This document shows, piece after piece, positions 1-64,000 of a stretch of 64,000 nt of DNA. The translations under genes were made by a program, and so were the position numbers. Source of the stretch: Flagellimonas ochracea (lineage in GTDB: Bacteria; Bacteroidota; Bacteroidia; Flavobacteriales; Flavobacteriaceae); assembly GCF_009903685.1 (NCBI RefSeq), contig NZ_JAAABI010000001.1, positions 744,001-808,000 of the forward strand. The letters are read 5' to 3'. The number at the start of each line of letters is the position of its first letter. Within the stretch, counting starts at the first letter, position 1. The notes under the pieces were generated by a model that ran no database searches, was not told the DNA's origin, and saw only the letters and a program-made list of their open reading frames with translations.

Positions 1-1373
1 CCTTGGAGGTATTTGGCGAAGGCTGGTCCATGGGCCCCATGAATGAAAAAATGCGAACAGCTTCTTTGGAAGACCAGGGCGACATTAAATACGACATTCC
101 CTGGACCACATTGCGCGAGTACCTTGAACATTTGACCGAAAAGGGTATTTCGCCCAACGTGGCTTCTTTTGTAGGTGCCACCACGCTCAGGATCCATACC
201 GTAGGTTACGAGGACAGACCCCCTACTCCGCAAGAGTTGGATTCCATGAAGTTGCTGGTAAAGCAGGCCATGGAAGATGGCGCGCTGGGTGTGGGCAGTT
301 CGTTGATCTATGCCCCCGCTTTTTATTCCAGCACGGAAGAGTTGATAGCACTCTGCAAGGTGGCCTCGGAATATGATGGCATGTACATCAGTCATATGCG
401 AAGTGAGGGCAGCAAGCTTCTGGAGAGTTTGGATGAACTTATCGAGATAGCGGACAAGGCCGATATTCGAGCTGAAATCTACCATTTAAAACAAAGTGGA
501 CAAGAAAACTGGGGCAAATTGGATGCTGTGGTGGCCAAAGTGGATTCTGCCCGTGCGGCCGGATTGCACATTACTGCCGACATGTATACCTATGTGGCTG
601 GAGCCACGGGATTGGATGCTGCCATGCCGCCGTGGGTTCAGGAAGGCGGGTACGATAAATGGGCCGAGCGATTACAGGACCCACAAATTAGAAAGCAAGT
701 GCTTCAAGAAATGACCACCCCCACCGATGCGTGGGAAAGTTTGATGCAGGCTGCAGGGGATCCCAGTAAAATGTTGCTGGTAGGCTTTAAGAACGACTCC
801 TTGAAATACCTCACAGGGAAAACCCTGAAAGAAGTAGCGGAAATGCGCGGGATTTCCCCGGAAGAAACTGCTATGGATTTGGTGGTACAGGATGGCAGTC
901 GTGTGGGCACCATTTATTTTTTAATGTCCGAGGACAACGTAAAAAAACAAATAGCCCTTCCTTGGATGAGTTTTGGCTCCGATGCAGGATCGTTGGCCAC
1001 CGAGGGCGTTTTCTTAAAATCCAGTACGCACCCCAGAGCTTATGGCAATGTGGCCCGTTTACTGGGCAAGTATGTTCGGGATGAGCAGGTGATTTCGTTG
1101 GAAGAAGCCATTTATAAGCTGACCAAGCTACCTGCCGCGAACCTGAAAATCAAAAAACGCGGGGAATTGACCGAAGGAAATTATGCCGACATTACCATTT
1201 TTGACCCAAACACCATTCAAGACCATGCCACTTTTGAAAAACCGCACCAATATGCCACCGGCGTGCAGCACGTATTTGTCAACGGTACCCAGGTACTAAA
1301 AGATGGGGAACACACAGGTGCACTTCCTGGACAGGTGGTTTATGGGCCGGGATGGAAACACGGTTCGGAATAG
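1..1373 (+). CDS. N-acyl-D-amino-acid deacylase (D-aminoacylase), 5' end outside window
   Basis: This is the C-terminal 456 codons of an amidohydrolase-superfamily enzyme that removes acyl groups from N-acyl-D-amino acids. The reading frame is open to the left edge, so the N-terminal metal-binding segment and any signal peptide lie outside the window. Visible family marks, numbered from base 3, are YISHMRSEG near residue 128, a His after IY at about 161 and another in LHITAD at about 189 (metal ligands in the family), and SDAGS near 326, whose Asp is the catalytic acid/base. The C-terminus has the usual small beta-domain with a GNYADITIFDP motif and ends in GQVVYGPG. Substrate preference cannot be read from the sequence. 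The gene may take part in D-amino acid or peptidoglycan-fragment scavenging; that is inference. Confidence 0.88.
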   Translation, partial: LEVFGEGWSMGPMNEKMRTASLEDQGDIKYDIPWTTLREYLEHLTEKGISPNVASFVGATTLRIHTVGYEDRPPTPQELDSMKLLVKQAMEDGALGVGSSLIYAPAFYSSTEELIALCKVASEYDGMYISHMRSEGSKLLESLDELIEIADKADIRAEIYHLKQSGQENWGKLDAVVAKVDSARAAGLHITADMYTYVAGATGLDAAMPPWVQEGGYDKWAERLQDPQIRKQVLQEMTTPTDAWESLMQAAGDPSKMLLVGFKNDSLKYLTGKTLKEVAEMRGISPEETAMDLVVQDGSRVGTIYFLMSEDNVKKQIALPWMSFGSDAGSLATEGVFLKSSTHPRAYGNVARLLGKYVRDEQVISLEEAIYKLTKLPAANLKIKKRGELTEGNYADITIFDPNTIQDHATFEKPHQYATGVQHVFVNGTQVLKDGEHTGALPGQVVYGPGWKHGSE

Positions 1374-1544
1374 CTTGATTGAAAAATGTAGCTAGAACGA
1401 TATTTGGCATCGGTAAATACCATACCCAAAAATTTCAAGTTTTCTTTTTTCGTGTTTTGCAATAGCTAAACCGACAAAGCTATCCGAAAGGATGGTATAG
1501 GTTCCGATTTTGTACCTTGTCCATCCGAACTTAACCTATAGCAA

Positions 1545-1853
1545 ATGACTTGTGAACATCTATATCCCTTGGAAAAAGAATTGTTGGAAAACGACATCAG
1601 AGAAAACTTTAGAGGGCAGGCATGGAGCAAAAATTGCAGGGAATGGGTTTATTTTGACTGTGTTTTCACCAATTTGGAAAAAACGAAGGAACGTTTTGAA
1701 ATGGATGACGATATCGTGGAAATACATTCCCATTTTGGCACCCATGATGGACAGGAACATGGGTTGTTCTGTACAAAGTGCAAAGACGGCATTATGGGGT
1801 TAAATCCCGAAAAAGTGAAACGAGAAAACATCACGGCAATCAGGTTTGAGTGA
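1545..1853 (+). CDS. Small Cys/His-rich hypothetical protein
   Basis: A 102-residue soluble protein that I do not recognise. It has no signal peptide or membrane segment. It carries a CEH near the N-terminus (residues 3-5), a His-rich stretch HSHFGTHDGQEHG at about 61-73 and a CxxC (FCTKCKDG) at about 75-82, a spacing compatible with binding one metal ion. It is charged, with many Glu and Lys. It stands alone 171 bases after the D-aminoacylase and 45 bases before the next gene on the same strand. The start ATG follows an AT-rich leader with no Shine-Dalgarno sequence, as expected in this phylum. Zinc binding is inference. Confidence 0.6.
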   Translation: MTCEHLYPLEKELLENDIRENFRGQAWSKNCREWVYFDCVFTNLEKTKERFEMDDDIVEIHSHFGTHDGQEHGLFCTKCKDGIMGLNPEKVKRENITAIRFE

Positions 1854-1898
1854 TAAGCGGAAACGGATAATCTTAAGATTTTTAATAGTTTTGGAATC

Positions 1899-2528
1899 AT
1901 GTCCCAACCCTCTTATCTAAAACTAATGCTTTATGTAGCCTTGGCCCTGTTGCTTTTGGGTGTCCTGTGGTATTTAACACTTGCACGCAACATTAATCCA
2001 GACCGCTTCTTTGTACAGAAATTGGGGGCCATTGCCTTTACAGAATTATATGTGAAGGATTTCAAAGGAGGCATAAATATTATCCCTGGTGTCGGGGAAA
2101 GATATATGTATGCCAGCAACGGCAAAATTAGATATTCCGCAAGCAATTACTTTCCGTTCTATGACATCCATTACAAGTTCGACATCGATGAAAACCAAAA
2201 TTTTACTATTACCAAACTTGCTACCAAACAGAACTTTGTTCTGGGAAAGGTAATTGACAAACGCTACGACGATTATGATGGTTCCCACCTCTATACCATT
2301 CGTGTCCCCAAAGAATATGAAGCTTCATTTACCTACACCCTAGGAAGAATGCCCTATTACGTGAACGTGCAGATGACCATGATGAGCAGTGGCGGGATGA
2401 AATACAGCAGCCAAACCAAAGCCGTAATCAAATCCCAAGAAGGAAAATACCTGATGCTTTCCCATAGTACCGGTCACTTGCCCCCTATTGAAAAAACAGG
2501 GATTTATTCTTTGGAAAATACAGACTAG
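1899..2528 (+). CDS. Membrane-anchored hypothetical protein
   Basis: A 209-residue protein with one N-terminal hydrophobic helix (about residues 9-29, LYVALALLLLGVLWYLTLA) and a soluble domain of about 180 residues rich in Tyr, Phe and alternating beta-like segments. The helix has no lipobox or clear cleavage site, so it is probably an anchor and the domain probably faces the periplasm. I do not recognise the family. Its TAG stop shares the bases CTAG with the stop of a glycosyltransferase 3' remnant on the opposite strand (2525-2611). Convergent overlaps of this kind recur in the window, and this one suggests that this gene and the glycosyltransferase were once direct convergent neighbours. 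Confidence 0.6.
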   Translation: MSQPSYLKLMLYVALALLLLGVLWYLTLARNINPDRFFVQKLGAIAFTELYVKDFKGGINIIPGVGERYMYASNGKIRYSASNYFPFYDIHYKFDIDENQNFTITKLATKQNFVLGKVIDKRYDDYDGSHLYTIRVPKEYEASFTYTLGRMPYYVNVQMTMMSSGGMKYSSQTKAVIKSQEGKYLMLSHSTGHLPPIEKTGIYSLENTD

Positions 2529-2611
2529 TTCGATTTGTTTTTGTTTTTTGCCTCAATCCATTTGCCCATGTATTTAGTGCTTGCCAGGGTATGGTACTGC
2601 AACAGAGACCC
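2525..2611 (-). pseudogene. Remnant of the 3' end of the glycosyltransferase gene
   Basis: Read on the minus strand, these bases encode GSLLQYHTLASTKYMGKW, then IEAKNKNKSN and a TAG stop. The intact glycosyltransferase at 5415-6656 ends with the same GSLLQYHTLASTKYMGKW, then IAEKNSN and a stop. Upstream of the shared stretch the similarity ends abruptly at base 2611/2612. The copy is therefore a displaced 3' end of that gene rather than a gene of its own. A longer minus-strand reading frame runs through it to 2872, but its extra residues have no resemblance to the glycosyltransferase and look like chance translation. Confidence 0.85.
2554..2611 (+). repeat. 58 bp direct repeat, left copy
   Basis: Bases 2554-2611 are identical to 5435-5492 in the same orientation. 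On both sides of the match the sequences differ at once, apart from a loosely similar AT-rich tail that codes the divergent last residues of the glycosyltransferase. The pair bounds a 2.8 kb segment. A perfect direct repeat inside the 3' end of a protein gene, with the full gene on one side and only its tail on the other, is the arrangement left when an element integrates into a gene end and restores it. Origin by a single crossover with a circular molecule or by a local rearrangement is also possible. Confidence 0.9.
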
Positions 2612-3645
2612 TTCCAAAAATTGATAGCACCAATTTTGAGAAAATCTATCCCTATGCCCTAAGGGGTAACATGAATGCTGTTTTTGAAATACTGGATGTG
2701 ACCGAGAATAATTCCTTGACTGAAAAGCAGCGAGACAAAAAAAAAAAATACCACGAACGCTTCCTATACAAATGTGAAGACTTTGACTATAATACGGATG
2801 ATGTTGTGTTGGTTGATTTGTATAACCGCTTTCAGCACTATTGGCGGTCTGTTCTTGTTGAAAATGTACCACAAAAATTGGTTGACAGCATTTTTAGGGG
2901 TGAGATGATCCACTTTCTAAAAAAGAACTACAAGCCTGAGCTTACGATTGAGAAAATACAAAGGGATTATTACACCTTGTTTCAGGATTTTTTCATATCT
3001 AGGAATACCTTCGGAATTGGAATTGGAAAAACAGGGCATTTGTACGACCTCTATCTTTGGAAAGAGCAAGAGGAAAAAGCGTATAGTATAGACCTACCGG
3101 AAGGGCAGACGATTGAGGTCCCTGTGGTTTTTATGCGGGGTTTTATAAGTAACGGTTGGTCACACTATACCACTTTTGGGCATAGCTTCAGTGGCGGATG
3201 GGCCATGAAAGACAAATTGTTCTGTGTGGAGGAATCCTATGGTCCCAAGGATGAGGAGGCATTTTTGATAAGCTACGTTTCCCATGAGGGGCAGCATTTT
3301 TCGGATTATACCTTGTTTCCCAAATTAAAACAGATCGATTTGGAATATAGGGCAAAGTTGACGGAACTGTCGTTGACCAAAGAAACCACCCACGATATAG
3401 TGAACAAGTTCATAACCAATGCCAAAAACGATACTTCTTTTGCCCATGCATTTGCAAATTACACCGTAATTCGAATGTTATCCGATAAGATCTTTGTTTC
3501 AGACTTTGAATCAGATCTTGAAAAATGGGAACAAATCCCTGTAAAAAGAATCAACAAAATCGCTTTGAAATTGTTAAAGGACCATTCAAAACAATTAAAG
3601 GCTTTGGGTGCCGATTCGGTTGAGGCATATATCAAAGCCCGTTGA
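2581..3645 (+). CDS. 5'-truncated HExxH metalloprotease-like protein (possible pseudogene)
   Basis: An open frame of up to 354 codons with real protein character throughout. It contains HEGQH at residues 235-239, a match to the HExxH zinc-protease signature, and Glu about 16 residues further on (QIDLEYRAKL) that could be the third ligand of a gluzincin. I do not recognise the family. The frame is closed by a TAG at 2575 inside the left 58 bp repeat, so the first ten or so codons come from antisense glycosyltransferase sequence. The native start and any signal peptide appear lost at 2612. Translation would need TTG at 2581 or ATG at 2671. A run of twelve A lies at 2737-2748. It may be a pseudogene or a cytoplasmic fragment. 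Confidence 0.55.
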   Translation: MPGYGTATETLPKIDSTNFEKIYPYALRGNMNAVFEILDVTENNSLTEKQRDKKKKYHERFLYKCEDFDYNTDDVVLVDLYNRFQHYWRSVLVENVPQKLVDSIFRGEMIHFLKKNYKPELTIEKIQRDYYTLFQDFFISRNTFGIGIGKTGHLYDLYLWKEQEEKAYSIDLPEGQTIEVPVVFMRGFISNGWSHYTTFGHSFSGGWAMKDKLFCVEESYGPKDEEAFLISYVSHEGQHFSDYTLFPKLKQIDLEYRAKLTELSLTKETTHDIVNKFITNAKNDTSFAHAFANYTVIRMLSDKIFVSDFESDLEKWEQIPVKRINKIALKLLKDHSKQLKALGADSVEAYIKAR

Positions 3646-3795
3646 ATTTTGAGAGAACGCTAATTCAGTCCTATTGATTTTGAACAGAATTAAGCGTTTG
3701 CTTTGAGGGAATATTTTATAGCAGTTTAGATTTTTTGTTGTAGATTTATGATATACTTGTTTAAATGTCCCAAATTTTAAACTAAATCCAGAACA

Positions 3796-5409
3796 ATGAA
3801 AAACCTACTTGTTTTCTTATTTACAATCAACTTTTTTTTATCCTTTTCACAAACCACGCCTCTGTTCAGGTCTCGATTTGAGCCCAATACTCTAGTAGTT
3901 CAAAATTTCCAAAACAATAATACATCCTTACCTTACAACAGTGCTATTTTTCAAGGCATTGATAATACTGTTTGGTGGCCTAGTGACTGGCAAAATGTAT
4001 TGGTCAATAATTATGCATTTGGCAATTTTGATCAATTCAACGTTAGTTATGACATGGGTACTGCCGCACAGAGACGTGCTCAATTGGTACCAGACCCTCT
4101 AGATCCTTCAAATACCGTATTAAAATTTTGGATTAAAGAAGCTTATATAGATAGTGTTAAGGGAAGGGTGCAGCCTAGCTACTATAATTCCCATGTTGGC
4201 AGTAATCTCGACGGGACTGGATTTGACATTTTTCATTATTCAATACGTTTGTTTCTTCCAACTGCAATATTTGATTCTGTTGCTGAGAATGAAAATATTA
4301 CAATCGGTGACGATGGAGACCTAATATTAGCACAGTTTTTTAATAATCCCGGTTGGATAGAAAATTTCCCAGATCCTTTCGGCCTTTCATTAAAACTTGT
4401 CAAAGAGCAGGGAAGTCAAGAATTTAACTTTAAAGTTGAAGGTCTAGTAAAAAACAGTCAAAATGAATGGACACCAATATGGAGTGAAACAAATGAAACA
4501 TATAGTATCCCTATTGGAGAATGGATAACACTTGATGTTTATTTGAAAGAGGGAGATGATATCGATGGTATGTTCAAGTTGAAATCAAGCGGAAATGAAA
4601 TTTTCAATATAAACAATTATACTCATCATCCTACCCCAACCCAAGATCCTGATGGGTTCACTCATATGAACCCTATGAATTTGTATGTATGGTGGAAGGA
4701 ATTGGAAAAATTCAGTAATGACATAGCATTATATTGGGATGACTTCAAAATATTTGATGATTCAGCTTTAAAAAGAAAGTTCATTAAACTAATATCCTCA
4801 GACTGTTCGACAACCTTGACATATAATAACCTCTCGCTTACGGCACAAGAAATCCCAACTATCGGCACAAATGGTGATCTTCCAAGCAATTGGAATTATC
4901 AATTTCGCTTTCAAAATACCGATGATGCAAACAATGTTTTTACTATTATTCAAAAGAATAAAACAGTGGACCTGTCAACATATGCCATTAATGGGCAACT
5001 AAGGGAAAATTCAGTTTACCGAGTTAGAGTGGCCATTAAAAATCATCCTTTCATTGATAACTATGGAGGCAGTAATGATAATTATTGCGAAATAAACACC
5101 CTGAATTTATTTGCTTCCTCAGCCCCGGCACTTATGGATAATGAAGAAATGTTTATGGTTTATCCTAATCCCATTAAAGATTGGACCACTTTTAGGTATA
5201 GTGTTTTTAATAATTTGAGTCCTTCCAAAATTTACATACTTAACGAGAAGAATCAGGTTATTAAAGAAATTTTAAATGATTATCGGAACAAAGGAATCCA
5301 TGAAAAAAGCATTTCCTTAGATAATAACCTAAGCCCTGGAAAGATTTATTTCTGCATTTTTGAGAATGGCCATAAAAAAATTGTTCAAAGGATTGTGTTA
5401 AATAGATAG
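3796..5409 (+). CDS. Secreted jelly-roll protein with type IX sorting domain (polysaccharide lyase-like)
   Basis: A 537-residue protein with a clear signal peptide (MKNLLVFLFTINFFLSFSQ) and a C-terminal type IX secretion sorting domain of about 85 residues, starting at MVYPNPIKDW and containing repeated beta-strand motifs and a basic end (VQRIVLNR). The central part (about 60-320), rich in Trp, Asp and Tyr, alternates short beta-strands in the manner of heparin-lyase or laminarinase-like jelly-roll domains. That assignment rests on general appearance only. A second beta-domain (about 325-440) precedes the sorting signal. The gene is visibly more AT-rich than its neighbours and lies inside the segment bounded by the 58 bp repeat, so it may be acquired. 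It would be exported to the cell surface or medium. Confidence 0.7.
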   Translation: MKNLLVFLFTINFFLSFSQTTPLFRSRFEPNTLVVQNFQNNNTSLPYNSAIFQGIDNTVWWPSDWQNVLVNNYAFGNFDQFNVSYDMGTAAQRRAQLVPDPLDPSNTVLKFWIKEAYIDSVKGRVQPSYYNSHVGSNLDGTGFDIFHYSIRLFLPTAIFDSVAENENITIGDDGDLILAQFFNNPGWIENFPDPFGLSLKLVKEQGSQEFNFKVEGLVKNSQNEWTPIWSETNETYSIPIGEWITLDVYLKEGDDIDGMFKLKSSGNEIFNINNYTHHPTPTQDPDGFTHMNPMNLYVWWKELEKFSNDIALYWDDFKIFDDSALKRKFIKLISSDCSTTLTYNNLSLTAQEIPTIGTNGDLPSNWNYQFRFQNTDDANNVFTIIQKNKTVDLSTYAINGQLRENSVYRVRVAIKNHPFIDNYGGSNDNYCEINTLNLFASSAPALMDNEEMFMVYPNPIKDWTTFRYSVFNNLSPSKIYILNEKNQVIKEILNDYRNKGIHEKSISLDNNLSPGKIYFCIFENGHKKIVQRIVLNR

Positions 5410-5414
5410 AAGTG

Positions 5415-6656
5415 TTAATTACTGTTCTTTTCCGCAATCCATTTGCCCATGTATTTAGTGCTTGCCAGGGTATGGTACTGCAACAGAGACCCCATAAAAT
5501 TCTCCGAACGGTGGGGGTCTAGGTTTGTGGACAACTCCTCCAATCTGGAATTCAATTGTTTGGACCAACGCCGTTTCGAGAAGTATTGTTGTATCAATTC
5601 TTTTCCCCGTTCTGAGGCGGCCCGCCAAGCTTCGTAATTCTGGTGCAGTTGCACTGCTGCGCTGGCAAAAGCTTCGGGCGCACTGATGATGCTTCCGGGC
5701 CAATCAGCGTCCTGATGCATCATGCCTTCAGCACCTATGACTGTAGTCACGCTTGGGGTACCATTTTTCATGGCCTGCACCAATTTTCCTTTAATCCCGG
5801 CCCCAAAGCGCAATGGAGCCAAGCATACGCGGGACTTTTGTATTTCTTTATCCAAATCATCGACCCAACCCATTATATGGAATCCTTCTTCCGGTTTGTG
5901 CATTTCCAGGACCTGTTTTGGGAAATAAGACCCGAAAACCTTTAAAGTGGCTTGTGGCAGCTCCTTACGTATCAAAGGCCAAATCGTCTGCTTTAAATGG
6001 ATTATAGCGTCCACATTGGGTTCGTGTTTGCCGCTACCGTAGGTTATAAAACCAGCTCGCTCATCAAATGAAGGCCAAGATGCTATGGTTTTCTCCGTAG
6101 ATTCTGGCAGCATAAAAGGCAGGTGCATCAAAATTTGCTCAGGCAACTTCAATTGCCCCATCAGCAATTCCATTTCATAGGTGGAGACCAATAGAGACAG
6201 GTCGCTGCGATAGATACTGGCTACTTCCCGTTTGGTGATGTCGTTGGCTTTCCACTTTTCCAACGTAAACTCCTCCCTTTTTTTGTGACATACTTCACGG
6301 GTTTTCCGCAAGGAGTGTAAATCTTCAGTATTTAAGATTCGGAAGGCTTTGGGAACCTGTTCTGCAACCCGCCAACCAAATTGTTCCTCCACCATAAAGC
6401 GGTCAAAAATCACCGTGTCAGGATTCAATGCTTTTACAAAGGTATCAAAACTAGCATGGTTGAGTTTGATGCCTACGGTTTGGATGCCCAAGTCATCTAG
6501 ATCAAAACTATGTAGAGTTTTTAAGGCCGTGGAAGCAAAGGTGATTTGATATTCAAAATCCAAAAAGGCTTGGAGCAATTGCAACATCCGTTGACCGGCT
6601 GCCGTAGTCTTGGGCTCGGGCCAAACATAGCCTATGACAAGGAGTTTTCTTGACAT
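5415..6656 (-). CDS. Glycosyltransferase, GT4-like (family 1)
   Basis: A 413-residue GT-B fold enzyme. The chosen start gives MSRKLLVIGYVWPEP, the usual first strand of the family followed by a glycine-poor loop and AAGQRM. An upstream in-frame ATG would add 36 unlikely residues coded by a low-complexity spacer. The donor-binding half is recognisable from GFITYGSGKHEPN, FHIMGWVDD (about 285) and the ending APLRFGAGIKGKLVQAM with GTP and TVIGAEGM. The acceptor is unknown; surface polysaccharide or protein glycosylation is likely. The last 20 or so codons lie in the 58 bp repeat, and its C-terminus (IAEKNSN) differs slightly from the displaced copy at 2525, suggesting that the gene end was exchanged. 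Confidence 0.82.
   Translation of the reverse strand: MSRKLLVIGYVWPEPKTTAAGQRMLQLLQAFLDFEYQITFASTALKTLHSFDLDDLGIQTVGIKLNHASFDTFVKALNPDTVIFDRFMVEEQFGWRVAEQVPKAFRILNTEDLHSLRKTREVCHKKREEFTLEKWKANDITKREVASIYRSDLSLLVSTYEMELLMGQLKLPEQILMHLPFMLPESTEKTIASWPSFDERAGFITYGSGKHEPNVDAIIHLKQTIWPLIRKELPQATLKVFGSYFPKQVLEMHKPEEGFHIMGWVDDLDKEIQKSRVCLAPLRFGAGIKGKLVQAMKNGTPSVTTVIGAEGMMHQDADWPGSIISAPEAFASAAVQLHQNYEAWRAASERGKELIQQYFSKRRWSKQLNSRLEELSTNLDPHRSENFMGSLLQYHTLASTKYMGKWIAEKNSN
5435..5492 (+). repeat. 58 bp direct repeat, right copy
   Basis: Identical to 2554-2611. This copy forms part of the intact glycosyltransferase gene on the minus strand, whose stop codon is at 5415-5417. The secreted-protein gene on the plus strand ends only five bases before that stop. 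With the left copy it defines the ends of a 2.8 kb segment carrying two plus-strand genes and no recombinase. Confidence 0.9.
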
Positions 6657-6780
6657 GATGTTAAAATACGAAGTTGGAAGCACAAAGGACTGACACAGGT
6701 TTAAGCTCAAGTTTTCAAGTTCAAATGACAAGTTCAAAATTCGAGTGTCAAATGCTAAGCTCAATTTCTAATAATCCAGC
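6657..6780. other. Low-complexity spacer with short iterated motif
   Basis: The gap between the helicase and glycosyltransferase genes contains the motif CAAGTTCAAA twice in close succession (about 6717-6742) with related degenerate copies (GTGTCAAATG, AGCTCAA). No convincing promoter, hairpin or coding potential was seen. Confidence 0.5.
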
Positions 6781-8292
6781 TTACATCATTGCCGCAAACT
6801 TTTTGGAGATACTGGAGCGCAATTTTCGCTCATAGTCCTCCTCGAGCCATTCCTTGTAATTTTTGGTGTTGTTCATAATGCAATAGGAATATTGCTTCAC
6901 CCGATAAGCAATTTCCTCTTTTAGCTCTTTGGCCAGTATACGGGCATCGAACACATCCTCGCTGTTCTCCACACATATTTGGGCATGTTGCTCGATACTG
7001 CGTTCCAAAACTTCCTTGGATTTTTTCCCTTGGGCAAAAGTTTTTTTGTATTCTTCCTTTACATCAAACGTAATGTTCTCGGACTTGCTGAACTTGGCTT
7101 TGAGCTCTTCTGGCATTTCATAGACAAATTCCCGTTCTATATCCTCATCATTTTTAATGTTTTCCAAGTAGAAATCCGGGAAGTGGAATATTTCCTGCCA
7201 ATCCACGGGAGCGTCCCAAGGTCCAAATCGGGCAATGTTGTTACCCAGATCGATTACGTTGAACTCCTTTTTGTGGGGAAGTACCCGCGACCCCCTTCCA
7301 ATCATCTGAAAATAGAGTGTAAGCGAGCGTGTTGCACGATTTAGTATGATGGATTCCACCGTGGGTTCGTCAAAACCTGTGGTCAAAATACTCACGGAAG
7401 TCAATATGGCATCCGGGGTTTTGGCAAACCACTCCAAGATTTCCTTTCTTTCGGTGGGATTGTTCTTATTGTCCAAATGTCGCACATTATACCCTGCCTT
7501 TTTAAAGATTTCGTATACGTAGAGCGATGTGTTGATACCGTTGTTGAAAATCAAGGTTTTGGTTCCCTTGGCGATTTCCTCATAGGCTGTTAGCAATTTA
7601 CCTAACATGCTATGGTTGCCGTAGAATTCATCAGATGATTTTACGGTGTAATCACCATGAATGCCAAGTTTCAAAGTTTTAAGACTCACATCATAGTTAT
7701 AGAGTTTGGCCTTGGCCAAAAAGTCCTTTTCTATCAAGGCTTTAATGGATTCTCCTATGATGAGGTGCTTGTAATGGTCCTTCATGGGCAACTTGATATT
7801 GGAGCTCAAGGGCGTTGCCGTTACTCCAAGTATAGTCGCTTCGTCGAAATATTTGAAAAGTTTTCGAAACGAATTGTAGTGGGCTTCATCTATTATTACC
7901 AGGCCCACGTTGTTGATGGACACTTTTTCTTCCTGCAGCCTATTGTTCAAGGTTTCCACCATGGCCACAAAGCACATATAGTTGTCTTGGTCATACAGTT
8001 CTTTGACCTCGCTGTTGATGATTTTATTGCTTACCCCAAAACCATGCAACATTTTGGAGGTCTGTTTACTGAGCTCAATCCTATGGGTAAGCACCATGAC
8101 CTTTTTGCCCGTTTGTTGGATATATCTTCTGGTTATTTCAGAAAAAATCACTGTCTTGCCTCCTCCCGTTGGCAATTGGTACAAAATATTGGTACCCTCG
8201 GGCAGTCTGTTAATATGCTCAAAGATTTTTTTTAAATCTTCTTGCTGGTAACTGTACAGTGTTTTTTTGTTCTCAGCTTTTTTTACCTCCAA
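6781..8292 (-). CDS. DEAD/DEAH-box helicase, superfamily II
   Basis: A 503-residue SF2 ATPase of the kind related to type I restriction HsdR motors and the RAD25/XPB group. Motif I is PTGGGKT at residues 41-47, motif II is DEAH at 135-138, motif III is TAT near 158, and motif VI is the QMIGRGSR stretch near 330. Both RecA-like domains are present, followed by a 150-residue helical tail. No methylase, specificity subunit or nuclease lies next to it, so a complete restriction system is not present and the substrate is unknown. No in-frame ATG precedes the Walker motif, so the start is read as TTG (codon at 8290-8292), 38 bases from a TAATTTTG promoter box. Confidence 0.87.
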   Translation of the reverse strand: MEVKKAENKKTLYSYQQEDLKKIFEHINRLPEGTNILYQLPTGGGKTVIFSEITRRYIQQTGKKVMVLTHRIELSKQTSKMLHGFGVSNKIINSEVKELYDQDNYMCFVAMVETLNNRLQEEKVSINNVGLVIIDEAHYNSFRKLFKYFDEATILGVTATPLSSNIKLPMKDHYKHLIIGESIKALIEKDFLAKAKLYNYDVSLKTLKLGIHGDYTVKSSDEFYGNHSMLGKLLTAYEEIAKGTKTLIFNNGINTSLYVYEIFKKAGYNVRHLDNKNNPTERKEILEWFAKTPDAILTSVSILTTGFDEPTVESIILNRATRSLTLYFQMIGRGSRVLPHKKEFNVIDLGNNIARFGPWDAPVDWQEIFHFPDFYLENIKNDEDIEREFVYEMPEELKAKFSKSENITFDVKEEYKKTFAQGKKSKEVLERSIEQHAQICVENSEDVFDARILAKELKEEIAYRVKQYSYCIMNNTKNYKEWLEEDYERKLRSSISKKFAAMM

Positions 8293-8330
8293 TGGAAAAG
8301 GGGTTTATGGTCCTTAATTATCAAACCTTA

Positions 8331-8338
8331 CAAAATTA
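8331..8338 (-). promoter_or_regulatory. -7 box TAATTTTG for the helicase gene
   Basis: An exact match to the Bacteroidota -7 consensus TAnnTTTG on the minus strand, 38 bases upstream of the helicase TTG start. No clear -33 TTG was found at the expected distance. Confidence 0.45.
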
Positions 8339-8533
8339 TATGATTTTTAGGCTTCAGAGCAGGGGTTTGCATGCAATTCTTTCAAGATACTATCAACATA
8401 CTCGTTAAGTACTGATTTACAAGACACTATCGGTTTGCTGATAATATTTTGATAAGAATAACAAATCTCTCTTGGAAAATTAGGTTTTATGCATTATAAT
8501 GTAAGCTATAATCACTTTTAACCAAATTTATAT

Positions 8534-9400
8534 ATGAGGCAGTTAAAAATCATCAAACAGGTAACCAACCGAGAATCAAAATCTTTAGACAAATATCTTC
8601 AAGACATTAGTAAGATTGATTTGATCACTGCCCAAGAAGAAGTGGAACTGGCCCAGCGAATTAGGGCTGGTGACCAGGCCGCCTTGGAAAAATTGACGAA
8701 TGCAAACCTACGGTTTGTGGTTTCTGTGGCCAAACAATATCAAAATCAAGGGCTAAAACTTCCCGATTTGATCAATGAGGGCAATGTAGGTCTGGTAAAA
8801 GCGGCCAAGCGTTTTGATGAGACCCGGGGATTCAAGTTTATTTCCTATGCCGTTTGGTGGATTCGACAATCCATTCTGCAGGCGTTGGCGGAACAATCCC
8901 GTGTGGTTCGTCTTCCTTTGAACAAAATTGGTTCCATCAACAAAATAAAAAAGACATTTTCTTATTTGGAGCAGGCCCATGAAAGGCCGCCTTCGGCTGA
9001 GGAAATTGCCAAGGAACTGGATATGACAGTCTCCGAGGTGAAACAGTCCTTAAAAAATACAGGACGGCATGTTTCTATGGATGCTCCTTTAAAAGAAGGT
9101 GAGAGTTCCAGTTTGTATGATGTGCTGAACACCGGGGATTCTCCAAAACCGGACCGTGGGTTGATGCACCAGTCCTTGAATACAGAAATCAACAGGGCCC
9201 TTGACACACTTTCCCCTAGGGAGGCAGATGTTGTTCGACTTTACTACGGTATTGGTGACCAGCAGTCGATGACCTTGGAAGAGATTGGCAGCACCTTTGA
9301 CCTTACCAGGGAGCGGGTGCGCCAGATACGGGAAAAAGCCATTCGTAAACTTAGGCACACCTCTAAAAGCAAAATACTGAAGTCCTATCTGGGACAATAG
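8534..9400 (+). CDS. rpoD: Primary-type RNA polymerase sigma factor (RpoD-like)
   Basis: A 288-residue sigma-70 factor of the short primary type found in Bacteroidota, without the N-terminal 1.1 domain. Region 1.2 lies at about 14-48, region 2 ([39 protein letters not shown]) at about 60-120, region 3 at 130-205, and region 4 with the helix-turn-helix [23 protein letters not shown] at about 243-266. It directs general transcription from promoters with the TTG/TAnnTTTG pattern seen elsewhere in this window. It is monocistronic and followed by a strong terminator. The 241-base leader is AT-rich and holds a 10 bp palindrome CATTATAATG at 8492-8501. Confidence 0.93.
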
Positions 9401-9411
9401 CTAATTCAAAT

Positions 9412-9441
9412 AAAAAAGGGAGCAATTTTGCTCCCTTTTTT
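9412..9441 (+). terminator. Intrinsic terminator after the sigma factor gene
   Basis: AAAAAGGGAGCAA and TTGCTCCCTTTTT form a perfect stem separated by TT and followed by a run of T, starting 12 bases after the stop. It is nearly symmetrical (A-run before, T-run after), so it can also end the convergent minus-strand transcript that carries the micro-ORFs. Confidence 0.9.
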
Positions 9442-9460
9442 ATGATAATCACTTTAAATC

Positions 9461-9562
9461 TCAAGAGTTGCTTAGCTGTCTTATTTCAAAGTGGCTAAGA
9501 ATGTCATTTAGATCTTGAATAAAATTCAAATAAGATGTGTTTTCGTTGTTCATGTTTTTCAT
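9461..9562 (-). CDS. Micro-ORF B, 33 residues, homologous to micro-ORF A
   Basis: Reads MKNMNNENTSYLNFIQDLND, then ILSHFEIRQLSNS and a TGA. A second in-frame ATG at 9551-9553 would give 30 residues. The core YLNFIQDLNDILS matches YLSFLQELNEILS of micro-ORF A, 24 bases upstream on the same strand, with only conservative changes. Both look like one short amphipathic helix. The similarity of two adjacent minute frames is the main evidence that they are translated. Function is unknown. The frame ends 20 bases before the shared terminator at 9412-9441. Confidence 0.5.
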   Translation of the reverse strand: MKNMNNENTSYLNFIQDLNDILSHFEIRQLSNS

Positions 9563-9586
9563 AAGGGTAATATTTGGGTTTGGATG

Positions 9587-9685
9587 TTATAGGTAATCCA
9601 ATTCTGCCAATTCGTTTAAACTTAATATTTCATTGAGTTCTTGCAAAAAGCTAAGATATTCTTCTCCGTAGGTGTCGTATAACAT
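9587..9685 (-). CDS. Micro-ORF A, 32 residues, homologous to micro-ORF B
   Basis: Reads MLYDTYGEEYLSFLQELNEI, then LSLNELAELDYL and a TAA. It shares the helix YLSFLQELNEILS with micro-ORF B. It is acidic and has no signal peptide or membrane segment. It lies downstream of the genes at 10195-10992 and 9820-10182 on the same strand, with a 134-base gap that holds a possible promoter (TTG at 9749-9751, a 20-base spacer and TAGGTTTA at 9721-9728, one mismatch from consensus). I do not recognise the family; a small regulatory or adaptor peptide is a guess. Confidence 0.5.
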   Translation of the reverse strand: MLYDTYGEEYLSFLQELNEILSLNELAELDYL

Positions 9686-9720
9686 GGTGCGCTATGATTT
9701 AAGGGTCTTTCTTATAAACG

Positions 9721-9751
9721 TAAACCTATTTCAAACATTATCTGTTGCCAA
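9721..9751 (-). promoter_or_regulatory. Possible promoter for the micro-ORF pair
   Basis: On the minus strand, TTG, 20 bases, then TAGGTTTA, one mismatch from TAnnTTTG. It lies 36 bases before the micro-ORF A start. Weak evidence. Confidence 0.3.
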
Positions 9752-9819
9752 TAAATTGTGGTGAAAACTTGAAAAAAAGTTGTGAAACGTGCGAATTGGG
9801 AATTGACGGTGGATATAAC

Positions 9820-10182
9820 CTACGCATCTGTATTGAAGATTTCCAAAGTAACCTCAAAATGCATATTTAGGTCTTTATCCACCTTCGATGGCTTTATGTT
9901 GAATTCATCGTAAAGGAAACACAGACTCATAGGCAATCTTTTTGTTTCATTTTTTGGTATAATCCCAAACTTTTCACAAAAGGCCTGTTTCACTTTCAAT
10001 GCTTTCTTTCTTATTTCTGGGTGCTCCGAAACAGCCAGCAGTTCCAATAAGGGCAGTTCTTTTATATCTCCTATTTCCAAGATTTCATTTAGGAGCAAAA
10101 GTTTACAGTCTATATCAGCGGCGTGTTCAAACAACTGATGAAAGATACTCTGGTGGTATTCTGGCAAGTTATTATCTTTCAT
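9820..10182 (-). CDS. Hypothetical helical protein (HEAT-like N-terminal half)
   Basis: A 120-residue soluble protein. Residues 1-70 form Leu-rich paired helices (LLLLNEILEIGDIKELPLLELLAVSEHPEIRKKALKV in part) of the HEAT-repeat kind. The C-terminal 45 residues look like mixed alpha/beta. It lies 12 bases downstream of the HPt-like gene and is probably co-transcribed with it. I do not recognise a named family. A binding partner of the upstream protein is a reasonable inference from the tight spacing. Confidence 0.55.
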   Translation of the reverse strand: MKDNNLPEYHQSIFHQLFEHAADIDCKLLLLNEILEIGDIKELPLLELLAVSEHPEIRKKALKVKQAFCEKFGIIPKNETKRLPMSLCFLYDEFNIKPSKVDKDLNMHFEVTLEIFNTDA

Positions 10183-10194
10183 GGTGTTTTTGTC

Positions 10195-10992
10195 TTACAT
10201 ATTTCGCAGTGCATTTAGTTCATGATCTATCATCTTATCCGCTTTGGGAAAGTCAACGAGAAACTGATTGTACAGAAATTTTAGATAGTCCAGATCACGA
10301 TCGGTCTTACAGGTCATGTCCATTTGTGAAACAAGCTGCATCAATCCTGTAGTTTTCATCATTTTTAAACTGGGCAGGATTTTTTGACAAGAGACACGAA
10401 TTTCACTAAAGTATTCTCCATCCAATTGTACCTTGATGCTGCCGATAAACTCCAAAACATTATGTCTATAGCATTTGATAAGTTCCTCAAGAAGCTCCAT
10501 CTGCCCCATGCATTCTTCTAACACAGGTGTTAAATCAATCTTATCTGGATTGAAATAGGATTCAATCGTTATCGGTGTTACGCTCGTATTTGGCTTGTTA
10601 TGTTTGTGTACAAGTTTTGTGTCCTCAACCATCTTTTTTGTCAAGGACTTTATGCGTTTCGCAATCTTCTTCTGATTTGGATTCAGTTCGGTTTTTTCCA
10701 AAGAGGCAATCAAAAGGAATATATGCTCAGTATCGTTTACTTCCGCTACAATTTCAGCGGTCAAATTTGACACATTCTCCTTGGGGGACGACTTGATACC
10801 CATTTCATCGTACATCTGCTCCAACTGATTTATTTCATCCATGCCGAATACTTTTTCTTCAAGCCCATTCCGAAAAATTTCAAAGGATTTCTTCAATTCA
10901 CCGGCTTCCACAGTACCTAGTTCTTCATAAGAAAAATTGCTCAATCCAATTTCCAGTTTTTCTAAATACCTAAGTAAATCTCTAGTTCTCAA
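10195..10992 (-). CDS. HPt-like protein lacking the phosphorylatable histidine
   Basis: A 265-residue, mostly helical soluble protein. The C-terminal 95 residues resemble a histidine phosphotransfer domain: a helix LLEELIKCYRHNVLEFI, then SIKVQLDGEYFSEIR, then CQKILPSLKMMKTTGL. At the position where functional domains have AHKLKPSLKMMG-type sequence, the histidine is Gln here. The N-terminal part is charged with no recognisable domain. The start is read as TTG because no in-frame ATG exists before residue 51. It is followed 12 bases later by the 120-residue protein. If the alignment is right it cannot carry phosphate and would act by binding. The HPt assignment is by eye. Confidence 0.5.
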   Translation of the reverse strand: MRTRDLLRYLEKLEIGLSNFSYEELGTVEAGELKKSFEIFRNGLEEKVFGMDEINQLEQMYDEMGIKSSPKENVSNLTAEIVAEVNDTEHIFLLIASLEKTELNPNQKKIAKRIKSLTKKMVEDTKLVHKHNKPNTSVTPITIESYFNPDKIDLTPVLEECMGQMELLEELIKCYRHNVLEFIGSIKVQLDGEYFSEIRVSCQKILPSLKMMKTTGLMQLVSQMDMTCKTDRDLDYLKFLYNQFLVDFPKADKMIDHELNALRNM

Positions 10993-11121
10993 TTTGTATG
11001 GAGTTATATCTGTTGTAACCCATTAAAAATCCACATTTAAGCCAACCCCGCCAATTTATTGTTCCATACCCCACATATTTTGTTGTCAAATTGCTTTATT
11101 TGTAGGTATAAAGATTAGACC

Positions 11122-12405
11122 ATGAAACAAGTATATCTCTGGTGCGCGTTGGCTCTGTTGCTTTCGTGCGCGGACAAGAACCAAAATAACATAGAAACTG
11201 TGGAAGAAAAAGCCAAAAGGATACATGATAGTGTGATTACCGTGGACACGCATATTGATATCAATGTAAAAAACTTCACTGATAGCATCAATTATAGCCA
11301 AAGGCTGGACACACAGGTCGATTTGCCTAGGATGAAAGAAGGAGGGTTGGATGTGGCATGGTTTATTGTTTATACTGGACAAGATTCGCTAACCACAGAA
11401 GGATATGCAAAAGCTGCGGAAAATGCCATGGCCAAGTTTGATGCCATACACCAACTCTGCAACACCTATGCCCCTAACGATATTGAACTAGCACGGACAT
11501 CCAGTGATGTTAGACGAATTGCCAAAAACGGTAAAAAAGCAGCCATGATCGGCGTGGAAAATGCATATCCCGTGGGAGAAAACCTTTCTGTATTTGAAGA
11601 TTACCAAAAGCGTGGCGCCCGATATATTTCGCTATCCCATAACGGACACAGTCAATTTTGTGATTCCAATACCGGAGAAGCAGATGGTGAATGGTTATAT
11701 AATGGTTTAAGTGATTTAGGCAAAGAAGCTGTAAAAGAGCTTAATAGACTTGGGATAATGATTGATGTATCTCATCCCTCCAAAGAAGCTATGAAACAGA
11801 TGGTCGCACTTTCCAAAGCACCGATTATTGCTTCCCACTCTTCCGCTAGGGCACTTTGTGATCATAGTAGAAATTTGGATGACGAACAATTACAGTTGCT
11901 AAAACAAAATGGAGGCGTAGTACAAACAGTTGCCTTTAGCTCCTATTTGAGTACAAAAAAGCAAGAAGCGCGGGCCGCATATATGAAAAAGGTCCATGAA
12001 AAAGTAGCAGATTCGTTGGGAATCAATTGGTATGAACGCTCCGAGTTCAGTTCGTTGACCAAAGAACAAAAAGAAGAGTACATGGACAATTATCCCAAAG
12101 TGACCAAAATAAGCAATGAACTTGCCGCCAAAGACCCTAATGCGCCAGTTGCTGTGGATGTAGCGGATTTTGTAGACCACATTGACTATATAGTGGACTT
12201 TATCGGAATTGACCATGTAGGTATCAGTTCCGATTTTGACGGTGGTGGAGGCATTGCCGGTTGGTCCGATGCTTCGGAGACCTTCAATGTGACACTGGAG
12301 CTGGTAAAACGAGGGTATACAGAGGAGCAAATCGCCAAACTCTGGGGCGAAAATTTACTACGGGTGTTGGATGAAGTCCAAGCTGTGGCGGCGGAATTGA
12401 ACTAG
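11122..12405 (+). CDS. Membrane dipeptidase (peptidase family M19), lipoprotein
   Basis: A 427-residue renal-dipeptidase-type enzyme that hydrolyses dipeptides, including those with a D-residue, with a binuclear zinc site. The N-terminus is a lipoprotein signal (ALALLLSC, lipid Cys at 16), placing it in the periplasm or outer membrane. Family motifs in order: VDTHIDIN (HxD), IGVENAYPVG, SLSHNGHSQFCDS, IDVSHPS, SHSSARALCDHSRNLDD and HVGISSDFDGGGG. The length is typical for the Bacteroidota lipoprotein form. It ends in a four-base convergent overlap with the thioesterase gene. It may process peptidoglycan or food peptides. Confidence 0.93.
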   Translation: MKQVYLWCALALLLSCADKNQNNIETVEEKAKRIHDSVITVDTHIDINVKNFTDSINYSQRLDTQVDLPRMKEGGLDVAWFIVYTGQDSLTTEGYAKAAENAMAKFDAIHQLCNTYAPNDIELARTSSDVRRIAKNGKKAAMIGVENAYPVGENLSVFEDYQKRGARYISLSHNGHSQFCDSNTGEADGEWLYNGLSDLGKEAVKELNRLGIMIDVSHPSKEAMKQMVALSKAPIIASHSSARALCDHSRNLDDEQLQLLKQNGGVVQTVAFSSYLSTKKQEARAAYMKKVHEKVADSLGINWYERSEFSSLTKEQKEEYMDNYPKVTKISNELAAKDPNAPVAVDVADFVDHIDYIVDFIGIDHVGISSDFDGGGGIAGWSDASETFNVTLELVKRGYTEEQIAKLWGENLLRVLDEVQAVAAELN

Positions 12406-12815
12406 GATTTTTCCTGTTCCCCTTCCTTTTTTGCCAAGCGGTCCTTCACATATTCAATCTTGGTCTTACCATGTGGGGCCGGATTACCTTTTTCGTCAAG
12501 GTTGACCATTATGATGTTGTCGACCGTTACAATACTCTCATGGGTCATTTTGTTCCTGACCTCGCAGTTCAAGGAAATTGAGGTGTGCCCAAATTTTATT
12601 ACCTCAATACCTATCTCCACAACATCGCCCTTAACTGCAGTGCTCATAAAGTTGATTTCTGAAATATATTTGGTCACTACCTTTTTGCTTTCCAACTGTA
12701 CGATGCTGTAAAGGGCAGCCTCTTCATCAATCCATGACAATACCCTACCTCCAAACAAGGTGCCGTTCGCATTCAAATCTTCGGGCTTGACCCATTTTCT
12801 AGTATGAAATCGCAT
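12402..12815 (-). CDS. Acyl-CoA thioesterase, hotdog fold (YciA/BFIT type)
   Basis: A 137-residue hotdog-fold protein that probably hydrolyses acyl-CoA to free acid and CoA. Diagnostic are NANGTLFGGRVLSWIDEEAA (residues 15-34, with the catalytic Asn/Asp-type positions and Gly-Gly turn), the central strand MSTAVKGDVVEIGIEV, and the ending VDNIIMVNLDEKGNPAPHGKT. The last 12 residues are charged and probably disordered. Single gene, convergent with the dipeptidase. Confidence 0.88.
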   Translation of the reverse strand: MRFHTRKWVKPEDLNANGTLFGGRVLSWIDEEAALYSIVQLESKKVVTKYISEINFMSTAVKGDVVEIGIEVIKFGHTSISLNCEVRNKMTHESIVTVDNIIMVNLDEKGNPAPHGKTKIEYVKDRLAKKEGEQEKS

Positions 12816-13002
12816 AAATCAAAAACTTTATATGTTTTGGCAAAATTAAACCATGTGCAACTTTTGTTATCATCTATTCAGACTTTATCAATAAGAATTG
12901 GGTTTTTATAAAAAATGTTAATCATTCAATAAACTTTTCTTAATTCAATGCCCTAAAAAAAATAATCCCGATAAATTTCGTCGTCAAACCTAACGAACCA
13001 TC

Positions 13003-13857
13003 ATGATGAAATCGATTACGGAATACTATTCGGATCCCGGTTTTACCGTTTTTAAAGTCCCTAAATGGAGGGCCAAGTGTTACAAATTTTTATCTGTTGA
13101 TGTTTGGGGAAATGTCCCCAGCCCTTTACAACGAAGACTATCCTCTTGGTATAGCTCTTTTTACGACAAGTCATTTTCAAAAAGAATCATAAAGCATTAT
13201 GTAAAGCTGAATTATTCTGATAAGGACTATCTGGAAAAATTTAAACCCCCAAAAGGAAAAACATCGTTTGAAAGCTTTCAGGATTTCTTCATACGAGAAT
13301 TTAAGGAACTTCCTGACTATGACAGTCCTTATGTTTGGCCTTGTGAGGGCCTTTTATGCGAAGAGAAAAAGGTTGGAGACTTGAATTTTGTAAAGGTCAA
13401 ATCAGATGTACGGTCCGTATCCACGGTTTTCGGTCTAACGGAAGATGACATTCCAAAGGAATATTCCTTTACCAATGTCTTTCTGCACAATAAAAATTAC
13501 CACCGAATTCATGCTCCAATTGATGGCACCATAACCCGATTACAGCACATTCCAGGGGATTTAGTGGTATTACGACCTTGGATTTATAAGGAAAACCCTT
13601 CGTTGCCTGCCTTTAGGAACGAACGGTACAATATTGATATTACCGACAACAATAACAAAGTATGGCACATCTCCATTGTAGGTGGACCAGCTGTGGGAAC
13701 GATTGAATTGGCCCAGGGCATAGAACTGGGGCAATCCGTGCAGAGACTACAGGAATTATCACTGTTCTATTTGGGTTCCACCTGTTGTATGGCCGCCCCC
13801 CTATCACCAAGATATCATGGACCCAACACCTTTGTTGAAATGGGGACACCCTATTAG
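13003..13857 (+). CDS. psd: Phosphatidylserine decarboxylase proenzyme
   Basis: A 284-residue proenzyme that makes phosphatidylethanolamine from phosphatidylserine using a self-generated pyruvoyl group. The cleavage motif LGST is at 257-260, preceded by ELSLFY, and the Asp/His part of the self-cleavage machinery is in HNKNYHRIHAPIDG (162-175). IVGGPAVGTIEL (226-237) matches the conserved VGA..VG strand. The 24 residues after LGST are Cys- and Pro-rich, less usual than the hydrophobic strand of the bacterial enzyme, so it may belong to a divergent subgroup. The N-terminal 100 residues have no evident membrane helix. Its stop overlaps that of the DUF72 gene by four bases. Confidence 0.85.
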   Translation: MMKSITEYYSDPGFTVFKVPKWRAKCYKFLSVDVWGNVPSPLQRRLSSWYSSFYDKSFSKRIIKHYVKLNYSDKDYLEKFKPPKGKTSFESFQDFFIREFKELPDYDSPYVWPCEGLLCEEKKVGDLNFVKVKSDVRSVSTVFGLTEDDIPKEYSFTNVFLHNKNYHRIHAPIDGTITRLQHIPGDLVVLRPWIYKENPSLPAFRNERYNIDITDNNNKVWHISIVGGPAVGTIELAQGIELGQSVQRLQELSLFYLGSTCCMAAPLSPRYHGPNTFVEMGTPY

Positions 13858-14756
13858 AAAAGAGTTTGGGAATCATTGGGATTGTTCAATGTGCTCGGGA
13901 TTTTCAGAGAAATGCCTAGTATATTGTTCAGTTTTTCAATAAAATAGGCTGACAAGAAAGGGGATTCCAACTCCAAATTCTGATGCACAAAGAAATGAAT
14001 GTTACGAAGTCCCTTATTTTGCCAAGCGGATAATCGATCAACCCAATCATCCAATCTAGAATAGTCTGAAGCATGATTGGCACCCACGTATCGTATAAAT
14101 GCCTCATTGTTGGTCAATCGCATGTGCATTAAGTCCCGTCGCCCTGCCGTATCCACTAAAACATTGGCCATTTGATTTTCTTGAAGTAGATGATAAAGCT
14201 CTTGTGCTACTTTTTCATCATTGAACCAATCCGTATGTCTAAATTCCATGGCCAACGGAAACTCTTTGGGCCAATATTCCACAAAACGGACTACCCTATC
14301 CCAATTTTTTGGGCCAAAATTGCTGTGCATTTGCAAAAATATGGTCCCTAACTTATCCTTAAGCAACGAGGTGACCTCCAAATAGCGGTCCACCGTGCCA
14401 TACACTTTGTCATTCAAACGTCTTAAATGACTTACCTCGTTGGTCATTTTTGGAAAGAACTTAAACCCTTCTGGGGTTTTGTCACACCATTTTTGATATT
14501 GTTCCGCTGGAAAAATACGGTAAAATGAGGCATTGAGCTCTATGCAGTTGAATTGGGAAGAATAATAGACAAGCTCATCCTTGGTCCCCCGAGGATAAAA
14601 ATTCTTCAAATCCTGTCTGTTCCACTTTGCACAGCCCACATAAACCGAAGTATCACCTTCTTCTCGTTGCTTAGCCAGTACCAGTTGAGTATCGGGATGG
14701 TCCTTGGGTATCGTAAAATCGATAAGCTCTGGGTGTTCTACTTTTCCAAATTTCAT
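13854..14756 (-). CDS. DUF72 family protein (YecE-like)
   Basis: A 300-residue TIM-barrel-like protein of the DUF72 family, of unsettled biochemical function. Recognisable are VYVGCAKWNRQDLKNFYPRG near residue 36, the YYSSQFNCIELNASFYR segment near 60, FKFFPKMTNEVSH near 95, LGTIFLQMHSNFG near 130 and LAMEFRHTDWF near 165. A start at 14756 (MKFGKVEHPE) is preferred to an upstream ATG that would add a spurious hydrophobic leader. It is convergent with psd, overlapping by four bases. Confidence 0.87.
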   Translation of the reverse strand: MKFGKVEHPELIDFTIPKDHPDTQLVLAKQREEGDTSVYVGCAKWNRQDLKNFYPRGTKDELVYYSSQFNCIELNASFYRIFPAEQYQKWCDKTPEGFKFFPKMTNEVSHLRRLNDKVYGTVDRYLEVTSLLKDKLGTIFLQMHSNFGPKNWDRVVRFVEYWPKEFPLAMEFRHTDWFNDEKVAQELYHLLQENQMANVLVDTAGRRDLMHMRLTNNEAFIRYVGANHASDYSRLDDWVDRLSAWQNKGLRNIHFFVHQNLELESPFLSAYFIEKLNNILGISLKIPSTLNNPNDSQTLF

Positions 14757-14893
14757 TGTGGCTAACTTTATGGTCAGCAAAATTACCCAAGAAACTTCCA
14801 TCAAGCTAAATGATTACTATTTTTAATAAATATTTTGTAACAGATTTATCGGAATTATTACCTATAAACTAATTCAAATAAAAATCCACTGAA

Positions 14894-15661
14894 ATGAAAA
14901 CAACCAAAATTTTTACTATCGCATTTTTGTTGAGCTTGATGCTACCCGTTCAAGCGCAAGACGTAGACGAAATAATCAGCACCTATTTTGAGAATATAGG
15001 CGGTATTGACAACTTCAGACAACTTGAAGGCATTAGGTTTGAAGGAAAAGGAACCCAGCAAAGTTTTGAGTTTCCCGTCAGAATGGTTCAATTAAAAGAT
15101 GGCAGACAAATGTTTGCCTTTACTTTTCAAGGAAAGGAAATCAAACAGGGCGTATTTGATGGGGAGGTATTATGGAATACGAACTTCATGTCCATGAAAG
15201 CTGAAAAAAGTGATGCCGAGCAAACAGCCAATTTTAAATTGAACACCAACGATTTTCCAGATTCTTTCTTAGACTATAAAGAAAAAGGATACACCGCCGA
15301 ACTTTTGGGTAAGGAAACAATGGAAGGGGCTGAAACGTTCAAGATAAAATTGGTCAAGGAGCCCATTACAGTGGATGGCGTACAGGAAGAAGACATATCG
15401 TATTATTACTTTGATACTGATAATTTTGTTCCCATAGCTGTTGAATCTACCATCAGGTCTGGTCAGGCGAAGGGAAAAACCTCCAAAACGGTCATGAGTG
15501 ATTACCAAGAAGTTGACGGGCTGTACTTTCCTTATTCTACAACACAATACGTGGATGGCAACCTAGCATTTACGATGACTTTGGAGAACATTGAACTCAA
15601 TCCATTAGTGGACACTTCTGAATTTGCGTTTCCAGAAGAGGTAGCAGAAGAGAAAGAATAA
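14894..15661 (+). CDS. Exported LolA-like outer-membrane lipoprotein-sorting domain protein
   Basis: A 255-residue secreted protein. The signal peptide MKTTKIFTIAFLLSLMLPVQ ends at AQA-type residues before QDVDEII. The mature part is an all-beta fold typical of LolA/LolB-like proteins with a ligand-holding half-barrel: alternating strands, the FDGEVLWNTNFM turn and a SDYQEVDGLYFPYSTTQYVDG segment that is common in these proteins. It lies 28 bases before the large propeller protein on the same strand, so the two are probably co-transcribed. Whether it carries lipoproteins or another lipid is unknown. Confidence 0.72.
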   Translation: MKTTKIFTIAFLLSLMLPVQAQDVDEIISTYFENIGGIDNFRQLEGIRFEGKGTQQSFEFPVRMVQLKDGRQMFAFTFQGKEIKQGVFDGEVLWNTNFMSMKAEKSDAEQTANFKLNTNDFPDSFLDYKEKGYTAELLGKETMEGAETFKIKLVKEPITVDGVQEEDISYYYFDTDNFVPIAVESTIRSGQAKGKTSKTVMSDYQEVDGLYFPYSTTQYVDGNLAFTMTLENIELNPLVDTSEFAFPEEVAEEKE

Positions 15662-15689
15662 ACCGTCAACAATTACAAGTAACTTTAAA

Positions 15690-18600
15690 ATGAGATTTAA
15701 ACTAATTGCATTACTGGCAATCCTCTTTATTTCTGGGGAATTACTAAGGGCTCAGCAAACACTGACTGAAATGTCAGGAAAAGAACTCTTTGGCGACCTC
15801 AAGGCTAGGCACATAGGACCAGCACTTATGAGTGGGCGAATCATTGATATGGAAGTGCATCCAACCAATAATCGAATTGTTTATGCAGGTTCTGCTGGAG
15901 GAGGTGTTTGGAGATCAAAAGACGGAGGTGCAACTTTCAATCCAATATTTGATGAAAATTGCCAATCCATTGGAGCGGTCGCCCTTGACCCAAACGACCC
16001 GGACAACACCATTTATGTCGGCACGGGCGAAATCTGGACTCGTAACAGTGTTTCCGTAGGAGACGGACTTTATAAATCAACTGACGGAGGTTCAAACTGG
16101 ACCAAGATTGGCTTTGAGAATTCGGAGCGAATTGCCAATATTATTGTTAATCCAGAAAATTCAAAAGAAATCTATCTTGGTGTCCTTGGGGCACTTTGGG
16201 GCGACAGTGAAGAACGAGGGGTTTTCAAAACCACCGATGGCGGGCAGACTTGGAAAAAACTGTTGTATGTCAATCCAAAAACTGGATGTGCAGACCTTGC
16301 CATGGACCCGAAAAACCCAAATGTGCTGTATGCATCCATGTGGGAGTTTAGGAGAACGGGCTGGTCCTTTGACTCCGGGGGTGAAAACAGTGCGCTTTAT
16401 AAAAGTACCGATGGTGGCAAAACCTGGAACAAAATCCATAATGGTTTTCCTGAAGGAAGGCTGGGTCGTTTGGCAATTGCTGTTGCACCATCGAACAACC
16501 AAGTGCTGTACACGGTAATTGAAGCTGAAAAAGATGAAAGAAAAGGTCTTTACCGCAGTGATGACGCGGGTAATACTTGGAAGCAACTCAACAACGATTT
16601 CGGAATCACCGTACGACCGTTTTATTTCTCAAGAATTGTGGTGGATCCAAAAAATGAAGATGTGGTAGTTAAGGGTGGACTTTTTGGTTCTATTTCAAGA
16701 GATGGTGGTAAAACATTCAAGAATTTAGGGAATATGCATGCTGACATTCACGATATTGTTTTCAGTATAAAAGATTCGGACATTATGTATGTTGGCACCG
16801 ATGGCGGTGTGTACCGTACTTGGGATGGTGGCACAACAATGGAAATTGTACAAAATTTGCCATTGACCCAGTTTTATCATATTAGTGTTGATAACGAGGA
16901 GCCTTACAATGTTTATGGCGGACTTCAAGACAATGGTTCGTGGTACGGACCGTCTTCTTCTCCCGGCGGAGTGGAAGCCAAAGATTGGAAATCTTTAGGT
17001 TTTGGCGATGGTTTTAGGGTACTGAAACACCCCACCAAGAACATAGTTTATTCCGAAATGCAGGGTGCTCAGAATGTATGGCGAATTGACCTTGACAACA
17101 ATTTGGTAAAGACAGTTCAGCCATTGCCTACCTCTGATGATCAAAAACTAAGGTTTAATTGGAATGCTCCTATGGCCACAAGTATTCACCAGCCGGATAG
17201 GTTTTATATGGGCAGTCAGTTTTTGCATAAATCTGAAAACATGGGAGAGACTTGGAAGATAATATCTCCAGATCTTACTACCAACGACCCTGAAAAACAA
17301 AACCAGGAAGATTCTGGCGGTCTTTCTACAGATAACTCAGGGGCTGAGAACCACACTACAATTTTTACAATTGCAGAATCACCATTAGATCAAAATATTA
17401 TCTGGGTGGGTACTGACGATGGTAACGTTCAAGTCACCCAAGATGGCGGGAAAACATGGACCAACACAGTCTCCAATATCACCGGTTTACCCAACAACAC
17501 ATGGTGCTATCATATTGAGGCCAGCACGTTTGACAAGGCTACAGCATATGCCGTGTTTGATGGGCATACACAAAATGATATGAAAACCTATGCATATAAG
17601 ACCACGGATTTTGGCAAAACATGGACCAGCATCATAACCGACGAGGTTGTCGGTTTTGCACGGAACATTCAAGAAGATTATGAAAATCCCAACTTGTTGT
17701 TTCTGGGCACGGAATTGGGCCTCTACATCACTTTAGATGGAGGGAGAAGCTGGAAGAGATTCACCAACAACATGCCGCCGACAGCAGTTCACTTTATTGA
17801 TCTTCAGAAGAGGACCAGCGATTTGGTCATGGGAACTCATGGAAGAGGCATTATTATCATTGATGACGTTTCTCCGTTGCGTGAAATAAATGAAGAAATA
17901 TTGAACAAAACCCTGCATTTTTTTGAGACTCCAAAAACGATAATCGACGAAACCAACACTTTTCAAGGAAATTTTGGCAATGAAACGGAATTTGTAGGTC
18001 AGAGTGGTTCAAAAAATGCACGGTTGACCTATTTCTTGAAAAAGAGGCATACTTTTGGAAAAATGGCACTTGAAATAAAAAATGAAGAAGGTAAGGTAGT
18101 TGCTGAGATTTCGCCAGGAAAATCAAAAGGAATCAATATTGTTGAATGGAACTACAAATTGAAACAGCCCAAAATAGCGACCGGAAAGACCTTTAGTTTT
18201 GGAGGTTTTACTGCCCCTCAGGTACCAGCAGGCAAGTACACTGCGGTAATGACGAAGGGAAAGGATACCTTTGAACATACCTTTGAATTGGTTTATGATT
18301 CTGACTCTGGGTTATCTGAAAAACAAAGAGAACTGAAGAACTCCACTACCATGCAGCTGTACGATATGACCCAAGAACTGGCTTACCTTGTATACCAGGT
18401 GGATGAACTAATCAAAAATGCAGATGCGAATGGAGATAAAAAAATATTGGCCAAACTAAATTCCCTAAAAGAAACCTTGGTGATAACTACAGGGGATAAC
18501 TATGTAGGAAGTGCAGAACCTCAGCTAAGGGAAAAAATGGCTGATTTGTACAGTAAGGTAGCGGGCAGCTATGATGCTCCTACCCCCGATGATCTTCAAA

Positions 18601-18722
18601 ATCTAAAGGTTATTTCAAGCCGTTTCAACAAGGGCAAAGAAGACCTTGACAAATTGAAGATGAAATACTTTAAAAAACAACCTGTAGAACTAAAAAGCTT
18701 TGAGGCCTTTTTAGATGAGTAA
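15690..18722 (+). CDS. Large exported BNR/sortilin-type beta-propeller protein
   Basis: A 1010-residue exported protein (signal peptide MRFKLIALLAILFISGELLR, then AQQ). Residues 35-740 hold at least eight Asp-box/BNR repeats such as SKDGGATF, STDGGSNWTK, TTDGGQTWKK, STDGGKTWNK, SDDAGNTWKQ, SRDGGKTFKN, TQDGGKTWTN and TLDGGRSWKR, the pattern of VPS10/sortilin-like and photosystem-assembly-like propellers. A C-terminal beta domain (about 770-880) and a helical tail follow. Such proteins are often annotated as glycosyl hydrolases, but no catalytic residues can be assigned. No type IX sorting domain is seen, so it is probably periplasmic. It is followed by a terminator. Confidence 0.88.
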   Translation: MRFKLIALLAILFISGELLRAQQTLTEMSGKELFGDLKARHIGPALMSGRIIDMEVHPTNNRIVYAGSAGGGVWRSKDGGATFNPIFDENCQSIGAVALDPNDPDNTIYVGTGEIWTRNSVSVGDGLYKSTDGGSNWTKIGFENSERIANIIVNPENSKEIYLGVLGALWGDSEERGVFKTTDGGQTWKKLLYVNPKTGCADLAMDPKNPNVLYASMWEFRRTGWSFDSGGENSALYKSTDGGKTWNKIHNGFPEGRLGRLAIAVAPSNNQVLYTVIEAEKDERKGLYRSDDAGNTWKQLNNDFGITVRPFYFSRIVVDPKNEDVVVKGGLFGSISRDGGKTFKNLGNMHADIHDIVFSIKDSDIMYVGTDGGVYRTWDGGTTMEIVQNLPLTQFYHISVDNEEPYNVYGGLQDNGSWYGPSSSPGGVEAKDWKSLGFGDGFRVLKHPTKNIVYSEMQGAQNVWRIDLDNNLVKTVQPLPTSDDQKLRFNWNAPMATSIHQPDRFYMGSQFLHKSENMGETWKIISPDLTTNDPEKQNQEDSGGLSTDNSGAENHTTIFTIAESPLDQNIIWVGTDDGNVQVTQDGGKTWTNTVSNITGLPNNTWCYHIEASTFDKATAYAVFDGHTQNDMKTYAYKTTDFGKTWTSIITDEVVGFARNIQEDYENPNLLFLGTELGLYITLDGGRSWKRFTNNMPPTAVHFIDLQKRTSDLVMGTHGRGIIIIDDVSPLREINEEILNKTLHFFETPKTIIDETNTFQGNFGNETEFVGQSGSKNARLTYFLKKRHTFGKMALEIKNEEGKVVAEISPGKSKGINIVEWNYKLKQPKIATGKTFSFGGFTAPQVPAGKYTAVMTKGKDTFEHTFELVYDSDSGLSEKQRELKNSTTMQLYDMTQELAYLVYQVDELIKNADANGDKKILAKLNSLKETLVITTGDNYVGSAEPQLREKMADLYSKVAGSYDAPTPDDLQNLKVISSRFNKGKEDLDKLKMKYFKKQPVELKSFEAFLDE

Positions 18723-18740
18723 AAGCTTTATCAGCCGATT

Positions 18741-18768
18741 AAACCGTCCGTATGGGCGGTTTTTTTGT
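18741..18768 (+). terminator. Intrinsic terminator after the propeller gene
   Basis: ACCGTCC and GGGCGGT pair (one G-U) around a short loop, followed by seven T, 20 bases after the stop of the propeller gene. Confidence 0.85.
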
Positions 18769-18848
18769 TTATAAAGCGGTTGAAAAGTAATCTTCCTATT
18801 ACCCATTAGCAAAAACATGATTATTTAATTTTAGTAAAACTTTCAATC

Positions 18849-19265
18849 ATGGATTCACGATCCAAGAGTCTTCTGGACCTTCGGCCAGAAGTGAAAAAAG
18901 CTCTTTTCCACAATGACATGAGTCCAGACGAGCGATTTCAAAATCAAACTCTTCGTCCGGTCATCAAACTACAAAACCAACTTCTTGTTGAAGCGTTTAG
19001 GAACTACATTAACAAACATAAAGGTGTTTTTTACAATCTGTCCTTGGAAAAAAAGATGGGATATATTGAACACGCTATCCAAAAGGACATCAAGTTCAGG
19101 AATTCCCTAAAAGGAATGATTATAGGGCAGTTTACCATCGATGAGTACGAAACCTATATCCAAAACAGCTCTGCACTTAATAAACGCATGATGAACATGG
19201 TGATTGAGCGATTAAAAGACCATGTTCAATTGTTGGACGAAGCTGTACTATTGGTCCAAGACTGA
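18849..19265 (+). CDS. Conserved-looking hypothetical protein
   Basis: A 138-residue soluble, basic, almost entirely helical protein with no signal peptide. Features are an N-terminal SLLDLRPEVKKALFHNDMSPDERFQNQTLRP segment (in part) and a central KMGYIEHAIQKD helix. I do not recognise the family. Its good codon structure, strong upstream terminator and convergent overlap with the DUF2461 gene (18 bases) support it as a real gene. Confidence 0.65.
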   Translation: MDSRSKSLLDLRPEVKKALFHNDMSPDERFQNQTLRPVIKLQNQLLVEAFRNYINKHKGVFYNLSLEKKMGYIEHAIQKDIKFRNSLKGMIIGQFTIDEYETYIQNSSALNKRMMNMVIERLKDHVQLLDEAVLLVQD

Positions 19266-19934
19266 TTCACCATTCAAATTGGTGGTCAAAATGTCGCTCA
19301 TCAAATCAAAGTAAGGTCGGATAACTTTGAAGGAGTGAACCACTTCCTGTAAGAAAGAATGGGAAAGGACTTCTTTGTCAGAGAAGTTGCGAACGAAAAT
19401 AAACTGTTTTTTTCGTATAAGGTCAATATCGTGATGCTCCTTATCAAAACCTTTTGGAGCTGTTTTTACCTCCTCCCCTTGTAGCTCGCCCCAGACTTTT
19501 GTTAGTGCAGGATGTTGTATTACGGACCTAAATGCTGAGGCGTCCATCTCCAGTTCTTTCCGAATTCGGAAGAGGTCCTCTTTGTTTGGTTGCCAAAAAC
19601 CTGTAGCCACAAAACTTCCTCCTGGTGTCAGATGTAAATAGTACCCGCCTCGTAAATGTGCTCCCAATCTCGAAAAGGAGCCAGCAAAATGGGTTTTATA
19701 GGGAGTTTTATCTCTAGAAAAACGGACATCGCGATAAATTCGGAACATTTTCATTTTCTCTATATCGTCATGCCGGCCTAGATGCTCTTTCACACCCTCA
19801 AAAAACAATTTGACCTGGTTTTGATGTTCTTTGAATACTTCTTTATGTTGATCGAACCAATCCTTGTTGTTGTTTTGGCCCAAATCTTTTAAAAAATCAA
19901 ATGTTGTTTTAGATATTGTTACGTTGTCCACCAT
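19248..19934 (-). CDS. DUF2461 family protein
   Basis: A 228-residue protein of the DUF2461/TIGR02453 family, of unknown function. The family hallmarks are present: FLKDLGQNNNKDWFDQHK near residue 13, KMFRIYRDVRFSRDKTPYKTHF near 60 (in part), GGYYLHLTPGGSFVATGFW near 95, and the RKKQFIFVRNFSDKEVL segment near 172. The length is typical. Single gene, convergent with its left neighbour. Confidence 0.88.
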   Translation of the reverse strand: MVDNVTISKTTFDFLKDLGQNNNKDWFDQHKEVFKEHQNQVKLFFEGVKEHLGRHDDIEKMKMFRIYRDVRFSRDKTPYKTHFAGSFSRLGAHLRGGYYLHLTPGGSFVATGFWQPNKEDLFRIRKELEMDASAFRSVIQHPALTKVWGELQGEEVKTAPKGFDKEHHDIDLIRKKQFIFVRNFSDKEVLSHSFLQEVVHSFKVIRPYFDLMSDILTTNLNGESVLDQ

Positions 19935-20027
19935 TCTTTGGTTGATGTGTTATTTTTAAGCTAAAGTTAGTCATTTACTTGTGCTGGCAGTAAGGTTTTG
20001 GGTAATTTTAAGACTCTAATTTGAAGC

Positions 20028-20822
20028 ATGGACAAAGAAAAAATCATTGCAGAACTGAATAGGCACAAAAAGCAACCCTATTTGGACTATAGACTTAAAG
20101 AGGAAACGGAAAGCTTTACCAACCTCCTATTTTATACCTTATTCGATGTTAATACTCCGGTAGCTGAAAATCTAGATGTATTGGAAACCAAATTTTCTCG
20201 GTTAACGGATTTGGCTTGTTGGGAAATACAAAAACCTTGCAGCAAGGTATGGGAAAATTATGTATCCCGTTTGCCCGGAATTCTTGAAAAGCTCAATTTG
20301 GACGCCGAGGCTATTTTAAACTGCGATCCTGCCTCTCTCTCCATACAAGAAATATATATGGCCTATCCTGGTTTCTATGCCATTGCAATCTATCGCTTGG
20401 CACATGAACTTTACGTTCAAGGTTTTCCATTGGTGCCACGGTTGTTGACGGAATATGCTCATAGGCAGACCGGAGTGGACATAAATCCGGGTGCTACGAT
20501 TGGTAAATCGTTTTTTATTGACCATGCGACTGGTGTGGTGATTGGCGAAAGTGCCATTATTCATAATGATGTTAAAATCTATCAAGGTGTAACTTTGGGC
20601 GCACATTATGTTGCCAAAAGTCTTCAAAAAACAAAAAGACACCCTACCATTATGTCCAACGTGACCATTTATGCCAACGCTACGATTCTTGGCGGAGATA
20701 CGGTTATTGGTGAAAATTCAATTATTGGCGGTAATGCTTGGGTCACCGCATCAGTCCCAGCAAATTCCACAGTTTTCCACAAACCAGAAATCAAAATAAA
20801 AACAGCCCCGAGCAATGTCTAA
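20028..20822 (+). CDS. cysE: Serine O-acetyltransferase
   Basis: A 264-residue hexapeptide-repeat enzyme that acetylates L-serine with acetyl-CoA, the first step of cysteine synthesis. The N-terminal helical domain spans about 1-140; the left-handed beta-helix follows with [27 protein letters not shown] (in part), where the Asp-His pair is catalytic, then IYQGVTLGA and repeated [19 protein letters not shown]. The final eight bases overlap the start of the cysteine synthase gene, indicating translational coupling. Confidence 0.92.
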
Positions 20823-21699
20823 AACCATTCTTGATTTGATAGGGAACACTCCATTGGTAGAATCGAAGGTTTTGAACACTAATCCCAATGTGAAGCTCTA
20901 CTTTAAATTGGAGGGGCAAAACCCGGGAGGCAGTGTGAAAGACCGTCCAGCTTTCAATATGATTAAATGTGGTTTAGAGCGTGGTGAAATTACGCCCAAA
21001 ACGAAATTGATTGAGGCCACTAGTGGAAACACAGGTATTGCCTTGGCCATGATTGCCGGAATCTACGGATTGGATATCGAGTTGGTAATGCCAGAAAACT
21101 CCACTAAAGAACGTGTGCAGACCATGCGGGCCTACGGTGCCAAAGTGACCTTGACTTCTTCAGAAATTGGCATAGAAGGTGCCAGGGACTATGCAGAAGC
21201 CAAAGTAAAAAAAGAAGGGTATGTGATGGTCAACCAATTTGCCAATAATGACAATTGGAAAGCACATTATGAAACTACCGGACCAGAAATTTGGAAGGAC
21301 ACAGAAGGAACCGTCACCCATTTTGTTTCGAGCATGGGTACCACAGGAACCATTATGGGAACATCAAGCTATTTAAAAGAACAAAACAAGCATGTTCAGA
21401 TTGTAGGCGTGCAACCTACGGACGAATCCCGAATTCCCGGGATACGAAAATGGCCGCAAGAATATCTTCCAAAAATCTTCAATCCCAAAAAGGTAGACCA
21501 AGTTATGGAAGTGAGTCAAGAAGAAGCGGAAACCATGGCTAAAAGATTGGCAAAAGAAGAGGGCATCTTTGCCGGGGTCAGCAGTGGTGGTGCGGCCACT
21601 GTGGCACTAAGGTTGGCGAGTACCCTGAATAGCGGAACAATTGTTTCCATTGTGTGTGATCGAGGAGACCGCTATTTGTCCTCCGATTTGTTCGGGTAG
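20815..21699 (+). CDS. cysM: Cysteine synthase, CysM/CysK type
   Basis: A 294-residue PLP enzyme that replaces the acetyl group of O-acetylserine with sulfide. The Schiff-base Lys is K42 in [10 protein letters not shown], the substrate loop is [12 protein letters not shown] near 68, and the PLP-phosphate loop is [11 protein letters not shown] near 172. [12 protein letters not shown] near 258 binds the pyridine nitrogen side. The short length and [15 protein letters not shown] fit CysM rather than CysK. It is coupled to cysE by an eight-base overlap, and the next gene, on the opposite strand, abuts its stop with no gap. Confidence 0.92.
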
Positions 21700-22497
21700 T
21701 TATTCCAAAATAGATTTTATTCCCTGCCAATACGCTTCAAACTCATCCAAATTATTATGGCCCCCGCCCTTGATGCTAAAAAATGCCTTATGATCATGGG
21801 GAATGGATTCAAAAAGCTTTTTCCCTGATTCATGAGAAACGACTTGGTCCATAGTGCCATGAAAAATATAAACAGGGCACTGAACGTGTTGGATGTACTC
21901 ATTGGATTTCATTTTGTAGTTGAGGATAGTTTTTAGAGGGAGAAATCCAAAACGTTCCTCTGCCACATCCAAAAGATTGTAGAACGGGGTTTCTAAAATC
22001 AACTTGTTGGGTTTGTTTTTGGAAGCTACATGTGTGGCTATGCTGGCACCTAGGGAACGGCCATATATCAGAAGTTCACTTTCTGGATAGTGTTTCAACA
22101 CGTAGTCATAGAACAACTGTGCATCATTGTACAGCACTTGTTCGCTGCGATTACCGGTACTTTTACCATAACCCCGATAATCCATGACCACTACATCATA
22201 CCCAAATTCGCCGAAAGGAGAAACAATTTCTCCCCATCGTGAAAGATCTCCTGCATTTCCATGAAAATATAGTATCAGCCCTTTTGGTTCATCCACAGTA
22301 AAATGCAAGGCATTTAGCTTGGCGCCATCCGAGCTTTCCAGAAAAAATTCCTTGAAAGGTTGTTGAAATGAAAAGGTATGGTCAATTGGTAATTTTGTGG
22401 GTAGAAAGATTAATTTTTCCTGTAAAAAGTATAGCATAAAACTAGTTAAGAACAAGAGGGACAGCCCAAGGAGCAATACCCTTTTAAGCCTTCGCAT
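21700..22497 (-). CDS. Membrane-anchored alpha/beta hydrolase A
   Basis: A 265-residue serine hydrolase of the BEM46/YfhR type with an N-terminal membrane anchor (about 7-24, VLLLGLSLLFLTSFMLYFL). The oxyanion strand is LILYFHGNAGD near 75, the nucleophile elbow is GRSLG near 147, the acid is in HGTMDQVV near 215 and the His in GGGHNN near 245. It overlaps the next gene upstream by 14 bases; the two are clear paralogues with matching motif order. The substrate is unknown. Confidence 0.87.
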   Translation of the reverse strand: MRRLKRVLLLGLSLLFLTSFMLYFLQEKLIFLPTKLPIDHTFSFQQPFKEFFLESSDGAKLNALHFTVDEPKGLILYFHGNAGDLSRWGEIVSPFGEFGYDVVVMDYRGYGKSTGNRSEQVLYNDAQLFYDYVLKHYPESELLIYGRSLGASIATHVASKNKPNKLILETPFYNLLDVAEERFGFLPLKTILNYKMKSNEYIQHVQCPVYIFHGTMDQVVSHESGKKLFESIPHDHKAFFSIKGGGHNNLDEFEAYWQGIKSILE

Positions 22498-23359
22498 TGG
22501 CTCGCTTTGAAGAATGTTTCACATGGATGCTGGAGCCTTCCAAATTTACTTTGTTTGGTCTACTTGTCACTATTTTCTCAAGCATTTCATGATACGATTC
22601 AAAATTATTTAAATCTTTGTGTCCCCCTCCTATTACCGTATAAAGTTTTGTGAGCTCCGGACGTATTTTGGAAAGTTTCACACTGGTTTTATATGGAATC
22701 AGGCGGTCATCTGTCCCATGGATAATGTGTATTGGGCAGTTTACATATTTCAACCATTTATAGGTGGGCATGGGAAACTTGATCAGCAATGATAATGGCA
22801 TAAACGGAATATACTTCTTTGCCACTTTGCTGAGGCTATAATAAGGGGCGTCCAAAATCAGCATTCTAGGATTGTTCATGGAGGCAAGTTTAGCAGCAAA
22901 ACCAGATCCCATGGAGCGCCCATACAGTATAATGTATTTTTCAGCCACCTTTTCCTTTATTTTGTTGTACACCACCTGCATATCGCGTTTAATGGCTTTT
23001 TGGGTTCTTCGCCCCGTGCTTTTGCCAAACCCACGATAATCGACCATGATCACGTCATAACCATGTCTGGTGAAATCAACAGCAAACTTTCCCCACCCTT
23101 TGATGCTTTTTGAGTTGCCTTTTAGATAGAAAACAACACCTTTTGGTTCTTTGGATTTGAATCGAAGTCCATTGATGGTTGCTCCATCACGAGTTTCAAC
23201 ATTGTATTCTTCAATCTCTTGGTTGTCATAATAAAATTGAAAGTCTTTGGATAGTTTTTCCGGTTTGAACAAAAAGTAATCCTGGAAAAAGAAGAGCATG
23301 GCACTTATAAGAATATAAACTGCCAGAATAGCAAGTATGATATAAGTCCATTTTTCCAT
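22484..23359 (-). CDS. Membrane-anchored alpha/beta hydrolase B
   Basis: A 291-residue paralogue of the neighbouring hydrolase. N-terminal anchor WTYIILAILAVYILISAMLF, then oxyanion strand GVVFYLKGNSKSIKGWG (here Lys-Gly-Asn replaces the usual His-Gly-Asn), nucleophile GRSMG near 146, acid in HGTDDRLI and His in GGGHKDLN. The start at 23359 (MEKWTYI) is preferred over one nine codons upstream. A C-terminal basic tail SSKRANAKA overlaps hydrolase A. The pair looks like a tandem duplication that has diverged. Confidence 0.85.
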   Translation of the reverse strand: MEKWTYIILAILAVYILISAMLFFFQDYFLFKPEKLSKDFQFYYDNQEIEEYNVETRDGATINGLRFKSKEPKGVVFYLKGNSKSIKGWGKFAVDFTRHGYDVIMVDYRGFGKSTGRRTQKAIKRDMQVVYNKIKEKVAEKYIILYGRSMGSGFAAKLASMNNPRMLILDAPYYSLSKVAKKYIPFMPLSLLIKFPMPTYKWLKYVNCPIHIIHGTDDRLIPYKTSVKLSKIRPELTKLYTVIGGGHKDLNNFESYHEMLEKIVTSRPNKVNLEGSSIHVKHSSKRANAKA

Positions 23360-23500
23360 AAACAATACCTTTGCTCCAAAATACAAAAAATATAAAGTAC
23401 AGCGAATAGAGACTTTATAAATGAAATAGTTGGATCAATAGTGTAACAGTTTGATACAACTGATGTCCTATATGTGTTAATCATCAACCAAAAACCGAAC

Positions 23501-24724
23501 ATGACCTCCATAACTCCATCCTCCTCAAAAAAAAGAATAGAAATTATTGATGCTCTTAGGGGTTTTGCTCTTGCTGGAATCGTTGTTGTACACCTCGTAG
23601 AAAATTATATTGGAGGGCCGCCACCGGATATTTTTCAGGAAGCTGTCCATCAAGGTGTTGCAGATAGCATTGTTGATGGTTTTGTAAACTTTTTTCTTCG
23701 AGGAAAGTTTTTTGCACTCTTCTCGTTCCTTTTCGGATTAAGCTTCTTCATTCAAATGGACAATGCAGCACAAAAAGGCGGCTATTTTGGAGGTCGGTTT
23801 CTTTGGCGGTTGATTCTATTGTTGGGTATTGGGTACGCCCACAGTCTTTTTTATGCTGGTGACATTCTTACGGTCTATGCTATGTTGGGTGTGTTTCTAA
23901 TTCCATTCTACAAGATGAAGAACAAGTGGGTTCTCTTATGCTCGGCTTTGTTGTTCCTAGGTTTAGGACGTTTTTTGGTTTTTGGTTTCACACATGGAGA
24001 AAACCTATTTGGAGATTTAACGGTTTCTGGCGATGACCCCCAAGTTGTGGCTTATTACAATACATTGAAAGATGGAAGTTTAATGGACGTGTTTTCCATT
24101 AATGCATGGACGAGCCATCTTAATAAAATGGATTTTCAATTCGGCGTTTTCGGCCGGGGCTACCTTACGTTTGGCTTCTTTCTTCTTGGATTGTATGTAG
24201 GTAGAACCGGATTTTTTAAAAAATACAGAGAAAGCAAAAAATTAATCAAGCGAACCTGGATTTGGTCGCTGGTGCTGTTTTTGATTTCAGGCGTTGCGAT
24301 GGCATTTATCTTTGGAAATATAGGGCCGGATGTAAAGTTTGACAATTGGTTGGTCATGTTGGGACTGACCGCTTATGATGTAAGCAATGTGGCCATGACA
24401 TTAATATATATCAGTGTTTTTGTGATCCTTTACAAAAGGACAAAGACCCAAATGTGGCTTTCCAAATTTGCTCCTTACGGCAAAATGGCCTTAACCAACT
24501 ACTTTTTTCAAAGTGTTTTCGGCACTTTTTTACTTTTTGGTTGGGGCTTGGGAATGATTGGTGAATTACGCAACCTCTATACTTTTGCCCTGTCCTTGAT
24601 GATTGTAGCCATTCAAATGTTTTTGAGCAAATGGTGGTTGAAAAGATTCCAGTATGGACCTTTGGAGTGGTTATGGCGTAGTGCTACTTTTTTAAAGTCA
24701 TTTCCTCTAAAAAAAACCAATTAA
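23501..24724 (+). CDS. DUF418 family multi-spanning membrane protein
   Basis: A 407-residue inner-membrane protein of the YeiB/DUF418 type, with the family opening RIEIIDALRGFALAGIVVVH (residues 12-31), FALFSFLFGLSFFIQM near 80, and a C-terminal DUF418 part with MALTNYFFQSVFGTFLLFG near 335 and GPLEWLWRSAT near the end. About ten hydrophobic helices. The role is unknown; members are related to membrane acyltransferases. The ATG at 23501 is chosen over an in-frame GTG nine codons upstream because the family normally begins close to the RIEIIDALRG motif. Confidence 0.85.
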   Translation: MTSITPSSSKKRIEIIDALRGFALAGIVVVHLVENYIGGPPPDIFQEAVHQGVADSIVDGFVNFFLRGKFFALFSFLFGLSFFIQMDNAAQKGGYFGGRFLWRLILLLGIGYAHSLFYAGDILTVYAMLGVFLIPFYKMKNKWVLLCSALLFLGLGRFLVFGFTHGENLFGDLTVSGDDPQVVAYYNTLKDGSLMDVFSINAWTSHLNKMDFQFGVFGRGYLTFGFFLLGLYVGRTGFFKKYRESKKLIKRTWIWSLVLFLISGVAMAFIFGNIGPDVKFDNWLVMLGLTAYDVSNVAMTLIYISVFVILYKRTKTQMWLSKFAPYGKMALTNYFFQSVFGTFLLFGWGLGMIGELRNLYTFALSLMIVAIQMFLSKWWLKRFQYGPLEWLWRSATFLKSFPLKKTN

Positions 24725-24853
24725 TGCATTTTCACCACACATATTTCGGTTTATCCAACAATGTTCGGTTTTCATCGATTTATTAAAAATAAACTGTGAA
24801 AATATGTCGTTCTTTAAGTGTTTTTTAATCCCAATTAAAGAAAAATACTACAA

Positions 24854-25336
24854 ATGAACCTGCTTAATGGCATTTTTACATGGAAAATCAATGTATTTCT
24901 CACTGCAACAATCCTTATTGCTCTGGTAATTCTGGATTTCTATGGTGTTTATACCGATAGGTTTTATTTTCTTAAACTAGATAATTATATCTTCCCACTG
25001 CTGAGTTTGATTCATTTTTTATATCTCTACGTAATTTGGTTTAAAATTACTGAGATTGAGTTGCCAGACCCTAAAATGCGGAATTTGGAATATGTACTTT
25101 ACGTGGTGATGATCATTTATCTTTTTAAGGTGTATGACAGTGTTCTTGTTCTCGATTCGTACAATAACTTTTCGGAACATATGGTTCCGTCCATGTTTAA
25201 GCCCATGGCGATTTTAACTTTGGTACTTCATAGTATATTGCCCCTACTCACTATGCTGTCGTTTTGGCAACGAAAAAAATATATTGGCCCTTATAACTTT
25301 GAGAATTATAACGATAACCTAAACATTTGGCAATAA
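24854..25336 (+). CDS. Four-helix membrane protein, hypothetical
   Basis: A 160-residue integral membrane protein with four hydrophobic helices (about 11-31, 44-63, 75-92 and 116-137) and a short polar C-terminus. I do not recognise it. It stands alone between the DUF418 gene and the convergent AAA ATPase gene and is AT-rich like many membrane proteins here. Confidence 0.6.
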   Translation: MNLLNGIFTWKINVFLTATILIALVILDFYGVYTDRFYFLKLDNYIFPLLSLIHFLYLYVIWFKITEIELPDPKMRNLEYVLYVVMIIYLFKVYDSVLVLDSYNNFSEHMVPSMFKPMAILTLVLHSILPLLTMLSFWQRKKYIGPYNFENYNDNLNIWQ

Positions 25337-25346
25337 CCTTCAAGAT

Positions 25347-26816
25347 CTACAGACCACGCACGTAGCCTCCATATAGATCTTTAAACTGGAACCCCTGTAC
25401 GAATCGATGCTTGCTCAGTTTTTTGTATGCGACCAAGCCCCAAAGTAAAATTTCCTTCATAAAATAGGAATCCTCTTTATGCAAGGATGGCTGGTATTTC
25501 TGCAATAGCTTGTCCAGTGGTCCAATAGTGTCCAATTTAGCTTTGTACTCCGAATCGGAATCGTCATCTAGCAAGACAAAACCTTCACCATCAAAAAACC
25601 AAGCGATGAGATTATCATACTCCGTTTCAGCATCTTTCCGCTGCAGTTTGTCAATTTTTGGAAAATAAGTACTGAACAACGATTTTACAGCATCTTCAAT
25701 CAAGGTTTCCGCCACAAAACCAGCTCCTTCTTGCTCACCCTCGTATACCAATTCAATTTTACCGGTAATGGAGGGGATTACGCCCATAAAATCACTTAAT
25801 CGAATAGTGGTGTTTTTATCTCCTGAAAGCAATGACCTACGTTCCGCAGTACTCAACAGGTTTTCAAACGCTGTGATACTCATTCGCGCACTAACCCCAC
25901 TTTTGGCATCGACATATTCACTTTTTCTGGCCTCAAAACTTATTTGCTCCAGCAAATCCATGGCTACATCGGGCACATATATTTTATCTGATTGCCTTTG
26001 GTCCAAACGAGCCTCTTGCTTCGTGATTTTCTTGGCCACGTCCACATTTTCTGGATAATGGGTCAATATCTGTGATCCAATTCTATCCTTCAATGGAGTT
26101 ACAATACTTCCCCTATTTGTGTAATCCTCAGGATTTGCGGTAAATACGAACTGGAGATCCAAAAGTAACCTCACTTTAAACCCTCGAATCTGTATATCAC
26201 CTTCTTGCAGTATATTAAAAAGGGCTACTTGAATTCTTGCTTGAAGGTCTGGCAATTCGTTGATTACAAAAATGCAACGGTTTGCCCTAGGTATCATTCC
26301 AAAATGAATGACACGATCATCGGCGTAGGATAGCTTTAGATTAGCCGCTTTTATAGGGTCTACATCACCAATAAGGTCTGCTACTGTAACATCTGGCGTG
26401 GCCAATTTTTCATAAAAACGTTCATTGCGATGAATCCAGTCAATAGGGGTGTCATCACCTTTCTCCGCAATGAGTTCTTTGGCATATCTCGAGATGGGAT
26501 TAAGTGGGTCATCATGCACTTCGGAACCTGAAACAATGGGCATCCATTCATCCAATAGCTGAACCATGAGTCTGGCCAACCTTGTTTTTGCCTGTCCACG
26601 CAGTCCTAACAAGTTGATGTTGTGTCTGGAAAGAATGGCTCTTTCCAATTCGGGAATTACAGAGTTTTCATAACCCCAAACACCTTCAAAAACTTCTTCT
26701 CCGCTTGAAATCTTTTCCAATAGGTTTTCCCGAAGCTCATCTTTTATACTTCTGCTTTGGAATCCTGCGGCGTTTAAATCGCCAAGTGTCTTAATTTTGG
26801 TATGGTCCAATGTCAT
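25347..26816 (-). CDS. MoxR/Mg-chelatase-like AAA+ ATPase
   Basis: A 489-residue AAA+ protein of the magnesium chelatase subunit I/MoxR group. Walker A is GLRGQAKT (71-78); Walker B is CIFVINELPDL, with Asn in place of the first Asp, as I remember for this subgroup; the sensor-1 segment is FVFTANPEDYTNRG; and IVTPLKDRIGSQI follows as the arginine-finger region. About 130 extra C-terminal residues are mostly helical. It ends before, and is probably translated with, the VWA-domain gene eight bases upstream. Such pairs act together in metal insertion or complex remodelling; the client here is unknown. Confidence 0.87.
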   Translation of the reverse strand: MTLDHTKIKTLGDLNAAGFQSRSIKDELRENLLEKISSGEEVFEGVWGYENSVIPELERAILSRHNINLLGLRGQAKTRLARLMVQLLDEWMPIVSGSEVHDDPLNPISRYAKELIAEKGDDTPIDWIHRNERFYEKLATPDVTVADLIGDVDPIKAANLKLSYADDRVIHFGMIPRANRCIFVINELPDLQARIQVALFNILQEGDIQIRGFKVRLLLDLQFVFTANPEDYTNRGSIVTPLKDRIGSQILTHYPENVDVAKKITKQEARLDQRQSDKIYVPDVAMDLLEQISFEARKSEYVDAKSGVSARMSITAFENLLSTAERRSLLSGDKNTTIRLSDFMGVIPSITGKIELVYEGEQEGAGFVAETLIEDAVKSLFSTYFPKIDKLQRKDAETEYDNLIAWFFDGEGFVLLDDDSDSEYKAKLDTIGPLDKLLQKYQPSLHKEDSYFMKEILLWGLVAYKKLSKHRFVQGFQFKDLYGGYVRGL

Positions 26817-26824
26817 ATTCTGTG

Positions 26825-27997
26825 TTAACCTTTTATTCGTCTTCTTCTATTCTGTTCATAATCTTCAAATATCATCTCGCCCAATCCCTTTAGTCCTGTA
26901 TAAATGGCCTTCCCCTTATTTGCCTGCGTAAACTCGCGAACAAATTGTTTAAGATAAGGATCTTGCGCAATCATGAAGGTGGTAATTGGGATATGCAGTT
27001 TTCTGGCTTGTTGGGCCATGGTATAACATTTTTCAACGATATAGTCGTCCAGACCAACACTATTTTTATAATAGTCTCCATTGGGAAGCCGAATACAGGA
27101 GGGTTTCCCATCGGTTATCATAAAAATTTGCTTGTTGGTGTTTCGTTTTCGCCGAAGCATATCCATGGCCAGTTGTAAACCGGCCACCGTATTGGTATGA
27201 TAAGGCCCCACTTTCAAATAGGGCAAATCTTTAATGGGAATGGGCCAAGCATCATTTCCAAAAACCAGAATTTCCAGCGTATCCTTAGGATATCGGGTTG
27301 TAATAAGTTCGGCCAGCGCCATGGCCACTTTTTTAGCGGGCGTGATTCGGTCTTCACCATAAAGAATCATGCTGTGACTGATGTCGATCATCAACACGGT
27401 ACTCATTTGGGCCTTGTGGTGGGTGTCTTCGACAACCAAATCGTTTTCATCAAGCGTAAAAGAACCGATGCCATGATTGATTTGGGCATTTTTGAGACTT
27501 TCGGTCATTGAAATATGTTCCAAGGTGTCACCAAATCGATACTCTCTGAAATCACCCGTATGCTCATCACCCCTCCCCGACTTTCCAGTACGATGGCTAC
27601 CTGAACCACTGCGTTTAAGTTTTCCGAAAATTTGATCTAATGCTCTTTGCCGAAGCATGCGTTCCAACTTTGCAGTGATTGAAATCTTACCGCTGCCTGG
27701 GCCTTCTTCCCCGTCCATGCCTTCTTGACCTTCACCCATTTCACCCCCTCCATCTTCAAACTCTTCGCGGATATACCCTTTAGCCTTTAAGTCCTCAATA
27801 AAGTCATCGATGGAATAGTCTTCGTCCGTAAGCGCATACTCTTTGTCAAGTTCGCGTAACCAGTCAATGGCCTCATCAAAATCGCCTGAGGTATGGGTAA
27901 TGAGCTCTTGAAAAATCTCAAAGAGTTTTTCAAAAGGGGTTTGGTCTGGAGCTTCGTAAGTAGTAAAACGAAATCCTTTTTTAGTATTCATAGCCAT
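26825..27997 (-). CDS. VWA-domain protein paired with the AAA+ ATPase
   Basis: A 390-residue cytoplasmic protein. Residues 1-130 are acidic and helical with a Gly/Glu-rich linker (DGGGEMGEGQEGMDGEEGPG, 82-101). The von Willebrand A domain begins near 197 with a complete MIDAS motif: DISHS at 205-209, Thr in the HTNTVAGL stretch near 277, and Asp in ITDGKPS near 302. It ends in a basic tail NRRRRIKG. The gene is followed eight bases later by the MoxR-like ATPase, and the pair parallels ChlI/ChlD and RavA/ViaA. Two in-frame ATG codons (27997 and 27991) could serve as start. Confidence 0.87.
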   Translation of the reverse strand: MAMNTKKGFRFTTYEAPDQTPFEKLFEIFQELITHTSGDFDEAIDWLRELDKEYALTDEDYSIDDFIEDLKAKGYIREEFEDGGGEMGEGQEGMDGEEGPGSGKISITAKLERMLRQRALDQIFGKLKRSGSGSHRTGKSGRGDEHTGDFREYRFGDTLEHISMTESLKNAQINHGIGSFTLDENDLVVEDTHHKAQMSTVLMIDISHSMILYGEDRITPAKKVAMALAELITTRYPKDTLEILVFGNDAWPIPIKDLPYLKVGPYHTNTVAGLQLAMDMLRRKRNTNKQIFMITDGKPSCIRLPNGDYYKNSVGLDDYIVEKCYTMAQQARKLHIPITTFMIAQDPYLKQFVREFTQANKGKAIYTGLKGLGEMIFEDYEQNRRRRIKG

Positions 27998-28066
27998 TAC
28001 ATAAAATTAAGGTATTTCACCGTAACGGCTGGGTCTTTAGAAAAAACTTAACGCATTTGTTTGCGC

Positions 28067-28669
28067 TTATTGTTTGTGTCTACTTTCAAGAGTTTCAATT
28101 ATATCAGCTAAGCGATAGCCCTTGGCCTGCAACAAAATCAGATAATGAAACAAGAGATCGGCGCTCTCGTTCAAGAAGAGATCATCATTATCATCCTTGG
28201 CCTCGATAACGGTTTCCACCGCTTCCTCCCCCACTTTTTGTGCTATTTTATTGATTCCTTTCCGAAACAAAGAGGCTACATAACTTTGTTCATCTTCTTT
28301 ATTTGCTTTTCGTGAAGTGATGACTTCCTCTAACTGCGTTAAAAATCCATAAGATTGCATGTTCGATTCTCCCCAACAAGTATCCGTTCCTTTATGGCAA
28401 GTCGGCCCAGTCGGATTCACCATAATCAATAAGGTGTCGTTGTCACAATCCACTTTCATATCTACCAATTCAAGAAAATTACCGCTCTCTTCCCCTTTTG
28501 TCCAAAGACGTTGCTTGGAACGGCTAAAGAAAGTTACTTTCTTGGTTACTTGGGTTTTTTGAAGGGCTTCATTGTTCATAAAACCAAGCATCAGCACATT
28601 TTTGGTTTTGGCATCTTGTATGATTGCCGGCACCAAATCATTACCCTCTTTTTGAAAATCTATTTTCAT
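28067..28669 (-). CDS. hisIE: Bifunctional phosphoribosyl-AMP cyclohydrolase/phosphoribosyl-ATP pyrophosphatase
   Basis: A 200-residue fusion catalysing steps 2 and 3 of histidine synthesis. The HisI part (about 1-105) has the metal and substrate motifs VLMLGFMNNEALQKT, FFSRSKQRLWTKGEESGN (in part), VDCDNDTLL and GPTCHKGTDTCW. The HisE part (about 115-200) has SYVASLFRKGINKIAQKVGEEAVETVIE (in part), the all-alpha NTP pyrophosphohydrolase signature. It is the last gene of the his operon and is separated from hisF by a 71-base gap that carries an interspersed-repeat-like hairpin. Confidence 0.95.
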   Translation of the reverse strand: MKIDFQKEGNDLVPAIIQDAKTKNVLMLGFMNNEALQKTQVTKKVTFFSRSKQRLWTKGEESGNFLELVDMKVDCDNDTLLIMVNPTGPTCHKGTDTCWGESNMQSYGFLTQLEEVITSRKANKEDEQSYVASLFRKGINKIAQKVGEEAVETVIEAKDDNDDLFLNESADLLFHYLILLQAKGYRLADIIETLESRHKQ

Positions 28670-28683
28670 ATTTATAATCTTCG

Positions 28684-28740
28684 GTCACCCTGAGCGCAGT
28701 CAAAAGGTAAAGATTTCTTGATTACGCTCGAAATGACAAT
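28684..28740. repeat. Short interspersed inverted-repeat element inside the his operon
   Basis: Between hisF and hisIE lies a GAGCGCAGTCAA arm (28692-28703) and a TTGATTACGCTC arm (28718-28729) that pair over 12 positions with one mismatch and one G-U, with CACCCTGAGCGCAG at the left end and CGCTCGAAATGACA at the right. I recall very similar sequences dispersed in many Flavobacteriia genomes, but only one copy is in this window. In the operon mRNA it would form a hairpin without a U-run, so it is more likely a processing or stability element or passive repeat than a terminator. Confidence 0.6.
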
Positions 28741-29496
28741 TTATGTTCTCATAGGAATTCCTTCCTTTTTTAGTTCTTGTTTTAAGTGTGCAATTTCAAT
28801 TTCACTAAAGTGAAAAACACTGGCGGCCAATGCAGCATCCGCTTTTCCTTTCTTAAAGGTATCGGCAAAGTGTGATATGTTTCCTGCCCCTCCTGATGCT
28901 ATAATGGGTATATTCACCAAGCTGGACAATTTGGCCAGGGCTTCGTTGGCAAACCCGTTTTTGGTACCATCGTGATTCATAGAGGTGAACAGAATCTCCC
29001 CTGCGCCTCTGGCTTCCACTTCTTTGGCCCATTCGAAAAAATCAATATCGGTGGCCACCTTGCCGCCCACCAGATGTACCTTCCATACTCCATCGATTTG
29101 TTTCGCATCAATCGCAACCACAATACATTGGGAACCAAATTTGGCCACCAATTCATTGATGAGTTCCGGTCTTTTCACCGCTGAAGAATTGATAGATACC
29201 TTATCCGCCCCATTTTTCAACAATATGTCCACGTCTTCCACAGAAGAAATTCCCCCGCCCACGGTAAAGGGGATGTTGATGGCTTCCGCCACATGATAGA
29301 CCAGTTTCGCCAAGGTTTTTCTTTTTTGCTCTGTTGCGGAAATATCCAAAAAGACTAATTCGTCCGCACCTTCATCGGCATATCGCTGGGCCAGTTCCAC
29401 AGGATCGCCAGCATCCCGCAAATCAACAAAGTTGACACCTTTTACGGTTCTTCCGTCTTTGATATCCAAACAGGGTATAATTCGTTTTGTAAGCAT
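28741..29496 (-). CDS. hisF: Imidazole glycerol phosphate synthase, cyclase subunit
   Basis: A 251-residue TIM barrel that closes the imidazole ring using ammonia from HisH. It begins [20 protein letters not shown] with the catalytic Asp in LDIKDG, has [12 protein letters not shown] near 77, the second catalytic Asp in VVAIDAKQ near 130 and [14 protein letters not shown] near 220. The partner HisH is encoded in the same operon. A start at 29496 matches the family start exactly. Confidence 0.96.
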
Positions 29497-29517
29497 ATTC
29501 CGTTATCAGGGATGGCC

Positions 29518-30033
29518 TTATCGGTTCTTGGCGTTCAGATCCACGCCATCATAAAAACCTAGACTTTTATTATTCAATATTTTGGTCCAAAGAGCAATCT
29601 GTCCCGTGTGATACGATAAATGCTCGGTTACATGGATGATATTGCCAATCCCCGAAAAATTAAATCCTTGGACCTCCCTTTTCCGTAATAACTCCTCCAA
29701 AGGGGTGTCGAAGAAGGTTCTTTTTGCCTCCGCAATGGTGTCGCTCAGTTTCTGTACCAACTCTTCCTTGGTATACCCAGATGAAACGGAAAACTCCTCG
29801 TCCCGTTTTCTGTCATCCTGTTCATTCCGCAGGGAGGCTATACCATATTGGGTAATGTTTCCGCAAAGATGGAGGATCAGATTTCCAATGCTATTGCTGG
29901 ATTTATTCGGTTTTTTCCAGATATCCTTTTCAGAAAGTCCCGACATGCAGATTTTGATCATACGAAGACTTTCATCCATACGATAGCCTGCATTCCATAT
30001 TAGTTCCTCCTGTATTTGTCTTACTTTATCCAT
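29518..30033 (-). CDS. DinB/DUF1572-like four-helix protein in the his operon
   Basis: About 171 residues from the ATG at 30033, which overlaps the hisA stop by eight bases. It has the DinB-like four-helix pattern with possible metal-binding His residues in [13 protein letters not shown] near 53 and [16 protein letters not shown] near 133, the latter containing the family's HxxxH arrangement. It has no known role in histidine synthesis, and the tight overlap suggests it is translated with hisA. Related proteins include thiol-transferases such as bacillithiol transferases; the function here is unknown. Confidence 0.8.
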
Positions 30034-30805
30034 TTTCAAGAATGTAACTTTCAAGTTGTTTTAAACTGATGCGATTTTCATAGATTGCCTTACCAATTAT
30101 AGCACCTTCACAGCCAATTTCTTTGAGCTTCGGCAACTCTTCAAAGGTTGAAATCCCTCCGCTGGCAATCAAATTGATTCCAATAATCTCTTTATCCTCC
30201 ACACCACTTCCGGTTATCAAGGTTTCCCATTTTTTGGTCTTGGCTATTATTTTCTGGTACAGCTCAAACGATGGGCCTTCCAACATGCCATCTTTACCAA
30301 TATCCGTACAGATGACATATTTTATGCCTTTTTTTTGGTAGACTTGTATATAGGGAACCAGCTCTTGGTCCGATTCTTCCTGCCAACCCGAAACAGCCAC
30401 TTTCTCGTCCGTGGCATCCGCGCCAAGAATGATTCTTTCAGGACCATAGGTCTCCAACCACCCCAAAAAGGTCTCTGGATCCTTTACCGCAATGCTTCCA
30501 CCGGTAATTTGACTGGCCCCGTTTTCAAAAGCAATGTGCAAGTCTTCATCCGTCTTCAGGCCACCACCGAAATCAATTTGTAGCGTGGTTTTGGATGCTA
30601 TGGTTTCCAACACTTTGTGATTGACAATATGTTTTGACTTCGCTCCGTCCAAATCCACCAAATGAAGGTATTCAATGCCATGGTTTTCAAACTCCAAGGC
30701 TACCTCCAAAGGGTTTTCGTTGTAGATTTTTTTGGTGCCATAATCTCCTTTGGACAATCGCACACATTTACCATCAATGATGTCTATTGCGGGTATCAGT
30801 CTCAT
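30026..30805 (-). CDS. hisA: ProFAR isomerase
   Basis: A 259-residue TIM barrel that converts ProFAR to PRFAR in histidine synthesis. It opens [20 protein letters not shown], with the catalytic Asp in AIDIIDGK, then [11 protein letters not shown] near 46 and [13 protein letters not shown] near 75; the second catalytic Asp is in [12 protein letters not shown] near 170, and the phosphate-binding [13 protein letters not shown] is near 212. It is homologous to hisF two genes downstream. The GNAT gene immediately precedes it. Confidence 0.95.
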
Positions 30806-30808
30806 GCT

Positions 30809-31231
30809 TCAATCATATTTTGCTCTGTCCAGGGCCATCCATAGTTTCGAATCACCCACCTTGATAAAACCATGAGGTTCGTATAAACTGTGGGCATCCT
30901 TCGTCTTCAGTGCTATGGTGTGCACGTTTTTAATATCGGGGCATTCCATGATATGCTTTATCAACATTTTGCCCAATCCTTTTCCTTTATGGGCCGGGAA
31001 AATGATAACATCCATCAAATAGGCAAAGACCACCTTGTCAGTCAGCACCCGGGCAAAACCAACTTGCCCATCCGTTTTGGAATAAACCCCAAAGCACATG
31101 CAGGCCTCTATGGTCTGTTTTGTCATCTCCAAGGTGCGATATCCGCCCCAATAGGAGCTTTTTATCTCCTGATGGATTCTTGGAATGTCCAATTGATCCT
31201 TATCCGATGATATGTAAAATTCACTTTTCAT
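30809..31231 (-). CDS. GNAT-family N-acetyltransferase A, in the his operon
   Basis: A 140-residue acetyltransferase of the GNAT superfamily. The acetyl-CoA loop is FPAHKGKGLGKMLIKHIME (near 88-106, an R/KxxGxG/A-type motif A), followed by LKTKDAHSLYEPHGF, a typical motif B with the Tyr of the C-terminal wedge. It sits three bases from hisA and overlaps hisH by four bases, so it is co-translated with histidine genes. The substrate is unknown, and a link to histidine metabolism is only positional. Confidence 0.85.
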   Translation of the reverse strand: MKSEFYISSDKDQLDIPRIHQEIKSSYWGGYRTLEMTKQTIEACMCFGVYSKTDGQVGFARVLTDKVVFAYLMDVIIFPAHKGKGLGKMLIKHIMECPDIKNVHTIALKTKDAHSLYEPHGFIKVGDSKLWMALDRAKYD

Positions 31232-31812
31232 GACAGGTTCAAAAAGTTCCTTACGATTTGTTCTCCAATACTACTACTTTTCTCAGGGTGAAACTGGACT
31301 CCATAAAAATTATTTTTCTGCAACGCTGCACTGTACGGAAATGCGTAGTCCGACATGGCTATGGTCTCCTTTCCCAATGGGGCATAAAAACTGTGCACCA
31401 AGTAAATATAGGAGGCCTCAGGAACATTCTGCAACAAGTCAGATTGTAGATTTGTGATTTGGTTCCATCCAATCTGGGGTACTTTAACCGTATTCGGGAA
31501 TTTTTTAACATCCAAATCAAAAATTCCTAGACCCTTAGTGTTACCCTCTTTCGTATACCTACACATGAGTTGCATGCCCAAACAAATGCCCAAAACAGGT
31601 TGTTTTAATTCTGGAATTATTCTATCCAAACCACTTGCCCTTAGCTTAGCCATCGCTGAACTGGCTTCGCCAACCCCTGGGAAAATCACTTTGTCCGCCT
31701 TTTTTATTTCACCCGCATCATGACTCAAAATGGCTTCGAATCCCAAACGTTTTATGGCAAACTTGATACTTTGGATATTCCCTGCGCCGTAATCTATAAT
31801 AACTATTTTCAT
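31228..31812 (-). CDS. hisH: Imidazole glycerol phosphate synthase, glutaminase subunit
   Basis: A 194-residue class I glutamine amidotransferase that supplies ammonia to HisF. It has the N-terminal IIDYGAGNIQSI, the oxyanion loop FPGVGEAS near 44, the nucleophile Cys 77 in GICLGMQLMC, and the His-Glu of the triad in GVQFHPEKSS near 176. The start at 31812 (MKIVIIDYG) is preferred over one four codons upstream. It slightly overlaps the end of the four-helix-protein gene. Confidence 0.96.
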   Translation of the reverse strand: MKIVIIDYGAGNIQSIKFAIKRLGFEAILSHDAGEIKKADKVIFPGVGEASSAMAKLRASGLDRIIPELKQPVLGICLGMQLMCRYTKEGNTKGLGIFDLDVKKFPNTVKVPQIGWNQITNLQSDLLQNVPEASYIYLVHSFYAPLGKETIAMSDYAFPYSAALQKNNFYGVQFHPEKSSSIGEQIVRNFLNLS

Positions 31813-32216
31813 ATTGAAGTACAAAGTTTCAAGTTGGAAGGGGGAAGTGAGAGCATTTCCTGTTCATTTTCCATTTTTTCGCGCAGTTTTGATGGAAGAA
31901 ACAATAATCGCCAAAATTTCATTTGCTTCGGTATGGAGCATTTTATATCTGGGCGCTTTTCCAAGCTTGTTTCCATGAGAAGTTCTAGAAAATACATGCT
32001 TTCGTCAATCTCTTCTTCCACAATTTTTAACTTGTTTATGAAATCTGCCCTAGATTTTGCCCTCTGCGAGGCCCTGTAATTCGCCCCAAAAGAGCTAGAG
32101 CTTCGAATTAATTGATTGACATAAGCGTTGTACTCCCTTAATTTTGGAAAAGCAGCACACAATTTCCATACTTTAATAGCAAATAGCTTGGTTCTATCCT
32201 TTAGGTCTCTGTCCAT
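31809..32216 (-). CDS. Four-helix-bundle protein (23S rRNA intervening-sequence type)
   Basis: A 135-residue protein of the S23/TIGR02436 family, whose relatives are coded in intervening sequences of 23S rRNA. The family core is present: FAIKVWKLCAAFPKLREYNAYVNQLIRSSSSFGANYRASQRAKSRADFINKLKIVEEEIDESMYFLELL in abbreviated form, from about residue 12 to 82, with the conserved SxxSxxANxxE/Q-like region. The last residues (SNLKLCTS) are coded by a CAACTTGAAACTTTGTACTT sequence that resembles low-complexity repeats often found beside such genes. Its position between hisB and hisH is odd; see findings. Confidence 0.85.
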   Translation of the reverse strand: MDRDLKDRTKLFAIKVWKLCAAFPKLREYNAYVNQLIRSSSSFGANYRASQRAKSRADFINKLKIVEEEIDESMYFLELLMETSLEKRPDIKCSIPKQMKFWRLLFLPSKLREKMENEQEMLSLPPSNLKLCTSI

Positions 32217-32260
32217 TCCTTTTCATTTCTGTACCACGTTCGTACTTTCTAATTCGTCTT

Positions 32261-33397
32261 TTAAAGTGTTCCTTTTGTTGATGGCAGCACCATCTTTTCA
32301 GCATCACGCTTTACCGCCATTTTAATAGATTTAGCAAAGGCTTTAAAAATAGCTTCAATTTTGTGGTGTTCATTGGTTCCCTCTGCCTTAATGTTCAAGT
32401 TGGCCTTGGCCCCATCCGTGAATGACTTAAAAAAATGCATGAACATCTCCGTAGGCATGTCCCCTACTTTTTCTCGCTTAAAATCTGCATCCCAGACGAG
32501 CCAATTGCGCCCGCCAAAATCTATGGCCACCTGGGCGAGACAATCATCCATGGGAAGACAGAATCCATACCGTTCGATGCCCAGCTTGTTCCCCAAGGTT
32601 TTTGCGAAAACTTCTCCCAAGGCAATGGCCGTATCCTCAATGGTGTGGTGTTCGTCCACTTCCAAGTCCCCATCCACTTGTATATCCAAGTCCATTTGAC
32701 CGTGACGGGCCAACTGGTACAGCATATGGTCAAAAAATGCCAGTCCTGTTTGGATTTTACTTTTACCTGTTCCATCCAAATTGAGTTTGATTTGGATATC
32801 AGTTTCATTGGTCTTCCTTGAAATCTTTGCTACACGGTTTTCCAACTTTAAAAACTGATAAATTCTCTCCCAGTCATTGCTTTCCAAGGCAATAATGGAA
32901 TCCAATTCTTCACGTTTTACCGTAATTTCCCCAGTTCCCAAATGGGTTTCATCATTGATAAAAATGCCTCTTGCCCCTAAATTTTTAGCCAGTTCCATAT
33001 CGGTCAATCGGTCGCCGATAACAAAAGAATTTTTGAGGTCATACTGCCTTGAAAAATATTTGGTCAACAACCCGGTCCCTGGTTTTCGAGTGTCAGCATT
33101 GTCTTTGGGAAAGGTCCTATCAATGAAAACTTCATCAAAAACCACACCTTCGTTCTCGAAACATTGCATTATGAAATTGTGCACGGGCCAAAAAGTGTCC
33201 TCTGGAAATATATCCGTGCCCAACCCATCTTGATTGGTAATCATTGCCAGTTCGTAATCCAATTCTCGGGCTATTTTTCCTAAAAAGGTGAACGTTTTCG
33301 GGTAAAAGGAAATCTTTTCAAAAGCATCTATTTGCTCGTCAGCAGTTTCCTTGATGATGGTTCCATCGCGATCTATAAATAACACTTTTTTGCCCAT
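32261..33397 (-). CDS. hisB: Bifunctional histidinol-phosphatase/imidazoleglycerol-phosphate dehydratase
   Basis: A 378-residue fusion for two non-consecutive steps of histidine synthesis. The N-terminal HAD phosphatase (about 1-165) has the nucleophile pair D9/D11 in [16 protein letters not shown] near 54, and [12 protein letters not shown] near 132, plus a KPGTG segment. The dehydratase (about 190-378) has [23 protein letters not shown] (in part), [24 protein letters not shown] and, in the second half, GRNWLVWDA and [16 protein letters not shown], whose His residues bind manganese. Its start abuts the hisC stop (one base overlap). Confidence 0.95.
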
Positions 33398-34446
33398 TAT
33401 TTCATTTCTTTTAAAATGGCTTTTAATTTCTTGTTCTCCTCGGGTGTGCCCACGGTAAACCTAAGTGTGTTTTCACATAAGGGTTGGCCACTTCGATTGC
33501 GGACAACTACATGCTGGTCCAAAAACTCTTGATATCGCCTATTGGCATCGTCCATTCTTACTAAAACAAAATTAGCGTCGGTGTTGTAAGTCTCTTCCAC
33601 AAAATCCAAAGTTTGTAAAACTTCAATCAGGCTGTTTCGCTCCTCTAGAATTATTTCCACTTCATCTTGTACTCTGGCTTGATTCAATAGACAATCCATA
33701 GCGCGTTGTTGTGTCAATTGGTTTACATTATACGGAGGCTTTATTTTGTTCAAAACAGTTATTATTTCCTCTGAAGCGTAACAGATTCCCAAACGGATTC
33801 CTGCCATTCCATAAGCTTTGGACAGGGTTTGGGTCACAACTAGATTGTGATATTTGTTCAAGCTGTTCAACCAGCTCTCCTTTTGGCAGAAGTCGATATA
33901 GGCTTCATCAATAACTACCAGTCCGTCAAAAGCTTCCAGTAGTTGCTGTATTTTTTCCTTGGAAAAAGCATTCCCCGTAGGATTGTTGGGCGAACAAATA
34001 AAGATCAACTTGGTTTTGTCACCAACATTGTTAAGGATTTCAGCGACATTGGGCTCAAAATCCTTAGTTAGCAACACTTCCCTGTTTTCAACAGCATTTA
34101 TTCCGGCCAACACCTTATACATGCCGTAGGTGGGCGGCAAGGTGATGACATTGTCTTCGTTGGGCTCACAGAAAGCCCTAAAAATAAGGTCCAATACTTC
34201 ATCACTGCCATTTCCTAGCAGGATATTCTTTTCGCTTGTGTGTTTCTGTTGGGCCAAAACTCCCTTTAGACGTCTTTGATAAGGATCTGGGTATCGATTA
34301 ACCCCATTTTCAAATGGATTTTCATTGGCATCCAAGAAAATCATTGCGGAGCCGTCAGAAACATACTCGTCCCTGGCCGAGGAATAAGGTTTCAGGTTTC
34401 TTACGCTTTCCCTGACCAAACTTGTTATGTTAAATTTACTTTTCAT
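33397..34446 (-). CDS. hisC: Histidinol-phosphate aminotransferase
   Basis: A 349-residue fold-type I PLP aminotransferase. Recognisable are [19 protein letters not shown] near 33, [15 protein letters not shown] near 77, the [11 protein letters not shown] segment near 148, [11 protein letters not shown] near 175 (Asp and Tyr contact PLP), and the Schiff-base Lys in [16 protein letters not shown] near 209. It has no signal for export. It is coded in the middle of the his operon, one base apart from hisB and nine bases after hisD. Confidence 0.95.
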
Positions 34447-34455
34447 ATAAAGGGT

Positions 34456-35766
34456 CTAAACCTCGCTCGACTTGAAATTAGTTGTTTTCAATTCTTTTAA
34501 TCGTAGTGTTACTGCACTTTTATGGGCCTGTAAGCCCTCAGCTTCGGCCATCAACTCAATGGTATGGCCAATTTTTTGCATTCCCGCTTTTGATATCTTT
34601 TGGTAGGTCATACTCTTCATAAAACTATCCAGATTCACTCCACTGTATTGCTTGGCATATCCATTGGTTGGTAGGGTATGGTTGGTTCCCGAGGCGTAAT
34701 CTCCGGCACTTTCAGGCGTATAGTTACCTATAAATACAGAGCCTGCATTCTGGATGTTTTGAAGATAGAAATCTTCATTTTCCACGCACATTATAAAGTG
34801 TTCAGGTCCATATTCATTGATAAGCTCCACGGCCACTTGGTCGTTTTTGACCAAAATCAATTTACTGTTGGCCACGGCCTTTTTTGCTATTTCTTCTCGA
34901 GGCAAATCCTTGATCTGTATCTCAATTTCTTTTTCAACCTTGTTGATCATCATTTCAGATGTTGAAATTAAGAGTACTTGGCTATCCGCGCCATGCTCCG
35001 CTTGGCTCAACAAATCGGAAGCTACAAATGCGGGATTAGCGGTATCATCTGCCACTACCAAAAGTTCACTAGGGCCTGCGGGCATGTCGATGGAGACGCC
35101 AAATTTGGTGGCCAATTGCTTTGCAACTGTTACATATTGGTTTCCAGGACCAAAAATTTTATAGACCTGGGGAATCGACTCAGTTCCAAAAGTCATGGCA
35201 GCAATGGCCTGAATACCGCCCACTTTAAAAATTTGGGTGACGCCACAAAGACCAGCCGTATACAATATTGCGGGATTGACATTCCCGTTTTTATCCGGAG
35301 GGGTGCACAAGACTACTTCTTTGCATCCTGCAATTTTAGCGGGGACTGCCAGCATCAGTATGGTTGAGAAAAGTGGGGCGGTTCCTCCCGGGATATAGAG
35401 CCCCACCTTTTGGATTGGTCTTTTTTCCTGCCAACAATGAACCCCTGGCATAGTCTCGACTTCGACTTTTGGTGTTTGCTGTGCTCGGTGAAACTTTTCA
35501 ATATTGGACTTGGCCAAAGCAATGGCTTCTTTCAATTTGGAGGAGATATTTTTTTCAGCCTCACTAAGTTCCTCATCGGTCACTGATAAAGCATCTAATG
35601 TGACGTAGTCAAACTTTTGCGTGTATTTTCGAAGTGAGCCATCACCTTGGGATTCTACATCTTGAAACACTTCCATGACCACTGCTTCAATATCATCTAC
35701 CGTTTGAGTAGGCCTTCGAAGGAACTGCTTCCAAGTTTTTTTGTTTGGATTGTAAATTCTATTCAT
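34456..35766 (-). CDS. hisD: Histidinol dehydrogenase
   Basis: A 436-residue zinc-dependent enzyme that oxidises histidinol to histidine with NAD in two steps. Marks are GLYIPGGTAPLFSTILMLAVPA near 127, VFKVGGIQA-like (IFKVGGIQAIAAM) near 182, IFGPGNQYVTVAK near 207, DMPAGPSELLVVAD near 230, DLLSQAEHGADSQVLL near 255 with zinc-ligand Gln/His, and YGPEHFIM with the catalytic Glu-His near 323. The ending ESAGDYASGTNHTLPTNGYAK is typical. It overlaps the upstream GNAT gene by eight bases. Confidence 0.96.
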   Translation of the reverse strand: MNRIYNPNKKTWKQFLRRPTQTVDDIEAVVMEVFQDVESQGDGSLRKYTQKFDYVTLDALSVTDEELSEAEKNISSKLKEAIALAKSNIEKFHRAQQTPKVEVETMPGVHCWQEKRPIQKVGLYIPGGTAPLFSTILMLAVPAKIAGCKEVVLCTPPDKNGNVNPAILYTAGLCGVTQIFKVGGIQAIAAMTFGTESIPQVYKIFGPGNQYVTVAKQLATKFGVSIDMPAGPSELLVVADDTANPAFVASDLLSQAEHGADSQVLLISTSEMMINKVEKEIEIQIKDLPREEIAKKAVANSKLILVKNDQVAVELINEYGPEHFIMCVENEDFYLQNIQNAGSVFIGNYTPESAGDYASGTNHTLPTNGYAKQYSGVNLDSFMKSMTYQKISKAGMQKIGHTIELMAEAEGLQAHKSAVTLRLKELKTTNFKSSEV

Positions 35767-36199
35767 TGTTAAATCTTTTTACCAAGTGGTATCCCAACGC
35801 TTCGTATCCATGGCTTTCCCAGAATTTTTTACCTCTTATGTTTTTGGCGTAACAATTGACTTCCGTTCCTTCACAGCCAATTTCCTTCGCATACTCGAAA
35901 AGAAACTGCATTAAAAGGTTTCCTATTCCCTTCCCTTGATAGTTTGGGTCAATCATCACATTGTCAGGCTCCAAGTGCTTTCCTGCATATAATTTATTGA
36001 GTGTCCAAACCCCACATATACCGATTAAACGTTCTTGGTCGTACACACCAATGCATTGGTACCCCATGGGAATCATTTCCGTTAATCGAAGCTCGAGGGT
36101 TTCCATCGAGACTTTTTTGTTATTTAGTAAATACGCCAAAGGCAGAATGCTTTTTAATTCACTCTTTGGAATCCACTTTATGACAAATTGTGCTTCCAT
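35759..36199 (-). CDS. GNAT-family N-acetyltransferase B, in the his operon
   Basis: A 146-residue GNAT acetyltransferase. Motif A is NYQGKGIGNLLMQFLFEYAK (about 90-109), preceded by the strand PDNVMIDP and followed by NCYAKNIRGKKFWESHGYEALGYH, motif B. It is not close in sequence to GNAT A of the same operon. It lies between hisG and hisD and overlaps hisD by eight bases. The substrate is unknown. Confidence 0.85.
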   Translation of the reverse strand: MEAQFVIKWIPKSELKSILPLAYLLNNKKVSMETLELRLTEMIPMGYQCIGVYDQERLIGICGVWTLNKLYAGKHLEPDNVMIDPNYQGKGIGNLLMQFLFEYAKEIGCEGTEVNCYAKNIRGKKFWESHGYEALGYHLVKRFNNE

Positions 36200-36209
36200 T
36201 ACTCGGGGT

Positions 36210-37067
36210 TCAGATTACCATTTTCTCAATGGGACAAACCAGTATACCCTCTGCCCCTGCTTGTTTCAATTGATCAATCACTTCCCAGAATGTATTGCTT
36301 TGTATCACGGAATGTACAGAGCTCCAACCTTCTTGGGCCAATGGCAGCACAGTAGGGCTCCGCATTCCTGGAAGTATGTTGATGATTTCATCCAGTTTTT
36401 GATTAGGAGCATTGAGGAGCACATATTTGTTTTGTCTTCCTTGCAACACGGATTTTATCCTAAAAAGTAATTTCTCCAGAATTTCCCTGCATTCTTCCGA
36501 TATGTTTGGAGAAACGGCCAACACCGCTTCACTTTTTAAAATTACCTCAACCTCTTTTAAATTGTTTTTGAACAGCGTACTTCCACTGGAAACTATATCA
36601 CAAATGGCATCGGCCAGGCCAATATTGGGAGCAATTTCTACAGAACCATTGATGATGTGCATTTCGGACGATACGCCCTGCTCTTCCAGATATTTTTTTA
36701 CAGTATTGGGATAAGAAGTGGCTATACGTTTTCCTTGTAAATCTTGAATGGAATTGTACTTGACACTTTTTGGAACAGCCAGTGAAACGCGACATCGGGA
36801 AAAACCAAGTTTTTGGGCTATGGAAATATCACTTCCTTTTTCCACAAGTACATTTTCGCCAATTATGGCAATATCCACTACTCCATCCCTCAAATATTGT
36901 GGGATATCTCCATTTCTAAGATAAAACACCTCCAGAGGAAAATTTCTTGCTGTGGCTTTCAGTTGATCTTTACCATTGTCGATGGAAATACCACAATCCT
37001 TAAGGATTCGCAAGGAATCTTCATTTAAACGACCACTCTTTTGTACCGCAATGCGAATTTTTGTCAT
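36210..37067 (-). CDS. hisG: ATP phosphoribosyltransferase, long form
   Basis: A 285-residue enzyme for the committed step of histidine synthesis. It has IRIAVQKSGRLNEDSLRILKD at the start (in part), VVDIAIIGENVL near 70, the PRPP-binding loop DIVSSGSTLFKNNL near 160, and the C-terminal regulatory domain with LNAPNQKLDEI, LPGMRSPTVLPLAQEGW and AEGILVCPIEKMV. The long form does not need HisZ and is normally inhibited by histidine through that domain. The start at 37067 (MTKIRIAVQ) is preferred over an in-frame ATG nine codons upstream. It is the first structural gene of the operon, preceded by an attenuator. Confidence 0.96.
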   Translation of the reverse strand: MTKIRIAVQKSGRLNEDSLRILKDCGISIDNGKDQLKATARNFPLEVFYLRNGDIPQYLRDGVVDIAIIGENVLVEKGSDISIAQKLGFSRCRVSLAVPKSVKYNSIQDLQGKRIATSYPNTVKKYLEEQGVSSEMHIINGSVEIAPNIGLADAICDIVSSGSTLFKNNLKEVEVILKSEAVLAVSPNISEECREILEKLLFRIKSVLQGRQNKYVLLNAPNQKLDEIINILPGMRSPTVLPLAQEGWSSVHSVIQSNTFWEVIDQLKQAGAEGILVCPIEKMVI

Positions 37068-37100
37068 TTTCAGTTTCTTTTTGTGAGAGACCAAATGGGT

Positions 37101-37136
37101 TCAAAAACAAAACCCGTTTGATTTCTCAAACGGGTT
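37101..37136 (-). terminator. His-operon attenuator terminator
   Basis: On the minus strand AACCCGTTTGA and TCAAACGGGTT pair perfectly over 11 bp around the loop GAAA (arms 37126-37136 and 37111-37121), followed by TTTTGTTTTT. It lies 28 bases after the stop of the leader peptide and 33 bases before the hisG start, the normal position for transcription attenuation. Confidence 0.92.
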
Positions 37137-37164
37137 AGAATATATTTTACACAACAATACATTT

Positions 37165-37218
37165 CTATCTCGCTTGAGAGCAAGGATACAAATGGTGATG
37201 TGTGTTGTTGATTCTCAT
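37165..37218 (-). CDS. His leader peptide, 17 residues with three consecutive histidines
   Basis: Reads MRINNTHHHLYPCSQAR followed by TAG; the His codons are CAT CAC CAT. A short leader with consecutive codons for the pathway product, followed by a strong terminator and then hisG, is the standard layout of ribosome-mediated attenuation. When charged His-tRNA is scarce the ribosome stalls at the run and allows an alternative fold. The end of the leader can form its own stem (CTTGCT with AGCGAG, minus-strand reading, one G-U). The ATG is only seven bases after the -7 box, so the message may be nearly leaderless. Confidence 0.88.
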   Translation of the reverse strand: MRINNTHHHLYPCSQAR

Positions 37219-37225
37219 TTCACTT

Positions 37226-37252
37226 CAAAAGTAAAATATATTTTTTTATCAA
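37226..37252 (-). promoter_or_regulatory. His operon promoter
   Basis: On the minus strand TACTTTTG (37226-37233) matches the -7 consensus TAnnTTTG exactly, and a TTG lies 16 bases upstream (37250-37252) at the end of a T-run. It lies just before the leader peptide ATG at 37218. Confidence 0.75.
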
Positions 37253-37263
37253 AAAAGGGTTAT

Positions 37264-38079
37264 TTAGTTATTTCCCAAAATTAAGGGCAATCCGTCATCG
37301 CCGGATCCCACTACAACCACCTTGGCATTGGGTGATTGTGCCAACATCAATGTGGCCTCAATTCCCTTGTCCTGTAAAATCTTATCGGTCAGGGAAGCGC
37401 TTAGAATTCTGTTGGCATCAGCCTTTCCTTGTGCCTCTATCCGAACCTTTTCGGCTTCTTTCTGGGCGGTGACGAGCCTAAATTCGTACTCCAAAGACTC
37501 CTGTTCTTGTTTTAGTTTACGCTCAATCGCTTCCTTGATGGTATTCGGCAAAGTAACATCGCGTACCAAAATCTCATTCAACTGAATATACTGGCCATCC
37601 ACGATTGCCTTTGTCTCCTCAAAGATTTCCTTCTGGATGGCGTCCCTTTTGCTTGAATACAATTGTTCTGGAGTGTATCGGCCAACAACACTTCGTGCCG
37701 CTGAGCGTATGGCAGGAAGAAGTACACGGTCCTTGTACTGTTCGCTTTTTTCTTGGTGCAGTTTTCCCAAAAACTCATATTTTGGTTGAAACCAGGCTGA
37801 GGCATCCAACTGGATATCCAACCCGTTGGAGGACAGGACCTTCATTTTTTCAAAAACCTCCTGTTGTCTCACCTCATAAATATAGACCTTGTTCCAGGGC
37901 GCTACTAAATGAAATCCCTCACCCAATGGTGGTCCATCGGTAACCACACCGCCACCAAATACTTTATATAGCACTCCGGCTTCTCCTGAACCGATAGTCA
38001 CAGCTGATTTTGAGATTAATATGATGAGAAAAATAATGCCCGCTATTACAGGCAATGCAATTTTTGGTAATCTATCCAT
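37264..38079 (-). CDS. SPFH/prohibitin-family membrane protein
   Basis: A 271-residue protein with one N-terminal membrane helix (about 8-23, ALPVIAGIIFLIILIS) and an SPFH/band 7 domain (about 25-195) typical of prohibitins, which form large ring assemblies on the membrane and modulate proteases such as FtsH. The core GFHLVAPWNKVYIYEVRQQEVF (in part) and LPAIRSAARSVVGRYTPEQLYSSKRDAI (in part) are characteristic. A coiled-coil segment (about 185-225, rich in EAEKVRIEAQGKADA) follows. It is the last gene of a fabG/VWA/SPFH operon; the his promoter begins within 12 bases of its end. Confidence 0.88.
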   Translation of the reverse strand: MDRLPKIALPVIAGIIFLIILISKSAVTIGSGEAGVLYKVFGGGVVTDGPPLGEGFHLVAPWNKVYIYEVRQQEVFEKMKVLSSNGLDIQLDASAWFQPKYEFLGKLHQEKSEQYKDRVLLPAIRSAARSVVGRYTPEQLYSSKRDAIQKEIFEETKAIVDGQYIQLNEILVRDVTLPNTIKEAIERKLKQEQESLEYEFRLVTAQKEAEKVRIEAQGKADANRILSASLTDKILQDKGIEATLMLAQSPNAKVVVVGSGDDGLPLILGNN

Positions 38080-38089
38080 TGTTCTTATT

Positions 38090-40123
38090 TTAAATTAGTC
38101 CATTATATTTTCTTATAAACCACTCCAATGCAAGGGAAAGAGCTATAATTCCAAGTAGTATTCCAAAGTCAATCAAAGATACGACATTTTGTCTGCTCTT
38201 TTGAACCGGACGGTACTGCTCTGCATTGGACAACTCATCCATCAAAGCGTTGACCTCTATGGGTATGTATGCCTTTCCATTGGTCCGTTCGGCCAATTGT
38301 TGAAGCTTGTCAAAATTTGCTGATAGCAGTTTTTTTTCAGGGTTGAAATCGAGAATTTTGAATCTTCCCCCACTTTTTAGATTTTCACTCTCCACGGTCA
38401 CTGTGAATTCATATTCTCCTGCTTCCAAATCACTAAGGTCCACCTCATAAAAACCGCCCTTTAGCACCATGGGAACCTCGCGAAAAAATTCATTGTCCTG
38501 CCCCTTCATATTTATAGTCAGGGATGCATTGGCATCAAATGTATAACTTTCGTCAAAATAGTAGGCCTTTATGTTGGCACTTTGGGCATTTTCAAAAACA
38601 GGGGTGAAATCTAGGTTGAGACGACTCCGTTTGGAATTACTTGTAAGATATAGCATCAATTTCCCCATAAAATCATCAAAATTCTGAAAACTTTGGTCAT
38701 TCCTAAAAACCTGGGCTCTCCATTTCCAAATATTCTCACCGAACAATACGGCTTCTCTTTGTTCCCCATTCGTGATCACGGCAAACAAGGGAGCATCCAG
38801 ATTCACACCTCTTATCTGTTGGAACATTATTGATTCAACGGCACCCTCAAATTCCAAATCCCCCAAATTCCCTTTTAAAGGTGGGAATGCATCTACTTCA
38901 AAATTGCTCAGGCCGAACAACCCAAAAGAATTGTTGAGAACAGGAACTAGTTCTTCTGTTGGACCGATACCTTGAAAGCGATATGCCTGCTGAGCTTGAT
39001 TTAAGAAAGTCCAGTCGGTCTGTGCCCCTGTTATGGTAAAATGTCCCGTTCGTGAATTGGAAAGATATTCATAGACTTTGCTGAACCTCCGATTTGGTTG
39101 GTACAAAATCAAAATGTCTGCTTCCTCCAAATCTGTTGTAGAAAGGCTAGGTTTTGCAATGGTCACAGAGCGTTGCTCATTGGATTCTATGGCTTTTGTA
39201 AGGGCCCCAATATCAGGATGAAGCATATCTGAAACGATAATTACGTTTGTTTTTTCATCTATGACTTCGACGAAAGTTTCCTTACTATTATTGATTATTT
39301 TTTTTTCATTGTCCAGAGGTTCCACTTCCACCTTAATTGTTTTAATGCCCACACTTTTTGCTTCAATTAAGGTATTCAAGGTAAAACTGTAATTGGAAGC
39401 GCTTAGCTCAATCCGTTCTCGATACACCGGGGTGCCGTTCACCGAAACAACAACCCTTTTTGAAATCGGAGTACTTCCATTGTAACTAATACTAGCTTCA
39501 ATGGGAAACTTATTTTTTAGAAAAGCATATCGGTTTGCATTCAAAAGCCCTATGGAAAGGTCCTGATATTGTGTAGTGTCACCAACAACCACGGGATGGA
39601 CAGAAAAACTGTGAGCGGGATTAAAATACTGGTAGTCCTTCCCCAAGGTTTGGTTTCCATCCGTTACGAGTATGACCGCGCTGGAGCTGTTCACAAAAAT
39701 TTCAGCAATATCTGTTAGTGCATTGGTAATGTCGGTGTTCTTTTTATCAAACAGCAAAGAATCTTTTGACACTAGCCTCTCGCCGAACTCATACTGATGC
39801 AAAGAGAAACGTTCACGTAAATTGACATTTTCGGATATTCTATTGACTGTTTCCTTAACGGTGTCATCGGAGCCTGCCTCTTTAATGGAATAGGAATCGT
39901 CCACCAATAAAATGAGGTTAGGTTTTTCCAAGAAATAATTCTTGGATACGAACTTGGGATTAACCAGCAACAACAATCCACAGAAAATAGCAATGAATCG
40001 TAGGCCAGCCAGATAAAATTTTAGGGAATCCTTCCTGGGGTTTTTATAATAATATTGGTAAAAAACAATGGTAATCGCAGCAACGGCAGATAAAACAATT
40101 AAAAGAACCGTGCGTAATTCCAT
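38090..40123 (-). CDS. VWA-domain membrane protein, BatA-like
   Basis: A 677-residue protein with two N-terminal membrane helices (about 5-23 and 36-54) and one near the C-terminus (about 650-668, VSLIDFGILLGIIALSLALEWF in part), so a large periplasmic or cytoplasmic loop lies between. The VWA domain has a DDSYS MIDAS motif at about 74-78, then a TDG in ILVTDGNQT near 155. The middle (about 270-470) looks like a class I glutamine amidotransferase-like fold as in other aerotolerance-type membrane proteins, and beta-domains follow. The organisation resembles BatA/BatB-like proteins of Bacteroidota. The role is unknown. Confidence 0.8.
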   Translation of the reverse strand: MELRTVLLIVLSAVAAITIVFYQYYYKNPRKDSLKFYLAGLRFIAIFCGLLLLVNPKFVSKNYFLEKPNLILLVDDSYSIKEAGSDDTVKETVNRISENVNLRERFSLHQYEFGERLVSKDSLLFDKKNTDITNALTDIAEIFVNSSSAVILVTDGNQTLGKDYQYFNPAHSFSVHPVVVGDTTQYQDLSIGLLNANRYAFLKNKFPIEASISYNGSTPISKRVVVSVNGTPVYRERIELSASNYSFTLNTLIEAKSVGIKTIKVEVEPLDNEKKIINNSKETFVEVIDEKTNVIIVSDMLHPDIGALTKAIESNEQRSVTIAKPSLSTTDLEEADILILYQPNRRFSKVYEYLSNSRTGHFTITGAQTDWTFLNQAQQAYRFQGIGPTEELVPVLNNSFGLFGLSNFEVDAFPPLKGNLGDLEFEGAVESIMFQQIRGVNLDAPLFAVITNGEQREAVLFGENIWKWRAQVFRNDQSFQNFDDFMGKLMLYLTSNSKRSRLNLDFTPVFENAQSANIKAYYFDESYTFDANASLTINMKGQDNEFFREVPMVLKGGFYEVDLSDLEAGEYEFTVTVESENLKSGGRFKILDFNPEKKLLSANFDKLQQLAERTNGKAYIPIEVNALMDELSNAEQYRPVQKSRQNVVSLIDFGILLGIIALSLALEWFIRKYNGLI

Positions 40124-40127
40124 CCAT

Positions 40128-40877
40128 TTAGGTTAACATGCCTCCATCAACATTCAAAACCTGTCCAGTGACATAGGCTGAAAGGTCTGAAGCAAAGAAT
40201 AGACAGGCATTGGCCACGTCTTCGGGAGAACCACCGCGCTTAAGTGGAATGGCATCCCTCCATCCTTGTACTGTTTTTTCATCCAATTTGTCGGTCATCT
40301 CGGTTTCAATAAAACCAGGGGCAATAGCATTACAACGAATATTTCGTGATCCCAATTCCAAGGCAACAGATTTGGTAAAGCCAATCATACCAGCCTTTGA
40401 GGCCGCATAGTTGGTTTGTCCGGCATTTCCTTTTATCCCAACCACACTGCTCATATTAATGATGGACCCTTTGCGCTGCTTCAACATGGTACGTTGAACA
40501 GCCTTGGTCATGTTAAACACAGATTTCAAATTGATTTCAATCACTTGGTCAAAATCATCCTCTCCCATCCGCATCAATAGATTGTCCTTTGTAATTCCAG
40601 CATTGTTGATCAATACATCGATTCTCCCATCAAAATCTTCCAAAACTTGCGCCACCAAAGCTTCGGAATCTTCAAAGCTTGCAGCATTACTTTTATAGGC
40701 TTTGGCTTTAACCCCCATTTCAGATAGTTCTTTTTCCAATTCCAAGGCCGGGGCTTCACTGGAACTGTAGGTGAAGGCTACATTGGCACCATGCTTGGCA
40801 AATACCTGGGCAATGCCCTTTCCAATTCCTCGGCTTGCTCCAGTAATGATTACGTTTTTTCCTTCCAAAATTTTCAT
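40128..40877 (-). CDS. fabG: 3-oxoacyl-[acyl-carrier-protein] reductase
   Basis: A 249-residue short-chain dehydrogenase. The NADPH-binding motif is TGASRGIGKGIA (13-24), the NAG motif is LINNAGITKDN near 89, and the catalytic set is Ser 140-area (NMSSVVGIKGNAGQ), Tyr and Lys in TNYAASKAGMIGF near 155-163. The end VTGQVLNVDGGM is typical of FabG. It is the first gene of the operon with the VWA and SPFH proteins, four bases from the VWA start. A TATATTTG promoter box precedes it. Confidence 0.95.
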   Translation of the reverse strand: MKILEGKNVIITGASRGIGKGIAQVFAKHGANVAFTYSSSEAPALELEKELSEMGVKAKAYKSNAASFEDSEALVAQVLEDFDGRIDVLINNAGITKDNLLMRMGEDDFDQVIEINLKSVFNMTKAVQRTMLKQRKGSIINMSSVVGIKGNAGQTNYAASKAGMIGFTKSVALELGSRNIRCNAIAPGFIETEMTDKLDEKTVQGWRDAIPLKRGGSPEDVANACLFFASDLSAYVTGQVLNVDGGMLT

Positions 40878-40906
40878 AGGGTGTCGGTGTTTGAATGGTT
40901 ATCAAT

Positions 40907-40914
40907 CAAATATA
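40907..40914 (-). promoter_or_regulatory. -7 box TATATTTG for the fabG/VWA/SPFH operon
   Basis: Exact TAnnTTTG match on the minus strand, 29 bases upstream of the fabG ATG. No clear -33 element. The sucD terminator hairpin lies just upstream. Confidence 0.55.
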
Positions 40915-40932
40915 GTTGTTGTTTTATGTTTT

Positions 40933-40964
40933 GCCGAAAAAAAATCCCGCTTTAGACGGGATTT
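40933..40964 (-). terminator. Intrinsic terminator after sucD
   Basis: On the minus strand AAATCCCG and CGGGATTT pair perfectly around a 7-base loop, followed by a run of T. It lies about 20 bases after the sucD stop and separates it from the fabG operon. Confidence 0.87.
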
Positions 40965-40984
40965 AAAATAGTTTTAACGGTTTG

Positions 40985-41857
40985 CTATCCAACTACCGCT
41001 TTTACTTTTAATCCTATTTCTGCTGGCGAATCCACTACGTGGATACCACATTCACGCATAATTCGTTTTTTGGCCTGAGCTGTGTCATCGCTACCACCTA
41101 CTATGGCTCCCGCGTGGCCCATAGTTCGACCAGCTGGGGCAGTTTCCCCGGCTATAAATCCCACGATGGGTTTTTTGCTGCCACTTTCTTTATACCATTT
41201 TGCCGCATCACCCTCCAACTGTCCACCAATTTCACCGATCATCACCACACACTCAGTTTCTGGGTCATTGATTAAAAGCTCTAATGCCTCTTTTGTCGTG
41301 GTTCCAATTATGGGGTCTCCACCTATTCCAATAGCGGTAGTAATGCCCAAACCTTGCCGTACTACTTGATCAGCAGCTTCATAGGTCAGCGTTCCAGATT
41401 TGGAAACAATACCAACATTTCCTTTCTTAAAAACAAAGCCGGGCATAATGCCCACTTTGGCTTCCCCAGGAGTGATAACGCCCGGACAATTGGGACCTAC
41501 TAGTGTACAGTCCATATCCTTTATGTAATCGTTGGCTTTTACCATATCGGCTACGGGAATGCCTTCGGTTATAGTAATGATCACTTTAATTCCTGCACTG
41601 GCGGCTTCCATTATGGCATCTGCTGCGAAGGCAGGCGGAACAAAGATTATTGAAGTATCGGCCCCGACTTTGTTTACAGCTTCTTCCACAGTGTTGAAAA
41701 CAGGTTTTCCCAAATGCTCTTGACCTCCTTTACCCGGGGTAACTCCGCCTACAACATTAGTACCGTACTCAATCATTTGTTCCGCATGGAAGGTTCCCTC
41801 ACTTCCGGTAAAACCTTGTACTATTATTTTTGAATCTTTGTTTACTAAGACGCTCAT
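40985..41857 (-). CDS. sucD: Succinyl-CoA synthetase alpha subunit
   Basis: A 290-residue TCA-cycle subunit that binds CoA and carries the phosphohistidine. It has IVQGFTGSEGTFHAEQMI near 12, the CoA-binding SIIFVPPAFAAD near 68, LVGPNCPGVITPGEAKVGIM near 117, and the active-site His in RTMGHAGAIVGG near 244. The beta subunit sucC is not in the window, which is common in Bacteroidota. It is downstream of the second lpxD by 59 bases but has its own TATTTTTG box. Confidence 0.96.
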   Translation of the reverse strand: MSVLVNKDSKIIVQGFTGSEGTFHAEQMIEYGTNVVGGVTPGKGGQEHLGKPVFNTVEEAVNKVGADTSIIFVPPAFAADAIMEAASAGIKVIITITEGIPVADMVKANDYIKDMDCTLVGPNCPGVITPGEAKVGIMPGFVFKKGNVGIVSKSGTLTYEAADQVVRQGLGITTAIGIGGDPIIGTTTKEALELLINDPETECVVMIGEIGGQLEGDAAKWYKESGSKKPIVGFIAGETAPAGRTMGHAGAIVGGSDDTAQAKKRIMRECGIHVVDSPAEIGLKVKAVVG

Positions 41858-41877
41858 ATCATCAAGTTAATTAGGTG

Positions 41878-41885
41878 CAAAAATA
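41878..41885 (-). promoter_or_regulatory. -7 box TATTTTTG for sucD
   Basis: Exact TAnnTTTG match on the minus strand, 20 bases upstream of the sucD ATG in the gap after lpxD2. Confidence 0.5.
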
Positions 41886-41916
41886 TGGTTTGCTGGAATT
41901 TTGCACGTTCATTTTT

Positions 41917-42852
41917 CTAATTCTTTTTCAATTTTTCAAGCATTTCTGGAATCTTTTTAACGTGGGCCATTTGCTTTAATTTTTCCCTCGCCTCTTCCGC
42001 AGGGCTTCCAAAGTAGGTTTTTCCTCCCTCCAGGGATTTGGATAAGCCACTTTGCGCTAAAACCACTGCCTTTTTTCCTATGGTGATTCCGCTAGTAACA
42101 CCTACTTGGCCCCAAAGCGTAACCTCGTCCTCCACAATTACACAGCCAGCTATGCCCACATGGGAAGCTATCAAGCATTTTTTGCCAATTACCGTGTCGT
42201 GTCCCACCTGGATTTGATTGTCCAATTTTGAACCTTCCTTAATTATGGTGTCACCAGTCACACCTCTGTCGATGGTACAAGAGGCACCTATATCCACATT
42301 GTCTTCAACGACCACTCTACCCCCGGACAGTAATTTGTCAAAGCCTTCAGGTCTATTTTTATAGTAAAAAGCATCTGCACCCAATATGGTGCCTGCGTGA
42401 ATCGTCACGTTATTGCCAATTACGCAATTGTCATAAATGGTAACATTGGGATGGATTGTACAATTCTCGCCTATTTTAACGCCGTTTCCGATAAAAACAT
42501 TGGGTTGTATCACAGTACCATCACCTATTTCCGCTGTTTCGGCAATACTGCTGGATGCCTCTTTAAAAGGTTTGAAGAATAGAGTCAACTTGTTGAAGTC
42601 CCTAAAAGGATCATCGGAGATAAGCAATGCTTTCCCTTTTGGACGGTCCACTTTTTTGTTAATGAGCACCACTGTAGCCTTTGATTGTAGCGCTTTGTCA
42701 TAGTACTTTGGGTGGTCAACAAAAACAATTTCCCCCTCTTCAACCACGTGAATTTCATTCATCCCGAAGACTGGAAAAACAGATTCGCCGACAAATTCGG
42801 CTTGGATGATTTCCGCAATTTCTTTTAAGGTATAGGCTTTAGGAAATCTCAT
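41917..42852 (-). CDS. LpxD-like hexapeptide acyltransferase (second copy)
   Basis: A 311-residue paralogue of LpxD. An N-terminal uridine-binding-like domain (about 1-100) is followed by a left-handed beta-helix of hexapeptide repeats (about 105-270), with GQVGVTSGITIG and the probable catalytic His in IQVGHDTVIGKKCLIASH near 208. It contains VVEDNVDIGASCTIDRG, as LpxD does. Compared with the other LpxD at 45612-46643 it is 32 residues shorter and diverged. It lies just after efp. It may acylate a different sugar nucleotide or act on a different acyl chain; that is inference. Confidence 0.85.
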   Translation of the reverse strand: MRFPKAYTLKEIAEIIQAEFVGESVFPVFGMNEIHVVEEGEIVFVDHPKYYDKALQSKATVVLINKKVDRPKGKALLISDDPFRDFNKLTLFFKPFKEASSSIAETAEIGDGTVIQPNVFIGNGVKIGENCTIHPNVTIYDNCVIGNNVTIHAGTILGADAFYYKNRPEGFDKLLSGGRVVVEDNVDIGASCTIDRGVTGDTIIKEGSKLDNQIQVGHDTVIGKKCLIASHVGIAGCVIVEDEVTLWGQVGVTSGITIGKKAVVLAQSGLSKSLEGGKTYFGSPAEEAREKLKQMAHVKKIPEMLEKLKKN

Positions 42853-42857
42853 TTCCT

Positions 42858-43424
42858 TTATTCTTTAGCTCGTTCCAAATAGGCTCCTTTTTCGGTGTCA
42901 ACCTTTATTTTGTCACCTTCATTTATGAACAAGGGCACATTGATTCGGGCCCCAGTTTCCACAGTTGCGGGCTTAGTGGCATTGGTGGCCGTATTCCCCT
43001 TTACTCCTGGCTCCGTATGGGTCACTTCAAGAATGACACTGGCAGGCATCTCCAATGATAAAGGCATACTGTCCTCTGTGTTGAAAATGATGGTCACTAT
43101 TTCCCCTTCTTTTAAAAGATCAGGGTTATCTATGGTATCCTTTTGCAAGGCAATTTGATTATAATCGTCAGTATTCATAAAGTGGAAAGTATCTCCCTCG
43201 GCATACAAAAACTGATAAGAGCGCGTCTCCACCCTCACATCTTCAATTTTGTGTCCTGATGAAAAGGTATTGTCCACCACTTTACCTGTTGTCACACTCT
43301 TAAGTTTTGTACGAACAAATGCTGGTCCCTTACCCGGCTTCACATGTAGGAATTCCACAATCTTGTAGATGTCGTTGTTATATCGGATGCAAAGTCCTTT
43401 TCGAATATCTGAAGTATTAGCCAT
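42858..43424 (-). CDS. efp: Elongation factor P
   Basis: A 188-residue factor that relieves ribosome stalling at polyproline stretches. The three beta-barrel domains are present, with the tip loop HVKPGKGPAFVRTKL and the exposed Lys at residue 32 that is modified in some bacteria. LEVTHTEPGVKGNTATNATKPATVETG (in part) and the C-terminal NEGDKIKVDTEKGAYLERA are typical. It is placed between lpxA and lpxD2, so it is co-transcribed with lipid A genes. No modifying enzyme (epmA, yeaD-like) is in the window. Confidence 0.96.
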   Translation of the reverse strand: MANTSDIRKGLCIRYNNDIYKIVEFLHVKPGKGPAFVRTKLKSVTTGKVVDNTFSSGHKIEDVRVETRSYQFLYAEGDTFHFMNTDDYNQIALQKDTIDNPDLLKEGEIVTIIFNTEDSMPLSLEMPASVILEVTHTEPGVKGNTATNATKPATVETGARINVPLFINEGDKIKVDTEKGAYLERAKE

Positions 43425-43432
43425 GTATGATT

Positions 43433-44218
43433 TTAATTTGAACTGAAATAGCCTTTCATAATTCCGCGTTGTGAGTCCCGGATAAATTGAAGGATTTCAT
43501 CTCTTTCCGGAGTGGCCTCCATTTCTGCTTCAATTATGGACGCTGCCTGTGAATTATTGTAATTTTTTTGATATAGTATGCGGTAAATGTTTTGTATCTC
43601 CCTGATTTTGTAAGATTCAAAGCCTCTTCTACGCAGCCCTACCGAGTTGATGCCCACATAAGAGAGTGGCTCTCGAGCGGCTTTAACGTAGGGAGGGACA
43701 TCTTTCCGAACCAAAGAACCTCCAGTGACAAATGCATGATTGCCAATAGAGACAAACTGGTGTACGGCCACCATTCCTGCCAAAACCACATTTTGACCTA
43801 TGGTCACATGGCCGGCAAGTGTTGAGTTATTGCTAAAAATGCAACCATCGCCAACAATACAATCGTGTGCAACATGACAATAGGCCATAATCAAACAGTT
43901 ATTGCCAATCTTGGTCTTCATACGGTCAGAAGTACCTTTATTTATAGTTGCACATTCACGAATGGTTGTGTTGTTCCCAATTTCCACGGTGGTCTCCTCT
44001 CCTTGATATTTTAGGTCTTGAGGCATTGCAGATATAACGGCACCTGGAAAAATATTGCAATTTTTTCCTATTCGGGCACCTTCCATTATAGTTACATTGG
44101 ATCCAATCCAGCTACCTTCCCCAATGGTCACATTGTTGTGTATGGTGGTAAAGGGTTCAATAACTACATTTTTCGCAATCTTGGCGCCCGGGTGTACGTA
44201 GGCAAGGGGTTGATTCAT
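43433..44218 (-). CDS. lpxA: Acyl-[ACP]-UDP-N-acetylglucosamine O-acyltransferase
   Basis: A 261-residue trimeric hexapeptide acyltransferase for the first step of lipid A. It opens MNQPLAYVHPGAKIAKNVVI, runs through some nine hexapeptide coils, has the catalytic His in YCHVAHDCIVGDGCIFSN near 117-120 and the C-terminal helical domain GLRRRGFESYKIREIQNIYR near 195. Its start codon immediately follows the stop of lpxC-fabZ with no gap, so the two are translationally coupled. Confidence 0.95.
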   Translation of the reverse strand: MNQPLAYVHPGAKIAKNVVIEPFTTIHNNVTIGEGSWIGSNVTIMEGARIGKNCNIFPGAVISAMPQDLKYQGEETTVEIGNNTTIRECATINKGTSDRMKTKIGNNCLIMAYCHVAHDCIVGDGCIFSNNSTLAGHVTIGQNVVLAGMVAVHQFVSIGNHAFVTGGSLVRKDVPPYVKAAREPLSYVGINSVGLRRRGFESYKIREIQNIYRILYQKNYNNSQAASIIEAEMEATPERDEILQFIRDSQRGIMKGYFSSN

Positions 44219-45628
44219 TTAGTTTCCTTTTACTTTGGTGATTTGTGCCATAATCTCAGCCTCAGATACGAGTCTGCCATTTGCATAGGCACGTGCTTGC
44301 ATTTGACAAATTCCCCTGCGGATTGGTGAAAGTAAATTCAATTTAAAAATAAGGGTATCTCCGGGAACTACTTGTTGCTTGTATCTTACATTATCTATTT
44401 TAAGGAGATAGGTCAAATAATTCTCTGGGTCTGGAACAGTGCTCAAAACCAAAATACCTCCTGTTTGCGCCATGGCTTCAATTTGAAGCACACCGGGCAT
44501 AACCGGAGCTCCAGGGAAATGACCTACGAAAAAAGGCTCGTTCATGGTTACGTTTTTCACTCCTATCACGTGCTCTTCTGACAATTCCATAATTTTGTCC
44601 ACCAATAAAAATGGAGGGCGATGCGGAAGCATTTCCATAATTTGGTTGATGTCCTTTACCGGTGGTGCATGCAAATCAATATCGGGAACTGAATTCCTTC
44701 GTTCTTGTTTTATTATTTTTTGAAGCTTCTTGGCAAACTGGGTGTTCACGTAGTGCCCTGGTTTATTGGCAATAACCTTACCCCGAATTCGGGTACCCGT
44801 TAGAGCCAAATCGCCAATAACATCCAATAGTTTATGGCGTGCCGCTTCGTTGGGATAATGGAGAGTCAAGTTGTCCAAGATACCATTGGGCTTAACCGAT
44901 AGTTTTTCCTTTTTAAAGGCTTTTTCAAGTTTCTTCATGGTGGAATCAGAAATCTCCTTATCCACATACACTATGGCATTGTTTAGGTCACCGCCTTTGA
45001 TCAATCCATTTTCCAACAGCATTTCAAGCTCATGGAGAAAACTGAAAGTTCTCGCATCGGCAATTTCTGTCTTAAAATCCGATAAGTTTTCCAGATTGGC
45101 ATTTTGTGTTCCCAAAACTTTGGTGCCGAAGTCCACCATAGTTGTTATTTGGTATTGATCTGAAGGAATCACGGTAATTTCGCTTCCAGTGGCTTCGTCT
45201 CTGTAAGAAACCACATCTTTGACCATATACTCTTCCCGCTCTTGTTCTTGCTCTGCTACGCCTGCTTTTTCAAGGGCCTCAACAAAAAATTTGGCCGAAC
45301 CATCCATTATCGGAGGCTCAGGAGCATCCAGTTCAATCAGAACGTTGTCGATATCCAAACCTACCAAAGCGGCAAGTACATGTTCTGACGTCTGAATCTT
45401 GACACCATTTTTTTCGAGATTGGTCCCGCGTTGGGTATTGACCACATAATTGGCGTCTGCTTCAATAACAGGTTCTCCTTCCAAATCAACCCTTTTGAAT
45501 GCAAAACCATGGTTTTCCTGCGCTGGAACAAAAGACATGGTTACGTTCTCCCCTGTGTGCAACCCTACGCCTTGTAGTGTTACTTTTTCCTTTATTGTAC
45601 GCTGTTTGGTGCTAATCCTTTCCACCAT
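44219..45628 (-). CDS. LpxC-FabZ fusion: UDP-3-O-acyl-GlcNAc deacetylase/3-hydroxyacyl-ACP dehydratase
   Basis: A 469-residue fusion characteristic of Bacteroidota. The LpxC part (about 1-310) opens [20 protein letters not shown] and has zinc ligands in [18 protein letters not shown] near 80 and [14 protein letters not shown] near 263 (His and Asp). The FabZ part (about 325-469) has [13 protein letters not shown] with the catalytic His, and [22 protein letters not shown] with the catalytic Glu near 400. The fusion joins the committed step of lipid A to supply of 3-hydroxyacyl chains. It is 17 bases into the end of lpxD. Confidence 0.96.
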
Positions 45629-46643
45629 TAATCTTTTTTTCTACGTTGGTAATTTTATTAACCAGTTTTGGTAAGTTTTTGAAGTGTACGTATGATTTGT
45701 TGTAATCACCATAGTTCAGCGCTGGAGATCCTTGTAGCACCTCGTCATCCTTTACATTTCTTCCAATACCAGATTGGGCCTGGATTTTTACTCTATCTCC
45801 AATGGTGATATGACCCACTATGCCCACCTGACCGCCAATCAAGCAATACTTTCCAATTTTTGTGGAACCTGCAATTCCGGTTTGGGCCGCAATAGCAGTA
45901 TGCTCTCCAATTTCGACATTATGGGCAATTTGTATTTGATTGTCCAGCTTCACTCCTTTTCTAAGAATGGTTGATCCTAAAGTAGCCCTATCGATTGTAG
46001 TTCCTGCACCAACATCCACATACTCTTCCAAAATCACGTTCCCGGTTTGGGGCACCTTGCTATATTCTCCTCGTTCATTGGGGGTAAACCCAAAACCGTC
46101 CGCTCCTATTATGGCACCGCTGTGGATCACACAACCATTACCAATAATGGATTCTGAGTATATTTTTGCCCCAGCAAAGACTACAATATTGTCCCCCAAG
46201 GTCACGTTATCGCCGATATAAACGTTGGGATATATTTTCACATTTTCACCAATCCTGACATTTTCCCCCAAGTACGAAAAGGCTCCCAGATAAAATCCTT
46301 CACCATAGATGGCGCTTTCTGAGACAAACGAAGGATTTTCTATTCCTACTTTGTTATTTTTTACTTGATTGTAATACTCCAATAATTTTGAAAAGGATTT
46401 ATAAGCATCTTCAACCTTAATCAAAGTGGTGGACAAATCTTGCTCTGGAATAAAATCCTTATTTACAATGGTAATAGAGGCCTTGGTAGAGTAGATGTAA
46501 GGGGTATATTTTGGGTTGGCCAAAAAGGTTAAAGAACCTTTTTCACCCTCTTCTATCTTAGATAGTTTATGCACAGCTATATGAGGATTCCCCTCAACTT
46601 CTCCCTCTAAAATTCCGGCAATCTGGGTAGCTGTAAATTTCAT
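45612..46643 (-). CDS. lpxD: UDP-3-O-acylglucosamine N-acyltransferase
   Basis: A 343-residue enzyme for the third step of lipid A. It has the N-terminal uridine-binding domain ([17 protein letters not shown] at the start), then hexapeptide repeats from about 105 with [20 protein letters not shown] near 190 (in part) and [30 protein letters not shown] (in part) near 220-250, where the His is catalytic. The start at 46643 ([10 protein letters not shown]) is preferred over one 16 codons upstream. A TACTTTTG box lies only five bases before this ATG, so the message may be leaderless. Confidence 0.95.
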
Positions 46644-46648
46644 CTGTG

Positions 46649-46656
46649 CAAAAGTA
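46649..46656 (-). promoter_or_regulatory. -7 box TACTTTTG for lpxD
   Basis: Exact TAnnTTTG match on the minus strand five bases upstream of the lpxD ATG, in the 23-base gap after the HD gene. If used, transcription would start at or next to the start codon. Confidence 0.5.
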
Positions 46657-46666
46657 ACAAAATTTG

Positions 46667-47893
46667 TTAAACGGCATTCTTGGGATAGCAACTGAAATAT
46701 TTGGTCACTGTCTTGGAAAGGGCCTTCAAACTCAATTGGTCAGATTCCTTCAGGACATCGGTAACCCCCCCATTCTTTTTGAGGATTTTTATTTTTTGCC
46801 GGTTTTCGTGATAGGCCTTGTTTGTGACTTCGCCATGAAAAACAAAATAGCTTGCCTCCTCTTCCGAAATACCCTCAACATGGACCAAATTCTCAATTTT
46901 TGTTTTAAGCTTGTTCAAATCTACAGGGCGTTTTTTTATTTTGATGTGCAACAACTCTCTGTTCAGTAGCATCTTGCACATTCTGGATAGCACATAATCC
47001 TCGTGAAATTGCCAGGCTTTTATGGCGCCAAGGATGTCAACGTCGTCCAGCTGGGAAAATTTTTCCAAGAATTCCGAACCAGTGGACTCACTTTCTTCCC
47101 TTCTGAGAAAATATATTAAAGACTCGCTTCCGGCAATGTTATTTCCCTCACCCAACAATTTTTTGGCGCGTTGCATAATTCGGACCAACAACTGTTCTGC
47201 CATAAGGCCTGTTTTGTGCAAATACACCTGCCAGTACATAAACCTTCGTGCCATCAGAAACTTTTCTACGGCATAAATACCTTTTTCTTCAACCACTAAA
47301 TCCCCATCTACTACATTCAACATGGAAATGAGCCTTTCAGAATTGATGTTTCCTTCGGTAACACCCGCATAGAAGCTATCCCTTTTTAAATAGTCCAAGC
47401 GATCCATATCCAATTGGCTCGATACCAGTTGGTTCAAGAACGGTTTCGGGTATTCACCTTTAAAAATAGAAATTGCTGTCTGTAGTTTACCATCAAACTC
47501 TTTGTTCAATTCCTCCATGAATTCCAAGGACATTTCTTCGTGATTCAGCCCCTCCAATACAATACCTTCCAACGCATGTGAAAATGGGCCATGACCTATA
47601 TCATGGAGCAAAATGGCGCACAAAAGACCCGTTTCTTCATTAGGGGTTACTTCTATTTTTTTCCACCGTAAAATTTCAATGGCCTTGGTCATTAAATGCA
47701 TGCTGCCCAAGGCGTGGTGAAACCTGGTATGATGAGCACCGGGATATACCAAAAAAGACATGCCCATCTGGGAAATTCTGCGCAACCTTTGAAAATAAGG
47801 ATGTTCAATCAGGTTGAAAATAAGTTCGTTGGGTGTTCCAATAAAACCGTAAATTGGATCGTTGAAGAATTTGAGCTTATTGGTTTGGGCCAA
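46667..47893 (-). CDS. HD-domain phosphohydrolase (dNTPase/SAMHD1-like)
   Basis: A 408-residue soluble protein of the HD superfamily related to dNTP triphosphohydrolases. The metal-binding residues are in [11 protein letters not shown] (54-64) and [16 protein letters not shown] (96-111), with a further Asp in [20 protein letters not shown] near 168-187. The helical C-terminal half has no named domain. The only start before the metal motif is TTG (codon at 47891-47893), preceded by a TATCTTTG box. It shares a 35-base divergent gap with porX. A role in nucleotide-pool control is likely but not shown. Confidence 0.85.
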
Positions 47894-47912
47894 GGAGTTT
47901 GATTTAATGAAG

Positions 47913-47920
47913 CAAAGATA
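47913..47920 (-). promoter_or_regulatory. -7 box TATCTTTG for the HD hydrolase gene
   Basis: Exact TAnnTTTG match on the minus strand, 19 bases upstream of the TTG start, in the divergent gap with porX. It supports the TTG start. Confidence 0.5.
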
Positions 47921-47928
47921 AACACTAT

Positions 47929-49473
47929 ATGAACAAGATTACAATTCTTTGGGTCGATGACGAAATTGATCTATTGAAGCCCCATATCCTTTTTTTGGAA
48001 AACAAGAACTACAAGGTGGTTACCAGCCAAAGTGGACAGGACGCCTTGGAAGAATTGAAACACACGATATTTGATATTGTTTTTTTGGATGAAAACATGC
48101 CGGGCATTTCGGGACTGGAAACCTTAACAGAAATAAAAAAGTTGGATTCCTCCATTCCAGTGGTCATGATTACCAAAAGTGAAGAAGAATATATAATGGA
48201 TGAGGCCATAGGTTCCAAAATTGCCGATTACCTTATCAAACCTGTAAATCCAAATCAAATATTACTGTCCTTAAAAAAGAGTTTGGACAACTCCCGGTTG
48301 GTTTCTGAAAAAACTACGGCAAACTATCAGCAGGAATTTCGCAAAATTGCCATGGACCTTTCCATGGTGAACACCCACGAGGAATGGGCGGAGCTCTACA
48401 AAAAACTGATTTATTGGGAACTGCAATTGGAGGAAATCGAGGATTCAGGTATGTTCGAAATTCTCGAGTCACAAAAGACAGAGGCCAATTCACAGTTTAG
48501 CAAGTTTGTTGATAAAAATTATAAATCATGGTTTACGGACGGCAATGGTCCTATCATGTCACACACCCTTTTTCAAAAGAAAATTAAACCCGAACTCCAG
48601 GACAATAAAACGCTGCTAGTGGTCATAGATAATCTTCGGTATGACCAATGGTTGTCCTTTGAAGAGACCCTTGGCGTTCATTATAAGAAAAAACTGGAGG
48701 CGTCCTACTATAGCATATTGCCAACGGCCACCCAATATGCCAGAAACGCACTTTTCTCTGGTTTGATGCCGCTGGATATGGAAAAACGGCACCCCAATTG
48801 GTGGAAGAACGACACCGATGAAGGTGGAAAAAATCTATTTGAAGCTGAATTTTTAGGGGAACAATTAAAAAGATTAGGGCTAGAGCTTAAATGGGAATAC
48901 CATAAAATAAGCAACCTAAAACAAGGCAAACAACTGGCCCAGAATTTTAAGTCGCAGAAGAACAATGATCTTACCGTTGTCGTATACAATTTTGTGGACA
49001 TGCTTTCCCACTCCAAAACCGAAATGGACGTGGTCAAAGAACTAGCCGCTAACGATAAGGCCTACCGTTCACTGACTCTTAGTTGGTTCAAGAACTCTCC
49101 CCTATTGGAAATTATACAACAGGCCCAAGCATTGGGGATGAAGTTGATTTTGACCACAGACCATGGCACCATCAACGTAAAACAACCCTCCAAAGTAATC
49201 GGCGACCGCGAAACAAGTCTAAACCTTCGCTATAAAACGGGCAGAAGCCTCACGTATGAGGATAAAGATGTATTGGCCAGTAAAGATCCCCAAGAAATAC
49301 ATCTGCCCAACATAAACTTGAGCAGTAGTTTTATCTTTGCCAAAAACGACCTTTTCTTTGCTTATCCCAACAATTATAACCACTACGTGAGTTACTACCG
49401 GAACACCTATCAACATGGTGGCGTTTCGTTGGAGGAAATAATTGTTCCTTTTGTAGTTTTGGAGGCAAAATAG
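47929..49473 (+). CDS. porX: PorX: response regulator with PglZ/alkaline-phosphatase-like domain
   Basis: A 514-residue regulator of type IX secretion. The receiver domain (about 1-120) has acidic residues in WVDDE (8-12), phosphoacceptor D54 in VFLDENMPG, and Lys in LIKPVNP near 105. A helical linker follows, then a PglZ-domain of the alkaline phosphatase superfamily (about 205-514) with VVIDNLRYDQW near 237, ILPTATQYARNALFSG near 264, and TTDHGTINVKQP near 408, which hold metal ligands. PorX works with PorY and SigP to control secretion genes and its phosphatase domain hydrolyses oligonucleotides. The secreted protein at 3796 is a plausible client of the regulated system. Confidence 0.94.
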   Translation: MNKITILWVDDEIDLLKPHILFLENKNYKVVTSQSGQDALEELKHTIFDIVFLDENMPGISGLETLTEIKKLDSSIPVVMITKSEEEYIMDEAIGSKIADYLIKPVNPNQILLSLKKSLDNSRLVSEKTTANYQQEFRKIAMDLSMVNTHEEWAELYKKLIYWELQLEEIEDSGMFEILESQKTEANSQFSKFVDKNYKSWFTDGNGPIMSHTLFQKKIKPELQDNKTLLVVIDNLRYDQWLSFEETLGVHYKKKLEASYYSILPTATQYARNALFSGLMPLDMEKRHPNWWKNDTDEGGKNLFEAEFLGEQLKRLGLELKWEYHKISNLKQGKQLAQNFKSQKNNDLTVVVYNFVDMLSHSKTEMDVVKELAANDKAYRSLTLSWFKNSPLLEIIQQAQALGMKLILTTDHGTINVKQPSKVIGDRETSLNLRYKTGRSLTYEDKDVLASKDPQEIHLPNINLSSSFIFAKNDLFFAYPNNYNHYVSYYRNTYQHGGVSLEEIIVPFVVLEAK

Positions 49474-49479
49474 AATCTT

Positions 49480-49896
49480 TTGAAAAAACAGTTTGACTTA
49501 TCTGGAATTGACGAAGTTGCCAAGGTGATTGTGCAAACCGCCCGGAACAAAGTGTTGTGCTTTTATGGTGACATGGGTACAGGAAAAACTACTTTAATAA
49601 AATCTTTGCTGAAAGAACTCGGAGCACAGGACACGGGAAACAGTCCAACCTTTGGTTTGGTAAACGAATATCATGATGCAAACGAAAACCTGTTGGCCTT
49701 TCATTTTGATTTTTATCGCATAAAAGATGAATCTGAGGCCTTAGATATGGGTTGGGAAGATTATTTGAGTTCAGGGGCATGGGTTTTTGTCGAGTGGCCA
49801 GAGAAAATTGCATCACTGCTACCAGAAGAAACCTCAGAGGTGCATCTTCACTTTATCGATGAAAATACCCGGTCGGTCGAGTTTAATGCTTATTGA
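49480..49896 (+). CDS. tsaE: tRNA threonylcarbamoyladenosine biosynthesis ATPase TsaE
   Basis: A 138-residue P-loop ATPase needed with TsaB, TsaC and TsaD for the t6A modification of tRNA. Walker A is GDMGTGKTTLIKSL (30-43), NSPTFGLVNEYHD is near 58, the Asp-rich FHFDFYRIKDESEALDMGWEDYL (in part) is near 74, and VFVEWPEKI is near 103, all family marks. Translation must start at TTG (49480), since the only ATG before the P-loop lies within it. The gene follows porX by six bases, so the two are co-transcribed. Confidence 0.93.
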   Translation: MKKQFDLSGIDEVAKVIVQTARNKVLCFYGDMGTGKTTLIKSLLKELGAQDTGNSPTFGLVNEYHDANENLLAFHFDFYRIKDESEALDMGWEDYLSSGAWVFVEWPEKIASLLPEETSEVHLHFIDENTRSVEFNAY

Positions 49897-49999
49897 AGTG
49901 TATTCCCCATATCTTTTCGAGAAGTTTCGATGAACGGTCTAGTAATCGATGAAAAGCTACTTTTTTTAGTTAAAGTGTAAATTTTGTCGACGAAACACA

Positions 50000-50028
50000 T
50001 TGTAGGTCGGGAATTTTTCCTACATTTG
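50000..50028 (+). promoter_or_regulatory. Promoter of the 44-residue exported peptide
   Basis: TTG (50000-50002), an 18-base spacer, then TACATTTG (50021-50028): a complete match to the Bacteroidota TTG/TAnnTTTG promoter, 42 bases before the ATG at 50071. Confidence 0.8.
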
Positions 50029-50070
50029 TTCTTGAAATGAATTCATTTATTAACCAAAAACTCTTTTACG

Positions 50071-50205
50071 ATGAACACTAAAAGACTATTTTTTGGACTG
50101 CTTGCTGTTGGCTTCTTGGCAATGACTGCTGTATCAACTACAGCGCTTGATGTAGAAGAAGATCAAACAGTTAGTATTGAAAAAAAGAAGATTAGAAAGT
50201 TATAA
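50071..50205 (+). CDS. Small exported peptide precursor, 44 residues
   Basis: Reads MNTKRLFFGLLAVGFLAMTA, then VSTTALDVEEDQTVSIEKKKIRKL and TAA. It has a basic n-region, a hydrophobic core (about 6-22) and a plausible cleavage site after STTA, leaving a mature peptide of about 18 residues with an acidic first half and a basic end (EKKKIRKL). It stands alone with its own promoter (50000-50028) and a strong terminator (50231-50263), which argues that it is a real, well expressed gene. I do not recognise it. Confidence 0.7.
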   Translation: MNTKRLFFGLLAVGFLAMTAVSTTALDVEEDQTVSIEKKKIRKL

Positions 50206-50230
50206 TCTTTTTGATTCAACCTTTTAAAAA

Positions 50231-50263
50231 TGGCCCTATTCAGAAGATAGGGTCATTTTTTTT
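50231..50263 (+). terminator. Terminator of the 44-residue peptide gene
   Basis: TGGCCCTAT and ATAGGGTCA pair (one G-U) around a 7-base loop, followed by eight T, starting 25 bases after the stop. Confidence 0.88.
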
Positions 50264-50283
50264 GCAATAAATTCTGCATTTTC

Positions 50284-50841
50284 ATGTTATCAACATTGAT
50301 GAAGGACAAAAGGAAAATTCAGAAGAAGCTAATTCTTGAAGGGTTGTTTGCATTTTTGATTGCCATAACCCCAATACTGTTTTATTGGTATAAGTACATT
50401 TCAGAAGGTGTTGATTCCTGGACTTTTTTGGGAATAGAGTTTACCCCAAATGGTTTTAATGATGTCGGGGAGGCCTTCTATTACTATTTCAATAAAATTG
50501 TACCCCTATTGCTTTTGGTCGTTTGGTTCATAACTTGTAAAAACTGGTGGTACTACGTTATATTGATTCCTATTTCCATGTATAGTTTTCAGTTGTTCGC
50601 CGTTTTGACCTTTGATTCAAACATTGTGGATGAGAATGAAATCATGTATGTGATAGCAGTGACGATGGTTGTGGTTCCTGTGGTCTATTTCATTAGGCTC
50701 AAACTGGTTGACAAGCATGTACACGGTATTGATCTGGATGCCATGGATACCGAGCTCCAAATACTTAAGGAAAAAGAGGAATTGCGCAAGGAAAGGGAGA
50801 AACTGGAACAGCGCCAAAATACCCTTTCAAAAAAAATGTAA
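50284..50841 (+). CDS. Membrane protein with coiled-coil tail, hypothetical
   Basis: A 185-residue protein with four hydrophobic helices (about 19-35, 62-80, 84-105 and 118-138) and a charged C-terminal coiled-coil (about 150-183, LQILKEKEELRKEREKLEQRQ in part). I do not recognise it. An in-frame ATG at 50299 would give a shorter form. It is followed by alanine dehydrogenase 42 bases later on the same strand, a position I recall as often conserved next to tsaE in Flavobacteriaceae. Confidence 0.65.
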   Translation: MLSTLMKDKRKIQKKLILEGLFAFLIAITPILFYWYKYISEGVDSWTFLGIEFTPNGFNDVGEAFYYYFNKIVPLLLLVVWFITCKNWWYYVILIPISMYSFQLFAVLTFDSNIVDENEIMYVIAVTMVVVPVVYFIRLKLVDKHVHGIDLDAMDTELQILKEKEELRKEREKLEQRQNTLSKKM

Positions 50842-50883
50842 ATTTGCTTTTAGTCCCTAAGGGGAAATCATGATTTGCATTCT

Positions 50884-52083
50884 ATGAACCAACCATCATC
50901 CCCTTTTAGCAAGCAACAGCTTTTACCCCAAGAAGAAACCCTTGAGATTCTTAAGCAGAAGGGAGAACTCTTTATAGGAATTCCCAAAGAGAAACAATAT
51001 CAAGAAAAGCGAATTTGCCTGACTCCCGATGCGGTAAATGCCATTACGGCAAATGGACATCGGGTATTGATAGAATCTGATGCTGGGGATGGAGCCAATT
51101 TTTCGGATACCGATTACACCGATGCCGGTGCAGAAATCACCAGGGACACAAAAAAAGTCTTCTCATGTCCCTTGATCTTAAAAGTGGAACCTCCTACCCT
51201 TTCCGAAATTGATTTGATTAACCCACAGACGATCATTATTTCTGCATTGCAGATTAAGACGCAAAGCAAAGAGTATTTTGAAATAATGGCCAAAAAACGA
51301 CTTACTGCCATTGCTTTTGAATATATAAGGGATGAAGATGGCAATTATCCTGCTGTGCGTTCCTTGAGTGAGATTGCGGGCATCTCATCTATTTTGATTG
51401 CGTCGGAGCTTATGGCGGCAACAAACAAGGGCAACGGGCTAATGTTCGGGAATATAAGTGGCGTGCCCCCGGTGGAGGTGGTAATTATTGGAGCGGGAAC
51501 CGTGGGCGAGTTCGCTTCGCGATCTGCGTTAGGGCTCGGAGCCAATATAAAGGTCTTTGATAATTCCATTACCAAATTGCGAAATCTCCAAGCGCGTTTA
51601 AACCGGACCATTTATACCTCCACTATCCAACCTAAAAATCTTTTAAAATCCCTCAAGCGCTGTGATGTGGCCATTGGTGCCACACGGGGCAAGGATCGCG
51701 CCCCTGTTGTGGTTTCCAGCTCTATGGTAGAGAACATGAAAAAGGGAGCGGTTATCATTGATGTAAGTATTGATACTGGAGGTTGTTTTGAAACTTCCGA
51801 AGTAACCAGTCACAATAAACCCATAATTGAAAAATTCGGTGTGTACCATTACGGAGTTCCTAACATCCCGTCACGGTATCCCCGAACCTCTTCCATTTCC
51901 ATAAGTAATATATTCACACCATACTTGCTTAAAATTGGTGAGGATGGTGGTTTGGAGCATTCTCTTCGATTTGATAAAGGATTGCGGAACGGCCTGTATA
52001 TGTATCATGGTATTTTGACCAACAAGTCGGTTGGGGAATGGTTCGGCCTTAACTATAGCGATATTAACTTTCTTATTTTTTAG
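50884..52083 (+). CDS. ald: Alanine dehydrogenase
   Basis: A 399-residue NAD-dependent enzyme that interconverts alanine and pyruvate plus ammonia. It opens with LFIGIPKEKQYQEKRICLTPDAVNAI (in part), has a Lys in LILKVEPPT near 100 that binds pyruvate, then FEYIRDEDG near 150, the Rossmann loop VVIIGAGTVGEFASRSALGLGA (in part) near 200, and IDVSIDTGGCFETS near 298 with the ligand-binding Asp. The ATG at 50884 is used; a TTG three codons upstream is less likely. The Bacteroidota form is longer at the N-terminus than the Bacillus enzyme. Confidence 0.93.
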   Translation: MNQPSSPFSKQQLLPQEETLEILKQKGELFIGIPKEKQYQEKRICLTPDAVNAITANGHRVLIESDAGDGANFSDTDYTDAGAEITRDTKKVFSCPLILKVEPPTLSEIDLINPQTIIISALQIKTQSKEYFEIMAKKRLTAIAFEYIRDEDGNYPAVRSLSEIAGISSILIASELMAATNKGNGLMFGNISGVPPVEVVIIGAGTVGEFASRSALGLGANIKVFDNSITKLRNLQARLNRTIYTSTIQPKNLLKSLKRCDVAIGATRGKDRAPVVVSSSMVENMKKGAVIIDVSIDTGGCFETSEVTSHNKPIIEKFGVYHYGVPNIPSRYPRTSSISISNIFTPYLLKIGEDGGLEHSLRFDKGLRNGLYMYHGILTNKSVGEWFGLNYSDINFLIF

Positions 52084-52088
52084 CATTT

Positions 52089-52463
52089 ATGGCATTTTTA
52101 AAGCGCCTGGGCTGGTATTTGGTGGGGCTATCCATCGGTATAGTTTTTTTGGTTTTCTTTTTAAAGAAAAAATCAGGTGAAAGTGGTATTGAATTTTGCT
52201 ATTTTCCAAACTGCAGGGTGTTGAAGGACATGCGTTCCAAACCTTTGGTTTTTGATGACAACCTTCCTCTTACCTATAGGGATACTTTGTTGGTACAATC
52301 TTTTTTAAAAGATGGTGATGTGGATTTTAAACGAAGTGATACGGAGTCCAAACCTTGTAAGACCTATTTTATTGAACAAAGGCTTGATGGGAGAAACATG
52401 GAACTGGTGGCCCAAAACTGTTTAGAACAAGTGATTGTGCAACGAGTGGAAATAAAAAATTAG
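52089..52463 (+). CDS. DUF4258-containing membrane-anchored protein
   Basis: A 124-residue protein with an N-terminal membrane helix (about 8-24, YLVGLSIGIVFLVFFL) and a soluble domain of about 95 residues. The CYFPNCRVLKDMRSKPLVFDDN segment (in part) and the Cys in SKPCKTYFIEQ resemble DUF4258 proteins found beside proline dehydrogenase in this phylum. Function unknown. It follows alanine dehydrogenase by five bases and overlaps the convergent proline dehydrogenase stop by four. Confidence 0.75.
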   Translation: MAFLKRLGWYLVGLSIGIVFLVFFLKKKSGESGIEFCYFPNCRVLKDMRSKPLVFDDNLPLTYRDTLLVQSFLKDGDVDFKRSDTESKPCKTYFIEQRLDGRNMELVAQNCLEQVIVQRVEIKN

Positions 52464-53629
52464 GATTTTTCTCTTCGTCTTTTTTCTTTTTGAAGTAAGG
52501 CCAATTCTCTAGAAGTTTGCCCGGCCACAGAAGTATTTTCTTCAGCCCTTCGAATCAAATAGGGCATAACATCCCGTACTGGGCCATAAGGCAGGTACTT
52601 GGTGACATTGTAACCTATATCAGCAAGATTGAACGTGATATGGTCGCTCATACCATACAATTGGCCAAACCATATATTAGGGTTGGAGATTTTCAACTTT
52701 TTTGATTCCATTAGCGCTATCAAATGATGGCAGCTTTCTTCATTATGAGTACCTGCGTAAATTGATATTACATCCAAGTTATCCATAATGTAGGTAATGG
52801 CTGCATTGAAGTTGTCATCCGTAGCTTTTTTAGATTCGCAAATAGGGCTTTTATAGCCCTGCTCTTGCGCACGGTCATTCTCCTTTTCCATATAAGCCCC
52901 TCGCACTACCTTCACCCCAATCTTGAAATCTTCCTGTTCCGCAATTTGGAGAAGTTTTTTTAGATAGTCCATTCGGTCCCAACGGTACATCTGCAAGGTA
53001 TTGTAGACCACGGCAGTTTTTTTGTTGTATTTGCGCATCATCTGGAGGGCCACATCATCAGCCGCATCTTGCATCCAGCTTTCCTCGGCATCAATCAATA
53101 GTGAAACGCCAAGGTCATGAGCCTTTTTACACACTTGGTCATATCTGTTGACGACCCTTTGCCATTCTGCCATTTCATCTTGGGTCAAATTGCTCCCTTC
53201 ACTTATCTTTTGATACAGCTGAAATCGCCCGAAACCTGTGGGTTTGAAAACTGCAAAAGGAATGGCATCTTTTTCTTTAACAAAATCCAATATTTCCAAA
53301 GTCTTGCTAATGGCAGTATCAAATTGATTATCTACTTCCTTTCCTTCTACGGAGTAATCCAGAATAGAGCAGACCCCTTTTTCATACATCTTATCAATAA
53401 TAGGTAAACAATCTTCCTCATTGACCCCGCCACAAAAATGATCAAAGACAGTGGCACGGATGAGTCCCTCAATGGGGAGGTGGGCCTTGATGGCGAAATT
53501 GGTCACCGCTGTTCCAATTTTCACCAAAGGCTCATTGGCAATAAGTTTGAATAAAAAGTAGGCTCGTTCCAGTTCGGAATCAGTTTTAAGTTCGAACGCT
53601 ATTGCGGTATTCTCAAAATTCGGACGCAT
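52460..53629 (-). CDS. Proline dehydrogenase, monofunctional
   Basis: A 389-residue FAD enzyme that oxidises proline to pyrroline-5-carboxylate. The TIM-barrel marks are FDHFCGGV near 65, SLLIDAEESWMQDAADDV (near 178), TLQMYRWDRM (near 213), GVKVVRGAYMEKE (near 240) and the C-terminal RRAEENTSVAGQTSRELALLQKEKRR, whose Arg pair and ENTS bind substrate. It is the monofunctional type; the PutA-like dehydrogenase partner is not in the window. A TATATTTG box precedes it. Its start ATG (53629) lies three codons inside the longest frame. Confidence 0.92.
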   Translation of the reverse strand: MRPNFENTAIAFELKTDSELERAYFLFKLIANEPLVKIGTAVTNFAIKAHLPIEGLIRATVFDHFCGGVNEEDCLPIIDKMYEKGVCSILDYSVEGKEVDNQFDTAISKTLEILDFVKEKDAIPFAVFKPTGFGRFQLYQKISEGSNLTQDEMAEWQRVVNRYDQVCKKAHDLGVSLLIDAEESWMQDAADDVALQMMRKYNKKTAVVYNTLQMYRWDRMDYLKKLLQIAEQEDFKIGVKVVRGAYMEKENDRAQEQGYKSPICESKKATDDNFNAAITYIMDNLDVISIYAGTHNEESCHHLIALMESKKLKISNPNIWFGQLYGMSDHITFNLADIGYNVTKYLPYGPVRDVMPYLIRRAEENTSVAGQTSRELALLQKEKRRREKS

Positions 53630-53651
53630 TATTATCAATCTATTAAAGAAT

Positions 53652-53659
53652 CAAATATA
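53652..53659 (-). promoter_or_regulatory. -7 box TATATTTG for proline dehydrogenase
   Basis: Exact TAnnTTTG match on the minus strand, 22 bases upstream of the ATG in the divergent gap with aroB. Confidence 0.5.
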
Positions 53660-53719
53660 AGTCGGGAATTCCAAAAAAAATCTATAAAATAGTCTTTATT
53701 TAGCACTACAAAAAGTGAT

Positions 53720-54775
53720 ATGGACTCCGTTGCATCCCACTCATATGAGGTACATTTGGAAGCGCTGGCGCAAGCCGCTTTACAGCAATATATTGCCAAG
53801 AGTTCCTATTCCAAAATATTTTTGATGGTGGATGAGAACACCAAAAAATACTGTTTGCCGATTTTTGAAGAAAAGATAGGAGTGCAAATAGATCAAATTT
53901 TGGAAATTCAATCTGGTGAAGCTAATAAAAATATCACGACATGTGTCAAGGTTTGGGATGCTTTATCCAAAAATGACGGTGATCGAAAAAGCCTATTGAT
54001 CAATTTAGGGGGGGGCGTGCTTACTGATTTAGGCGGGTTTGTGGCTTCCACCTTTCAGAGAGGAATCGATTTCATAAACATTCCCACCACCCTACTTGCG
54101 ATGGTTGATGCTTCTATAGGAGGGAAAACCGGGGTAGATTTAGGACCCTTAAAAAATCAAATTGGAGTCATTAACCAACCCAAAATGGTGTTGATATTTC
54201 CAGAATTTTTAAAAACCCTTGAGCCAAGACAACGAACCAGTGGATATGCTGAAATGCTAAAACATGGTCTTATCAGGGATGCAGTCTACTGGAATTCGCT
54301 TAGGAACACCAACGATTATGGTGATGCCGCCTGTGTTCAAAAATCCATTTCCATCAAAAATGATATAGTAATGCAGGACCCTACTGAAAAAGGAGTTCGC
54401 AAAATCTTGAATTTTGGACATACGCTTGGCCATGCCATTGAATCTTACTGTTTGGAAAGTCCTCAAAGAAAAACGCTGTTACATGGGGAGGCCATCGCCA
54501 TTGGAATGATTCTGGAAGCTTATTTGTCGCATGAATTGAAAGGTTTGCCACGCTTGTCCTTAGAAGAAATAAAGGATACTTTCTTAAAGCATTTTGAGAG
54601 GGTCGACTTTGACGGTCATGATATCGATTCCATTTTAAAATTGCTTAGGTACGATAAAAAAAACTCCCACGGTAACATTAACTTCGTGTTGCTTCAGGCC
54701 ATAGGCGAAGCGGTCATAGATGTCAAAGTTCCGGATAATCTTCTCCTTAAGGCATTCGCATACTACAAAGAATAA
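53720..54775 (+). CDS. aroB: 3-dehydroquinate synthase
   Basis: A 351-residue enzyme of the shikimate pathway that uses NAD and zinc. It has LLINLGGGVLTDLGGFVASTFQRGIDF (in part) near 92, IPTTLLAMVDASIGGKTGVD (in part) near 120, the metal ligands Glu in GYAEMLKHGLI near 176 and His in NFGHTLGHAIE near 235 and LLHGEAIAIGM near 258. The G-run at 54008-54015 (eight G) codes part of LGGGV. The gene starts 91 bases from proline dehydrogenase in a divergent arrangement. Confidence 0.95.
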   Translation: MDSVASHSYEVHLEALAQAALQQYIAKSSYSKIFLMVDENTKKYCLPIFEEKIGVQIDQILEIQSGEANKNITTCVKVWDALSKNDGDRKSLLINLGGGVLTDLGGFVASTFQRGIDFINIPTTLLAMVDASIGGKTGVDLGPLKNQIGVINQPKMVLIFPEFLKTLEPRQRTSGYAEMLKHGLIRDAVYWNSLRNTNDYGDAACVQKSISIKNDIVMQDPTEKGVRKILNFGHTLGHAIESYCLESPQRKTLLHGEAIAIGMILEAYLSHELKGLPRLSLEEIKDTFLKHFERVDFDGHDIDSILKLLRYDKKNSHGNINFVLLQAIGEAVIDVKVPDNLLLKAFAYYKE

Positions 54776-54871
54776 GCGTTACGCCTACTTAAAATAACGG
54801 TTTACAACTCTTTAAAAGCAGCGATTTCAAAAATTCCTAGTTTAGGATTGATAACCTAAAAACCAATCCTG

Positions 54872-55210
54872 ATGAAACGAATACTGATAGATTACAAAAA
54901 GTTGGACCACAAAACAGCTGCTGCTTTGATTGATTCTTATCCCTACGGTTATGGAGACGAAGATCTTATTGTTTTGAAAAAGCCATGCGGTGAAATTATC
55001 GAAGCGGTAGAAGTGAAAACGGAGGATACCATATACCTGGTTAAAATCAGCAAGAGCCTATCCAACTTTATTGCCAATTTTGAGGAAACCATCGAAAAGG
55101 AACTGGCACAAAGCAGTTCCCAAGAAATAGCAGCATGTTTAGAAGAAACAGCATTGGACGGTGCTGATTTGGAAACCGATACTGATTTGGAAGATGAAAG
55201 TTCTTTCTAG
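54872..55210 (+). CDS. Hypothetical protein with acidic tail
   Basis: A 112-residue soluble protein. The first 70 residues are mixed alpha/beta, starting MKRILIDYKKLDHKTAAALI, with a Tyr-Gly-rich turn (SYPYGYGDED) and KKPCGEIIEAVEV. The C-terminal 30 residues are very acidic (ETALDGADLETDTDLEDESS). I do not recognise a characterised family. It lies 97 bases after aroB and ends convergently with the DinB gene 12 bases later. Confidence 0.65.
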   Translation: MKRILIDYKKLDHKTAAALIDSYPYGYGDEDLIVLKKPCGEIIEAVEVKTEDTIYLVKISKSLSNFIANFEETIEKELAQSSSQEIAACLEETALDGADLETDTDLEDESSF

Positions 55211-55222
55211 ATAAGGAAGCAG

Positions 55223-55741
55223 TTATACATAGCGCTCATTGATAATTCTCAAGTGATGTGCTTGATGGCCACTAATAATAAAGCCCAACGCCCTAACACT
55301 CATTTCTGAGCCACTGGCCACCCCTATTCTTCCCAACATTTCATTGGAGAGGGATTTGAATAATTGGATGGTCGATTCCCGGACCGCTTTGTATTCGCTG
55401 ATCAAATCTTGTTTTTTTCTCCCATTGGCCTCGCTGGCAGGCACATAATCATCCTGTTCAAAACCTGGGAGCGGAGTTTTATCCCCTCTGGCAAATCGAA
55501 GAGCCCGATACTGAAAAACGCGTTCCGCATCGATAATATGAACGATTAATTCTGACAACGTCCATTTGCCTTCGGCGTAGGCATATCTTAGTTTATCCTC
55601 AGAAAGCTCATTTAAAAATCCCAAAAAAGCATCACTGCCTGAAACTAGTTCCTCAAGGATGGTGGCATTTTCACTAACTGCCAAAACATAATTATGGTAA
55701 AACGGATTGTACTCCGTTGAGGGCAACTCTGAACGTTTCAT
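55223..55741 (-). CDS. DinB family protein
   Basis: A 172-residue four-helix protein of the DinB superfamily, with the usual YAEGKWTLSELIVHIIDAERVF segment near 58-79 (in part; His as potential metal ligand), FARGDKTPLPGFEQDDYVP near 88, and the C-terminal GFIISGHQAHHLRII near 153 with the His pair completing the site. Function unknown; a thiol-dependent transferase is possible. It is unrelated by position to the DinB protein in the his operon. The Lrp gene lies 22 bases upstream. Confidence 0.87.
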   Translation of the reverse strand: MKRSELPSTEYNPFYHNYVLAVSENATILEELVSGSDAFLGFLNELSEDKLRYAYAEGKWTLSELIVHIIDAERVFQYRALRFARGDKTPLPGFEQDDYVPASEANGRKKQDLISEYKAVRESTIQLFKSLSNEMLGRIGVASGSEMSVRALGFIISGHQAHHLRIINERYV

Positions 55742-55763
55742 CTTTCTGGAAGATACGATTATG

Positions 55764-56243
55764 CTAAAGTTCGTTGAAGATGGTATGCATCAATCTTTTT
55801 TTATCATTGATGCTCTCCTCTAACGAGATCATGGTTTCTGTTCTGCTTATACCATCAATATCATCTATTTTAAAAATGATGTTTTTGGCATGTGTTGTGT
55901 CCTTGGCTCTGATTTTACAAAAAATATTGAATTTTCCGGTAGTGATATGAGCCACGGTCACGTATGGAATTTGACTAAGGCGTTCCAAAACAAACTTTGT
56001 CTGATGTGTCTTTTCCAGAAAAATCCCGACGTACGCAATAAACGAATACCCCAATTTAACATAATCAAGAGTGAGTGAAGACCCTTTGATGATCCCCGAT
56101 TCTTCCATTTTTTTCACTCTAACGTGAACTGTACCTGCAGAAATCAATAATTTCTTGGCAATGTCAGTAAATGGTGTCCGGGTGTTATCAATCAACATAT
56201 CCAGAATCTGGTGGTCTATCTCATCTAATTTTACTTTGCTCAT
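55764..56243 (-). CDS. Lrp/AsnC family transcription regulator
   Basis: A 159-residue regulator. The N-terminal helix-turn-helix is LDEIDHQILDMLIDNTRTPFTDIAKKLLISAGTVHVRVKKME (in part), residues 6-47, and the C-terminal RAM domain (about 65-155), with HITTGKFNIFCKIRAKDT, binds effector amino acids. It probably controls amino acid or general metabolic genes; the nearby proline dehydrogenase, alanine dehydrogenase and M14 peptidase are possible targets, but this is inference. A TATTTTTG box lies 17 bases upstream. Confidence 0.92.
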   Translation of the reverse strand: MSKVKLDEIDHQILDMLIDNTRTPFTDIAKKLLISAGTVHVRVKKMEESGIIKGSSLTLDYVKLGYSFIAYVGIFLEKTHQTKFVLERLSQIPYVTVAHITTGKFNIFCKIRAKDTTHAKNIIFKIDDIDGISRTETMISLEESINDKKRLMHTIFNEL

Positions 56244-56260
56244 ACCTTAAGAATTTTCAG

Positions 56261-56268
56261 CAAAAATA
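56261..56268 (-). promoter_or_regulatory. -7 box TATTTTTG for the Lrp regulator
   Basis: Exact TAnnTTTG match on the minus strand, 17 bases upstream of the ATG. Confidence 0.5.
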
Positions 56269-56338
56269 ATAAATTAAGAAAATAAGTTTAATAAAAATGG
56301 CCTTTTTTTAAACAAAATGCAAGAAATAAATTAAAACA

Positions 56339-57451
56339 TTATTTTTTTTCTGCTGATGCAACCAAATCGAGCAAATCTTTATTTGCAGCTAAGGACTCCC
56401 TATCTTTGGCATTTGAACACTCTATTATCCTGTGCCCAAAGAATGCATCAAGATTTTCAACAGCCGCTATTTCGGGAACAAAGGATATTGCGCCGTTTTC
56501 TAGAACCTCTTTGAATTGAATACCTACATCCGTAACATCGTCCAGATTATGATTGACCCGATTCGCATTCCTTATCAAAATGTCGTAGAAAGATTTTTCA
56601 TTTTCCGGAATATCAAAGTATTCATTTATATCAAATAACTCAATATTCTGTTTTACAATTATTTGAAGTACTTCAAGGAAAGCATAAAAAATTAATTCTC
56701 TTGTTTTTTCACGCATATAGTCGTTAGGGTAATGCCCCGCTTCAAACAAGATGGTTGGCACTTCCTGCATCTGAAATGCGTCACCCACACAATTATCGTT
56801 AAAAGCATCATCATATCGCCCCACCTGCCCCGGTATTTTGGATTGCAACATACGATTCATGGCCAAAATTAACTGCATTGCAGTTCCCCTAGCCGGTGTG
56901 ATCTCCCGCTCAGAATTACTTGCTGGGGCTAAGAAAGAAACGGTTGCGGATTTTTTGTTTTGGCCTGCAGCAAATAGTGTTCGCTGATCATGTAGATTGA
57001 AACAGTAATGTGGTTGAAATTTCTCAAAAGCACTTCTAAGGATTCTGCTTTCGGGCTGGGACAGTTCTTTTGCATCCCTGTTTAAATCTATTCCATTGGC
57101 GTTTTGGCGGGTATAGGTGTCCGCACCATCCGGATTCAGCATTGGGATGATATACAACGTACATTGTTCAAGTATTGAATCGCGCAAAGGGCTTGATATC
57201 TTCAAAAAGTTGACCAAATCCAATACCGCTTTAGTGGTTGTGGATTCATTTCCGTGCATTTGGGACCACATTAGTATACGATTTGCACCACTGCCCATGG
57301 TAACGCCCAGTATGGAATTACTATTGACCGATTGCCCAAGACAATCTATTGCCAAACCATTAAGATTGGGAAGCCAATGTTCGCGTAGATGAGCCATCGT
57401 GACATATCTGCCCTGAACGGAATGCTCTTTATGTTGTATGTAATCAATCAT
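56339..57451 (-). CDS. M14-family zinc carboxypeptidase
   Basis: A 370-residue peptidase. The zinc ligands are H66 and E69 in QMHGNES and H154 in FNLHDQRTLF; Arg in DTYTRQN and NLNR-like LNRDA bind the substrate carboxylate; the catalytic Glu is E237 in ILFEAGHYPND. No signal peptide is seen with the start at 57451 (MIDYIQHKEH), so it is probably cytoplasmic. An ATG-like start 22 codons further upstream would run through the operator region and is unlikely. The promoter and paired operator upstream suggest control by the divergent regulator. Confidence 0.87.
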   Translation of the reverse strand: MIDYIQHKEHSVQGRYVTMAHLREHWLPNLNGLAIDCLGQSVNSNSILGVTMGSGANRILMWSQMHGNESTTTKAVLDLVNFLKISSPLRDSILEQCTLYIIPMLNPDGADTYTRQNANGIDLNRDAKELSQPESRILRSAFEKFQPHYCFNLHDQRTLFAAGQNKKSATVSFLAPASNSEREITPARGTAMQLILAMNRMLQSKIPGQVGRYDDAFNDNCVGDAFQMQEVPTILFEAGHYPNDYMREKTRELIFYAFLEVLQIIVKQNIELFDINEYFDIPENEKSFYDILIRNANRVNHNLDDVTDVGIQFKEVLENGAISFVPEIAAVENLDAFFGHRIIECSNAKDRESLAANKDLLDLVASAEKK

Positions 57452-57470
57452 GAAAAAACAAAATACTTTA

Positions 57471-57497
57471 CAAAAGTAACATTTCAACGTATCACAA
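57471..57497 (-). promoter_or_regulatory. Promoter of the M14 carboxypeptidase gene, overlapping an operator
   Basis: On the minus strand TACTTTTG (57471-57478) matches the -7 consensus and a TTG (57495-57497) lies 16 bases upstream. The TTG is part of the left ACAATTGT palindrome, so a bound regulator would cover the -33 element. Confidence 0.65.
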
Positions 57498-57537
57498 TTG
57501 TAACGCTCCGAAGACAATTTTCGTTACAATTGTGATA
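57490..57537. promoter_or_regulatory. Paired operator: perfect 16 bp inverted repeat
   Basis: TATCACAATTGTAACG (57490-57505) and CGTTACAATTGTGATA (57522-57537) are exact reverse complements with a 16-base spacer. Each arm also contains a palindrome ACAATTGT, and the centres of the two palindromes are 32 bp apart, about three helical turns. This suits two dimers of a regulator on one face of the DNA. The obvious candidate is the Cro/C1-type protein coded just downstream on the plus strand. Confidence 0.7.
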
Positions 57538-57679
57538 TTATTGAATAGCGGAAGTGCTATTTGTAACCAATTAATTGACTTATCCGATAAGAATAACATA
57601 AATTACTTTAAAACAGTACTTTAAATATCTTCAAATGAATTGATAGTACAAAATATATGGTGCTGAAAGTTACTTTTTA

Positions 57680-57710
57680 TTGTAGTGTTATTTGAAATTG
57701 GATATATTTG
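57680..57710 (+). promoter_or_regulatory. Promoter of the XRE regulator gene
   Basis: TTG (57680-57682), a 20-base spacer, then TATATTTG (57703-57710), 20 bases upstream of the GTG start. A second TACATTTG (57724-57731) overlaps the start codon and is probably fortuitous. Confidence 0.65.
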
Positions 57711-57730
57711 AATAACAATAATTTACATTT

Positions 57731-58126
57731 GTGAATGATTCAGTAATTTATCGATTGCAGCGCGTTATAGAACACTATGGGTTGACCGTGTCTGCCTTTG
57801 CAGACCATATTGGTGTGCAACGCTCCAGTGTGTCCCATGTGTTGAGCGGAAGGAACAAACCCAGTTTGGATTTTGTGATGAAATTGGTTAAGACCTATCC
57901 CGAAGTAAACCTCTATTGGTTGTTGAACGGAAAGGGAAGCTTTCCAGCTGGTACCGAAACAGAATCCCCCACTCTATCCTTGGAGGGAAATGATATGGGA
58001 ATTAAGGAAACGAAAGGGACATTGGATGCTGTGGTGTCAGCGAAGCGTGATTTTCCCGAAGCCGTGAAAGTAATCATTGTGTACGACAATGGAACTTTTG
58101 AATCGTACGACACAAAAAACCGATAG
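57731..58126 (+). CDS. XRE/Cro-C1 family helix-turn-helix regulator
   Basis: A 131-residue protein with a helix-turn-helix domain at about 5-65: VIEHYGLTVSAFADHIGVQRSSVSHVLSGRNKPSLDFVMKLVKTYPEVNLYWLLNGKG (in part), with the recognition helix QRSSVSHVLSG. The C-terminal half is polar with no named domain, possibly for dimerisation. It starts at GTG (57731); the only nearby ATG is out of frame. Upstream is a paired operator and the divergent M14 peptidase gene, so autoregulation or control of M14 is likely. A lipoprotein gene follows 41 bases later. Confidence 0.88.
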   Translation: MNDSVIYRLQRVIEHYGLTVSAFADHIGVQRSSVSHVLSGRNKPSLDFVMKLVKTYPEVNLYWLLNGKGSFPAGTETESPTLSLEGNDMGIKETKGTLDAVVSAKRDFPEAVKVIIVYDNGTFESYDTKNR

Positions 58127-58167
58127 CTGATTTGCATCAATACTTGCTTTCCCCTTACCTTGCAGAC

Positions 58168-58545
58168 ATGATGAAATTTGTGCTCATTATAGTGCTGCTT
58201 TTTGGTTTCGGGGCTTGCCAACAGCCCCCAGAACGAAACTGCTCTGCATTTAGAACCGGGGAGTATTCGTTTACCACGACGATTGACGGAGAAAAGAAAA
58301 CCACTACTTTTCGTAGAACCAAAGATATAGAAGTTGATTATTTTGAAGGACATCAGGATACATCTTCCATCCGCTGGATCAATGATTGTGAATATGTACT
58401 TAAAAATATGAGCCCAAAAAATAAGGCAGAGGAAAAATCCATCCATATAAAAATATTGACCACCTCAGATTCTTCGTATACATTTGAGTACAATGCGATT
58501 GGTGACAAAAGAAAATTTAAAGGAACTGCATACAAAATACACTGA
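58168..58545 (+). CDS. Small lipoprotein, hypothetical
   Basis: A 125-residue lipoprotein from the ATG at 58168 (MMKFVLIIVLLFGFGACQQ), with the lipid-attachment Cys after FGA. The mature part is beta-rich: NCSAFRTGEYSF, a TTTIDGEKKTTTFRRT strand pair, then SIRWINDCEYVLKNM, with two Cys that may pair. I recognise no assigned function. It ends two bases before terC, so the two are probably co-transcribed. An earlier TTG at 58132 is less likely. Confidence 0.75.
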   Translation: MMKFVLIIVLLFGFGACQQPPERNCSAFRTGEYSFTTTIDGEKKTTTFRRTKDIEVDYFEGHQDTSSIRWINDCEYVLKNMSPKNKAEEKSIHIKILTTSDSSYTFEYNAIGDKRKFKGTAYKIH

Positions 58546-58547
58546 CC

Positions 58548-59369
58548 ATGTTTGAAATCTTTACCAGCCCAGATGCCTGGATGGCATTGTTGACATTGAC
58601 TTTTTTGGAGATTATCCTTGGGATAGACAATATTATTTTTATTTCCATTGCTGCGGGCAAACTTGAAAAGAATGATAGAAAAAAAGCAACGAATCTTGGG
58701 CTTGTTCTTGCCATGGGCATGCGTATTTTGCTGCTTTTCGGGATTACTTGGTTAACCCGAATGAAAAAGCCGTTCCTGGTGTTCGACGAATCGTGGATTA
58801 CTGGTGGAATAAGCTGGCAGGCCCTTATTCTATTTCTTGGAGGGCTCTTTTTGCTGTATAAGAGCACCAAAGAAATTCATGAGAAAGTTGAAGACCGTGG
58901 GCATGATGAACGGGAAGTTACCCGTTCCAGATCTTCTTCCCTGACCAATGCCATTGTTCAAATAACCGTCATCAATATTGTATTTTCTTTTGATTCCATT
59001 TTAACGGCAATAGGTATGACCAATGGCATTTCGCCCAATCCAACAGATGCTTTAGTTTTGATGGTTACCGCTGTAGTGGTCTCCGTTATTATCATGATGC
59101 TATTTGCCAACCCCGTCGGTGATTTTGTAAATCGACACCCTTCCATTCAGGTGTTGGGACTTTCCTTTCTAATTTTGATAGGGTTTATGTTGATTGCTGA
59201 AGCTGCACATTTATCGCATTTGGTAGTGTTCGACAATGAAATTGGAGCTATTCCAAAAGGATATCTTTATTTTGCAATAGCATTTTCGCTAATGGTAGAA
59301 TTTTTGGATTTAAGAATGCGAAGAAACAAGAAAGATAAGGGTCTAGTTGAAGATAAATCAGCTAATTAG
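58548..59369 (+). CDS. TerC family integral membrane protein
   Basis: A 273-residue protein of the TerC/Alx family with about seven hydrophobic helices. The conserved acidic motif LEIILGIDNIIFISIAAGKL (residues 20-39, in part) and the second motif INIVFSFDSILTAIGMTNG (about 142-160) with conserved Asp are present. Members transport manganese or calcium or relate to tellurite resistance; the ion here is not known. The C-terminus is charged. It overlaps the convergent sterol-desaturase gene by eight bases. Confidence 0.9.
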   Translation: MFEIFTSPDAWMALLTLTFLEIILGIDNIIFISIAAGKLEKNDRKKATNLGLVLAMGMRILLLFGITWLTRMKKPFLVFDESWITGGISWQALILFLGGLFLLYKSTKEIHEKVEDRGHDEREVTRSRSSSLTNAIVQITVINIVFSFDSILTAIGMTNGISPNPTDALVLMVTAVVVSVIIMMLFANPVGDFVNRHPSIQVLGLSFLILIGFMLIAEAAHLSHLVVFDNEIGAIPKGYLYFAIAFSLMVEFLDLRMRRNKKDKGLVEDKSAN

Positions 59370-60318
59370 GACGTTGATATGCCAGATTTGGATGTAACTC
59401 CTTTTGTTTTTCATGCAATTTTTGCTGCTGTTTGACAGTGAGTGTACTCCCATCATGACTCCATCCGGGAGGACCGAAAATGTACCTCAGTTTGTGCGAT
59501 AGTTTGTTCGACTTTTTGACATCTATCCAAATGTCTTTAAACTCATGTGTTAAGATTACTACTGGGTTATACGAATTTGGAGAGTGGATTACGCCGTATT
59601 TAACATCAACATCATCATCCAATTCTTTCCAGGTGCCGAACATTTTATCAAAAATATTCAAAAAACCGCCGTGGTTTTTGTCCAAATACTCCACATTTTG
59701 TGCATGGTGGACCTGGTGCATGGTATGGGTATTGAAAATTTTCTCCAAAAATCCCAATTTGGGCACATAAACTGAATGCAACTGAAATTGCCATAGTGCC
59801 TCAATGCCCAAACAGACCACTACCATTTCCGGTGGAAAACCTATAGCAGGCATCCACATGTAAAACAACGGCTTGTAAAGTATCGTGAACCATCCATTGC
59901 GCACCGCTGTTCCCAAATTATAGTTGTCTGATGAATGATGCACTATATGAGCCGCCCAAAGGATACGAATTTCATGATTGGCCCTGTGGAACCAATAATA
60001 GGTGAAATCGTCCGCAAGCTGACAAAGCAACCAAACATACCAAGCATAACTAAAGGATTGGTGACCCAAAAAATTTTGCCGCACGCCGTTGACCACTGGA
60101 TTGAAGAGTTCATAAACTCCCTCAAAAAGCACAATGGCGAAAATTACCTTGAAGAGCGGTCCCAACAACGCAGACCCTATTCCCATGAAACCGCTGGCAG
60201 CCAAATCCTTCCAGTTATAGAGGTGGTCATCCCCATGCGTTTTACTATATGTAAGCTCAAGTAAAATAAAGGCAATAAAAACCGGTACGCCGTATACCAA
60301 CGGGTTTGTAAAATCCAT
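59362..60318 (-). CDS. Sterol desaturase/fatty acid hydroxylase family protein
   Basis: A 318-residue membrane enzyme with about four membrane helices and the di-iron histidine motifs of the family: HRANHE near 120 (in FHRANHEIRILWAAHIVHHSSD, which also holds HIVHH), and HTMHQVHHAQNVEYLDKNHGG near 206. The last 40 residues, with GPPGWSHDGST and a basic helix, look like a separate cytoplasmic tail. It may hydroxylate or desaturate a lipid; the substrate is unknown. Confidence 0.9.
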   Translation of the reverse strand: MDFTNPLVYGVPVFIAFILLELTYSKTHGDDHLYNWKDLAASGFMGIGSALLGPLFKVIFAIVLFEGVYELFNPVVNGVRQNFLGHQSFSYAWYVWLLCQLADDFTYYWFHRANHEIRILWAAHIVHHSSDNYNLGTAVRNGWFTILYKPLFYMWMPAIGFPPEMVVVCLGIEALWQFQLHSVYVPKLGFLEKIFNTHTMHQVHHAQNVEYLDKNHGGFLNIFDKMFGTWKELDDDVDVKYGVIHSPNSYNPVVILTHEFKDIWIDVKKSNKLSHKLRYIFGPPGWSHDGSTLTVKQQQKLHEKQKELHPNLAYQRPN

Positions 60319-60404
60319 GAAAACTTTATGCTATAATGGGGTTAGTGAATTTTCGTGCTGTGCTGCTTAATTATACTTCACGGTTAAAATAGGCAAATAA
60401 AACC

Positions 60405-63020
60405 TCAAAACAAAGTAGGTTGGTCAGAACCCTCATCTTTTGATTTTATATCATCATTGGTAACATCTATGGACTCTTCGTCGATCACCTCGATTTCTTC
60501 TGGAGCTTGTTCCTTGGGCTCCACATAAGGCAAAGGTTCCAAAACATTAATGTTCTTTACCTTTTCTGAAGTCAATTGGTTCCCCAAAGCTTTAATCCCC
60601 TTAATGGCTATAAAATCTTCAACATCCACTTTTTGGTTGGGTTTGGGATCTTTTCCTCTGGGTTTGGTAAATTCTATTTCGATGACGGGCCTCCAATCGG
60701 TCGCCACCAATTCCAAGAACGATTTTGGATGCTCTGAGATTACCAGTTCTTCCTTATTTGGATTTTCTATCAAAAAACGTTTCAGATAATACCGTTCTTT
60801 TTGACCTTCGTAATGAATGACAGATATTGGTTTCTTGGGATTCCATTTTTCCAGTTTTATCATATCGTCATTAAAACGAGTCAATAAATCAGGGGCAATG
60901 GTCTTTATAGTCCCGTTTTGCTCTACTACCAATAAGAGGTCATCGCCCCTGAACTCCCCTAGCAACTCTCCCCTTCCTTCTACATTGAGTCTGCCCACAA
61001 TATCATCGAACCAAATTTTTCTTGGTTTTAGTGTGGATACACCCTTTTCCTTAAGCTCTATTCTCTTGACAGCATATTTTGTTACAAGATTACCCCTTGC
61101 GCTCCTTCCTTTTATAATGACATCGGCAAAATCCAAGTCCCATTTTAATTTTTTAATACTTCCGGATTGCCTAAGCATCACCGTGACAACTTCTGCTTCT
61201 CCATTGGGGTTGGCTGAAAAGTAGAGCACTTCGGCTGAAGCTTTTTCTCCTGCCAATTGATATATTTTATCACGAGTAATACTGGTAACATTAAACCTCT
61301 TAATGTAGCTCGGACCCCCCTTGCCCACTTTGTAAGCCATATTATAGGTAGTGCGTTTGTCTTTCTTTTTGAATACGGCCACATGGATAATGTTCTTGCC
61401 AACAAACGTTTTGGAATCCACTTTGGTGACCATCATCTCCCCTTTTTTGGTGAAAACAATAATGTCATCAATATCGCTGCAATCGGTTACATATTCATCG
61501 CGCCTCAATGAAGTTCCCACGAAACCTTCTTCCCTGTTCACATAGAGCTTTGTGTTTCGTATTACCACCTTGGTAGCTTCTATATCATCAAAAATCTTTA
61601 TTTCTGATTTACGTTCCCGCCCCTTGCCATATTTCTTTTTGAGCTCTTTGAAATAATCAATGGCAAAATCCACTAGGTTTTCGAGATGATGTTTCGTTTG
61701 GGCTATACGATCTTCCAGACTTTCAATGAGTTGCTGTGCTTTTTCCAAATCAAACTTGGAGATTCGTTTAATCCGTATTTCTGTCAACCGCACAATATCT
61801 TCCTCCGTCACCGCTCTTTTTAGGTTTTTGATGTGAGGCTTCAAACCCTTGTCAATGGCAGCGATAACCCCTTCCCAAGTTTCCTCCTCTTCAATATCAC
61901 GATAAATCCTATTTTCAATAAAGATTCGCTCCAACGAGGCAAAGTGCCACTGCTCCTCCAGCTCCTTGAGTTGTATTTGAAGCTCTGCTTTAAGCAATTC
62001 CACAGTATTGTCCGTGGAGCGCTCAAGCATTTCTTTTATGCCGATAAACCTGGGTTTGTTATCCTCAATAATGCAGGACAGTGGGGAAATGGAGGATTCA
62101 CAGGCTGTAAATGCATATAGGGCATCAATGGTTTTGTCTGGAGACAGGCCACTGGGCAAATGCACCAATATTTCTACTTCGGCAGCCGTGTTGTCTTCAA
62201 TCTTTTTGATTTTGATTTTACCCTTGTCGTTGGCTTTTAGAATGGAATCAATTAGAGACGATGTGTTGGTCCCATATGGGATTTCACTAATGATCAAGGT
62301 GTTCTTGTCCAGGGATGAGATCTTTGCACGAACCCGAACTTTCCCTCCTCGCATGCCGTCATTATAATTGGTCACATCGATAATACCCGCAGTAGGGAAG
62401 TCAGGATATAATTTAAAACGTTGTCCTTTTAAATGTTTGATGGAAGCGTCAATCAGCTCATTGAAATTGTGCGGTAAGATCTTGGTGGACAGCCCTACTG
62501 CAATACCCTCTGCCCCTTGGGCCAACAGCAATGGGAACTTAACCGGTAAATTTATGGGCTCTTTTTTTCTTCCATCATACGACAGCTGCCATTCCGTAAT
62601 TTTTGGACTGTAGACAACTTCCAATGCAAACTTAGAAAGTCGTGCTTCAATGTAACGTGAAGCCGCTGCACTGTCACCGGTCAAAATATTACCCCAGTTT
62701 CCCTGGGTATCGATAAGGAGATCTTTCTGACCGATTTGAACCATGGCATCGGCAATACTTGCATCCCCGTGAGGATGGTACTGCATGGTATGTCCCACGA
62801 CATTGGCCACTTTGTTGTAGCGTCCGTCGTCCAATTCCTTTAGCGCATGCATAATTCTGCGCTGCACTGGTTTAAAACCATCTTCGATGGCCGGTACGGC
62901 ACGCTCCAAAATGACATATGAGGCATAATCCAAAAACCAATCTTTGTACATGCCTGTCACCTTGGTAAGGGTGTCCTGGTTTTCTAAACCTTCATCATTC
63001 AATGCTTCGTTCTCTTCCAT
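60405..63020 (-). CDS. parC: DNA topoisomerase IV/gyrase-type subunit A
   Basis: An 871-residue type IIA topoisomerase subunit that cuts and rejoins DNA. The active Tyr is Y123 in SAAASRYIEARLS, the GYHPHGD-like segment is QYHPHGDASIADAM (80-93), and the helix-turn-helix region around residues 60-120 is complete. A coiled-coil gate (about 380-480) and C-terminal beta-pinwheel repeats follow (about 500-820), ending in an acidic tail typical of Bacteroidota. The neighbour parE shows that the pair is topoisomerase IV rather than gyrase. It is 31 bases after parE in transcription order. Confidence 0.95.
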   Translation of the reverse strand: MEENEALNDEGLENQDTLTKVTGMYKDWFLDYASYVILERAVPAIEDGFKPVQRRIMHALKELDDGRYNKVANVVGHTMQYHPHGDASIADAMVQIGQKDLLIDTQGNWGNILTGDSAAASRYIEARLSKFALEVVYSPKITEWQLSYDGRKKEPINLPVKFPLLLAQGAEGIAVGLSTKILPHNFNELIDASIKHLKGQRFKLYPDFPTAGIIDVTNYNDGMRGGKVRVRAKISSLDKNTLIISEIPYGTNTSSLIDSILKANDKGKIKIKKIEDNTAAEVEILVHLPSGLSPDKTIDALYAFTACESSISPLSCIIEDNKPRFIGIKEMLERSTDNTVELLKAELQIQLKELEEQWHFASLERIFIENRIYRDIEEEETWEGVIAAIDKGLKPHIKNLKRAVTEEDIVRLTEIRIKRISKFDLEKAQQLIESLEDRIAQTKHHLENLVDFAIDYFKELKKKYGKGRERKSEIKIFDDIEATKVVIRNTKLYVNREEGFVGTSLRRDEYVTDCSDIDDIIVFTKKGEMMVTKVDSKTFVGKNIIHVAVFKKKDKRTTYNMAYKVGKGGPSYIKRFNVTSITRDKIYQLAGEKASAEVLYFSANPNGEAEVVTVMLRQSGSIKKLKWDLDFADVIIKGRSARGNLVTKYAVKRIELKEKGVSTLKPRKIWFDDIVGRLNVEGRGELLGEFRGDDLLLVVEQNGTIKTIAPDLLTRFNDDMIKLEKWNPKKPISVIHYEGQKERYYLKRFLIENPNKEELVISEHPKSFLELVATDWRPVIEIEFTKPRGKDPKPNQKVDVEDFIAIKGIKALGNQLTSEKVKNINVLEPLPYVEPKEQAPEEIEVIDEESIDVTNDDIKSKDEGSDQPTLF

Positions 63021-63051
63021 GTAGAAGGAATGGTAGTTTATTGATTAATAG

Positions 63052-64000
63052 TTATTTTTCTTCTATTAAATCGAGTTCTACTTTAAGATTATTTATAATG
63101 AATTCCTGTCGGTCGGGCGTATTTTTGCCCATATAGAACTTCAACAGATTATCGATGCTCATGGCCTTGTCCAGCATAACAGGTTCCAAACGGATATCAT
63201 CGCCAATAAAATGTTTGAACTCATCCGGAGAAATTTCACCCAACCCCTTAAATCTCGTTATTTCTGGTTTCCCTGACAGTTTATCAAGAGCCGCACGTTT
63301 CTCCTCCTGACTGTAACAATAAATGGTTTCTTTTTTGTTTCGCACCCGAAATAACGGTGTTTGGAGAATATAAAGGTGGTTTTCTTTGATCAATTCTGGA
63401 AAAAATTGCAAAAAGAATGTAATCAGCAACAATCGAATGTGCATTCCATCCACATCGGCATCCGTAGCGATCACGATATTGTTGTAGCGAAGGTCTTCCA
63501 TGGACTCCTCGATGTTCAAAGCCGCCTGCAGCAGATTGAATTCCTCATTTTCGTAAACGATTTTTTTGGACATGCCATAGGAGTTCAATGGCTTACCCCG
63601 GAGACTGAATACGGCTTGCGTGTTTACGTCCCTTGATTTAGTTATGGACCCAGATGCAGAATCCCCTTCAGTAATAAAAAGGGTGGTCTCCAGCCTTCGG
63701 TCCTTTTTCATATCCTGAAGGTGTATTCGGCAGTCCCGTAATTTTTTGTTGTGGAGACTGGCCTTTTTTGCCCGCTCGCGTGCCAATTTTCGAATACCAG
63801 AGAGTTCTTTTCGTTCTTTTTCGGCCTGAACAATTTTTCGTTGTAAAACTTCCGCAGTTTGCGGATTCTTATGCAGGTAATTGTCTAGATATTTACCGAT
63901 AAAATCATTGATGTAGGTTCGCACTGTAGGTAAATCACCCCCCATATCGGTAGAGCCCAATTTAGTTTTGGTCTGACTCTCGAACACGGGTTCCATCACT
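63052..64000 (-). CDS. parE: DNA topoisomerase IV subunit B, C-terminal part
   Basis: The last 315 codons of the ATPase subunit; the frame continues past the right edge, so the GHKL ATPase domain is outside the window. The TOPRIM domain has EGDSASG at about 111-117 and the metal-binding DADVDG at about 180-185, with [15 protein letters not shown] near 260 and the C-terminal [14 protein letters not shown]. It is transcribed with parC 31 bases downstream. Confidence 0.95.

Follow-up and report, generated by a model that had tools for sequence, protein, structure and literature searches.

Probable import of neighbour genes through ordinary cellular recombination at the 3' end of a glycosyltransferase gene in Flagellimonas

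CIMEs and pseudo-SCC at rlmH are recombinase-less, carry att repeats at the 3' ends of genes and have full, recombinase-bearing relatives at the same site. The locus described here lies in a stretch of 64,000 nucleotides from the genome of Flagellimonas ochracea, which we call the window. It resembles CIMEs and pseudo-SCC in that direct repeats of a gene end, here that of a glycosyltransferase gene (GT), flank recombinase-less cargo and that the gene end appears restored, but it differs from them in that no full recombinase-bearing relative was found at the GT site.

Several systems in which the end of a gene is displaced or duplicated offer further comparisons. For the displacement of rhs C-terminal tips, a circle and one crossover were proposed, with the old end shunted intact downstream together with a short conserved stretch (Jackson et al. 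2009, PMC2935791). As in rhs, an incoming gene end and its neighbours seem here to have been joined to a conserved gene and the old end moved downstream; whereas rhs displacement concerns a toxin tip and an array, however, the present case concerns the last 15–29 codons of an enzyme gene and unrelated neighbour cargo, and displacement is rare. Homology-facilitated illegitimate recombination has been proposed for the displacement of T6SS effector/immunity genes (PMC5361080), to which our locus is similar in the probable homology anchor at a conserved gene, the illegitimate join at the other end and the old 3' parts lying downstream. There the anchor is the upstream part of the gene, whereas here it would be the gene end, and no effector/immunity function is involved. 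Linear DNA that enters E. coli with one gene end is for the most part degraded, or else ligated and inserted by a RecA-dependent single crossover, by which a part of the gene end of 109–950 bp is duplicated (PMC3240628). A trimmed gene end, a ligated circle, one crossover and a duplicated part of the gene end would be common to that laboratory system and the GT locus, but the duplications are here only 45–87 bp long. Finally, integrase-free hotspots with recombination at the flanking core genes are widespread (PMC5635113), and repeats flank 10–18% of small variable segments (PMC2884548). The GT locus is like these hotspots in the rapid change of neighbours beside conserved genes without mobility genes; unlike the clean double crossovers proposed for them, the additive events reported here leave a scar.

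The direct repeat and the two tails of the glycosyltransferase gene

A sequence-only reading of the window had described a perfect direct repeat of 58 bp, the left copy of which is an orphan gene tail, and this was confirmed when the sequence was read again (table 1). The two copies have the same orientation and a spacing of 2881 bp. To the right the repeat forms the end of the intact GT, while the left copy belongs to a lone GT tail, GSLLQYHTLASTKYMGKWIEAKNKNKSN*, whose own stop shares CTAG with the stop of the facing gene C. On the gene-end side of the repeat, nine of the 12 further bases match (2542–2553 and 5423–5434), and all three mismatches of the 70-bp match thus obtained fall within those 12 bp (p = 0.004 under an even spread). 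Past a fixed point the two tails part sharply, ending in IEAKNKNKSN* in the displaced copy and in IAEKNSN* in the intact GT.

Table 1. Features of the insertion and of its surroundings in the window (positions counted from the first nucleotide of the window).
Feature	Position	Strand	Remark
Gene C, 209 aa, unknown family	1899..2528	+	Native convergent neighbour of GT before the insertion; CTAG stop overlap with the displaced tail
Displaced (native) GT tail, 87 bp, own stop	2525..2611	-	Native status rests on the analogous pair G072 and L060
Left copy of the 58-bp perfect direct repeat	2554..2611	-	
16-bp stretch, GT sense ATGGGCAAATGGATTG, probable crossover region	2554..2569	-	Lies within the identity blocks of the three firm events
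Gene D, imported, 5'-truncated at the repeat edge	2612..3645	+	Full-length homologue in G015
Gene E, 537 aa, imported, convergent with GT	3796..5409	+	Stops of E and GT 5 nt apart
New, imported last GT codons (IAEKNSN*)	5415..5434	-	Depart from the displaced native end beyond the repeat boundary
Right copy of the 58-bp repeat, within the intact GT	5435..5492	-	
GT, group 1, GT4-like; 3' end is the insertion point	5415..6656	-	PF13692, E=3.8e-17

The same 4-base stop overlap occurs in GT-convergent neighbour pairs of 7 of 55 relatives, and the junction between gene C and the displaced tail therefore looks native. Both E with GT and C with the displaced tail form compact convergent pairs such as are seen between native neighbours, and the synteny of GT with a helicase and a sigma factor gene is conserved. 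In 1.56 Mb from 81 GT-centred loci, which were picked for carrying GT, so that the comparison covers those flanks only, direct repeats of at least 19 bp with one copy at the 3' end of an intact gene were limited to GT tails (in the window, in L043 and in L079); the window repeat is thus not a product of chance. A profile of the GT tail gave no other second tail above 12 bits in 80 relatives.

The same scar with other cargo in related genomes

A search for the GT tail joined to different cargo, which had been suggested at the outset, returned an 844-bp unit in three relatives and a 608-bp unit in a Maribacter MAG. In the three relatives, L043 (Flagellimonas marinaquae; on the same contig as G072), G086 and G019, a GT with a new tail end is followed by a single NAD(P)-binding gene (the Pfam families found in genes downstream of GT include PF13460) and then by a stray GT tail 843–844 bp downstream. 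In the MAG (L079), GT is followed by a gene for a protein of 109 aa and then by a stray GT tail 608 bp downstream, whose sequence departs from that of the resident GT also on the upstream side of the shared stretch. The scar arose independently, with different cargo, in the L043, G086 and G019 group and in L079. The displaced tails of the three firm events measure about 87, 45–51 and 76 bp and correspond to the last 15–29 codons; the three inserts have only the GT tail in common, and the tails start at differing positions. Among the two closest examined relatives of L079 (65–66% GT identity) no second tail was found, a comparison that covers the presence of the tail.

The sites in L058 and L060, which are two sister species, are empty: the gene lying after the stray tail of G072 there directly adjoins GT. 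The GT of L060 ends in ATTGAGGAGAAGAATAAAGGTTGA, which is also the sequence of the stray tail of G072, whereas the GT of G072 itself ends in AATAAGGAGAAGTAG; the stray tail is therefore native and the GT end of G072 imported. In this sibling case (G072, G086 and G019 occupied, L058 and L060 empty) the native sequence is intact, with no loss. These comparisons support two further claims of the sequence-only reading, namely that the segment was inserted at the GT 3' end and the gene end restored, and that in the ancestral order the gene at 1899–2528 was convergent with GT, both states being seen among the siblings. The contrast of empty and occupied sites that it had proposed to look for is thus available from siblings and extends to the window's own species by analogy. 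In G062, a 77% identical NAD(P)-binding gene comes straight after GT, with an amidohydrolase gene next and no stray tail, an order that is donor-like for the NAD(P)-binding cargo.

A displaced-tail search of 79 further flanks of about 9 kb gave one weak, decayed candidate, in L197 (G352). The candidate tail, HQTMANTK*LSRFIEENKKQ, lies 5.6 kb downstream of GT, past a serine hydrolase gene, a GH3-like gene and a gene for a protein of 410 aa. Its DNA alignment is barely above background and it was left out of the firm events; a similar but older and larger event may have produced it.

Turnover, cargo and the shared stretch at the 3' side of GT

The 3' side of GT is an integrase-free hotspot of gene turnover. 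The first gene past the GT stop belongs to 35 families at 55 loci, while the three genes past the neighbouring sigma factor gene belong to 7, 4 and 4 families at 48 loci (families defined by BLASTP at 1e-5; the loci are related, and no formal p-value is claimed). The neighbours of GT are ordinary genes, mostly convergent with it and tightly packed (on the opposite strand in 50 of 55), their turnover mostly occurs without stray tails, and no recombinase or mobility gene is found among the 25 Pfam families listed, out of 72, for genes downstream of GT. GT itself evolves much faster than its neighbours, being 65% identical to that of [Muricauda] meishanensis where the adjacent helicase is 94% identical, with a range of GT identity of 55–77% in the helicase bin that holds this pair.

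Other features of these flanks may be mentioned here. The last third of GT is highly variable, its tail excepted. A dispersed intergenic repeat (GTCATTCTGAGCGAAGCGAAGAATC and its relatives) forms arrays at L051:9084–9920, between the helicase gene and GT, and also in L055, L064, L071 and L088. In L047, a 74-bp intergenic direct repeat (at 18762 and +1817) is accompanied by more matching blocks at the same spacing, which suggests a duplicated 1.8-kb unit.

The cargo of the window insert consists of ordinary neighbour genes. A detail absent from the sequence-only reading is that D lacks its 5' part, the cut falling exactly on the edge of the repeat. The start of D coincides with that edge, homology to its 75% identical homologue in G015 ends there, and the N-terminal signal peptide of the latter (MKLILLIVLCTLCSVTVAQNKSAPYS-KIDSTNF) is absent from D; D is cut at the left junction as at a ligated broken end. 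With its sequence HEGQHFSDY, D is possibly a metallopeptidase that is secreted. In G004, G026, G029 and G033, distant homologues of D are found about 108–116 kb from GT on the same contig, so that the family appears to have a fixed home elsewhere in the genus. No copy of D was found on plasmids and no relative of it in viral contigs. Gene E (GC 34%) encodes a secreted protein with weak matches to a T9SS tail and to polysaccharide lyases; a comparison of it with solved structures gave no meaningful match, and a search of plasmids gave one distant homologue, on a Spirosoma plasmid.

In the three firm events the blocks of identity span 58, 35 and 19 bp, and their overlap is ATGG[GC][CA]AA[AG]TGGAT[TA]G, the codons of MGKWI, which form one conserved island. 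Met and Trp each have a single codon. Across 1764 species pairs, these codons are among the two commonest places in GT with exact identity of at least 17 bp, and they are the only such place in its 3' half. RecA-type recombination between diverged DNA would thus be expected to cross over there; a site-specific recombinase would fit this position too. The 16-bp shared stretch holds no attC-type core GTTRRRY on either strand, which separates it from integron cassettes. The best match to the 58 bp of the window in another species is 44 of 58 bp, while the two copies in the window are identical; donor and recipient would therefore have been conspecific, and the changed last codons of GT would accordingly require an earlier exchange at the same point.

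The insert encodes no recombinase, in agreement with the original statement that it lacks an integrase, and none lies within 100 kb of GT in five genomes (G000, G072, G086, G019 and G062). Tyrosine recombinases are encoded elsewhere in all five, the nearest one on the contig in G000 being about 350 kb from GT. Scans with the pattern KYMxKWI in 73 genomes of the genus and 397 of the family, with 48 candidates rescanned, gave no larger pair of GT tails and no recombinase-bearing version. Neither the exact 58 bp nor a degenerate tail was found in viral contigs, nor the insert in phages, and no tRNA or Rfam feature lies near the insert. Of the traits by which integrative elements (ICE, IME, island, CIME) are recognized, gene-end direct repeats at both boundaries and a restored end are thus present; a recombinase in the element or in a same-site relative was not found in about 470 genomes scanned for tail pairs, and there are no defined ends common to the members, given that D is cut at the boundary and the tail starts vary.

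How the insertion may have arisen

The window probably records an additive import of genes by the cell's own recombination at an exchange hotspot, which left a scar. A fragment from a strain with GT followed by E and D would have entered the cell, broken inside D and trimmed on the other side to the last ~80–90 bp of GT. Joining of its ends would have given a circle in which the truncated D abutted the GT tail (an equivalent illegitimate join to the sister chromosome might have served as well), and a single crossover within the conserved GT tail would then have inserted it. The outcome is what is seen, that is, the resident GT with a working end made of the donor's last codons, then E, the truncated D and the native tail beside its old neighbour C. 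The event can alternatively be worded as a related homology-anchored one instead of a circle and a single crossover; the single-crossover insertion of a circle, one of the two origins first envisaged, comes close to this explanation. As in rhs-like displacement, the old end is kept downstream with a part of the conserved region that varies in length, its native identity being documented in the sibling case, and the crossover falls within sequence shared by donor and recipient, namely the three identity blocks. For the recurrence at GT two causes are seen, the hotspot on its 3' side and the island of exact identity at the gene end.

The other origin first envisaged, that the segment is a minimal or decayed mobile element using an attachment site, is not supported, as there is no recombinase in the insert or within 100 kb of GT in the five genomes, no phage or viral copy was found, the cargo is ordinary and a gene is cut at one end. 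In its wider form, a recombinase encoded elsewhere would put small recombinase-less elements into the 3' end of GT as an attachment site and restore that end, the window holding such an element or a decayed larger one. This we consider unlikely. It would account for the restored gene end, for the independent occurrence of three insertions at one short stretch, overlapping in 16 bp, and for the sibling case without loss of native sequence, and the tyrosine recombinases present elsewhere in five of five genomes could supply the enzyme. All three displaced tails, moreover, are shorter than 90 bp in a gene of ~1240 bp, for which three random joins give ~4e-4, and a site-specific process would therefore suit too. 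It is opposed by the lack of any recombinase-bearing element at GT tails in the genus and family genomes and of a recombinase within 100 kb in the five genomes, by the lack of phage or viral copies, by an element end that cuts D and by a neighbour turnover that mostly leaves no stray tail. This explanation keeps a small share of probability because the 58-bp identity makes an earlier exchange necessary, because the contrast of empty and occupied sites comes from the sibling case and because the tails are short. That the last ~16–60 bp of GT are a true attachment site for dispersed recombinase-less cassettes of one to three genes, inserted in trans with end restoration in several Flavobacteriaceae genera, seems quite doubtful.

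Linear homology-facilitated illegitimate recombination, by which GT, E and D as a whole would come from the donor and the orphan tail would be a remnant of the recipient's GT, explains the stray tail and the truncated D without a circle and is the route proposed for displaced T6SS effectors (PMC5361080). The stray tail of L079, which departs from the resident GT upstream of the shared stretch also, suits it as well. The perfect identity of 58 bp points to one species for both tails, however, random joins should give longer remnants, and the divergence of the window GT from its nearest relative is normal for this gene (65% where the helicase is at 94%, within the range of 55–77%), which speaks against a swap of the whole GT for a foreign allele; we thus regard linear replacement as improbable. 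That the GT end or a whole second GT was duplicated locally in tandem, with D and E already adjacent, and that a deletion came after, is very improbable indeed. Such a duplication would leave a remnant beside an intact gene with identical 58-bp copies, but the tails differ sharply past a fixed point, the empty sibling site has one tail and no cargo, and no relative carries two GT copies at the site. Such a full second GT in relatives had been named in advance as evidence against an insertion, as had a 58-bp tail conserved among paralogues, and the tail proved not to be common to paralogues.

Import by the cell's own recombination, to which we return, is of a kind already known, gene-end displacement at an integrase-free hotspot, whose scars are here unusually readable. 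We caution that a gene-end direct repeat lacking an integrase is not necessarily the mark of a mobile element. The addition of genes at hotspots without mobile elements has mostly been inferred from statistics, and the GT locus offers, at one small conserved stretch, three readable scars that are firm and perhaps a fourth, together with sister sites in both the empty and the occupied state. Whether the additive route is a single crossover by a ligated fragment or the work of a hidden recombinase can thereby be put to a direct test.
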